Below are positions 1 to 35,863 of a stretch of 35,863 nucleotides of DNA, piece by piece (position 1 is the stretch's first letter; each line of letters starts with the position of its first letter). The stretch lies in the NCBI GenBank assembly GCA_035499655.1, contig DATJYL010000146.1:1-35863 (forward strand). The letters run 5' to 3'. Made by a program: the position numbers and the translations under genes. The DNA is from Pirellulales bacterium. GTDB lineage: Bacteria > Planctomycetota > Planctomycetia > Pirellulales > JADZDJ01. The notes under the pieces were generated by a model that was not told the DNA's origin, searched no databases, and saw nothing but the letters and a program-made list of their open reading frames with translations.

Positions 1-2
1 TC

Positions 3-47
3 GGCCACGATGATTTTGTGGACGGCGCCCGCAACGATGAAAACTAA
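3..47 (+). CDS. Possible 3' end of a gene entering from the left edge (partial)
   Basis: Frame 3 is open from the window edge to a TAA at 45-47 and encodes a short acidic tail (GHDDFVDGARNDEN). Fourteen codons cannot identify a family. The main support is context: a hairpin able to act as a terminator follows about 30 bp later, and nrdJ converges on it from the other strand. Frame 1 is also open until position 51, so the reading frame is uncertain. Confidence 0.2.
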   Translation, partial: GHDDFVDGARNDEN

Positions 48-79
48 TTAACCGAAATCAAACCCCGGTCGATTCAAAA

Positions 80-123
80 GGTTGCTCGTGGGCCTCCAGC
101 CCCCAAATCCATTTCGAGCAACC
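80..123. terminator. Likely bidirectional terminator downstream of nrdJ
   Basis: A perfect 9-bp inverted repeat (GGTTGCTCG at 80-88, CGAGCAACC at 115-123) encloses a smaller GGGC/GCCC stem. A short T run follows on both strands (CGTTTT on +, CTTTTG on -). It lies between the nrdJ stop at 204 on the minus strand and the probable gene end at 47 on the plus strand, which suits a shared terminator for convergent genes. Confidence 0.5.
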
Positions 124-203
124 CGTTTTGCCTTATTCAGCCAGGACCTGGGTGAACGAAATAATCGTCCACTTACCGGATGCTGCCTGCCGCCTGCTGT
201 TTT

Positions 204-3200
204 CTAGGAACACCCCATTGAATTTCCGCAGTTGTGGCACAGGTAGCAATTGCCGTTGCGGACCGTAATAGCGCCGCAGTTGTCGCAACTGGGTGCATCC
301 AGTTGGAAGTTGGCAAATTGTTCCTCACGAGCCACGGCGCCTGCATTTTGATCAATGTGCATGGCCGCGCCGGCCCGCTGCAACATGGCAGCATTGTCGG
401 CCACGATGCCGGATGTCTTGCCATGGCCGTTTGTGCCGGCGTGCACACCGTTGGTGGCGGGCTTGGCCACTACTGGTTTGGCCGACGAGGTTTGCTTGGC
501 GGTGCTTGCGGCTTCCGGCGCGCGACCAACGGCCGCGGTTTTTTGGGCCGGCTCCTGACTCTTGACGCTTGAGCCCTGAGCCTTGACGCCGGGACCCGGC
601 ACTTCGCCGGCTTTGGCCAACAGGACGGCCTCTTCGGCATTCGTTCCTTTGTTCGCTTCCTTGTAGCCTGGCAAAAATTCATTTCCCATCCAGCGGAAAA
701 TGTAATCGACCAGGCTTTTGGCAATGCGGACGTCGGGATTTTTGGTTTGCCCCATCGGCTCGAACCGCATGTGCGAAAACTTGTTGACCAGCACTTCCAG
801 CGGCACGCCGTATTGCAAACTCATCGAGACGGCCGTGCCGAAAGCGTCCATCAATCCGCCGATGGTGCTCCCCTCTTTGGCCATGTTGATGAACAGCTCG
901 CCGGGGCGGCGAATTTCATCCCGGTTGTTGGGATCTTTGCGATCGTACAACCCGACGGTCAAATAACCCTCGTGACCCACAATCGAAAATTTGTGCGTCA
1001 CCGAATCCCGCGTATCCGGCAGTCGTTCGCGGCGGGGAACGGCCACCGTTTTAGCCGCCGCCTTGTCACTTTCGGTGCCGGTGTTCAGCGGCTGGCTTTC
1101 CTTGGAACCATCGCGATAAATAGCCAGCGCTTTCAAACCGAGCCGCCAACCTTCCATGTAGGCATTGCCAATGTCGGCCGGCGTGCTTTCGCGGGGCATA
1201 TTCACCGTTTTGCTGATCGCGCCGGACAGGAACGGCTGGGCGGCGGCCATCATGGTGACGTGGGCACGCCAGGCGATAGAGCGCGTTCCCCGCAGCGGTT
1301 TGAACGCACAATCGAACACGGCCAAATGCTCCGGTTGCAAGTCGTCGGCGCCTTCGATCATGTCGTTTTTCTCGATGTACGCCAAAATCGACTCGATTTT
1401 CGGCTGATCGTAACCCAGCGTTTTCAGCGCCGAAGGGACGGTGTTATTCACGATTTTCAGCATGCCACCGCCGGCCAATTGTTTGTATTTGACCAGCGCG
1501 ATGTCGGGCTCGATGCCCGTGGTGTCGCAATCCATCAGGAAGCTGATGGTGCCCGTGGGCGCCAACACCGTGGCCTGGGCGTTGCGGAAACCGAACCGCT
1601 GCCCCTCGTCGAGCACCTGATCCCACAGATTGCGGGCCGCGTCTTTCAAATAAGCGGGGCAGGCCGGGTTGATTTGCTCCACGGCATCGCGGTGCATTTG
1701 CATGACGTCGAGCATGGGTTCGCGATTTTGCTCGAAGGCATCGAACGGACCGACGGCGGCGGCCAATTCCACGCTGGTGAGATTAGCGGCCCCGTGCAAC
1801 AGGGCCGTCATGGCGCCGCACAAACCGCGGGCGGCGTCGCTATCGTACGGCACCCCGCCGGCCATCAGCAGGCTGCCAAGATTTGAGTAACCCAAACCCA
1901 GCGGACGGAAGCGATGACTGTTGCCGGCGATTCTTTTCGTTGGGTAACTGGCATGATCAACCAGAATTTCCTGCGCGACGAAGAAGATGCGGCAGGCTGA
2001 TTGGAACCGTTCCACGTCAAACGTGCCATCGTCGCGCCGGAACTTCATCAGGTTGATGCTGGCCAGGTTGCAGGCCGTGTCGTCCAGGAACATGTACTCG
2101 CTGCACGGATTGCTGGCATTAATGCGGCCGTTTTCCGGGCAGGTGTTCCAGCGGTTAATCGTGGTGTCGTATTGCACGCCAGGGTCGCCGCATTGCCAGG
2201 CGCATTGGGCCATGCGTTGCATGACGTCGCGGGCTTGGAACGTGGGGCCTTCGCGGTCCGGCTTGGTTACCCAGTGCGTGGTCCAGGGCTGATCTTTTTC
2301 CACGGCCTGCATGAAGGCATCGCTGACGCGGACCGAAAGGTTGGCGTTTTGGAACAAGATGGAGCTGTACGCCTCGCCATTGAAATTCGATTCGTAGCCC
2401 CCCTTTTCGATCAGCACGCGGGCTTTGTTTTCCTCCTTGGCCTTGCACTCGATGAAATCCATGATGTCGGGGTGTTCCACCTTCAGCGATTGCATTTTAG
2501 CGGCGCGACGAGTTTTGCCGCCGCTTTTTACCACCGCGGCAATTTGATCGTACACTCGCATGAACGACAGCGGTCCGCTGGGGCGTCCGCCGCCGGAAAG
2601 TTTTTCGCGGTGGGAACGAAGCGTGGAGAGATCGGTGCCGGTGCCGGAGCCGAACTTGAACAACATGGCCTCGCTGCGCGCCAGCTCCATGATGTCTTCC
2701 ATGTTGTCGTTCACGCTTTGGATGAAGCAGGCGGAGCCTTGCGGATATTCGTACGGATTTTCCGGCTGCTTGACGGTGTCGCTTTCGGCATCCCAATGCC
2801 AGTTGCACTGCGCGCCCTTCACGCCGTATTGATGAAACAAGCCCACGTTGAACCACACGGGGGAATTAAAGGCTCCGTGCTGATGCAGGCAGAGCCAGGT
2901 GAGCTCGCGGTAAAACTGCTCGCCGTCGGCGGCGCTGGCGAAGTAGCCGTCGGCCAGTCCCCAGTCGGCAATGGTGCGGCTGACGCGGTGAATGAGTTGC
3001 CGCACGCTGCGTTCGCGCTCCGGGGTGCCGTTTTCGCCGTAGAAGTATTTGCTGACGACCACGTTGGTGGAAAGCTGGCTCCAGAACTTGGGGACTTCGC
3101 AGCCGGTTTGCTCGAACAGCACTTCGCCGTTTTCGCCTTTGATGGCGGCGGTGCGAAGGTCCCACTCGACGGTGTCAAACGGATTTTCAACCGAAGTGGG

Positions 3201-3326
3201 GCAGAAGAGGGGATCGATGGCCAGGCCACCGGCACGCAACCGCACGGCATTTCGTTTTAAGCTTCCCATCTTCGGAGTACGCTTGAGAGCGGGTTTTGTC
3301 GACAAAGCTACATCGGCGTGGGCCAT
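204..3326 (-). CDS. nrdJ: Adenosylcobalamin-dependent (class II) ribonucleotide reductase
   Basis: Reduces ribonucleotides to 2'-deoxyribonucleotides with a cobalamin-generated thiyl radical, so it supplies DNA precursors with or without oxygen. The 1040-aa product matches the long form of the family. Visible landmarks are GSACFIQSV with Cys200, the NPCSE active-site loop at 406-410 (Cys408 and Glu410), Cys419 in TACNLASINL, the APTGTISF phosphate-binding loop near 640, and a conserved region before residue 900 (GSTIGGLMDAFGTAVSM). A low-complexity Ala/Lys/Thr linker follows (about 900-1000), then a Cys-rich tail with paired CxxC motifs (CDNC, CYLCHNC, CS end) likely to be a zinc ribbon and/or redox shuttle. 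The ATG at 3326 is preceded by AGAAGGAG at good spacing. It is last in the minus-strand series but 830 bp from rplU, so it has its own promoter region with NrdR boxes. Confidence 0.95.
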   Translation of the reverse strand: MAHADVALSTKPALKRTPKMGSLKRNAVRLRAGGLAIDPLFCPTSVENPFDTVEWDLRTAAIKGENGEVLFEQTGCEVPKFWSQLSTNVVVSKYFYGENGTPERERSVRQLIHRVSRTIADWGLADGYFASAADGEQFYRELTWLCLHQHGAFNSPVWFNVGLFHQYGVKGAQCNWHWDAESDTVKQPENPYEYPQGSACFIQSVNDNMEDIMELARSEAMLFKFGSGTGTDLSTLRSHREKLSGGGRPSGPLSFMRVYDQIAAVVKSGGKTRRAAKMQSLKVEHPDIMDFIECKAKEENKARVLIEKGGYESNFNGEAYSSILFQNANLSVRVSDAFMQAVEKDQPWTTHWVTKPDREGPTFQARDVMQRMAQCAWQCGDPGVQYDTTINRWNTCPENGRINASNPCSEYMFLDDTACNLASINLMKFRRDDGTFDVERFQSACRIFFVAQEILVDHASYPTKRIAGNSHRFRPLGLGYSNLGSLLMAGGVPYDSDAARGLCGAMTALLHGAANLTSVELAAAVGPFDAFEQNREPMLDVMQMHRDAVEQINPACPAYLKDAARNLWDQVLDEGQRFGFRNAQATVLAPTGTISFLMDCDTTGIEPDIALVKYKQLAGGGMLKIVNNTVPSALKTLGYDQPKIESILAYIEKNDMIEGADDLQPEHLAVFDCAFKPLRGTRSIAWRAHVTMMAAAQPFLSGAISKTVNMPRESTPADIGNAYMEGWRLGLKALAIYRDGSKESQPLNTGTESDKAAAKTVAVPRRERLPDTRDSVTHKFSIVGHEGYLTVGLYDRKDPNNRDEIRRPGELFINMAKEGSTIGGLMDAFGTAVSMSLQYGVPLEVLVNKFSHMRFEPMGQTKNPDVRIAKSLVDYIFRWMGNEFLPGYKEANKGTNAEEAVLLAKAGEVPGPGVKAQGSSVKSQEPAQKTAAVGRAPEAASTAKQTSSAKPVVAKPATNGVHAGTNGHGKTSGIVADNAAMLQRAGAAMHIDQNAGAVAREEQFANFQLDAPSCDNCGAITVRNGNCYLCHNCGNSMGCS

Positions 3327-3440
3327 GGTTCAGCTCCTTCTGTATGCAAACAACCGGGCATCCGTACCACGCGAAGTGTACTTCCATACACTACGCACTA
3401 TAACACTCGTTCGACAGGCTCGCTCTGATATTTTATGGGG

Positions 3441-3466
3441 AATTTCTCGGAAAACCCCGAGAAATT
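3441..3466. repeat. Perfect hairpin in the nrdJ leader region
   Basis: AATTTCTCGG (3441-3450) and CCGAGAAATT (3457-3466) form a perfect 10-bp stem around a 6-nt loop. It sits between the NrdR boxes and the nrdJ start, so a transcript starting near the boxes would carry it in its 5' leader. No U tract follows on either strand, so a simple intrinsic terminator is unlikely. Its role is unknown. Confidence 0.6.
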
Positions 3467-3503
3467 AACCCTTATGGGTGGCTAGTGCTGGCAGAGTCGA
3501 TAA

Positions 3504-3550
3504 CATCTATATATTGTGGTGAATGCCCTGGCGGCCACAACATACAGTGC
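3504..3550 (-). promoter_or_regulatory. Tandem NrdR boxes upstream of nrdJ
   Basis: Two 16-bp sequences match the palindromic NrdR-box consensus ACACWATATATWGTGT at 12 of 16 positions each: CATCTATATATTGTGG (3504-3519) and CCACAACATACAGTGC (3535-3550). Their starts are 31 bp apart, the spacing expected for NrdR boxes on one helix face. NrdR is the ATP/dATP-sensing repressor of ribonucleotide reductase genes. The pair lies about 180-225 bp upstream of nrdJ. I could not choose a -10/-35 pair with confidence. Confidence 0.75.
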
Positions 3551-4156
3551 TGGGGCGACATCTTACTCCGTTTCCACGGCGCGTCAACTCCCGCTTTTGA
3601 TTCGCCACAACTCTTCTAAATGCAAGGCGTTGCGACGAATTGCCCGTCTGCTTGAGAGCCAGTTTTTGCGCTCTATCGCCCGGCTGAAGAACGAGTTTTC
3701 TCCGTGCCAGACCGTGATTTTTGGCAAGTTGCTCATCGACTTCTTGCGCCTAGCTAACCAGCGAAAAATTTTTTGAGAATTTTTTCCCCGCACGCCGTAA
3801 GCTAGGTGTCCCGCGAAAAATAGAGCGGGAGTTCAAAATCTCATAACTGATTGGGCCGCTGGAGACGCAAAGCAAGGGTTGTCCGGAAGATCTCAGCAAA
3901 GCGGTCGACCGCAGGATTGCCGTACTGTGGAAAACACACGGAAACCATCGGCAAGAAGCTGAGTCCGATCATTGAAAATCTGCTTTCCAGCTCATGGTTG
4001 TGATTCGCGCCTTAAGTTCTCCGTTGCCTCGTTGCGGTTTATTTCGCAGAGGTGCAACGCTAACAAAAACAGCCGTCCAAGGCGCACAAAACCACCCCCC
4101 GAGAATGCAGAACTAAGCTGCATTTCTTGTCGAACAGCGGGGCTAACGGCGGCTGC
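3551..4156. other. Intergenic region without a convincing gene
   Basis: About 600 bp between the NrdR boxes and the end of rplU. Short open frames on both strands have no family signature, no good ribosome binding site and atypical codon use. An AT-rich tract (about 3770-3790, A5T6 and T6 runs) and a short GC hairpin (CCCGC...GCGGG, about 3812-3830) are visible. I see no tRNA or riboswitch consensus here. Confidence 0.5.
4104..4124 (-). terminator. Possible hairpin terminator after rplU
   Basis: AATGCAG (4104-4110) and CTGCATT (4118-4124) form a perfect 7-bp stem with a 7-nt loop, 33 bp beyond the rplU stop on the minus strand. The following bases are only weakly U-rich, so termination is a guess from position and stem. 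Confidence 0.3.
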
Positions 4157-4474
4157 TTAGCCCAAAATCTTGCTGATTTTGATCTGCGTGTGCAATTGGC
4201 GGTGGCCGGTGCGGCGCTTGGAATTCTTGCGCCTGCGGAATTTCTGCACAAACAGCTTTTCGCCTTGCGTGGGCCCTAAGACTTCGGCCGTGACGGTGGC
4301 CCCAGCCACAACAGGCTGGCCAATGCGCGCAGAGCCGGCCGCATCGCCGCCAATGGCCAACACCCGATCAAAGGTAATGGTTTCACCGGCAGGCACGGTG
4401 CGGTAGTCGATATTCAGCACTTGGCCTTCTTCGACTTTAAGCTGTTTGGAACCGTCGGTCACGATGGCGTACAT
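4157..4474 (-). CDS. rplU: 50S ribosomal protein L21
   Basis: A 105-aa protein of normal L21 length that binds 23S rRNA in the large subunit. The N-terminus MYAIVTDGSKQLKVEEGQ and the basic C-terminal signature FRRRKNSKRRTGHRQ are diagnostic. The start is ATG at 4474 with GGAGC about 8 bp upstream. It follows the RNase E/G gene by 63 bp, the usual rng-rplU neighbourhood, and probably shares its transcript. The L27 gene (rpmA), which commonly follows rplU, is absent: the next 830 bp contain no gene before nrdJ. Confidence 0.96.
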   Translation of the reverse strand: MYAIVTDGSKQLKVEEGQVLNIDYRTVPAGETITFDRVLAIGGDAAGSARIGQPVVAGATVTAEVLGPTQGEKLFVQKFRRRKNSKRRTGHRQLHTQIKISKILG

Positions 4475-4537
4475 GGCGGTAGCTCCGCGGCATTTTTGGT
4501 GAAAATTGGAATTCGTTAATTTAGCGGAATTTCGGCC

Positions 4538-6247
4538 TCAGGTCGAGGTCCAGGGTCCGGGGGGCAGCTTAATTTCCCTGCCGGCGGAGTCGAAACATTC
4601 GATCACCAAATGCTCCGGAGCGGCTTCTTCCTTGCCGTAGACCTGGATGGTCATGTTCCCCTGGTCTTCCAAATGGGCGATATCCCGCCGTTTTTTGTTG
4701 TGCAGGTAATCGGCCACGTCCTTGGCCACGGTGATCGAAACCCGGGCCACACCTTCGCGCTGGGCGGCAAACATCAACAGGCGCACCACTTCAATCGCCA
4801 TGCTTTCGGCGGTTTTTACCACACCGGTTCCGCTGCAAGCGGGGCAATCTTTGTAGACGCTGCGCTTCAGGCTGGGCCGAATCCGCTGGCGGGTCATTTC
4901 GATCAGGCCGAAGGGGCTGGTGCGGAGAATTTTAGTGCGGGCCCGATCGCGCTTCATCGCTTCGCGCAGCGCTCGTTCCAAATTGCGGCGATGCCGTTCC
5001 TTGCGCATGTCGATAAAGTCGTTGACGATGACGCCGCCCAAATCACGCAAGCGAAGTTGCCGGGCGATTTCCTTGGCGGCCAGCAAGTTCATTTGGTAGG
5101 CGGTTTCCTCGGCGCTGTCGTCAGCGCGAAAGTTGCCGGAATTCACGTCGATGGCCACCAGCGCTTCGGTTTGATCGACGACGATCGAACCGCCCTGCTT
5201 GAGCGGCACCTTGCGCTGGTGGATTTTGGCGATTTCGCTTTCGATGTTGTATTTGTGGAACAACGGTTCCTTGCCGCTATATAACTGCAACCGGCTAACG
5301 TAGCGCGGCATGACGATTTGGAGGAATTCCTTGGCTCGATCGTGGGCCGAAGGTTCGTCGATAAAAATCGAATCGACTTCGCCGGTGAAGATGTCGCGAA
5401 TGGTCCGGATGATCATGTCGCTTTCTTCATAGATGGTGACGGGGGCGGAATTTTTTTTAATTCGACGCGTGATCACCTTCCACAGCCGCAGCAAGTAAGC
5501 TAAATCGCGAGAAATTTCTTTTTTGGTGCGGTCCACGCCGGCCGTGCGCACAATAAAGCCCAGGCCGCGGGGCGGGTTCAATTCCAGCATGATGTCGCGC
5601 AGCTTGCGGCGGGCTTCGTCGTCTTCGATTTTGCGAGAGACTCCCACCCGGCCCAACGCCGGCATCAACACCAGATAACGTCCGGGAATGCTGATGTACG
5701 TGGACAGCGTGGGTCCCTTGGTGCCGATGCCCTCTTTAATGACCTGCACCAGCAGTTCGTCGCCGCGGCGCAGAATATCTTGAATGGGGGGCTTGATGCG
5801 CGGCCGGGCGCCGAAGCGTGGTCCCCGGCGCTGGGGTCCTTTGGGACGGGGGCCGTCTTCGTCGAAATCTTCGTCTTCTTCTTTCACTCCCACTGCATCA
5901 GGCGCGGCGGCGCCTTCGGCTGCATGCTCATCACGGCGCGGCTCGTCGCGGCGGAAGTCCCCTCGGCCGCTAAATTCGATCGGTTTATCGGGATCGTACC
6001 CGCCTTGGCGGAAGTATTGCGATTCGACGTCGCTGATGTGCAAAAACCCGTTCCGGCCGACGCCAAAATCGACAAACGCCGCTTGAATGCTGGGCTCGAT
6101 GTTGACCACCCGCCCCTTGTATATGTTGCCCACGTAATTGTCGGCATTGGCCCGTTCGATGTACAACTCCTCCAAAACTCCGTCTTCAACGATGGCAATC
6201 CGACACTCTTCGGGCTGCGACACGTTGATTAGCATTTCCTGTTTCAT
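4538..6247 (-). CDS. rng: Ribonuclease E/G family endoribonuclease
   Basis: Single-strand-specific endonuclease of the RNase E/G family, acting in rRNA maturation and mRNA decay. The 569-aa product contains an N-terminal S1 RNA-binding fold (VGNIYKGRVVNIEPS, about 39-53; then FGVGRNGFLHISD) interrupted at about 82-152 by a charged, low-complexity insert (Arg/Asp/Glu-rich, then Pro/Arg/Gly-rich). Catalytic Mg-binding aspartates are visible as Asp367 in AIDVNSG and Asp410 in VNDFIDM. The zinc-link motif CPAC (Cys468, Cys471) is intact. There is no long C-terminal degradosome scaffold, so the length is closer to RNase G than to E. coli RNase E. ATG at 6247 was taken; Met5 (6235) is an alternative. 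It lies between the DUF2344 gene and rplU on the same strand. Confidence 0.93.
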   Translation of the reverse strand: MKQEMLINVSQPEECRIAIVEDGVLEELYIERANADNYVGNIYKGRVVNIEPSIQAAFVDFGVGRNGFLHISDVESQYFRQGGYDPDKPIEFSGRGDFRRDEPRRDEHAAEGAAAPDAVGVKEEDEDFDEDGPRPKGPQRRGPRFGARPRIKPPIQDILRRGDELLVQVIKEGIGTKGPTLSTYISIPGRYLVLMPALGRVGVSRKIEDDEARRKLRDIMLELNPPRGLGFIVRTAGVDRTKKEISRDLAYLLRLWKVITRRIKKNSAPVTIYEESDMIIRTIRDIFTGEVDSIFIDEPSAHDRAKEFLQIVMPRYVSRLQLYSGKEPLFHKYNIESEIAKIHQRKVPLKQGGSIVVDQTEALVAIDVNSGNFRADDSAEETAYQMNLLAAKEIARQLRLRDLGGVIVNDFIDMRKERHRRNLERALREAMKRDRARTKILRTSPFGLIEMTRQRIRPSLKRSVYKDCPACSGTGVVKTAESMAIEVVRLLMFAAQREGVARVSITVAKDVADYLHNKKRRDIAHLEDQGNMTIQVYGKEEAAPEHLVIECFDSAGREIKLPPGPWTST

Positions 6248-6322
6248 TTCGTTGCTTTCTAGTTTGGGTGGAATGAATTCGCCGTCGGCAAATCGATGGT
6301 CGCAATGCGAAACCGCAAGCGG

Positions 6323-6964
6323 CTATTCCACTTCCACACATGTTCGGGTGAGAAAAAAACCTTCGTACTCTAAATCTTCAATATCAAGCGCTTGCAATAC
6401 TTCGCGGGGCCGGGCGCTGCCTTCGCGATCGACCCGCAGCCGCATTTGCAGTACGCCGTCTTGCTCGTCGGCGCGCCGCAGCGCTAGTTCCGTAATCAGC
6501 GGCCGCAAATCCAACGGGCTTTTCCGTCCTTCACGCTCGATGGGAAACGACGACTGATTTAACAGCCAGTCGATGCGATCCGCCAATGCCGGTTCACGCT
6601 CCCTGGGGATGCCAATTTCGAACGTGACATACTTGACTTGTGCCTTGTGATCGGGGGCCGGTAACACGTGAATTGCTCCCACGTTCATTCCCGGCGGCAG
6701 TTGCGGGCCGATGACCGTCTGCAGCGATTGGGCCGTGTGTTCCTCGGCCAGATCGACTTCCAACAATTCGTCCAAGCCGGCGATGCCCACGGCCAGGGCC
6801 GAGGGAAAGTTGATCCGCGGCTTGGGGTGAAAACCTTCCGTCATGCTCAGTGCTACCCCGGCCCGACGAAACAACCGTTCCCAGACGCGCATCAGGTCGC
6901 GGTGACTGATCCACCGCAGATCGTCTTGCTTGCTAAAGCGAATTCGCACGCGCTGGCGGGTCAT
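6323..6964 (-). CDS. DUF2344 / TIGR03936 family protein, radical-SAM-associated
   Basis: A 213-aa protein with the family signature: VRIRFSKQDDLRWISHRDLMRVWERLFRRAG at the N-terminus, then SMTEGFHPKPRINFPSALAVGIAGLDE. In many bacteria this domain follows or is fused to a B12-binding radical SAM enzyme, and it sits beside rng/rplU, as here. Its biochemical role is unestablished; a link to RNA or ribosome modification is inference from neighbourhood only. It ends 75 bp before rng and starts 69 bp after ptsI ends, so co-transcription is likely. The partner radical SAM gene is not in this window. Confidence 0.85.
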   Translation of the reverse strand: MTRQRVRIRFSKQDDLRWISHRDLMRVWERLFRRAGVALSMTEGFHPKPRINFPSALAVGIAGLDELLEVDLAEEHTAQSLQTVIGPQLPPGMNVGAIHVLPAPDHKAQVKYVTFEIGIPREREPALADRIDWLLNQSSFPIEREGRKSPLDLRPLITELALRRADEQDGVLQMRLRVDREGSARPREVLQALDIEDLEYEGFFLTRTCVEVE

Positions 6965-7033
6965 GTGTCAGGGTTCAGGAATTAGGGTTCGGGATTGGAG
7001 GTTCAGCGAGCAAACGGGGAATTGCTGTTGGTT

Positions 7034-8767
7034 TTAATCTGGGGCGACCTTTTTCAATTCGTCACGTAAAAAGGCTTTGATGTCGCGGGCGTTTTCCATG
7101 GCCATGGCCCGCTGGGCAATCGCTTCGCACTGGGGAATGTTTGTGCCGCGGATGACGCGCTTCACTTCTGGAATGGCGCCCGGTGCGATGCCAAATTGGC
7201 GCAAGCCCAATCCAAGCAGAAGTTGCGTATATGTTGTGCTGCTGCTCATGCGGCCGCACAAATTCGTGGGAATGTTGGCGCGCTGGGCCGCCTGAATCGT
7301 CATGCTGATCAGCCGCAGCACAGCAGGATCGCAACTGTTGTACAGCCCGGCCACGTCCTTATTTCCACGATCTACCGCCAGCGAATACTGGATCAGGTCG
7401 TTGGTGCCGATGCTGACAAAATCGACTTCCTCCAGGAAGCGATCAATCATCATCACGGCGGCCGGCACTTCGACCATCATTCCCACCCACATGTCGCGAC
7501 TGAACGGAACGTGATTCTCGTCCAGGTCTTCAATTACGTCGGCCAAAATCATCCGTGCTTGGCGCAATTCCAACAGCGTGGTAATCAACGGAAACATGAC
7601 CCGCACGTTGCCTAAAGCGCTGGCCCGCAAAATAGCCCGTAATTGTGTCCGAAACAACGGCAAATTACGCAGCGACATGCGGATACTGCGTAAACCCAGC
7701 ACGGGATTGCGTTCCTCCTCGGGACTGGGCATTTGCGCAAGTTTGTCGGCCCCTAAATCTAGCGTGCGAATGACGACGGGCTTGTCGCCCATGGCCTGAA
7801 TGACGCGCGAATAAGCATCGAAATGTGTCTCTTCGGTCGGCTCGATGTCGGCCGAAAGATACAGAAATTCGGTGCGATACAGCCCAATTCCGTCGGCGCC
7901 GCGTTCCACGCAATGATCGACTTCATAAGGAAACTCGATGTTTCCCAACAGCTCAATGCTTACGCCGTCGGCGGTCTGGGCGGGCAAATTGCGCAGCGTT
8001 TCCAGGCGCACCGCCAGCGAGCGATATTGCTCGATTTCCTGCCGGTACAAGGCAACGGTTTGATCGTCGGGATTCAGAATAACCACGCCTTGATGACCGT
8101 CGATAATGACCAGGTCGCCCCCGGAAACATCGGTGAGAAAAAGGCCCACGCCGACCACGGCGGGAATTTCCATGCCTTCGGCGACAATGGCCGTATGGCT
8201 GCCGGGACCGCCGACTTCCGTCACAAAGCCCTGCACGAATTTGCGGTCCAAATTGGCGGTTTCGCTGGGCGTCAGGTCGTGCGCCAAAATGACGACGGGG
8301 GAGGTCAACTGCGAAAGTTCCTCGCGCCGGCGGCCGAGCAAATTTCGCAGTAAGCGCTTTTCCACGTCGAATATATCGTTGGCCCGCTCCGATAAACTGC
8401 CGCTGGGCAAACCCTGAAATACTTTGGCGTAGCGGCGCAATGCACGGCTCACGGCGTATTCCGGAGAGAAATGCTTGTCACGAATCAGCGTGTCCAATTC
8501 CGACCGCAGCTTGGGGTCGGTGAGCATTTGCAAATGCGCGTCGAAGATGGCGGCGTATTGCGTGCCCAACTCCCGGGCCACCGCGTCGCGGTTGGCTTGA
8601 ATTTCGGCCGCGGCGGCGGAGATGGCCTGACCGAGGCGCTCCAGCTCGTTGTCGACCGCATCGCGCGCAACAAACCGCCGAGGGATGCGAAAGCCCTCGT
8701 TGTCCATCACCAAGGCTTCGCCGATAGCGACGCCGGGTGAAACGGCGATCCCCTGTAATCGCTGCAT
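7034..8767 (-). CDS. ptsI: PTS phosphoenolpyruvate-protein phosphotransferase (Enzyme I)
   Basis: Takes phosphate from PEP and passes it to HPr. The 577-aa length is standard. The phospho-accepting His191 lies in [24 protein letters not shown]/Mg site residues are present: Glu in [13 protein letters not shown], Asn-Asp in [16 protein letters not shown], and Cys504 in the C-terminal loop. Oddly, the loop after the Cys reads [10 protein letters not shown], where the family normally has CGE followed by a Gly-Asp; I rechecked this against the DNA (GGC CGC ATG AGC AGC AGC). It lies downstream of ptsH and ptsN and belongs to a regulatory PTS with no permease in view. The start is ATG 8767. Confidence 0.95.
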
Positions 8768-9074
8768 GGGAACCGTGTTCGGTTAAGCTCGGCAACATTA
8801 CCGTGGGCGGCCCTCTGGTCCACAGAAGGACACACCGTCGGCTGTGGTTCGACAGGCCGCGGGCCAACTTGAGGCCCGGCTGGGCAATGCCGCGCCGAGT
8901 GGACCGAAACACAATCGCGCCAGGAGTTTCGCTGCTGGCGGGGTGTTTCGGCCCGGGTTATTTGGTTTGTTAAACGGACGGGTTTTAAAAGTTGAAGAGG
9001 CGAAATGCGGAACGTTTCGGTCCCTGCAGCTTTTTTAACTTTTCGACTTGTCGAATTGGTTTGTGTTTTCGAGC
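8768..9074. other. ptsH-ptsI intergenic spacer
   Basis: 307 bp between two genes that are normally tightly linked. Short inverted repeats are visible (AAAAGTT at about 8987 with AACTTTT at about 9039; CGAAA...TTTCG around 9001-9020), but I see no clear promoter, terminator or ORF. It may hold a processing site or an internal promoter for ptsI. Confidence 0.4.
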
Positions 9075-9398
9075 CTACTGATTTAGATTCTTCGATTCTT
9101 CCGCTGTTTGTGGTTGTCCTTCCGGCTCTCCAAAATTGCCGGCGAACAATTCGGCCAGTGCGTCCAGGGCTTGTTGGGCGTCGGGCCCGGTGGCTTCGAT
9201 TTCCAGTTGCGTACCCTGCATCGCTGCCAGGGTGAGCAAATCAAGAATGCTTTTGCCGTCGACGCGTTGATTCTCCTTCACAAATTCGATTCGGGATTGA
9301 TACTGCTGCGCCAATCGCACGATGAGGTTGGCCGGACGCGCATGAATCCCCTGTGGGTTATTCACCACCAACGTCCGGCTAACCTTCACGTCGTTCAT
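9075..9398 (-). CDS. ptsH: HPr phosphocarrier protein
   Basis: A 107-aa HPr-fold protein that shuttles phosphate from Enzyme I to EIIA. The active-site His19 lies in NPQGIHARPANL, and the regulatory serine (Ser50 in VDGKSILDLLTLAA) is conserved, so HPr kinase control is possible. The reading frame stays open for 50 codons upstream, but the start was set at the ATG at 9398 because homology begins at VSRTLVVNNPQGIHARPA and the upstream residues look non-coding. No strong Shine-Dalgarno is visible. The acidic C-terminal tail (about 90-107) is longer than in classical 85-90-aa HPr proteins. Confidence 0.93.
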   Translation of the reverse strand: MNDVKVSRTLVVNNPQGIHARPANLIVRLAQQYQSRIEFVKENQRVDGKSILDLLTLAAMQGTQLEIEATGPDAQQALDALAELFAGNFGEPEGQPQTAEESKNLNQ

Positions 9399-9551
9399 TC
9401 GTTTACCGCAGGGACGCAGAGCAAATGACGAATGGCGAAACTCGAATGACGACAGACACAAATTGTCAACATTCCAAATTTTCCGTACGCGTCTTTGCGT
9501 TTGTGCGGTTGATGTCCCTCCGTTACGGTTCCATTCACGTTCCAACACCGG

Positions 9552-10028
9552 TCACGTTCCAAACTGGTTATTATCTGCTTCTTCCAGCAATTGCTTAATT
9601 TCTTCGGCCGTCTTGGCCTGCTTCAAAAATCGACAAAACGTGTCGTTGCGAAGCTGTCGCGAAATGTTTTCCAAGGCCCGTAAGTGATCGCCCGGACGAT
9701 CCGGCGGCGAAATCAGCAGGAAAAACAATTGCACTTTTTCGCCGTCAAGGCTGTCGAAATCGACCCCTTCCTGACTTACGGCCACGGTGCCCACCAGGCG
9801 GTTCACGCTGGCGTGCTTCGTGTGGGGCACGGCCACGCCGCGGCCAATTCCGGTGCTGCCCAACTCCTCGCGCTTGAGGATGGCTTTGACGATGCCCTCT
9901 AGCTCGCCCGAGGCAATTTTGCCGGCCTCCAACAGGGCTTGAGCCATTTCGCGAATGACGCCTTCCTTATTTTCTGCATTGAGTTTCGCTCGGATCGCTT
10001 CGGTGCTAACAAAGTCGGCAAACTTCAT
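9552..10028 (-). CDS. ptsN: PTS EIIA component, fructose/nitrogen-regulatory type (PtsN-like)
   Basis: A 158-aa EIIA(Fru/Ntr) domain protein that receives phosphate from HPr. The phospho-accepting His69 is in GRGVAVPHTKH, followed by the family pattern DGEKVQLFFLLISPPDRPGDHLRALENISR. The ATG at 10028 was chosen because of AAAGGAAAAGGG about 4-12 bp upstream; an in-frame extension to 10136 has no similarity. No EIIB/EIIC is nearby, and it lies next to hpf, as ptsN does in many bacteria, so it most likely acts as a regulator rather than in sugar uptake. Confidence 0.92.
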   Translation of the reverse strand: MKFADFVSTEAIRAKLNAENKEGVIREMAQALLEAGKIASGELEGIVKAILKREELGSTGIGRGVAVPHTKHASVNRLVGTVAVSQEGVDFDSLDGEKVQLFFLLISPPDRPGDHLRALENISRQLRNDTFCRFLKQAKTAEEIKQLLEEADNNQFGT

Positions 10029-10154
10029 GGACCCTTTTCCTTTCTCACCTCGGACCGCGCGAATCCGCTGTTGGCCGGAAGCCTTCGCAGGAAATAGCCA
10101 GCCGGGGTAAAACCAGCGTGGCGGCCGACCGGGCAAAACGATTCCAGCCGATAC

Positions 10155-10484
10155 CTATGGTACTTTGGCAGCGGGCTTGCGATGACGGCCCAACACCTTG
10201 TCCTTATATTTACGGAGTTGTTGTTCGAGTTTTTGTATGGCGCCATCGAGGCTGCGCCACAGGTCGCCGGAATGTTCCGTGGCGACAAAATCGTGCTTGT
10301 GTTCGGCGTCCACGCGGAGGTCGACCACGGGGGTGGTTTCGTGTTCCAAATCGACGGTGACTTCAATGGCCGTTAGCCGTTCGAAGTACCGCGACAACCG
10401 TCCCACCTTCGCGGTGATTTTTGCCTGCGTGGCTTCGCTTAAATGGCCATGCCGGGTTGCAATTTTGATCTCCACCGAGCGCAT
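10155..10484 (-). CDS. hpf: Ribosome hibernation promoting factor (short HPF / YfiA family)
   Basis: A 109-aa protein with the HPF/RaiA fold (IKIATRHGHLSEATQAKITAKVGRLSRYFERLTAIEVTVDLE), which binds the 30S subunit in stationary phase. It lacks the C-terminal dimerisation domain of long HPF, so it is the short type. Start set at ATG 10484, with GGGGAAAGG just upstream; the open frame continues to 10607 without similarity. It heads the hpf-ptsN-ptsH-ptsI series, separated from ptsN by 126 bp. Confidence 0.9.
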   Translation of the reverse strand: MRSVEIKIATRHGHLSEATQAKITAKVGRLSRYFERLTAIEVTVDLEHETTPVVDLRVDAEHKHDFVATEHSGDLWRSLDGAIQKLEQQLRKYKDKVLGRHRKPAAKVP

Positions 10485-10747
10485 TCCTTTCCCCAGCGTT
10501 TTTCCAGGACGCCTACTCAGGGCTAAACTTCCCAAGCCGGGTTGGGCAATTAGATTCCCTGCTTGCATAACCGCATTGATGCGGCCGTGGCCGAGAATCA
10601 TCCGCACTTGGCGAAGTTCTACATCTTAACGCCCCAGACCCTGTTTTACCAAGGGGTACCCCCTGCGTCCAATTGGGTTAGGATTCCAAGCCAACCCCCG
10701 GCGATTTTCGGCGCGGCCGGTCTATTTCTACTACGCTCTACGGCGAT

Positions 10748-12253
10748 TCAGGGCTTGCCAAGGGCCAGTTGAATTTCCCAGCGTATTTCTTGGATGGCAG
10801 TTTCTCCCGGTAGAGCGGGAGAAGTAATCAGAGCCCGGCTCTCGATCGATTGATAAGAAAACGGTTGCCCGGTCACGGGATCGTTCGGAATGGGTACTTC
10901 GTTGATGTCAGACAATTGCCGCGGAAGCTGAGCGTGATGTCTGGCGGCGTACAAGCGAATGGCTTCCACGCATCGCAGCGCGGCGACGTAGCGATCGGTT
11001 TCCACCTCCACCGATTTAACCTTTCTTAACGATGGCAACAGAATCGATGCCAACGGAATAATCTCCCGCTTCGATTTTCCGAATTCCTGTAAATCGCGAT
11101 CCGCTTCAGCCATCCCCTTCAGCGCGCTGGCGGAATCGACGTAAAACCACTTGAACGTGTCATTGTTGAGCCGGTCGAACATTTCGACTTCCGCGGTTAA
11201 AATCGCTTGCGAGACCGGCATTTCTTTTATTTGCGACGGCGAGTATCCCGCTTCCTGCAATTGCTGTTTGGCCTTGGGATAGGCCGTGACCGCAAACAAG
11301 GCGCCGATGCCGTACCAGCTCAAATCCTGTTTCTGATTGCCGATGCCCGGCAGCACTTTGATCAGCTTGTCAGCCACTTGGAATAACATTTTATCCCATT
11401 CCGCTTCGGTGTGTACGGCCGTGCGAATACCGCGCAGTTCTGGGAGAAACAGGTACACAAAGCCGCCTTCAAACTCCACGCCGGTGCTCAAATCGACAAT
11501 GGGGTTGGGCAAGGTAGTCAGTGCCCAGTAGAGATTTGGGCTCTTTGGCTGCTGGATCAAAATTCTGACTTGCTCGAGCATCAAATCGGTAATTTTTGCG
11601 CCGACCATGGCATTGACTAGCGTGGGTGCGGCGGCGGCATGCCGCGCCACGGCAAAGCCGGTTTTCAGCGTTTCTAGGGCATTGTCGAACTGGCCGCGCG
11701 AAATTTCGACCCGGGCCTTGAAGGCTAACAAGCGGGCCATATCGCGCAGCTTGATGAGTTCTGGAATCAGTGTCGACATATTAAATTCACGAATGGGCAA
11801 ATCCCAGTCACACTGCTCGCGGTGTGCGGCCAAATTGATTAAATCCCAAAAACCGGTTGGGCGCTCATTAAAAAACTTCTGCGCTGCTTCGTTTTTGCTC
11901 AGTTCATCCACCGGCAGATTGAGCCATTCATCGAGCTGTGAAGAGGCGCCCGGAGACGATTGCGCGTCAGCATCTTGAATTGCCTTATCGCTCGCCATCA
12001 TCAATGCCGCACGAAAATAATGCGGTGCGGCATTGCCGGGAGTTTTTTCAATGCCCTTGGGCAATAACTGGTATTTGAGCGCGGCATAGGGCAGATCGGC
12101 TGGATGCAAAAGCAGATGCACCGTTTCCCGCTGATCGGCCGGTGCAGCGGATGACTGCGGTGGTTTTTGGTCATCGGCCACAGTTTGCCCGACATAGACC
12201 AGCGCCAGCGCCAAAACAAAACTGCGGATGGCAAAGTTTTTTGAAGCGATCAT
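10748..12253 (-). CDS. Secreted protein of unknown function, linked to the ECF sigma factor
   Basis: A 501-aa protein with an N-terminal signal peptide (residues 1-28, hydrophobic FVLALALVYVGQTVA, cleavage probably after VADD). The body is rich in helical segments with TPR-like spacing (for example KARVEISRGQFDNALETLKTGFAVARH) and contains a PADLP motif shared with the neighbouring anti-sigma-like protein. No enzyme motif is recognised. ATG 12253 was chosen because the signal peptide starts there and AAAGAG precedes it; the frame is open upstream. It is third in the sigma/anti-sigma/secreted triad, 52 bp after its neighbour, so it is probably co-transcribed. Confidence 0.8.
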   Translation of the reverse strand: MIASKNFAIRSFVLALALVYVGQTVADDQKPPQSSAAPADQRETVHLLLHPADLPYAALKYQLLPKGIEKTPGNAAPHYFRAALMMASDKAIQDADAQSSPGASSQLDEWLNLPVDELSKNEAAQKFFNERPTGFWDLINLAAHREQCDWDLPIREFNMSTLIPELIKLRDMARLLAFKARVEISRGQFDNALETLKTGFAVARHAAAAPTLVNAMVGAKITDLMLEQVRILIQQPKSPNLYWALTTLPNPIVDLSTGVEFEGGFVYLFLPELRGIRTAVHTEAEWDKMLFQVADKLIKVLPGIGNQKQDLSWYGIGALFAVTAYPKAKQQLQEAGYSPSQIKEMPVSQAILTAEVEMFDRLNNDTFKWFYVDSASALKGMAEADRDLQEFGKSKREIIPLASILLPSLRKVKSVEVETDRYVAALRCVEAIRLYAARHHAQLPRQLSDINEVPIPNDPVTGQPFSYQSIESRALITSPALPGETAIQEIRWEIQLALGKP

Positions 12254-12305
12254 GACAGTTTCTCTTTGCGATTGTGAGACATTTTGTGCGTTACGAAATT
12301 TATTT

Positions 12306-12842
12306 TCAGGATTCAGGACCAAGCAGTTCCTGACGCAGCGCCGGCAACATGAGCAACGTCGACTTTGAAGTAGCAGGCCGTCCAGCAACCGACGATTCCC
12401 GCAAACCATCAATGCCGCGGGTTAACACCAAATTGCGGAGCTGGAAATATTCGGCGCCATGGCCCACGGCCGATGGAAGCATCGGCAAATCGGCCGGCGG
12501 ATATAACGCCACGGCACCTTCGCCTGCAACCCGAGGCGGTTCCACCTGTATCACATCATTTTCGCGTGGTGTGGAACGCAGCAGCAATCCGCCCAGGGCA
12601 ATCGAAACCAGCGCCAGCGCCGCGGTTGCTAACCGCCATGAATTCTGAGAGTGTCGCACACGGGGGGCATTTCGAGCCGGGCTGATTTGCGAATCGAAAT
12701 TCATCGCGCTGGCTTGGCCTGCCAAATACATCAATCGATCGCGGTCAATTTGACCCCCCTGCGGTGTCAACTGCCGCAAAGCAATTTCAAGGCTGTTCAA
12801 TCCTTCGGCATGTTCTTCGCCGGGAGTTTCGTCGGTAGGCAT
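12306..12842 (-). CDS. Membrane-anchored anti-sigma-like protein
   Basis: A 178-aa protein with a cytosolic N-terminal part (about 1-68, including ALRQLTPQGGQIDRDRLMYLAGQASAM), one transmembrane helix (about 70-87, ATAALALVSIALGGLLL) and an exported C-terminal part with a PPADLPMLPSAVG stretch. Its start overlaps the end of the ECF sigma gene by 46 bp, indicating translational coupling and, by analogy with planctomycete ECF loci, a role in holding the sigma factor. No ZAS zinc motif (HxxxCxxC) is present, so this is not a classical zinc anti-sigma factor; function is inferred from context and topology. Confidence 0.7.
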   Translation of the reverse strand: MPTDETPGEEHAEGLNSLEIALRQLTPQGGQIDRDRLMYLAGQASAMNFDSQISPARNAPRVRHSQNSWRLATAALALVSIALGGLLLRSTPRENDVIQVEPPRVAGEGAVALYPPADLPMLPSAVGHGAEYFQLRNLVLTRGIDGLRESSVAGRPATSKSTLLMLPALRQELLGPES

Positions 12843-13321
12843 GGTTCACCTAATAGGTTTCGCAAAGTCCATAAGCCAGCTTGATAACGCCGATGCACGG
12901 TGCTGGACGTGCTGTTCATGAGTTCGGCGATTTGAACAAACGTTAATCCGCCCCACAGGTGAGCGACAATCACTTCGCGTTCCTCCAATGATACTTGCGC
13001 TAGCGCCGCTGCCGCCGCTTGGGCGTCGATGGCCATTTCGCCGGGCGTCTCGGCAAACCAACGGTGCGTTTGCGCAGCCGCCGCGGTTTCGTGCCGCTGG
13101 CGACGCGATTCGGCCCGAGCGGCCGAAATTGCTCCGTTGCGCACCACACGGTACAGCCACGCCGCCGCATCTCGCGGGCAATCTTTCTGCCGCGACAATT
13201 GCAAAAACGCCTCTTGAACAATGTCGTCGGGGGTGGAGCACCATTGTCGGGCCAATAGCGTCAGCGCAGCCGCATGCTCGTCCAACAACCGGCCCAAGAG
13301 TTCCGGACCAGGAGCATTCAT
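12797..13321 (-). CDS. ECF-type RNA polymerase sigma factor
   Basis: A 174-aa extracytoplasmic-function sigma factor. Region 2 is seen in TPDDIVQEAFLQLSRQ, followed by AWLYRVVRNGAISAARAESRR. Region 4 is LEEREVIVAHLWGGLTFVQIAELMNSTSSTVHRRYQAGLWTLR, a helix-turn-helix that reads the -35 element. There is no region 1 or 3, as usual for ECF factors. Start ATG 13321 gives a complete region 2, though the Shine-Dalgarno is weak. It is first of a three-gene set and lies just beside the mobile island that separates it from metK. Confidence 0.9.
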   Translation of the reverse strand: MNAPGPELLGRLLDEHAAALTLLARQWCSTPDDIVQEAFLQLSRQKDCPRDAAAWLYRVVRNGAISAARAESRRQRHETAAAAQTHRWFAETPGEMAIDAQAAAAALAQVSLEEREVIVAHLWGGLTFVQIAELMNSTSSTVHRRYQAGLWTLRNLLGEPCLPTKLPAKNMPKD

Positions 13322-13444
13322 CAGGTTTGCGGTGCCGCAAAATGGTTTCTATAGAAAAGACGCCGTTGGCAACCCCGCATCCCATGATAAGACGAAAATC
13401 CATCATAACTTGTTATTTTTCTGGCCGGAGACGCTTGGAGCGAT

Positions 13445-13585
13445 GGTCATGAGTCAGTTTGAAATGTAGAGGTCCCGGCGCGCCGGGATCCTCAGCCGCT
13501 GAAGCACCATTCGCTGAAAAACGGCTGGGGACCCCGGCGCGCCGGGGTCGCTACATCCGTAATCGATCAAACTGACCCACTACCC
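13445..13585. mobile_element. Palindromic MITE-like element
   Basis: About 140 bp that folds back on itself. The left arm has GTCAGTTTGA (13453-13462), ATGTAG and a GGCGCGCC-centred GC block up to CAGCCG (13498). The right arm mirrors it, with CGGCTG from 13522, the GGCGCGCC block, CTACAT (13551-13556) and TCAAACTGAC (13567-13576), plus about 10 extra bases. Both ends start near GGT. It is flanked by GGAGCGAT at 13437-13444 and again at 13586-13593, as expected for an 8-bp target duplication. No coding capacity. Whether it moves by the neighbouring IS1-type transposase is inference. Confidence 0.7.
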
Positions 13586-13602
13586 GGAGCGATGGTAGTG
13601 TC

Positions 13603-14643
13603 TTAAGAGTGTGTGGGTGATTTTAAGACGGCCTCAAATAACTCGTCAAAACTCCAAATATGGTCGGTGATTCCGGCCATCATCGCAGCCGTGGGGCGCT
13701 TCTGACCGCTCTTGCCCGGTTTCCGAGTCCGCCAGCAGTAATTGTAGTAAGCCGCGAACATTGCGAAAGCGGCCTCTAGGTTTTCCAGTTTCTTGGAGAA
13801 GCACAGCGTTAGCCGATTGAGCCGCTTCATAAACGTGCGCTGGGTGCCATTGAGCCGCTCAACATGCGAAGTGGTTATTGAGCGGGCATTGCGGTTGTCT
13901 ATATTGCGAATGCCCGTCCGCTTGGTTCCAACCATTTCGGACGGCGTGTAGATCATGTTGGCGTTTTTATATTCCTTGATTATCGTGCCGTACTTCACGT
14001 AAGGGCCAAAGGCTAGATCAACGGCTTCGGGGTAGGCAGCGAATCCATCGGTCGATAGCTGGCAAACGATAGGATACTGGCCCAGCTTAAACGCATGGGC
14101 ATCGGAAGCGTGGGGCGCGGGGAAAACTAACCGGCCAGCAACGTCCATCATAAACCGCCGGGCATTGTCGGCACTACGCTTGCCGATCAAAAAACTCGGC
14201 ATCAATTTGGTGGTTTTGTCGATGCAAGTCCAGAGATAAATGTCACCTTGATCGTGGCATTCTTCCCGCTCCGTCATGGTGAGCCGCGATTGCTTCTTGG
14301 CAACGTAGGTCCACTGTTCATCGAATTGCAAGTGGCCCAGTGTTAGGCCGCGCATTTGTTGGTCAAGAAACCGCTGGCAGGCAGTGCCGAAGTGAACGAT
14401 CAATTTGCAAATCGTATTGCGGTTCATCCCGGTGGTGCGCTCTGCGGCGCGAATTGACATCCCTTCCACCAAGAGACGGCAAACCATTTTGGCGTCGTCA
14501 ACCGAAACTCGCATATCACCCAAAAGTTTCGGCTGTAGGTCGGTCCAGGTTTTTCCGCAGAGAATGCAGCGGTGCCGCTGGTTGCCGTGTCGATCTTTGC
14601 CGAACTTTTGTGTTTGTTCGTGCTGGCAAGTAATTTGTATCAT
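13603..14643 (-). CDS. IS1-family transposase (single-ORF form)
   Basis: A 346-aa transposase corresponding to a fused InsA/InsB. The N-terminus has a zinc-ribbon motif (Cys6, His8, Cys26, Cys29) and a helix-turn-helix (MSIRAAERTTGMNRNTICK, about 62-80). The catalytic domain shows FDEQWTYV at 107-114, Asp142 in WTCIDKTTKLM, Asp199 in STDGFAAY and Glu262 in HVERLN, followed by RLTLCFSKKLEN, the region that reads LSFSKSVE in IS1. No frameshift is needed. Its last codons lie inside the left terminal repeat. It uses several ATA isoleucine codons, including codon 2 and those for Ile221, Ile248 and Ile256. Confidence 0.93.
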   Translation of the reverse strand: MIQITCQHEQTQKFGKDRHGNQRHRCILCGKTWTDLQPKLLGDMRVSVDDAKMVCRLLVEGMSIRAAERTTGMNRNTICKLIVHFGTACQRFLDQQMRGLTLGHLQFDEQWTYVAKKQSRLTMTEREECHDQGDIYLWTCIDKTTKLMPSFLIGKRSADNARRFMMDVAGRLVFPAPHASDAHAFKLGQYPIVCQLSTDGFAAYPEAVDLAFGPYVKYGTIIKEYKNANMIYTPSEMVGTKRTGIRNIDNRNARSITTSHVERLNGTQRTFMKRLNRLTLCFSKKLENLEAAFAMFAAYYNYCWRTRKPGKSGQKRPTAAMMAGITDHIWSFDELFEAVLKSPTHS

Positions 14644-14771
14644 TGCAAAGTTTCCCGTTGTTAGGGCGACTTTGCGTGGTAGAATGGACTTGTCTAGGGA
14701 CCATTCGGCGCTAGTCGCCGGATTGTTCTTGCCCCGGCCGGATTCGCGTCTGACCGGGGTTTAATTATGTC

Positions 14772-14849
14772 ACTTATTATGGCCATAGAAAGTATCGGTG
14801 TCAATGGATTTGTGGGGTTGACTTGCAAATTATTTTGGCCATAATAAGT
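14772..14849 (+). promoter_or_regulatory. Promoter and inverted-repeat operator of the ribbon-helix-helix gene
   Basis: A perfect 14-bp inverted repeat (ACTTATTATGGCCA at 14772-14785 and TGGCCATAATAAGT at 14836-14849) flanks a candidate promoter, TTGACT (14818-14823), 16 bp, CATAAT (14840-14845). The right half-site covers the -10 box. Transcription would start about at the ATG (14853), giving a nearly leaderless mRNA. The arrangement suits autorepression by the encoded ribbon-helix-helix protein (inference). Confidence 0.55.
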
Positions 14850-14852
14850 CGC

Positions 14853-15053
14853 ATGATTGGAAGGCCACCAAAGAAACAAGATCAGTTACAGACCAACATA
14901 TTGAAGGTCTGCTTGACCGAAGCCGAGCGATCAGAACTTGACAAAGCGGGCGGTGGCAAAACGTCCGTTTGGGCGAGGGAGACGCTGCTACGCGCTGCAA
15001 GACGAAAAAACGGCAGGGGTGGGGATCGAACCCACGCCGGGGTACACGATTGA
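14853..15053 (+). CDS. Small ribbon-helix-helix-like DNA-binding protein, IS cargo
   Basis: A 66-aa basic protein starting MIGRPPKKQDQLQTNILKV, followed by LTEAERSELDKA and SVWARETLLRAAR. This GRPPK...LTxxE...SxWARExLL pattern is typical of ribbon-helix-helix proteins of plasmids and mobile elements. Start ATG 14853 was chosen over 14823 because the pattern begins there and the promoter overlaps the upstream region. No Shine-Dalgarno is visible, which fits a leaderless message. The last 14 or so codons read antisense into the tRNA gene (GRGGDRTHAGVHD is tRNA-derived sequence), so the natural C-terminus has been replaced or extended. Confidence 0.65.
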   Translation: MIGRPPKKQDQLQTNILKVCLTEAERSELDKAGGGKTSVWARETLLRAARRKNGRGGDRTHAGVHD

Positions 15054-15112
15054 GGTCATGCCCCGGACTGCCGCTTATAAGGCGGCTGCATTGACCGCTC
15101 TGCCACCCTGCC
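15011..15112 (-). tRNA. Unusual type II tRNA, serine-like body, anticodon UAU, on the IS
   Basis: A complete cloverleaf can be drawn: acceptor GGCAGGG/CCCTGCC with discriminator G73; 3-bp D stem (GCA/TGC) with GG in the loop; anticodon stem GCCGC/GCGGC with loop CTTATAA (U33, anticodon UAU); T stem GTGGG/CCCAC with loop TTCGATC. The variable region is 34 nt: a CCGGGG/CCCCGG stem plus CATGA/TCGTG above a 2-nt bulge, loop CCTCAA. This is far longer than the usual 16-21 nt of bacterial tRNA-Ser. The D arm and G73 resemble tRNA-Ser, but the anticodon would read AUA (Ile). CCA is not encoded; TTTTTT follows the 3' end. It lies 60 bp downstream of the 266-aa gene on the same strand. Confidence 0.8.
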
Positions 15113-15172
15113 GGCATCGCCATTCTGCTGCCGGCGGGGTGGGACAGTCACGCGGTTGGGCCAGAGACAATC

Positions 15173-15973
15173 TTACGGTTGTCTTTCGCGTTTGAAGTAA
15201 CGCATGAGAGTTTTGAAGCTAACACCATATTTTGGTTGAAGTTCTTTGCAGGCTGACTGAAGCGGCATGCGTTTAATTAACTTCTGAATATCGTGAATGG
15301 CATCGCGTTGTTGCTTATCTGTCAGCAGAACTCGCGTTTTACCGGCCGCAACGGCGCGCTGTTGTAACTTCTTAGCCTTTTTCACCAATCCATCAAATGG
15401 TCGCACTCTGATGCGCTCCATAATCTGTCCGAGGGTCACTGCCATTACGGCAAGGTGCTGGTGATCGGCAGATGCCGCTACCAGGTTTCTGACAGCAAAG
15501 GCGGCAGCTAAGAATTCAATCAGGTCACGAACATTATCTGGAATATCAGCGTGAATTCTAAATGGCTTAGGCCCTTCGCCTAAATCCAAATATATGGCGT
15601 TTTTCGCCGACTTTGCTAGGCTTAAATGACAACGTACTGCGTTCCGTGCGTGTTCTTCAAGCAGATCGAGCTTCAGAATCGCATTCAACAATCCGCCAGA
15701 TTGCTGCTCAAATGAGCCGACCTCCTCGTCTGTTAGAGAATCTGCGCGTTCTCGTTTATAGATTCCAGCATCGGCGCATTCTTCTGCTGTCGCGTGAAAA
15801 GCAAAATAATCAACCATTTTTGCATACCAATCCGCCAAGCTGACCGACCAATGGACATTGGGTATGCTCAACGCCCAAAGGCCAGCCTGTGCGGGGATCA
15901 GCCGCGAGCTTGGAACGGAAGGCATTTTAGCGAATAAATCGCGTAATGCCAAAACTGGCAGAAAAAACAACAT
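15173..15973 (-). CDS. Unrecognised 266-aa protein, IS cargo
   Basis: I do not recognise this protein. It is predominantly helical, with no signal peptide; residues 1-16 are hydrophobic (MLFFLPVLALRDLFAK). The middle contains LEEHARNAVRCHLSLAKSAKNAIYLDLGEG and a hydrophobic stretch LIEFLAAAFAVRNLVAA. The C-terminal 60 residues are basic and may form a helix-turn-helix (MPLQSACKELQPKYGVSFKTLMRYFKRER). The ATG at 15973 lies 3 bp from the right terminal repeat, so transcription must start in or beyond the IS end; Met17 is an alternative start. The tRNA follows on the same strand and could be co-transcribed. A link to the tRNA is inference from position. Confidence 0.6.
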   Translation of the reverse strand: MLFFLPVLALRDLFAKMPSVPSSRLIPAQAGLWALSIPNVHWSVSLADWYAKMVDYFAFHATAEECADAGIYKRERADSLTDEEVGSFEQQSGGLLNAILKLDLLEEHARNAVRCHLSLAKSAKNAIYLDLGEGPKPFRIHADIPDNVRDLIEFLAAAFAVRNLVAASADHQHLAVMAVTLGQIMERIRVRPFDGLVKKAKKLQQRAVAAGKTRVLLTDKQQRDAIHDIQKLIKRMPLQSACKELQPKYGVSFKTLMRYFKRERQP

Positions 15974-16021
15974 TGAAAATCACCCACACACTCTTAAGAC
16001 ACTACCGGAGCGATGGACCTG

Positions 16022-16051
16022 TTGCGGGCTTCATCAAGGCCGTTCTATAAT
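16022..16051 (+). promoter_or_regulatory. Likely metK promoter, next to the IS target duplication
   Basis: TTGCGG (16022-16027), an 18-bp spacer and a perfect TATAAT (16046-16051). The IS ends at 16006 and its target duplication at 16014, only 7 bp before the -35 box. A transcript starting about 16058 would have a leader of about 130 nt before the metK start, with no riboswitch consensus that I recognise. Confidence 0.6.
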
Positions 16052-16186
16052 GCAGTGTTACGAGGAAATGGCGCCGTGTGCGCCGCAGCAAACCGTCGAT
16101 CGCCGGGAGACAACATCGGCTTGGCTCGCGGCAACGGCACGCCGCAGGTGCGTGTTCCAGCAACATCTTTCAGCGAGGTACTTTTC

Positions 16187-17374
16187 GTGGCATCCGGCAG
16201 ACATTTATTCACCAGCGAATCCGTGAGCATGGGCCATCCCGACAAATTGGCCGACCAAATTTCCGACGGCGTGCTCGACGCTCTGTTGGCCCACGACCCC
16301 CTGAGCCGCGTCGCTTGCGAAACGCTGGTCACCACCGGTCTGTGCATGCTGGCGGGCGAAATCACCAGCAAGGCCGTGGTCGATTTTCAGCAAGTGGCCC
16401 GCGATGTCATGCACGATGTGGGCTATCTCGACGCCAAATGGGGCATCGGCTGGGATACCTGCTCCGTGTTGGTGGCGCTCCACAGCCAAAGCCCCGACAT
16501 TGCGATGGGCGTGAACGAAGATCAATCGAAGGGAAAGGAAATCGGCGCCGGCGACCAAGGGCTGATGTTCGGCTACGCCATCAACGACACCCCCGAGCTG
16601 ATGCCGCTGCCCATTGCCTTGGCCCACCGCATTACCAACGCTCTGACCGATGCCCGCAAGCGCGGCGTGGTAAAGTGGCTGCGTCCCGACAGCAAAAGCC
16701 AGGTGACCGTGGAGTACGAAAACAGCAAGCCGGTGCGAATTGATACCGTCGTGGTCAGTACCCAGCACGACGAACAAGTGCAGCAAAAGGAAATCCGCGA
16801 CTTTGTCATCAAGCACATCATCGAGCCGTGCCTGCCGCGCGATCTGGCGTCGAATAAAATCACGCATCACGTTAATCCGACGGGCCGTTTCGTGGTGGGC
16901 GGTCCGCATGGCGATACAGGGCTCACCGGCCGCAAAATCATCGTCGACAGTTACGGCGGCTGGGGACGTCACGGCGGCGGCGCCTTCAGCGGCAAAGACC
17001 CGACCAAAGTTGATCGCAGTGCCGCTTACATGGCCCGGCACGTGGCCAAAAACATCGTGGCGGCCGGGCTGGCCGATCGTTGCGAAGTGCAATTGGCTTA
17101 CGCTATTGGCGTCTCGCAGCCTGTCAGCGTGCATGTGGATACCGAAGGCACGGGTCGGTTGGACGACGAACGCATTTGCGAATTGGTGCGCGATTTATTT
17201 CCGCTTTCGCCCGCCGGTATTATCCAATATCTCGATTTGCGGCGGCCGATTTATCGTAAAACCGCGGCCGGCGGCCACTTTGGCCGGAAGGAAAAGGAAT
17301 TCACTTGGGAAAGCATTCACCGCGCCGCCGAGTTGGCCGAAGCAGCCGGCATCGGCGCCGCGGCAGTGGCGTAA
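16187..17374 (+). CDS. metK: S-adenosylmethionine synthetase
   Basis: Makes SAM from methionine and ATP. The 395-aa protein shows [27 protein letters not shown] at the N-terminus (Met replaces the common Glu in SVSEGHPDK), [57 protein letters not shown] and [23 protein letters not shown] 16187 was chosen as the start: it gives the normal length, has CGAGG 9 bp upstream, and homology begins a few residues later. The frame is open back to 16013, but those codons are the leader. The stop lies inside a 17-bp tandem duplication. Confidence 0.95.
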
Positions 17375-17399
17375 TGTAAGCGGTGGCGTAATGTAAGCG
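17366..17399. repeat. 17-bp tandem duplication across the metK stop codon
   Basis: GTGGCGTAATGTAAGCG occurs twice head to tail (17366-17382 and 17383-17399), and a third partial copy (GTGGCG) follows. The metK TAA is in the first unit. This looks like a slipped-strand duplication. Confidence 0.85.
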
Positions 17400-17494
17400 G
17401 TGGCGCAAAGCCAATCGTGCAAAAGGAACCACGCCGCTGCTGGGAATGGATTGATTTTTCCAACCACATTTCTACGTCGACGAAAGAAGTCAGC

Positions 17495-18328
17495 ATGGAT
17501 GCGCCCGTTGGGATGTCGTGTCCCCAGTCGATTTTGCGAACGCCAATTCTGTTGGGCCGCGTTTGGAATCTTGCCGCCTGGGTGCTGTCTGTTTGTTTGG
17601 CGCTGGCGGCGGTGTTTTTAATGTCGCGGCGGTGTGTCGGCGCATTGACTGCCCCATTGCCAGCTTTGTTGCTGATTGGTGTGGGGATCGCGGCGACCGC
17701 GGTTGCCGTTGCGGTGCATGGGCTGCCTTTAGCGGATGACCGAGTCCGGCTTGCGCCGTTGTCGGCGACAGCGCCGGAATTGTTGGCGATTTTGGCATTG
17801 CCCCTTTTTGCCGCGGCGGTCACGTTGTCGGACAGCGACTGGCCCGGCGTGACCCTCTTGTGGATCACGGTCGGCGGCGCGGAACTTGGCTTACTGCGCT
17901 GGCGCAGAACCCGGCCGTTTGGCCACGCCCGGTTGTCGTACGGCGGGGCGAATTCGGCGGCGGGGCAACTATCGTTTGGCTCGGCGGAGTTGCTCGATGA
18001 CATTTCAAGCTTCCCGCCGCCGCCGGATGCCGCCGACGCCACTCAGAAATTGGTCTATCATCGTTCTGCCGCCGGCAAACTTAGCGTCGATGGCTGGCTG
18101 CTAACGAACTTTGTCGCCGGCCAGCGGACCGCCCTGGTACATGTGGCTTTCTGTCCGGCGTTTCAACACGTTCCCAGTGTGGAAGCGGAATTGCAGGCCG
18201 GCCCGTTGTGCGAAATCCACCCTACGCTGGTGCTTCCCTGGGGAGTAAGATGGGAAGTGAAGCTCGACACGCCGGCCACCGCGCCGTGCAGTGTCAGGCT
18301 GGAATTTATCGCCCGCGATGCATCGTAG
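17495..18328 (+). CDS. Integral membrane protein of unknown function
   Basis: A 277-aa protein with four probable transmembrane helices in its first half (WNLAAWVLSVCLALAAVFLM; PALLLIGVGIAATAVAVAV; LLAILALPLFAAAVTL; VTLLWITVGGAELGLL) and a soluble C-terminal domain of about 140 residues that contains VDGWLLTNFVAGQRTALVHVAFCPAF. No recognised family. ATG 17495 was chosen because GAAAGAAG precedes it; the frame is open to 17417. It follows metK by 120 bp. Confidence 0.7.
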   Translation: MDAPVGMSCPQSILRTPILLGRVWNLAAWVLSVCLALAAVFLMSRRCVGALTAPLPALLLIGVGIAATAVAVAVHGLPLADDRVRLAPLSATAPELLAILALPLFAAAVTLSDSDWPGVTLLWITVGGAELGLLRWRRTRPFGHARLSYGGANSAAGQLSFGSAELLDDISSFPPPPDAADATQKLVYHRSAAGKLSVDGWLLTNFVAGQRTALVHVAFCPAFQHVPSVEAELQAGPLCEIHPTLVLPWGVRWEVKLDTPATAPCSVRLEFIARDAS

Positions 18329-18392
18329 CAGGCGTTTTGCTTCTCGCACTCCACCATCCAGATTCCACAACTCTGCCCCTGAGCTTTCATCC

Positions 18393-18506
18393 ATGGCACG
18401 CTGGCCGAGGCACGTTTGGACCACGATTTATACCTATGCCGTGGTGTTCGTGCTCTTTCCGATCCTCTGTTTTTTGGCTTATGCTTGGGTGCGCGGCTGG
18501 CTGTAG
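18393..18506 (+). CDS. Possible 37-aa single-pass membrane peptide
   Basis: The peptide MARWPRHVWTTIYTYAVV... has one clear transmembrane helix (residues 10-32, including FVLFPILCFLAYAW) preceded by basic residues. It follows the membrane protein gene and could form a unit with it. A longer frame could start at ATG 18318, overlapping the upstream stop codon. No strong ribosome binding site, so the call rests on composition and position. Confidence 0.35.
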   Translation: MARWPRHVWTTIYTYAVVFVLFPILCFLAYAWVRGWL

Positions 18507-18565
18507 CCCCAACAACGTCGAGAGGACGGGCGGAGTGCTAGGGACACCAGAAAGATCGCCTCACG

Positions 18566-19987
18566 ATGAGCACGCAGGCATTTGAAGATCCGAGCGCGTT
18601 TGAAGAGCTGTCGCGGCGGCTGGCGTCGCATGGACAACAGCATTTATTGCACTTCTGGCAGGAGTTGAGCCCCGGACATCAACAACGATTGGCGGCGCAA
18701 CTTCGCGCCGTCGATATTGCCGCCATCGCGGAATTGTTCCGCCATGCCGCCGACCGGAGCGATTGGACAGAACTGGCAGCACGTGCCGATCCGCCGCAAG
18801 CCATTCGCTTGAACGACCCGAGTAACAAGTTCTCGGTGGCCGAAGCCCGCAAGGTCGGCGAAAACGCGCTGCGGCGGGGCAAAGTCGGCGCGATTTTGGT
18901 GGCCGGCGGCCAGGGAACGCGCTTGGGATTCGACCATCCCAAGGGAATGTATTCAATCGGTCCTGTTTCCAACGCCTCGCTGTTTCAAATCCTGTTCGAG
19001 AAACTGCTGGCAGTCAGCCGCCGCTTTGGCGCCACGATTCCGTTGTATGTCATGACCAGCGATGCCACGCATGTGGAAACGGAAGATTATCTCAAAGCCA
19101 AGAATTATTTCGGACTGCCGGCCAGCGAGGTCCGCTTGTTTTGCCAGGGTGTCATGCCAGCCGTCGATGCAGCTACAGGGCGAATTCTATTGTCCGCCAA
19201 GGGCCATGTCGCTTTGAACCCCGACGGCCACGGCGGCATGCTGGCCGCGCTAGATCGAACCGCTGGTTTGGCGGACATCGAGCGCCGCGGCCTCGCGCAG
19301 TTGTTTTACTTCCAGGTTGACAATCCGCTGGTGGAAATGTGCGATCCGGCATTACTCGGCTATCACATCCTTTGCAAATCGGAAATGACAACCCTGGCGA
19401 TCGCCAAGCACGAACCCTCGGATCGGCTGGGGAACCTCGTCCGCATCGACGGGCAAACCCGCATTATCGAATACAGCGATTTTCCCGATCCCGTTGCCAG
19501 CCAGAGAAACCCCGACGGCACGCTGCGGTTTTGGGCCGGCAGCATTGCGATTCATGTGTTTGATGCGGCTTTTTTGAGCCGCGCCAGCCGCGACAGTCAA
19601 GCATTGCCCTTTCACGTGGCACGCAAGAAAGTGGCGTTCGTCGACGAGCAAGGAAATCGTGTCGAACCGACCCAGCCCAATGCCATCAAATTTGAACGCT
19701 TCATTTTCGATCTGTTGCCGCTGGCTGGGCAATCCATTGCCGTGGAAGGGGCAGCAGCCCATTGGTTCGCCCCGGTAAAAAATCCGCCCGGTGAGCGGAG
19801 CGAATCTCCCGACACCTGCCGTGCCGCTCTAATTGCCTTGCACCGCCAATGGTTGACCGCTGCCGGCGCGAACGTGGCCCCCGATGTGCCCGTGGAAATT
19901 GGCCCGCTGTTTGCGCTCGATGCCGCGGAACTGCGCGCGAAAATTCCGCCCGGCACGACCATTGACAAACCCACTTATCTGCGCTGA
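18566..19987 (+). CDS. UDP-sugar pyrophosphorylase, eukaryote-like UDP-GlcNAc pyrophosphorylase type
   Basis: Forms UDP-N-acetylglucosamine (or a related UDP-sugar) from UTP and the sugar-1-phosphate. The 473-aa protein has the UDPGP-family nucleotide loop LVAGGQGTRLGFDHPKGMY (about 112-130), then VMTSDATHVETEDYLK, the NPDGHGGMLAAL motif, FYFQVDNPLVEMCDP and FERFIFDLLPLAGQSIAVE. These features resemble eukaryotic UAP1/AGX proteins rather than bacterial GlmU, and there is no acetyltransferase hexapeptide domain. The start is ATG 18566 after a short gap. Substrate preference cannot be decided from sequence. It overlaps the convergent zinc-ribbon gene by 13 bp. Confidence 0.88.
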   Translation: MSTQAFEDPSAFEELSRRLASHGQQHLLHFWQELSPGHQQRLAAQLRAVDIAAIAELFRHAADRSDWTELAARADPPQAIRLNDPSNKFSVAEARKVGENALRRGKVGAILVAGGQGTRLGFDHPKGMYSIGPVSNASLFQILFEKLLAVSRRFGATIPLYVMTSDATHVETEDYLKAKNYFGLPASEVRLFCQGVMPAVDAATGRILLSAKGHVALNPDGHGGMLAALDRTAGLADIERRGLAQLFYFQVDNPLVEMCDPALLGYHILCKSEMTTLAIAKHEPSDRLGNLVRIDGQTRIIEYSDFPDPVASQRNPDGTLRFWAGSIAIHVFDAAFLSRASRDSQALPFHVARKKVAFVDEQGNRVEPTQPNAIKFERFIFDLLPLAGQSIAVEGAAAHWFAPVKNPPGERSESPDTCRAALIALHRQWLTAAGANVAPDVPVEIGPLFALDAAELRAKIPPGTTIDKPTYLR

Positions 19988-20661
19988 GCGGCAACCGCTC
20001 GACGCGGTTTCGCCGCCGGCAAAATCCGGGAGGAACTCGCGAGCAATATGCCGATGATTGCCGCCACGCCGACCAACCACAACTCATCGTTCAACGATCG
20101 CCGCCGAAAAATGCGCCCGGCAAGTTCGGTGTTTTTTTCGCCGGCCAACTTGGCTAGGTCGGCCGTCGATTTCGGCGTCAGCGGTTGCGGTCCGGTTCCT
20201 TCAAAAGTCGCCAACAGCTTGATGTCGGGCATAAGATGTGGCGGCACGGCGCCTTGTGCCAGCGCCTCGGTGTAACCCGGGATTGATGAAACCACTGGCG
20301 CCAGCCGCAGATAGGCCTCCCCCGGCGAAAGTTCCTGAACTTCGCGCCGGATGGCATCTTGGTTGATGGGAATCTCCAAGAGTTGCCGGTCTGTCGTATT
20401 GGGCCGCAGCAGGACAATCGCTCCGGCGGCGACGATCGCGATGATGGTGATCGCCACACCCAAAAACGCCACACCCTGTCGCGCACTCCATGCCGGCGTC
20501 CGAATTTCCTCTTCTTCCGTGACCGATTCCAACTCGCGAAGACCGCGGATGGAAGGCGCCTCGATATCGTGTCCACAGGTGCATCGTAGCCGCTGCCCGG
20601 CTTGCCCCGCAGCTACGGGTATTTTGGAACCGCAATGCGGACACGGAAGAAGGTACTTCAT
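19975..20661 (-). CDS. Zinc-ribbon membrane protein of unknown function
   Basis: A 228-aa protein with an N-terminal zinc ribbon (CPHCGSK at 7-13 and CTCGHDIEAP at about 28-37), a cytosolic linker, a transmembrane helix at about 64-87 (VAFLGVAITIIAIVAAGAIVLL), an exported domain of about 100 residues and a second helix near the C-terminus (LVGVAAIIGILLASSSRIL), then a basic tail. This layout is frequent in planctomycetes; the function is not known. It converges with the UDP-sugar pyrophosphorylase gene, and the two 3' ends overlap. Confidence 0.75.
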   Translation of the reverse strand: MKYLLPCPHCGSKIPVAAGQAGQRLRCTCGHDIEAPSIRGLRELESVTEEEEIRTPAWSARQGVAFLGVAITIIAIVAAGAIVLLRPNTTDRQLLEIPINQDAIRREVQELSPGEAYLRLAPVVSSIPGYTEALAQGAVPPHLMPDIKLLATFEGTGPQPLTPKSTADLAKLAGEKNTELAGRIFRRRSLNDELWLVGVAAIIGILLASSSRILPAAKPRRAVAAQRR

Positions 20662-21469
20662 CGGCGAAACGCTACGTCCTCAGCCGCGGTCAGCGGCCCC
20701 GGCGCCCCCAAAAGTTGTGAAGCACCAGCGAATATCCAAGCCGCGGAAATTTGGACGCCTGAATTAAGGTTCAAAAACCCATGAGCAGGCCCACGTCCAG
20801 CTTAATCGAAGCCATTTCACCACGAAAGTGGCGCAAATTCGCGGCGCCTACAGACTGCACTTCGCGGGCAAACTGTTCAATACGAAACTTGGTTGAGCAC
20901 CCGGCAATCCAAGCAAGAGACGACTCCATCCGCGATTTTTATGAGGAAAAATCTTTGCGCTCTGGACCGCCGAGTTGCTCCGAATTAAATTGATGTGCTG
21001 AACCGGCTGAAAGCTCGCTTCTTGATTAATCGGGACTCTGTCAGGACTGTCAGGATATAGTCGCCCAGGGATTCACTCTTGCGGTCACTTTACAGCACAA
21101 TGATTGGCCCTCAGCTAGCATGAATCGTATGCAGCATGACACTTGGGTGTTCTGATTTAGGGGGCTACCAAGGCACGCATCAAAGATGTTAATATAAGAT
21201 GATTGGGTAATATAGATAACTGTGTATCCGTGAAGCCACCATCATTTCTTACCAAATGCTGGCGATTCAAATCGCGGGCAAGACATCGTGGTAGAATATG
21301 GTGGAATTTCTTTAATGTTTAGCAAATAATTGTTAGCTTGGGATTGACGCGCTCACATTTTGACTCGTGCCGGATGGTGGCTTGTTTTGATCTCTAATCG
21401 ACGGAGCGTACTGTTCGGTTCCCGTTCTGGCTCACCCTAATCTTCGTGGTTTAGCTGAGGAGTGCTCTC
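20662..21469. other. Long intergenic region upstream of rpoD
   Basis: About 800 bp. Near 20688-20704 is a GC-rich motif (TCCTCAGCCGCGGTCAGCGGC) that recurs in the other palindromic repeats of the window. The rest is less GC-rich and contains no convincing ORF; a 70-codon plus-strand frame at 20781-20993 has atypical composition. The rpoD promoter must lie here. Two TTGAC motifs (about 21342 and 21360) are candidates for -35 boxes, but I see no matching -10. Confidence 0.5.
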
Positions 21470-23041
<1,572 letters not shown>

Positions 23042-23082
23042 CGCTGCATTCGCTCTTCAGTTCAATATTTACCCGCAGTCGT

Positions 23083-23119
23083 TTAGCCCCCGGTCGCTTG
23101 ACCGGGGGCTAATTTATTT
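23083..23119 (+). terminator. Intrinsic terminator of rpoD
   Basis: A perfect 13-bp stem (TTAGCCCCCGGTC at 23083-23095 and GACCGGGGGCTAA at 23100-23112) with the loop GCTT is followed by TTTATTT. It lies 42 bp beyond the rpoD stop. Confidence 0.85.
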
Positions 23120-23169
23120 ATAGACCGAAGATCACCTGAATCGTCCATTCCAGTGCGCCGGCACGTTAT

Positions 23170-24336
23170 ATGACTGTAAGTTCCGATCATCGAACTTCGA
23201 GTTCTGATTTCGAAGCGGATCCGTTCTTCATGGCCCGCGCGCTGGAATTGGCTGCCCGTGGCCAGGGACACGTGGAGCCCAACCCGATGGTCGGCTGCGT
23301 GCTGGTCCGTGATGGCGCCGTGGTCGGCGAGGGTTGGCATCAAAAATTCGGCGGCCCGCATGCGGAAGTCGCTGCGTTAAACATTGCCGGTCCACGGGCG
23401 AAAGGCGCAACCGCTTATGTCACGTTGGAGCCGTGCTGCCATCACGGCAAAACGCCGCCGTGTACGCAAGCGCTGATCGCCGCTGGCATTGCTAGGCTGG
23501 TTTGCGCCCAGCGCGATCCGTTTGAATCGGTCAGTGGCCGCGGGATTGCTGAATTACAAGCAGCGGGAATCGAAGTCGAAGTCGGCCTGATGGAAACAGA
23601 AGCCCGGCGGCTGAACGCGCCGTATTTGAAATTGGTCACCAGCGGCCGGCCGTGGATTATCGCCAAATGGGCCATGACACTGGACGGGAAAATCGCCACC
23701 GCCGCCGGCGACAGTCGCTGGATTTCCGGCGAAGCATCGCGCGCCATCGTGCAGCAGTTGCGTGGCCGTGTCGATGGCATTCTCATCGGCAGCGGAACGG
23801 CGAAAATGGACGATCCGCTGTTGATCGCCCGCCCAGCCGGTCCGCGCGTGGCCACGCGCATTATTGCCGACAGCCGTGCTACCCTGTCGCCGGAAAGCCA
23901 ACTGGTGCAAACCGCCCGCGATGCGCCGGTGTTAGTGGCCGTGGGAGGAAATGCGCCGCAGGAAAACATCGCCCGTTTAACCGCTGCCGGTTGTGAGGTG
24001 GTTGCCTGCAGCGATTTAGCCGCTGGGCTTGCCCAGCGCTCCGAAGAACCATCCGTCTCCATTCCCGCACTGCTCGACGAACTCGGCCGCCGCCGCATGA
24101 CCAACGTCCTTGTCGAAGGGGGCAGCAAATTGCTCGGCGCCCTGTTCGACGCCGGCGCGATTGACGAGGTGCACGTGTTCCTCGCTCCCAAACTCATCGG
24201 CGGCGCAGGCGCTCCCTCCCCCATTGCCGGCACAGGCCTAGAAAAAATCGCCGCCGCACTGCAACTGGCCGACATCGAACTCCGCCACGTCGGCGACGAT
24301 ATCTATCTCCATGGCCGACCTCCTGTCAAATCCTAA
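23170..24336 (+). CDS. ribD: Riboflavin biosynthesis bifunctional deaminase/reductase
   Basis: Carries out the second and third steps after GTP cyclohydrolase II in riboflavin synthesis: deamination then NADPH reduction of the pyrimidine intermediate. The 388-aa protein has an N-terminal cytidine-deaminase-type zinc site (His64 and Glu66 in PHAEVAAL; EPCCHHGKTPPC with Cys89 and Cys98) and a C-terminal reductase domain (WAMTLDGKIATAAGDSRWISG, about 177-197; NVLVEGGSKLLGALFDAGAIDEV, about 312-334). The ATG at 23170 was taken; Met21 (23230) is an alternative, since homology starts near MARALELA. No other rib gene is adjacent. Confidence 0.94.
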   Translation: MTVSSDHRTSSSDFEADPFFMARALELAARGQGHVEPNPMVGCVLVRDGAVVGEGWHQKFGGPHAEVAALNIAGPRAKGATAYVTLEPCCHHGKTPPCTQALIAAGIARLVCAQRDPFESVSGRGIAELQAAGIEVEVGLMETEARRLNAPYLKLVTSGRPWIIAKWAMTLDGKIATAAGDSRWISGEASRAIVQQLRGRVDGILIGSGTAKMDDPLLIARPAGPRVATRIIADSRATLSPESQLVQTARDAPVLVAVGGNAPQENIARLTAAGCEVVACSDLAAGLAQRSEEPSVSIPALLDELGRRRMTNVLVEGGSKLLGALFDAGAIDEVHVFLAPKLIGGAGAPSPIAGTGLEKIAAALQLADIELRHVGDDIYLHGRPPVKS

Positions 24337-24766
24337 TCTGCCAAAGAGGAAAAATGGTCTCAATGACCTATGGCGATATAGTCCCCTCGCCGCATTTTCG
24401 TTTTGTGCTCTTTGGAGTTCCGGGTGGATTGTTTACGCGATAATCTCAATTTCAACCGGCTGCTCCGCGTGGACGAAAGCGAGGGGACCGATTGTTACGA
24501 GGGCCAACAATCCATTTGGCTTCTGGAGCAGGGTGTCGTTCGCCATCCTGATTGGCTCATTGGGCGCTAGTTACACCATTTTTAAGACAGTCCAACAATT
24601 TAGAAACCGTAAGCCCCAAATTGATGAGCGCAATGAGTTCCCTAAAATGCGGTCAATGACCTGCATACAACTGCCGCTTGAAGGCCGTTGGCTTCGACAC
24701 ATTGCCCTTTACAGCAACTCGGAAGGCAAATCAGTTTGCGCCAAATGCCGAATTGCGATCACGTAA
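24311..24766 (+). CDS. Possible small membrane protein overlapping the ribD end
   Basis: A 151-aa frame that starts within the last codons of ribD (26-bp overlap) and contains two probable transmembrane helices (about 24-50, SPLAAFSFCALWSSGWIVYAII; about 74-93, VSFAILIGSLGASYTIF). The last third lacks clear character and runs antisense into the toxin gene, so the true protein may be shorter. No family is recognised; the two helices are the main support. Confidence 0.35.
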   Translation: MADLLSNPNLPKRKNGLNDLWRYSPLAAFSFCALWSSGWIVYAIISISTGCSAWTKARGPIVTRANNPFGFWSRVSFAILIGSLGASYTIFKTVQQFRNRKPQIDERNEFPKMRSMTCIQLPLEGRWLRHIALYSNSEGKSVCAKCRIAIT

Positions 24767-25038
24767 ACCGTATCCTCGCGAATTTCAAATACGGCCCGAT
24801 GCGTCGCCCGCGCGCCAATTCCATACAGGAGCTGGCGCACGGTATAAGGCAAATCGTAAAGATCGTTTTCTCGAGCGAGGGGATGCCGCTCGGGATCGTT
24901 GCTTAATTGCGCCAGCGACTGTTCAAAGCCATCTAGCCAGCGAGCAGCCTGCTCGGCACTGCGATGCGTCGCCCACCAGCGAGCAGCGTCGACCAATTGC
25001 AACTTCGCCCTTGAAGTCACGAATACCTGGTACTTCAT
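24709..25038 (-). CDS. ParE/RelE-type toxin
   Basis: A 109-aa protein of the RelE/ParE superfamily. The pattern VTSRAKLQLVDAARWWATHRSAEQAARWLDGFEQSLAQL followed by NDPERHPLARENDLYDLPYTVRQLLYG and HRAVFEIREDTVYVIAIRHLAQ is typical: helical hairpin, then a sheet ending with the (V)xVxxIRH motif. Members inhibit gyrase (ParE) or cleave mRNA on ribosomes (RelE); sequence alone does not decide which. Its ATG overlaps the stop of the upstream antitoxin gene by 4 bp (ATGA), the usual coupling. Confidence 0.85.
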   Translation of the reverse strand: MKYQVFVTSRAKLQLVDAARWWATHRSAEQAARWLDGFEQSLAQLSNDPERHPLARENDLYDLPYTVRQLLYGIGARATHRAVFEIREDTVYVIAIRHLAQTDLPSELL

Positions 25039-25268
25039 CCCAGGCCCAATTGCTGGCGCACGTCAGCGAATGAGTCGGTCAACGGAGCAACCTTGTTGTT
25101 ATCGATATCCGCGTGGCTCTGGCGAATGTCTGCGAGTGTTTCCTCTTGCTCGCGGCGCTGGGCTTCCCATTGGCCTGCGAGGTCAACCAACGAATCGACT
25201 TTGCCGTGTTCCAACTTTTCGTCGACAAAGCGAGTGAAATCACGCAGATCGTCTTTGGTCACGTTCAT
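25035..25268 (-). CDS. Probable antitoxin of the ParE/RelE-type toxin
   Basis: A 77-aa, mostly acidic and helical protein (MNVTKDDLRDFTRFVDEKLEHGKVDSLVDLAGQWEAQRREQEETLADIRQSHADID), immediately upstream of and coupled to the toxin. No ribbon-helix-helix or Phd-type DNA-binding pattern is obvious. The antitoxin role is inferred from position, size and charge. ATG 25268 has GGAGAAAC upstream. Confidence 0.75.
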   Translation of the reverse strand: MNVTKDDLRDFTRFVDEKLEHGKVDSLVDLAGQWEAQRREQEETLADIRQSHADIDNNKVAPLTDSFADVRQQLGLG

Positions 25269-25287
25269 CAGGGTTTCTCCGCCTATG

Positions 25288-25317
25288 ATTATACCACAAA
25301 TTCCCGAAGGCCGCGAA
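25288..25317 (-). promoter_or_regulatory. Promoter of the toxin-antitoxin pair
   Basis: On the minus strand, an extended -10 (TGG followed by TATAAT, hexamer at 25293-25288) is 18 bp downstream of TTCGCG (25317-25312). It ends 19 bp before the antitoxin ATG. The -35 is weak, but the -10 is perfect. Confidence 0.55.
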
Positions 25318-25438
25318 GCTGAAACACAACCACGACGGCCGCTTGAAGGCAGGCCGGCAGATCGTGATACGCTTGCAAAATTATGTATACGGGGGCTACA
25401 CTTATATCGTTACGGCAACGCCTCATAAGGAGAAACCA

Positions 25439-25930
25439 ATGCTCGGAATAATTTCCGGATTGTTCCCATCGCGGCGGTTTTCGCTGGCGAGACTTTTAAC
25501 CGTCGCTTTGTTTTTAGCGCCGCCACTGTTGGGATTGAGAATCGCGGTGAAGCATTCTGGCGGCAGTTCTCCCGAAGCAGTAAGCGGTTTTGGCATTTAT
25601 GTGTTTGGTTTTGCTTTTGCATTCGCGATGACGTTCATTTCCTATAGTCGCCGGCTCCGTGCAAATACGTCTCATATTAGCATGTCATTTTGGTGGTGCT
25701 TGTCACACGGAGTACTTTTCAGCGTCGTGGGTTACTCGCTGTTTTTTATCCCGATTGTGATCAAAATGTGGATGAATGCTGGGCACGCGCTGGAAATGCT
25801 TGGATATTTTCTGCTGGTCATCACCGTGCCATCTCCCGTTATCGGTGCAGCGGCCGGCGGAATTCTAGGATTCTTTCTGGCTGAGGGCGGAAATAAGCCG
25901 TTGCCGACTGTGCGTTCTTCCGCCGCTTGA
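25439..25930 (+). CDS. Small integral membrane protein of unknown function
   Basis: A 163-aa protein with four probable transmembrane helices: about 15-33, 43-64, 78-103 and 109-140 (ending in an Ala/Gly-rich segment, GAAAGGILGFFL). No family is recognised. ATG 25439 was chosen because AAGGAG stands 7 bp upstream; the frame is open to 25343. It stands alone between the divergent toxin-antitoxin pair and carB. Confidence 0.7.
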   Translation: MLGIISGLFPSRRFSLARLLTVALFLAPPLLGLRIAVKHSGGSSPEAVSGFGIYVFGFAFAFAMTFISYSRRLRANTSHISMSFWWCLSHGVLFSVVGYSLFFIPIVIKMWMNAGHALEMLGYFLLVITVPSPVIGAAAGGILGFFLAEGGNKPLPTVRSSAA

Positions 25931-26026
25931 AGGTGTGCCGCCGGACGTGATAAACTCGTGAGATTCTACTGCGGCAGCAACCTAGCTAGGATCGTGTATT
26001 GTGCCCCTGCTACGCGCCTGAACAAA

Positions 26027-26074
26027 AATGTAATGGCCGCTGTCCTCAGCGGCTGGAGACAGCCGCTGCTACAT
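26027..26074. repeat. Palindromic intergenic repeat upstream of carB
   Basis: Bounded by ATGTA (26028-26032) and CTACAT (26069-26074), it contains two overlapping hairpins: GCCGCTG/CAGCGGC with a TCCT loop, and CAGCGGCTG/CAGCCGCTG (26047-26068) with a GAGA loop. The boundaries and the TCCTCAGC core are shared with the 13.45-13.58 kb element, so it looks like a short member of one repeat family. It ends 31 bp before the carB start. Confidence 0.65.
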
Positions 26075-26104
26075 CTGCGGTCTAATCAACTATAGGAAAC
26101 CACC

Positions 26105-29100
26105 GTGCCCCGCCGAAACGATCTTCATAAAATTCTGCTCATTGGTTCCGGGCCCATCGTCATTGGGCAGGCGTGCGAGTTCGACTATTCCGGCACGCAG
26201 GCCTGCAAAGCGCTGCGTGAGGAAGGGTACGAAGTGGTGCTGGTCAATTCCAATCCAGCCACCATCATGACCGATCCCAGCACGGCCGACCGCACGTACA
26301 TCGAGCCGCTCACCTGGGAAATGGTCGCCAAGGTCATCGAGCACGAACGGCCTGATGCACTGCTACCGACGCTCGGCGGCCAAACCGGTTTGAACCTGGC
26401 AATGGATCTGGTCAAGCATGGCGTGCTGGAAAAATTCGGCGTGGAAATGATCGGCGCCAATGCCCACGTCATCGCCAAAGCCGAAGATCGCGAGCTGTTC
26501 AAGCAGGCCATGCTCAAAATCGGCCTCGATATTTGCCTCGGCCAAACGGTCCACTCAGTGGACGAAGCCCGCGAGGCTGTTAAGGAAATTGGCCTGCCGT
26601 GTGTCATTCGTCCTAGCTTTACCCTCGGCGGCTCCGGCGGTGGCTTTGCCTACAACCGCGAAGAGTTCGACACCATCATCCGCCGCGGCCTCGATCTATC
26701 GCCGGTTCATGAAGTGCTCATCGAAGAAAGCATTCTCGGCTGGAAAGAATACGAAATGGAAGTCATGCGCGACGCCGACGATAACGTCGTCATCATCTGC
26801 TCCATCGAAAATTTCGACCCCATGGGCGTGCACACGGGCGATTCCATCACGGTCGCCCCTGCTCAAACGCTGACCGACAAGGAATACCAGCGCATGCGCG
26901 ACGCCTCGATGGCGGTGATTCGCGAAATTGGCGTGGAAACCGGCGGCTCCAACATTCAATTTGCCATTCATCCGAAAAACGGCCGCATGGTCGTCATCGA
27001 AATGAATCCGCGCGTCAGCCGCTCTAGCGCTTTGGCGAGCAAAGCCACGGGTTTTCCCATCGCGAAAATTGCCGCCAAGCTGGCCGTGGGCTACCGCCTG
27101 CACGAGCTGCCCAACGACATCACGCGCGAAACGATGGCCTGTTTCGAGCCGACCATCGATTATGTGGTCACCAAAATTCCCCGCTTCGCCTTTGAAAAAT
27201 TCCCCGAGGCTGACGCCCGCCTAACCACGCAAATGAAAAGCGTGGGCGAAACTATGGCCATCGGCCGCACGTTCAAGGAATCGTTTCAAAAAGCACTGCG
27301 TGGCCTGGAAGTCGGCAGCTTCGGCTTCGGCTGCGACAGCAAAGACCTATGGGATACGCCGCTCGCGCCCAGCCGCGACGAAATTCGCGCCAAGCTGGCG
27401 GTGCCCAATGCTGACCGCATTTGGTATGTCCGCTACGCCTTCAAAGACGGCATGAGCGTGGAGGAAATTCACGATCTCACTTACATCGACCCGTGGTTTC
27501 TCGACCAGCTCCAGCAAATTATCGAACTGGAAAACGAAATCCGCGCTGTCTCTTCGCTCGACAAACTTAGCGACTCGCTGTTCCGCCGCGCCAAGCAATT
27601 CGGCTTTTCCGATCGCCAGCTTGCCACACTGCTGTACACCACGGAAATGGAAGTCCGCGCCGACCGCAAGCGCCGCGGCATCGTGGCCACGTTCAAATCG
27701 GTCGACACCTGCGCCGCCGAGTTCGAAGCCTATACGCCGTATTATTACTCGACCTACGAATCCGAGGACGAAGTACCCGTCAAGCCCGCCGGCGGCAAAC
27801 GCATTATGATTCTCGGCGGCGGCCCCAACCGCATTGGCCAGGGCATCGAGTTCGACTACTGCTGCTGCCACGCCAGTTTTGCTTTGCGAGAACTCGGCAT
27901 CGAAAGCGTGATGGTCAACTCCAACCCGGAAACCGTCAGCACCGATTACGACACCAGCGATTTGCTCTTCTTCGAGCCGCTGACGGCCGAAGACGTGCTG
28001 AACATTTGCGACCGCGTCCAGCCCGACGGCGTCATTGTGCAATTTGGCGGTCAAACGCCGCTGAATTTATCTCGCGCGCTCGCCACCGCCGGTGTGCCCA
28101 TTATCGGCACCAGCGTCGACACCATCGAAGATGCCGAAGACCGCGAAAAATTCCAGCGTCTTCTGCAGCGCCTCGGCCTTCGCCAACCCGCCAATGGCAT
28201 CGCCCGCACGATGGACCAAGCCCGGGTGGAAGCGGCGCGCATCGGCTATCCGAATCTCGTGCGCCCCAGTTTCGTGCTGGGCGGCCGGGCGATGGAAATT
28301 TGCTACGATCAATCGCAGCTCGAACGCTTTGTGGCCGAGGCCTTTGTCGTTTCGCAAGGGCAGCCGGTGCTAATCGACCGTTTCCTGGAAGACGCCATTG
28401 AAGTCGATGTCGACGCCATTGGCGACGGCCAGCGGGTCATCGTCGCCGGCATTATGGAACACATCGAAGAAGCCGGCGTCCACTCCGGCGATTCCGCCTG
28501 CGCCTTGCCGCCTTACAGTTTAACCGGCCCCATTTTGCAGGAAATTCGCGAGGCCACCGCGGCGCTGGCCAAAAGTTTGCGCGTCGTCGGACTCATGAAT
28601 GTGCAGTACGCCATCAAGCGCGCAGAAGGCCGCCAGGTATTGTACGTGCTGGAAGTGAATCCCCGCGCCAGCCGTACGGTGCCGTTTGTCGCCAAAGCCA
28701 CCGGCCTGCCCGTGGCCGGTGTCGCCGCCAAAGTCATGGCCGGCATTTCGCTGGCGGAACAGGGTGTCACGAGCGAGCCCATCCCTGCCCAAGTTTCCGT
28801 GAAGGAAAGCGTGTTTCCGTTCGTCAAATTCGCCGGCGTCGATATTGTCCTCGGTCCCGAAATGCGCTCCACCGGCGAAGTGATGGGCGTCAGCGAAAAT
28901 TTCCCCATCGCCTTCGCCAAAAGCCAACTGGCGGCAGGCGTGGTTCTGCCGCGTGATGGCAGCATTTTTATCAGCGTGGCTTCGCCCGCGCAAAAGGAAC
29001 ACATGGTCGATGTCGCTCGCCGACTGGTCGCGCTGGGTTACACGCTGCTGGCCACGACGAACACCGCCGCTAGGTTTGCTGAAGCCGGCATTGCGGTCGA

Positions 29101-29392
29101 GCCGGTGAAAAAGCTGCAGGAAGGGCATCCGAATTTGCTCGACCATTTGAAAAATGGCGCCGTCAAGTTGATTATGAACACGCCCCGCGGCAAAGGCGCC
29201 CGCACCGACGAGGGCCGCATCCGCGCCGCCGCCGTGCAGGCTGGCATTCCCTGCGTCACCACCATTCCCGCCGCCGACGCCTGCGTCCGCGCCATGGAAG
29301 CCCTCCGCGAAGGCGACATGGCTGTACAGGCCATCCAAGACCGGCTTCCCGACCGGACCCCGATGCCACAAACGACCGGCGTCCAAAGGTAG
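26105..29392 (+). CDS. carB: Carbamoyl-phosphate synthase large subunit
   Basis: Makes carbamoyl phosphate for pyrimidine and arginine synthesis. The 1095-aa protein shows the duplicated synthetase layout: first half opening [33 protein letters not shown] with the ATP-grasp loop [12 protein letters not shown]; second half opening [30 protein letters not shown] with [13 protein letters not shown]; and a C-terminal regulatory MGS domain (from about 960, [32 protein letters not shown]). GTG 26105 is the start, with AGGAAACC upstream; it encodes PRRNDLHK before the first conserved strand. The carA partner is not adjacent. Confidence 0.97.
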
Positions 29393-29437
29393 AGCATTTT
29401 TAGCATCGCCCACAAGCCCCATTCCCCCCTCGAAGCC

Positions 29438-29983
29438 ATGTCCCACGATCGACCCTTAGCCGGCAAAAGATTTCTGATTTTCGTCGACGATGTTTACGAA
29501 GATTTGGAGCTGTGGTATCCCAAACTGCGACTCATCGAAGCAGGCGCCGACGTGCTTACCGCCGGGCCCAAAGCTCGGCATTGGTACACTGGCAAACACG
29601 GTTACCCGTGTATGTCCGATGCCGCGATTGCCGAAGCGGAAGTGCGCGCCGCCAATTTTGACGGGCTCGTGATTCCCGGCGGGTTTATGCCCGACAAGCT
29701 GCGCCGCGACCCCAAGGTGTTGCAGCTAGTCCGCGATTTTGCCGCAGCGGGAAAATTGGTGGCCGCCATTTGCCACGGCGGCTGGATTCCCATTTCGGCC
29801 GGCGTGTACCGGGGGGTGCGAGTGACCGGTTCGCTGGGCATTAAGGATGATTTAGCCAACGCCGGCGCCTTATGGGAAGATGCATCCGTGGTCATCGACC
29901 GCCACTTCGTGTCCAGCCGCAAACCGGACGATCTGCCCGATTTTTGCCGCGGTATTTTGCAAGTCATGACGGGGAAGAAATAG
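29438..29983 (+). CDS. DJ-1/PfpI family protein
   Basis: A 181-aa member of the DJ-1/PfpI superfamily (glutamine-amidotransferase-like fold), whose members act as deglycases, chaperones or peptidases. The nucleophile Cys112 and the following His113 are in VAAICHGGW. The conserved acid Glu21 is in VYEDLELWYPKLRL, and the GLVIPGGFMPDKLRRD motif is present. ATG 29438 starts 45 bp after carB, so the two may be co-transcribed. Sequence does not decide which activity it has. Confidence 0.88.
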   Translation: MSHDRPLAGKRFLIFVDDVYEDLELWYPKLRLIEAGADVLTAGPKARHWYTGKHGYPCMSDAAIAEAEVRAANFDGLVIPGGFMPDKLRRDPKVLQLVRDFAAAGKLVAAICHGGWIPISAGVYRGVRVTGSLGIKDDLANAGALWEDASVVIDRHFVSSRKPDDLPDFCRGILQVMTGKK

Positions 29984-30021
29984 AACCATACCGATCCGGC
30001 CGGAACCAGCGACCAGTCGCC

Positions 30022-33000
30022 TTATCTACGCGGTGCGAAATTCGGGTTTGGCCAGCCCAGCGAAGTGAAACTTGCCGGCGCGGCCATGTCGGCGCGGCGG
30101 ATTGGACGGATGGAAAGTTCGTCGATCCACGCTTCCCCCACGCCGCTCAGCGCGAACGTAACGGTCAGGTTGTCGGCGTGCGCGGCGGCGCGGTACATCA
30201 CAAATTCGCGCCAGCCGTCGGTTTGCGTGATCCGCTGTGCCAGCGCTTCGCCGCCCAGCGAATCGAGAATCATCAGGCCGTCCACGCTGCCGACAATCGT
30301 TCGCGGCACGCGCACCTGACCACGAATGCACACGATGTCGCCCGCATTCACCCGAACCGGCGCGCTGGTCACCCACAGCGGCGGCGATTCGACCAAGGTG
30401 GCGGCTAAATCGGCGGGTTTTTCCGTCTTCACGCTTTGCACTTGCAGGTGCAGGCTGTGCCGGTCGGCATAAGGGGCCAGGGGCGAAAGCTCGACAGAAG
30501 TTTGCAAATCGGGCGGGGCGTGCTCGAAGTGTTGCCAACCAGCCTGAAGCATGGTTTGCAAATTCTCGAAATCACCACCAATCAAAACGTTTTCGCCAGG
30601 TGGACCACGCGTGGTCGAAGCCGCAAAGTTGATTTGCTCCGGCAGCGTGTTGAAGCTCACCGCCAACGGACTGGAAACGGGCGATGGCAGAGGCTTGATG
30701 GCCTGCTCCCAGGTTTCCCGCTTCCAATGTTCCAGCGGATAGGCGGCGTTGCGGGCAGTCAAATACGCCTGCGCATATTGCCCTGCTGACAGAAATGCAT
30801 CGGCCTGTTGCAAGCCCGCCTGGGCGGTAGCCAGCGGCGTAGAAGCCGAGTGGAATTGCGTTTGGCCCGCCAAACGCCCGGCCACGGCGGCGGTTTGTTC
30901 CAGCATGGCGGCCGTCAGCGTTCGCTGCAGTTGAGCGGCCCGGGGCGCCAGTTCCGTCGTGCGGCGCTGCAGGGCGTTTTCCACCGCCGGATCGGCGGTG
31001 ATCAGCACCAGCGACGTGAGCAGAAAATCTTCGATGGCGATGGCCGTGCCCCCGCTCACCCGCTGGCAACGAAGTGGCCGTAGCCCGGCGGGCGTGATCT
31101 CATAAACCCGGTAATCTTCCGGCACACCAGGCACGACCAGCGTTGTCACGGTGCCTTGCGTCGGCTTAGCGATTCCCGGAAACAACGGATTGCGATTCGC
31201 CGATGGCATGTACGTTTGATCGCCCACGGTGTCTTGCATGCCGGAACCGGTTGGATCACGCCGCAGCAATTTGCTGTCGTCCTTAAGTGCCGCGTTACCG
31301 TCCTGTCGATCTGATGTTTTACCGTTGAAGTTGCTCGATCCGGTGCCGCCCGGGGTTGGCAATCCGGTTCCGCCCGTATCGGGCGCTGGCACGTACTGCG
31401 ACGAGTTGGGTAAGCGCATGGCCACGACCAGCCGGGCTTTGTCGGCGTTGAGGACCACGGAGCTGATGTTTGGATCGTTCGAGGTGGCAGAGGTAACGTA
31501 ATTTCCCGCCGCGCCCCAGGGCGAAATCAAATCCAATTCCAAGTTCAACAGCGCCAGCGAAGCGGCGCGGAGTCGAGTGAAATTGTCGCCCGAATCGAGC
31601 CGCGAGCGGGAAGCGAATTCGAGGCCGCGCATCCCGGAGCAAAATGCCAAGTACGCCGTCAGCCGTAATGAATCGACGTCGATCGTCGGCACCGGCGCCG
31701 ACGCGGGCTGGCCCGAGCCAAAAAATGCCGCCGCTTCATCGACCACGGCCGGCTCAGCCTCGGTCTGCACAACCGCCCACAACGGCACGCCCGGACGAGC
31801 CAATCGCGGCCGTTGACTTAACCAGGCGCCGTAATCTTTCAGTTCCAAACTTGTGTCCAGCGTCGGGCGCGATTCGGAAAGCACATCCACCTGGCGACTG
31901 TAGGCCAGCGATTCTTCTTCCGGACTGCATACCAGCGGTCGCCGTAGTTGACGATCAGCCAAACGTAATTGCCTGGCCAGCGCGGCGGCGCCGGGCAGCT
32001 CGCGGGCGGCCAACCCGCTGCCCAAGTGCCACGCCAGCACGGGTGCAAAGGCGGGGGTGATGGGGGCCAGTTGAATTTCTCCTGGCCCAGTTTGCAGATT
32101 GGCGTTTTGATCGACCAGCGGCGGCGGTCCAATCAATAGCATGCCTGTGCGCTGGGCTTCCGCTAACATTTCATTGGTAATGGGACCCGTCGTGCGAACG
32201 ACGTTGAAACCTTCCTGCTTCAACCATTCCAACGGTTCGCCTTGCGATTGGATGATCCGCGGAAACATCGGCTTGCCGTCTACCAGGAGGAGCGATCCGT
32301 TAATGACTACTTGCCGCGGGGCGAAGGAATTGTCGCCCACGGGCACGTTGGCCGGAGCTGCCGGATCAAACTGCGTAGTCCCTCCGCTCGGGGCGAACGC
32401 AGGCCCGCCGTTGCCGTTCGCTGTGATGGGTGGGCCGCCGGCGGACGCATTTGAAAAATTCATCTCCGGCATTGCCGGACTGAGATTGCGCGGATTGCCT
32501 GCCGACGCCATGGTCGCGGGCTGATTGCTCCTCTCATACGGCACCACGCCGGCGATTGCCAGGTCGTCGATGTTGACGATGGTTTGTCCCGGTCCGCCGT
32601 ACACGTTGAGCAACAATTGATCGACATACGCTTCGCGGGCATCGACTTGCGGCCCCATTTGTGCCCGCAATGCGCGCACCTCGCGGTTGAGCAACTGCGG
32701 CGTATCGCTCAGGGCCAGTTGCTGCCACATGCCGACGGAATTGTAACTGCTGCCGCTGAGCAGGGCCGAGGCGGGCTGTCCGCTGCGCGGGTCCGTCGTG
32801 TGCGGCAATATGACACGGGCCAATAACTGGATGCCCGGCCGATTGGCCTTGACCCATACGCTGGGGGAAAGTTCGGCCACAATTCGCGCCGTCCCCATTT
32901 CGTGCGTGAAGTACACATACGTGCCGGCGCCGGCGGAAATTTGGAGCAATTCGGAGCGCTGTCCGGAGTGCGGGTCGGCAGTGATGCGTGCGTGGCTTTC

Positions 33001-33189
33001 CAGCCGGTATTGCACATCGGCATCGCCCGGTCGCCAAGTGATTTCGCCACTTTCAAAATCGTCGCCGATTGCAGCCAGCGCCGGTCTGCCCTGCGCCGCT
33101 GCCAGCACATTGCCAAAAAGGAACATGCAGCCCACGAGAAATCGCGGCTTCAGCAGGCAATCGAAAGCACTTTCTCTGCGGCCAGCCAT
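30022..33189 (-). CDS. Large secreted protein of unknown function with CBM-like ends
   Basis: A 1055-aa protein with a signal peptide (about 1-33; hydrophobic FLVGCMFLFGNVLAAA). The segment after it (DDFESGEITWRPGD... and ...SGQRSELLQIS) and the C-terminal part (NVLIGGDFENLQTMLQAGWQHFEH ... DRHSLHLQVQS) resemble carbohydrate-binding, jelly-roll modules (CBM4/9-like). The middle (VINGSLLLVDGKPMFPRIIQSQGEPLEWLKQEGFNVVRTT) resembles the start of a glycosidase-type barrel, but I cannot point to catalytic residues. Low-complexity Gly/Pro/Asn linkers interrupt it. ATG 33189 was chosen to start the signal peptide; the frame is open to 33222 and the ribosome binding site is weak. It converges with the DJ-1/PfpI gene. 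Confidence 0.75.
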   Translation of the reverse strand: MAGRRESAFDCLLKPRFLVGCMFLFGNVLAAAQGRPALAAIGDDFESGEITWRPGDADVQYRLESHARITADPHSGQRSELLQISAGAGTYVYFTHEMGTARIVAELSPSVWVKANRPGIQLLARVILPHTTDPRSGQPASALLSGSSYNSVGMWQQLALSDTPQLLNREVRALRAQMGPQVDAREAYVDQLLLNVYGGPGQTIVNIDDLAIAGVVPYERSNQPATMASAGNPRNLSPAMPEMNFSNASAGGPPITANGNGGPAFAPSGGTTQFDPAAPANVPVGDNSFAPRQVVINGSLLLVDGKPMFPRIIQSQGEPLEWLKQEGFNVVRTTGPITNEMLAEAQRTGMLLIGPPPLVDQNANLQTGPGEIQLAPITPAFAPVLAWHLGSGLAARELPGAAALARQLRLADRQLRRPLVCSPEEESLAYSRQVDVLSESRPTLDTSLELKDYGAWLSQRPRLARPGVPLWAVVQTEAEPAVVDEAAAFFGSGQPASAPVPTIDVDSLRLTAYLAFCSGMRGLEFASRSRLDSGDNFTRLRAASLALLNLELDLISPWGAAGNYVTSATSNDPNISSVVLNADKARLVVAMRLPNSSQYVPAPDTGGTGLPTPGGTGSSNFNGKTSDRQDGNAALKDDSKLLRRDPTGSGMQDTVGDQTYMPSANRNPLFPGIAKPTQGTVTTLVVPGVPEDYRVYEITPAGLRPLRCQRVSGGTAIAIEDFLLTSLVLITADPAVENALQRRTTELAPRAAQLQRTLTAAMLEQTAAVAGRLAGQTQFHSASTPLATAQAGLQQADAFLSAGQYAQAYLTARNAAYPLEHWKRETWEQAIKPLPSPVSSPLAVSFNTLPEQINFAASTTRGPPGENVLIGGDFENLQTMLQAGWQHFEHAPPDLQTSVELSPLAPYADRHSLHLQVQSVKTEKPADLAATLVESPPLWVTSAPVRVNAGDIVCIRGQVRVPRTIVGSVDGLMILDSLGGEALAQRITQTDGWREFVMYRAAAHADNLTVTFALSGVGEAWIDELSIRPIRRADMAAPASFTSLGWPNPNFAPRR

Positions 33190-33461
33190 TGCACATCCAT
33201 GCGCAATTACAGGGTGAACCAAAATTACAACGTACCCAAGGCGGGAGCTTCCTCAGCGTAACATGGCCTTGTATCAAGATTTACGAACTGTTTCCAGATT
33301 GGCTGGGGTGTTTGGTAAACTGCGGCCGCCCAATTGCTATCGCCGTGCAAAATTTGTAACTTGTTTTTTAGCAGCGATTTATGGCGAAAACGAAATCGCC
33401 GCCATCGACCTGGCACACCGTCTGCTTAAAGGCTGTTGCAACCACCCAGGAGACTAATCGC

Positions 33462-33743
33462 ATGAGCCAGTCGACCCGTCTCGCAAAAAGTACTAGTGAC
33501 GAACTGCCCGCCGACCTTGTGGAATTGGTTTCCCAGGCTTTGAAATTGCCGGAAGACTCTCGAGCCCCTCTGCAGCAAGCGCTAAACCGTGTTGTAGAAA
33601 GCACAAAGCGTCGCCGCCGCATTCTGACGCTCGTGCAAGATGCGCTGGGCCAACTGCGGCTGGATATGAAATACATGATGTTCGATCTGGAAGCGACCCG
33701 CCGGGAACGGGACGAATACCGTCGCCAAGTGGAAGGAAAGTAG
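33462..33743 (+). CDS. Small charged coiled-coil protein
   Basis: A 93-aa protein with an acidic first half (ELPADLVELVSQALKLPEDS) and a helical, charged second half with coiled-coil character (VVESTKRRRRILTLVQDALGQLRLDMKYMMFDLEATRRERDEYRRQVEGK). No recognised family. ATG 33462 was chosen, with GGAG 9 bp upstream; the frame is open to 33381. It starts divergently from the large secreted protein and is followed by a terminator. Confidence 0.75.
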   Translation: MSQSTRLAKSTSDELPADLVELVSQALKLPEDSRAPLQQALNRVVESTKRRRRILTLVQDALGQLRLDMKYMMFDLEATRRERDEYRRQVEGK

Positions 33744-33752
33744 GAGGCTTTT

Positions 33753-33777
33753 TTCCGCTGATTTTGCGGAATTTTTT
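33753..33777 (+). terminator. Intrinsic terminator of the coiled-coil gene
   Basis: A stem TTCCGC (33753-33758)/GCGGAA (33766-33771) with a 7-nt loop, followed by TTTTTT. It lies 9 bp past the stop codon at 33741-33743. Confidence 0.75.
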
Positions 33778-34354
33778 GGCCTGATTTTGTGGAATTTCGC
33801 CCTCGCGGCCAGCCCCTTCGCAGATTCAAACTCCAAGCCGCCCAGCGATTTGCGCTTGGCACACAGCCTGTTGGAAACGGCGCCGCATGATTGCGGCCTC
33901 TGCCAACCCAGGATAGGATAAAATGGTCGAAGGCCGTATGACGTTTGCCGCCTGCGCTACGATTCTGTCCGGCGCTGTGGCATCACCACATGGTCTACGA
34001 TTGCGGTGACGTCGTGAACCGGGAAGAGGAATGCTTGTCCGCCGGCTGAAGAATGGCCACGCGGAAAGGCCGCTCGGCACGCGATCATGAGAGTAGGACA
34101 TCTGTGAGCATGCTCGTTCCGTGCCCAACGCATCGTGGCATGATCGCAGAATCCTGTCGATCGCTTACGCGCGATTGTGCCTTCACACGTCGCTACACAA
34201 TTTCCGTGGTTGGTTCGCCAGGTGATGGTTCGTCAGGGCACGACGCGAACATTTCCCCCGCGTTTTGCCTGGAGGAATTGATGACGGATGGGGCCGATGG
34301 TTCATCGGGCCACAGAAACAATCCGGTGACTTGTTGAAGGCTAGCTGATTTGCC
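33778..34354. other. Intergenic region upstream of the Ser/Thr kinase gene
   Basis: About 580 bp. A 94-codon plus-strand frame (34053-34337) has atypical codons and no family signature, so it is not called. Two imperfect copies of GATGGTTCRTCRGG (about 34224 and 34300) are the only clear internal structure. A promoter for the kinase gene is expected here, but none stands out. Confidence 0.45.
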
Positions 34355-35806
34355 ATGCCCGAGTGGACCGCCGAACAAATTGCTCAAGCGGCGTTCGATC
34401 GTGATTTGATCGACGAGCAGCAGTTCCGTCAGGTTCTGGCGGAATCCGGCAGCCTTGACTGCGACCCGGAGCAAGCCAAGCAGGCCATGGTGCGGCGCGG
34501 GCTGCTGACCAATTACCAACTGGAAAAGCTGCTCCGCGGCGACCGCACCGGCTTCTTCTATGGCAAATACAAATCGTTGTATTTGATCGGCCGCGGCACT
34601 TTCGCCCGAGTGTTTCGCGCAGTGCACCGCGACACAGGCGAGGTCCGCGCCGTAAAGGTGCTGCGGAACACCCATTTCGTTGATCCAGAAAAGCGCGAGC
34701 AGTTTCTGCGCGAAGGCGAAATGGGCTGCACGCTGCGGCATCCCAACATTGTGCCCATTTACGAAGCGGTTTCCGACTCCGCCAAGTGTTACATCGTGAT
34801 GGAGTTTATCGAAGGCCGCAATCTCCGTGAAGACCTCAAAGTTCACACGCGGTTCGATGTCGCCAAGGCCATCCGCATCACCATCGATATTTGTCGCGGA
34901 CTCGATTACGCCTTTCAGCGCGGCATTTCGCACAAAGATTTGAAAACGTCCAACGTGTTGCTTTCCAGCATGGGGCAAGCCAAGCTGCTTGATTTCGGCC
35001 TGGCGGGCGCCGACCCCAACTCCAGCGACGCCGAATTGGCCAAATTGGAAAATCCCCGCACCATCGATTACGCGGCCTTGGAACGCAGCACGGGAGTCCG
35101 CAAGGACGACATGCGCAGCGACATCTTTTTTCTCGGTTGCATTTTGTACAACATGCTGTCGGGCAAACCGGCGCTGGAAGAAACTCAGGACCGTTTGGCG
35201 CGGCTCAGCCGCAACCGGTTCGACGCCTTGGTCCCCATTGCCACGTTAATGCCGGAGTTGCCGGGCGACGTGGTAGCCGTGGTCAATAAATCGGCTCAGT
35301 TTTATCCCGATTTGCGCTACCAAACACCGGCCGAAATGCTCCGCGATTTGAAAAAAATCACCAGCCGAGAATCGGTTAACGGCAACGGCAAGGCGGCGGA
35401 AACAGGCTCTTTGCCGGGCAAGCAGCGCACGCTGATGATTGTCGAGCCAAATTTCCAGGCTCAGGAAGCGCTGCGAAATCATTTCAAGCAAAAGGGGTTC
35501 CGAGTCCTGGTAACCAGCGATCCTTTGCGACCGGCAAGTTTGTTCACCGACGACCATCAACCGGCCGATTGTGTCATTTTCAGCACCTCAAATCTCGGCG
35601 ACGAGGCCCTCCAAGCCTTCAACGATTTTGGCGACCAGCCCACCACAAAATCGGTCCCGGCCATTTTATTGTTGGGCCCCAAACACCAAGAAATGGCCGC
35701 CCAGGCCCACACCAACGACTGGCGCGCCACCGTCGCCACGCCGATTAAAATGAAACGCCTCCTGGCCCTGTTCGATCAAATGATGCCGGCGGCGAGGGAA
35801 GCGTGA
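34355..35806 (+). CDS. Ser/Thr protein kinase with a degenerate receiver-like C-terminus
   Basis: A 483-aa protein: an N-terminal helical region (1-65), a Hanks-type kinase domain (about 74-335) and a C-terminal receiver-like domain (about 358-477). Kinase landmarks are GRGTFARVF (79-87), Lys101 in VRAVKVL, the catalytic loop ISHKDLKTSN (191-200, where Lys replaces the Arg of HRD and Thr the usual Pro), Asn200, and DFG at 213-215. The APE region is altered (TIDYAALERSTG). The receiver domain keeps the fold pattern TLMIVEPN...VLVTSDP...VIFST...VATPIKMKRLL with the switch Lys465, but no Asp where the phosphate acceptor should be (Ser410 in VIFST). Asp195 and Asp213 are intact, so kinase activity is plausible. 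No transmembrane helix is seen. Confidence 0.85.
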   Translation: MPEWTAEQIAQAAFDRDLIDEQQFRQVLAESGSLDCDPEQAKQAMVRRGLLTNYQLEKLLRGDRTGFFYGKYKSLYLIGRGTFARVFRAVHRDTGEVRAVKVLRNTHFVDPEKREQFLREGEMGCTLRHPNIVPIYEAVSDSAKCYIVMEFIEGRNLREDLKVHTRFDVAKAIRITIDICRGLDYAFQRGISHKDLKTSNVLLSSMGQAKLLDFGLAGADPNSSDAELAKLENPRTIDYAALERSTGVRKDDMRSDIFFLGCILYNMLSGKPALEETQDRLARLSRNRFDALVPIATLMPELPGDVVAVVNKSAQFYPDLRYQTPAEMLRDLKKITSRESVNGNGKAAETGSLPGKQRTLMIVEPNFQAQEALRNHFKQKGFRVLVTSDPLRPASLFTDDHQPADCVIFSTSNLGDEALQAFNDFGDQPTTKSVPAILLLGPKHQEMAAQAHTNDWRATVATPIKMKRLLALFDQMMPAAREA

Positions 35807-35838
35807 ACATTACCCTCGGCTTACCCCACGCTGCGGCA

Positions 35839-35862
35839 TGCTAAACCGCTAGCGGTTTAGCA
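35839..35862. repeat. Perfect 24-bp palindrome at the window end
   Basis: Positions 35839-35862 read the same on both strands, centred on GCTAGC. It lies 33 bp past the kinase stop codon. It could be a REP-type repeat or a termination structure; the T tract of a normal terminator is not visible before the window ends. Confidence 0.6.
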
Positions 35863-35863
35863 G

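Follow-up and report, generated by a model that had tools for sequence, protein, structure and literature searches.

Classical IS1 is compact and cargo-free, with two open reading frames (ORFs) joined via a frameshift; single-ORF members are known within the family, so the compact two-ORF form is a trait of classical IS1 and not of the whole family, whose definition includes a target duplication of 8-9 bp. IS elements with passenger genes are a recognised category, and some phages carry suppressor tRNAs matched to their own recoded stop codons. The UAU allo-tRNAs, a class already in print (Mukai et al. 2017, via the review PMC7609411), have a 12-bp acceptor branch, 8/4 or 9/3, and one of them overlaps a transposon-related ORF in Edaphobacter C40 (PMC7609411). 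An association of these tRNAs with transposons or toxin-antitoxin systems has been guessed at in the review, whose passages on the class make no link to an IS1-family element with ends, to a ribbon-helix-helix (RHH) gene or to AUA codons in a transposase (PMC7609411). Our literature searches yielded no report of a coupling between IS1, tRNA and AUA, an absence which is not in itself proof.

The element described here lies in a window of 35,863 nucleotides, the whole stretch of DNA analysed, from a Pirellulales bacterium (contig DATJYL010000146.1). Like IS1, it and its relatives have a transposase of that family with a zinc-binding N-terminus, inverted ends and an 8-bp duplication, but they are 2.4-3.5 kb long with cargo, hold a tRNA and an RHH gene in their core, and encode the transposase in one ORF instead of two joined by frameshift. 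As in passenger-gene IS elements, extra genes lie between the ends and differ among copies, although two of the extra genes here are conserved and apparently form part of the control. The fit between the element's tRNA and codons of its own genes recalls the suppressor-tRNA phages, except that a sense codon in a single gene is used, with a missense outcome predicted. The window tRNA resembles the UAU allo-tRNAs in its anticodon and serine-like long variable arm, and the UAU tRNAs of many relatives fit 8/4 or 9/4-like acceptor branches, whereas the branch of the window tRNA is an ordinary 7/5.

A complete element with a conserved core and variable cargo

Positions 13594-16006 of the window form a complete IS1-family element, as the first-pass annotation had proposed, with inverted ends complementary at 31/31 positions, a target duplication and an intact transposase (Table 1). 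Four more complete elements of the family were found (L009, L035, L040 and L045), each with terminal repeats and an 8-bp duplication, and the window element is therefore not a chance arrangement; a plasmid search gave 17 records, every one below 60% identity. The element departs from classical IS1 in its cargo and in its single 346-aa transposase ORF. This protein scored 25.5 bits against Pfam DDE_Tnp_IS1 (cut-off 24.1), 34 bits against NCBIfam IS1_IS1595_Zn (cut-off 28) and 70 bits against the NCBIfam IS1 equivalog, under the cut-off of 100, which marks it as a divergent IS1 member. The AlphaFold model of the transposase has a mean pLDDT of 65.7, falling below 50 across residues 175-270, so the AUA-encoded residues are not placeable in the structure.

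Table 1. Features of the element, in window coordinates
Feature	Position	Strand	Basis
Target duplication, left copy, 8 bp (GGAGCGAT)	13586..13593	.	Same 8 bases at 16007-16014
Terminal inverted repeat, 31 bp, transposase end	13594..13624	+	100% complementary to 15976-16006
IS1-family DDE transposase, 346 aa, intact	13603..14643	-	ORF, Pfam, NCBIfam, alignment; 3' end overlaps terminal repeat
Codon 262, Glu in invariant TSHVER-like motif	13858..13860	-	Alignment
Codon 256, ATA, conserved in inner clade	13876..13878	-	Relatives' alignment
Codon 248, ATA, frequent without being fixed	13900..13902	-	Codon comparison
Codon 237, ATG in window; ATA in outer clade at same position	13933..13935	-	Alignment
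Codon 221, ATA	13981..13983	-	Codon comparison
Codon 2, ATA	14638..14640	-	Codon comparison
AT-rich palindrome, candidate RHH operator	14772..14793	.	Palindrome search
Second AT-rich palindrome, candidate RHH operator	14828..14849	.	Palindrome search
RHH ORF, 66 aa from ATG	14853..15053	+	Divergent from transposase; homologues' profile matches
tRNA, long variable arm, G73, UAU anticodon	15011..15112	-	Rfam RF00005, ARAGORN
UAU anticodon, tRNA positions 34-36	15077..15079	-	Sequence and tRNA model
266-aa ORF, variable cargo	15173..15973	-	ORF, Pfam/NCBIfam, comparison with relatives
Terminal inverted repeat, 31 bp, cargo end	15976..16006	-	Complementarity to left end
Target duplication, right copy, 8 bp (GGAGCGAT)	16007..16014	.	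Read from sequence

The annotation had also counted the tRNA, the RHH gene and the 266-aa gene as three cargo genes of one mobile unit. The first two do belong to the unit; the 266-aa gene is replaced by other genes at the cargo site of other copies, and only the window copy has it complete; of 146 genomes, 4 others show partial matches, all weak. Its matches to Pfam and NCBIfam families all fell short of the cut-offs, and a scan of the genome contigs gave no relative. Judged by sequence comparison, this gene is variable cargo outside the conserved unit. Toxin families were sought in the window's three proteins (Pfam, NCBIfam) and none was found; by the same searches the core holds no toxin-antitoxin pair, HicAB-like and PemK-like genes being confined to the variable cargo of L045 and L040.

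Related copies were checked for loss of the RHH gene or the tRNA, the refuting condition named in the annotation, and for these two genes the outcome favoured the unit. An RHH gene was present between tRNA and transposase in 44/48 UAU-tRNA-bearing elements, a count made with our own profiles, which were seeded with 17 proteins mostly from the same elements as were counted; the tRNA lies upstream of the transposase throughout two large transposase clades, and some such tRNAs occur alone, without a transposase. The window RHH ORF had no Pfam match, and its homologues in related elements match RHH_1 (7.6e-6 and 4e-6). Its 3' end overlaps the tRNA gene antisense, the two genes being convergent, and both candidate operators lie at the start region of the RHH and transposase genes.

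The window tRNA (59.2 bits against Rfam RF00005) has the G73 and long variable arm of tRNA-Ser, and its anticodon reads the isoleucine codon AUA; ARAGORN overlooked it with default settings because of the long variable arm, and reported 'Ile(tat)' with the intron option. G73 ends 80/84 distinct R1-type tRNAs, and 15 of the 20 pairs in the R1 tRNA show two-sided compensatory changes. Short class-I UAU tRNAs, alanine-like, were found in L021, L053, L058, L098, L115 and L257, with G3:U70 and A73 in 6/6. The UAU tRNAs of the family use serine-type or alanine-type scaffolds, none being seen that is Ile-like; SerRS and AlaRS charge tRNA irrespective of the anticodon.

Other IS1 lineages have UUA (ochre-reading) tRNAs upstream of the transposase. 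In-frame UAA in the transposase or a conserved read-through extension was sought in these lineages, and nothing consistent was found.

Association of the tRNA with AUA codons in the transposase

Comparison across relatives makes it very probable that an AUA codon in the transposase is coupled to the element's UAU tRNA. AUA occurs at transposase column 237 or 256 in 47/50 loci that have both genes (24 at 237, 23 at 256, both in 0); it is nearly absent there from transposase relatives that have no UAU tRNA. Both columns precede the Glu of codon 262, which we take, from knowledge of the family, to be the catalytic one.

Codon 256 was ATA in 30/37 dereplicated transposases (score 34.0 versus 12.2 for the next column). 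L004, L005 and L065 were removed at a later step as repeats of the window copy. The codons flanking 256 are free to vary, including at synonymous sites, which leaves a DNA signal such as a promoter at codon 256 unsupported. The outer clade, which bears the tRNA with no ATA at 256, ruled out a strict tie between the tRNA and this one codon; a conserved AUA was therefore expected elsewhere, and was found at column 237, which is ATA in 19/20 outer-clade transposases and in 26/27 of a later set, where it had the fewest synonymous changes among 66 columns.

For the transposase tree, 125 rows were reduced to 76 by removal of 16 with internal stops and of near-duplicates (≥97%). Of these 76 dereplicated intact transposases, 48 had both tRNA and AUA, 1 had the tRNA without AUA, 2 had AUA without the tRNA and 21 had neither, L208 being set aside for lack of both columns and 3 further rows, whose upstream DNA was too short, being uncounted. 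Each trait changes 7 times on the tree, with most of the association on few branches; there are 4 independent pairs with good support, of which 2 fit the association, none runs against it and 2 are uninformative, which is not significant. A held-out viral set of 80 loci, less L251 (too little transposase), had AUA in 7/7 loci with a UAU tRNA versus 3/72 others, or 6/6 versus 4/73 without L257, whose tRNA was spotted by eye after its AUA was known; viral AUA-positive loci without an R1 match were inspected harder than the remaining loci. The held-out association includes L290, with a different Ser-type scaffold. The exceptions are L077/L047, with the tRNA but ATT at 256; L096/L043, L090 and L244, with AUA and no tRNA found; and L321/L322, where AUA occurs together with a UUA tRNA.

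The AUA columns overall favour Ile-like residues over Ser or Ala. Column 256 scores +53 for Ile, -11.5 for Ala and -72.5 for Ser; column 237 scores -6, -54 and -57, respectively, with Met and Cys above Ile; and AUA columns elsewhere score +33 for Ile and -237 for Ser. On these scores we reject, as the plain reading, a simple recoding in which AUA means Ser. Relatives without the tRNA mostly have Cys at 237, and L003 and L024, which lie near the inner clade and have no UAU tRNA, carry Ile by ATT at 256. The remaining AUAs concentrate at 215-260 (75/164 Ile codons versus 18/562 outside). TilS is present in the host, and AUA makes up 5/401 Ile codons in the host genes of the window.

Possible roles of the tRNA

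We give about an even chance to the view that the transposon self-regulates via the genetic code, with a missense tRNA that would insert Ser or Ala where the codon calls for Ile, a matching codon beside the active site, and transposase activity that would follow tRNA dose, the tRNA acting either as a brake or as a licence. The coupling is strong; a negative direction, in which the tRNA limits the element's own transposase, is our tentative reading of the sequences, and we hold it with slightly less than even confidence. The conserved core consists of the transposase, the divergent gene of a putative RHH repressor, and a UAU tRNA, serine-type or, in some relatives, alanine-type, whose task would be to decode AUA in the element's own transposase mRNA. 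In each clade one AUA is fixed shortly ahead of the Glu taken as catalytic, and Ser or Ala put at this residue, adjoining the active site, would spoil part of the transposase. Such insertion is predicted because SerRS and AlaRS ignore the anticodon, the AUA columns are Ile-like and the host TilS would have AUA read as Ile. Rising copy number would bring more tRNA and less active enzyme, a feedback, and the RHH protein may repress at the palindromes; host proteins would be largely spared, given how few host codons are AUA. What the sequences show is the element, its conserved core, the conservation at codon level and the association of codon with tRNA; we infer the charging of the tRNA, its decoding of AUA, the loss of transposase activity, the feedback through copy number and repression by the RHH protein. 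UAU allo-tRNAs of such kind failed in E. coli translation, and related allo-tRNAs were uncharged by E. coli synthetases, in the review's account of them (PMC7609411).

Strict conservation of AUA fits a need for activity more easily than a limit on activity. Column 237 prefers Met and Cys over Ile, and the Cys of non-tRNA relatives would suit Ser.

With the sign reversed, the inserted Ser or Ala would be the functional residue and the transposase active only where the tRNA is made, AUA serving as a private code word. The 26/27 conservation at column 237, the Cys found there in relatives, near Ser or Ala in size, and the scaffolds of Ser or Ala type would all suit such a lock; it is nevertheless unlikely, given the scores of the AUA columns and the ATT-encoded Ile of L003 and L024. 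We think it improbable that the tRNA merely adds scarce AUA decoding, as Ile, for efficient transposase synthesis in GC-rich hosts: no Ile-like scaffold was seen, the tRNAs having G73 with a long arm or A73 with G3:U70, the host already has TilS, and it is left unexplained why one AUA codon stays instead of disappearing, although the Ile-like columns and the rarity of AUA in the host agree with such help. Quite improbable, too, is that AUA is kept as a DNA or RNA signal or antisense promoter and that the tRNA has a separate role, for example in transcript processing or regulation. Decoding is itself predicted from sequence, independent tree pairs are few and some tRNAs lack a transposase, which leaves room for separate roles; against them, synonymous sites around the codon vary, the conserved codon sits at a different place in each of two clades, and the held-out association extends to the scaffold of L290. 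An addiction module, which the first-pass annotation had entertained, with the tRNA mistranslating host AUA and the RHH protein as antitoxin-like repressor, is very improbable and finds no support in the core: RHH and tRNA are neighbours in 44/48 and some copies have true toxin-antitoxin cargo, but AUA is nearly missing from the window's host genes, so that little harm would result, the conserved target codon lies within the transposase, and the RHH palindromes lie at the RHH/transposase start region. Its other suggestion, selfish translation, was the better guess, with the difference that the target is apparently the element's own transposase codon and not the host.

Implications for mobile elements and UAU allo-tRNAs

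Small anticodon and codon swaps make the coupling directly testable. If self-limitation by a missense tRNA is true, it would be a new route for a mobile element to restrain itself. Regulation through the genetic code, as a brake or a licence, would be a novel form of transposition control that was assembled at least twice (at codon 237 and at codon 256) and with several tRNA scaffolds; the UUA tRNAs of other IS1 lineages hint at a broader practice. It would also provide a natural example of a missense tRNA programmed for one defined codon, and would explain what the puzzling UAU allo-tRNAs of soil metagenomes do in nature.

An IS1-family element with a UAU tRNA

The element is flanked on either side by the 8-bp duplication GGAGCGAT and encodes, on the minus strand, a 346-aa transposase, which a Pfam match and a zinc domain place in the IS1 family as a divergent member. 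The transposase gene (tnp) shares its strand with a tRNA gene that begins the upstream side at a distance of 367 nt, and a small ribbon-helix-helix (RHH) gene lies between the two on the opposite strand; the divergent RHH/tnp start region has two AT-rich palindromes, and a 266-aa gene is situated left of the tRNA. The host genome, a 4.5-Mb draft in 244 contigs, holds a second copy at the end of contig C159, truncated by the contig and 87% identical over 879 bases.

Features with coordinates in the window and in related loci from other sequences (L-numbers)
Feature	Sequence	Position	Remark
Complete transposable element	window	13594-16006	31-bp perfect inverted ends
Inverted repeat just outside the element	window	13464-13498 / 13522-13556	35 nt, GC-rich, 86% complementary, 23-nt loop; may be a palindromic repeat or terminator
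metK	window	16013-17374	immediately downstream of the element
UAU allo-tRNA without tnp	L203 (same-genus genome G001)	2501-2588 (-)	a metK-like gene follows after ~244 nt
Leu-like class-II tRNA, anticodon UUA	L286	3234-3317	directly upstream of another IS1-family transposase
Leu-like class-II tRNA, anticodon UUA	L321	3275-3360	as L286
Leu-like class-II tRNA, anticodon UUA	L322	2646-2731	as L286
Leu-like class-II tRNA, anticodon UUA	L254	3287-3374	as L286
tRNA-like gene, odd anticodon/loop	L252 (viral contig)	3276-3348	just upstream of an IS1-family transposase
tRNA-like gene, odd anticodon/loop	L277 (viral contig)	3269-3344	as L252
tRNA-like gene, odd anticodon/loop	L320 (viral contig)	3250-3324	as L252
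Odd tRNA-like gene	L312 (viral contig)	3292-3365	just upstream of an IS1-family tnp; odd anticodon or loop
Odd tRNA-like gene	L264 (viral contig)	3293-3369	as L312
Odd tRNA-like gene	L249 (viral contig)	192-119 nt before tnp	as L312

Among 48 elements in which tRNA and tnp were at least 100 nt apart, RHH was antisense between them in 44; in the remaining four, the tRNA-tnp distance was 121-194 nt. Within a viral set, an RHH match was present up to 500 nt upstream in 4 of 70 IS1 relatives lacking a UAU tRNA. In many elements, 0-2 nt separate the RHH stop codon and the 3' end of the tRNA. Left of the tRNA, the window element carries the 266-aa gene and L009 a 233-aa gene, and toxin-antitoxin genes occur there as transposon cargo in L040 (PemK-like) and L045 (HicA- and HicB-like). 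Because the left genes differ between copies while RHH recurs, the core of the element consists of tRNA, RHH and tnp, with the remainder as cargo.

Some allo-tRNAs (serine-like tRNAs, mostly with an 8/4-type acceptor branch) are followed by no IS1 transposase within 2.5-3 kb: those of L200, L201, L205, L218, L220 and L222, and L195 in the window's own genome (contig C217). RHH adjoins the tRNA in some of these (L200); several tnp-less allo-tRNAs of the wider set have changed anticodon loops. These are possibly decayed or non-autonomous copies.

According to a review (PMC7609411), no allo-tRNA group is more abundant in soil and sediment metagenomes than the UAU allo-tRNAs, which are inactive in E. 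coli translation; one in Edaphobacter overlaps a transposon-related ORF, and a transposon or toxin-antitoxin link is guessed at. The tRNA class and its suspected transposon link are therefore already in print; literature searches found no report of the defined IS1-family unit, of its RHH gene or of the coupling to AUA.

Conserved AUA codons in the transposase

The isoleucine at tnp codon 256 precedes the TSHVER Glu by six residues, and its codon was ATA in 30 of 37 dereplicated relatives (score 34.0 versus 12.2 for the next column), with variable neighbouring codons. A second tRNA-bearing clade lacked ATA at 256; another fixed AUA was therefore sought there, and column 237 was found, with ATA in 19/20 sequences (26/27 in a later set) and a single change over the tree, the lowest count among 66 columns. 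No tRNA was detected at the sole exception, L117. Compact IS1 relatives without a UAU tRNA have mostly Cys at 237, and Ile or Val at 256. When 50 tRNA-plus-tnp loci spanning both columns were scored, ATA occurred at 237 in 24, at 256 in 23, at both in none and at neither in three, namely L047 (cut by a contig end), L048 (frameshifted) and L224 (a fragment); L019 has ATA at 237 despite belonging to the clade using 256. In AUA-positive tnp, AUA made up 75/164 Ile codons at 215-260 versus 18/562 elsewhere; the figures were 6/36 versus 14/261 in AUA-negative tnp, and 5/401 among host genes, counted over 13 long ORFs of the window.

The evidence throughout is comparative sequence, mostly of draft genomes, and degenerate tRNAs are imperfectly detected. 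Classification of 76 dereplicated intact tnp gave 48 with tRNA and AUA, one with tRNA only (L077), two with AUA only (L096, L090) and 21 with neither; L208 lacked both columns and three rows lacked upstream DNA. The association (Fisher p ~7e-15) is inflated because the tnp are related: the tree has seven changes of each trait, and of four well-supported independent pairs, two agreed, none opposed and two were uninformative.

For a held-out test, the prediction was then fixed before 80 IMG/VR loci were scanned, 79 of which had enough tnp. Six matches to the tRNA profile R1 carried UAU on the same strand upstream of tnp, and all six tnp had AUA at 237 or 256; a weak seventh match (L286, 27 bits) had anticodon UUA and a tnp without AUA at either column. 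Including L257, whose UAU tRNA was spotted visually only once its AUA had been seen, AUA was present in 7/7 loci with a UAU tRNA versus 3/72 others (L244, L321, L322); excluding it, in 6/6 versus 4/73.

The UUA anticodon of the Leu-like tRNAs (table) would read the stop codon UAA; no matching in-frame UAA was found for L286, L321, L322 or L254.

tRNA scaffolds and the residue at AUA

The window tRNA (59.2 bits, Rfam) has, numbered from its first base, the standard 7/5 form, a long variable arm, UAU at positions 34-36 and G73; CCA is not encoded, and a run of T follows. It is a serine-type body with an anticodon for an isoleucine codon. Most UAU tRNAs in related elements belong to the 8/4-like allo-tRNA class. 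An alignment of 31 such tRNAs, for which UAU was itself partly a selection criterion, supported 20 base pairs, 15 with two-sided compensatory changes. A subsequent set of 84 distinct R1-type (long-variable-arm) tRNAs was less biased; there, G73 ended 80, CCA followed none, and TTATA was present in 72, the departures being mostly tRNAs without intact tnp. A third scaffold, a short class-I UAU tRNA, had G3:U70 and A73 in 6/6 cases (L021, L053, L058, L098, L115, L257), a combination that confers alanine identity; L290 has a further serine-type scaffold. At L115, L098, L058 and L021, a second tRNA with another anticodon precedes the short one, as if these loci carried a tRNA pair.

The tnp structure model is unreliable in the segment that holds columns 237 and 256. 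AUA positions were scored against the residues in the same column of other sequences. Outside 237 and 256, scores were Ile +32.8, Val +13.8, Ala -182 and Ser -237; column 256 gave Ile +53, Ala -11.5 and Ser -72.5, and column 237 Met +65, Cys +52, Ile -6, Ala -54 and Ser -57. On these scores, the transposase seems designed for an Ile-like residue at AUA positions. The tRNA, by contrast, looks from its scaffold like a carrier of Ser or Ala. TilS, which is required for the reading of AUA as Ile by the host's own tRNA, is present in the host.

The opposite sign, in which the transposase works with the swapped-in residue, is judged less likely, but the strictness with which AUA is kept speaks in its favour. 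Taken together, the Ile-like columns, the Ser/Ala-type tRNA and host TilS instead point to missense: the UAU tRNA would place Ser or Ala at AUA and so spoil the transposase, and may thereby act as a dose-dependent brake on it.

Follow-up and report, generated by a model that had tools for sequence, protein, structure and literature searches.

Allo-tRNAs are serine isoacceptors with non-serine anticodons; UAU is the commonest of these, and the distribution in bacteria is patchy (Mukai et al., 2017, reviewed in PMC7609411). Allo-tRNAs with non-serine anticodons put serine into E. coli proteins, and the tested UAU allo-tRNA-like group, whose members had broken stems, was not usable for E. coli translation (PMC7609411). 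A connection with transposable elements had been suspected from a single UAU pseudogene that overlaps a transposon-related ORF (PMC7609411). A second natural mismatch of body and anticodon, tRNA-ProX of Streptomyces and Kitasatospora, causes mistranslation (PMC10365949, PMC11415595). Here we describe a serine-type tRNA with a UAU anticodon that is carried by a complete transposon in a 35,863-nucleotide stretch of Pirellulales DNA (the window), and we compare it with similar tRNAs on other mobile elements.

The tRNA gene occupies positions 15011–15112 on the minus strand. A reading made from the letters alone (the sequence-only reading) had given exactly these coordinates, and the Rfam tRNA family RF00005 matches 15112–15011 with 59.2 bits (E = 1.7e-10). 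The cut-off of the family is 29 bits, and the score is not pseudogene-like. This is the sole RNA family match in the window; ARAGORN, run on the window, did not report the tRNA. The fully paired cloverleaf that had been proposed was borne out by counting (acceptor 7/7, anticodon 5/5 and T stem 5/5, a 7/5 arrangement), and the D stem has 3 bp. The anticodon loop is CUUAUAA, and no alternative anticodon frame fits. The variable region spans 34 nt, and folding gives 5 + 6 stacked pairs around a 2-nt bulge, with one further isolated pair, in agreement with the 11-bp bulged stem described earlier. The predicted folding energy is −49.6 kcal/mol (z = −3.4 against shuffles). CCA is not encoded at the 3′ end, and TTTTTT follows directly. 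A pattern for serine-type UAU tRNAs matched the window once and none of 100 shuffles (0/100).

The proposed combination of a serine-type body with UAU was also upheld. Covariance models gave Ser 58.0, Leu 39.7 and Ile 30.2 bits, with Ser the best of the three; the models are small and made mainly from the host's own tRNAs, and the Ser model gives host Tyr tRNAs 58–65 bits, so the score alone cannot split Ser from Tyr. Serine identity resides in G1-C72, G2-C71, G30-C40, G73 and the long arm, and the anticodon is irrelevant (PMC9976931); all of these elements that were checked are found in the UAU tRNA. All ordinary tRNAs are encoded in the host genome (4.54 Mb, 97% complete), among them Ser GCU, UGA, CGA and GGA, Ile GAU and Ile2 CAU, and so is TilS, which most of 15 other host genomes also have. 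The lysidine-based reading of AUA that had been assumed is thus in place. The UAU tRNA thus supplements this set and replaces nothing in it; its role as a substitute for Ile2/TilS was rejected. AUA makes up 8/8803 codons (about 0.1%) in the host genes of the window versus 6 in about 613 codons in the transposon's own genes. CarB, the gene chosen to test the meaning of AUA, has no AUA codon.

The sequence-only reading had not noted that the tRNA is cargo. It lies inside a complete IS1-type transposon of 2413 bp (13594–16006) with perfect 31-nt terminal inverted repeats (TIRs) and an 8-bp target-site duplication (TSD). The left repeat (GGTAGTGTCTTAAGAGTGTGTGGGTGATTTT, 13594–13624, plus strand) is 100% complementary to the right arm (15976–16006, minus strand), and the duplication GGAGCGAT is found on the plus strand at 13586–13593 and 16007–16014. 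In a block-shuffled control, the combination of TIR and duplication occurred in 0/108. The transposase (13603–14643, minus strand) is encoded as a single ORF of 346 aa and matches DDE_Tnp_IS1 (PF03400) with 25.5 bits (1.8e-5), slightly above the cut-off of 24.1; its homologues have related TIRs. The IS1-type DDE transposase, the TIRs and the short target duplication are those of the IS1 family, whereas the two frames with a programmed frameshift of classic IS1 are replaced by one 346-aa frame. IS1 relatives with a single frame exist. Elsewhere, at the end of a contig, the host genome has a second copy of the transposase gene (87% DNA identity). A short way to the left of the transposon is a GC-rich palindromic repeat (13464–13556) with many related copies genome-wide.

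The element has further passengers. ORF266 (266 aa, 15173–15973, minus strand) is co-oriented with the tRNA and lies upstream of it, with no match in Pfam, PADLOC or plasmid searches and no link to a known family; the tRNA follows 60 nt behind it and is in turn followed by the T6 run. On the plus strand, an ORF of 66 aa (14853–15053), judged by eye to be ribbon-helix-helix-like, is a candidate regulator whose 3′ end is antisense to the tRNA. It has no Pfam match of its own; a look-alike that adjoins the phage tRNA at locus L070 has a weak NikA-like Pfam score. Inverted repeats with TGGCCATAATAA (14763–14858), a possible operator, lie between divergent promoter-like sites (minus 14804–14776, plus 14818–14845). 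The transposon contains no synthetase gene. Four codons of the transposase, codon 2 among them, are AUA. The aligned positions of these codons are Ile/Val-like (e.g., RSITTSHVERLN), and serine there would be no help to the transposase; the idea that AUA means serine in this protein was not supported. No link between AUA enrichment and the tRNA was seen, as IS1-type homologues without this tRNA are alike in this respect.

The distribution of the tRNA does not fit vertical inheritance, which was rejected: it was found in 1/392 genomes searched of the phylum, and two relatives of the same family gave no match to its sequence. None of 23 loci with homologues of the window-type transposase has such a tRNA; it is therefore no constant component of this IS group. 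Related IS1-type elements in other genomes of the phylum have TIRs that start GGTAGTGTC or GGGTAGTGTC and carry different passengers; two of them (L204 and L212) have clear 8-bp duplications. In a sister genome of the same genus (G001), the interval from the sigma-factor gene to metK is without the transposon. Homology with the window restarts at 16017, 2 bp beyond the TSD, and the left side is not alignable. Upstream of metK in this interval, G001 has a Ser/Sec-like stretch that is degenerate and has a UAU loop (L359:2571-2657). At 25.9 bits it scores under the family cut-off, and it may be a coincidence or a remnant.

A search for the serine body with UAU returned 23 stretches in about 85,000 genomes and a further 6 in viral contigs. 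Nearly all are genuine class-II tRNAs, spread over unrelated phyla; one (L046) was set aside as a chance match and another (L066) reads as Val. A complete acceptor with G73, G1-C72 and G2-C71 is present in 13 matches, including the window tRNA. The remainder, mostly in prophage-like or flavobacterial CBASS settings, have mismatched acceptor ends. Four flavobacterial tRNAs, at L049, L051, L053 and L055, in which 1-72 and 2-71 are unpaired, precede an S24-type repressor and CBASS-like genes. Two tRNAs with an intact acceptor sit in type I CRISPR loci, one between Cas3 and Csx17 (L061:2729-2816) and one 92 nt before Cas3 (L063:7804-7892). On a viral contig (L072:9206-9414), a leucine-type body with the serine anticodon GGA lies directly beside a serine-type UAU body, a tandem of two identity-swapped tRNAs. 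The viral scan for other anticodons, whose counts are "at least" values, gave among the matches listed class-II tRNAs with the asparagine anticodon GUU (L090, L102, L107, L111 and L125), several with G73. Two dense arrays of extra low-scoring tRNA genes, about 30 at G000:C240:734-3688 (L001) and 7 at G000:C185:62649-64130 (L002), represent most isotypes (a class I Ile(UAU) is among them) and look like a plasmid or phage tRNA array.

Seven repeat-bounded elements of IS1 or IS1595 type carry tRNAs in which body and anticodon are mismatched (window, L045, L044, L054, L256, L259 and L356), and an 8-bp duplication is present in four (window, L045, L256 and L259). The anticodon of the mobile mismatched tRNAs is mostly UAU, and also UUA, UGG and CAA. 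L045 has the window-like design of IS1-type transposase, TIRs and 8-bp TSD. In L044 and L054 the TIRs accompany a transposase of IS1595 type, and L054 has a serine-body UUA (ochre) tRNA next to its UAU tRNA. IS1595 transposase homologues of L054 were surveyed in three phyla with no anticodon specified (119 matches, about 116 inspected). The survey yielded two UAU tRNAs that look 8/4, in L256 (TIRs and 8-bp duplication) and L356 (TIRs); a serine body with UGG in L259 (TIRs and 8-bp duplication); a CAA tRNA in L299; and a leucine body with UGC in L262. TIRs were sought around the tRNAs of L262, L302 and L330 and were not found. Class I tRNAs with U73 adjoin the IS1595 transposases at L302:2640-2715, L330:1914-1988 and L256:1711-1785, the first two with a Cys-like body; they read as UGC (Ala), with irregular anticodon arms that make the frame uncertain.

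L044 and L299 belong to one transposon family (87–93% identical), and the same slot is occupied by a canonical UAU tRNA in L044 and an allo-like CAA tRNA in L299. Nothing else points as strongly to a maintained tRNA cassette as this near-identical slot and flank. In both elements the tRNA lies between 25–26-nt perfect inverted repeats within the transposon (L044:2120-2327 and L299:984-1190), a cassette-in-cassette layout. The comparison places the window tRNA among recurrent transposon-borne mismatched tRNAs, a group that overlaps the allo-tRNAs; neither this recurrence nor the resemblance had been remarked on in the sequence-only reading.

We favor, at a probability of about 0.6, the reading that the window tRNA is a mobile serine-accepting missense tRNA, the passenger of an IS1-type transposon, that puts serine at AUA. 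The fold, isotype, transposon ends and recurrence can be read from the sequence; expression, charging, serine at AUA and any benefit are what we infer. The tRNA would be transcribed from the minus strand, alone or together with the upstream ORF266; the transcript would end at the T-run, and CCA would then be added. The host SerRS, ignoring the anticodon, would charge it with serine. It would compete with the lysidine-modified tRNA-Ile2, with the result that some AUA codons are read as Ser in place of Ile. Because AUA is so rare in the host, the cost there should be small, and mistranslation would fall on foreign or mobile genes richer in AUA. The element might gain by action against AUA-rich invaders, by control of the element itself, or by a stress or heterogeneity effect of the kind reported for tRNA-ProX (PMC10365949, PMC11415595). 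Three fates had been offered at the outset: serine at AUA stands as the likeliest, charging by another synthetase is disfavored by G73, and a tRNA mimic stays among the readings weighed here.

The alternative that survives best, although we consider it unlikely, is that the molecule is a structural or regulatory RNA and not a decoder. Through its fold and processing sites it would delimit the passenger transcript at the 3′ end, as its position behind ORF266 and ahead of the T6 run would allow, or act as a decoy for an enzyme that acts on tRNA, such as an anticodon nuclease, or for a tRNA-sequestering toxin aimed at AUA decoding. The CreT toxin sequesters tRNA-Ile(CAU) by means of AUA codons (PMC8501985), related loci adjoin defence genes (Cas3/Csx17, CBASS and HicAB-like), and in several relatives of prophage type 1-72 and 2-71 do not pair, which should weaken charging. 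Yet the window tRNA retains every canonical tRNA and serine identity feature, and the variation among UAU, UUA, UGG and CAA is unexpected for the decoy of a single nuclease. It is somewhat less probable still that the tRNA is a neutral hitch-hiker, a tRNA-Ser captured by the transposon whose anticodon drifted with no selected role. The assorted passengers of IS1-type relatives and the single occurrence in the phylum would fit such capture, but UAU is found repeatedly, in several unrelated transposons and phyla and twice in the survey that did not specify it, and the stems are intact in 13 pattern matches. Phage-tRNA-like supply of the element's own AUA codons in an AUA-poor host, suggested by their excess over host genes and by the AUA at transposase codon 2, is very improbable, since it needs isoleucine charging, which G73 and the long arm disfavor, and since tRNA-free IS1-type homologues use AUA equally (15% of Ile codons).

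The serine-accepting missense reading can be extended, more tentatively and with the balance of probability against it, to a general scheme. IS1/IS1595-type transposons may maintain a slot for identity-swapped tRNAs, with an anticodon that shifts in the course of time. This would amount to mobile programmed mistranslation (Ser at AUA, UAA, CCA and UUG) and would explain the scattered allo-tRNAs. The data suggest that tRNAs with the capacity to misread the code are spread by mobile elements. Bacterial tRNAs that misread were already known, and transposon cargo supplies a concrete vehicle for their scattered occurrence. Whether genetic-code ambiguity is moved between species by mobile elements, and what these gain from it, is now a testable question. 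Phage protection through amino-acid-swapping recoding is pursued in the laboratory, and transposon-borne mismatched tRNAs may be its natural counterpart.

Compared with described systems, the window tRNA shares with allo-tRNAs the serine identity elements, the long variable arm and a non-serine anticodon. It differs in its canonical 7/5 cloverleaf, as allo-tRNAs have a 12-bp branch arranged as 8/4 or 9/3 (the form that the IS1595-borne tRNAs of L256 and L356 appear to have), in its intact stems, unlike those of the tested UAU group, and in its location within a complete transposon bounded by TIRs and a TSD. It is thus most likely allo-tRNA-like in its working and not an allo-tRNA by structure. 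tRNA-ProX is likewise a natural bacterial mismatch, but it has a class I proline body and often lies beside a dedicated ProRSx, whereas the window tRNA has a serine body, is transposon-borne and has no synthetase nearby. tRNA-Ile3(UAU) of Bifidobacterium, Mycoplasma and others shares the anticodon but is an isoleucine tRNA that replaces the lysidine-dependent Ile2 (PMC8450103); the window tRNA is Ser-type and class II with G73, in a host that has Ile2 and TilS. Finally, the window element resembles IS1/IS1595-family elements with passenger genes in transposase type, TIRs, 8-bp TSD and passenger ORFs, and differs in having a tRNA as passenger, for which we found no description in the literature searched. 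New here is direct evidence that such cargo sits in complete transposons, with two transposase types and in several phyla, and that the anticodon in one slot has been switched.
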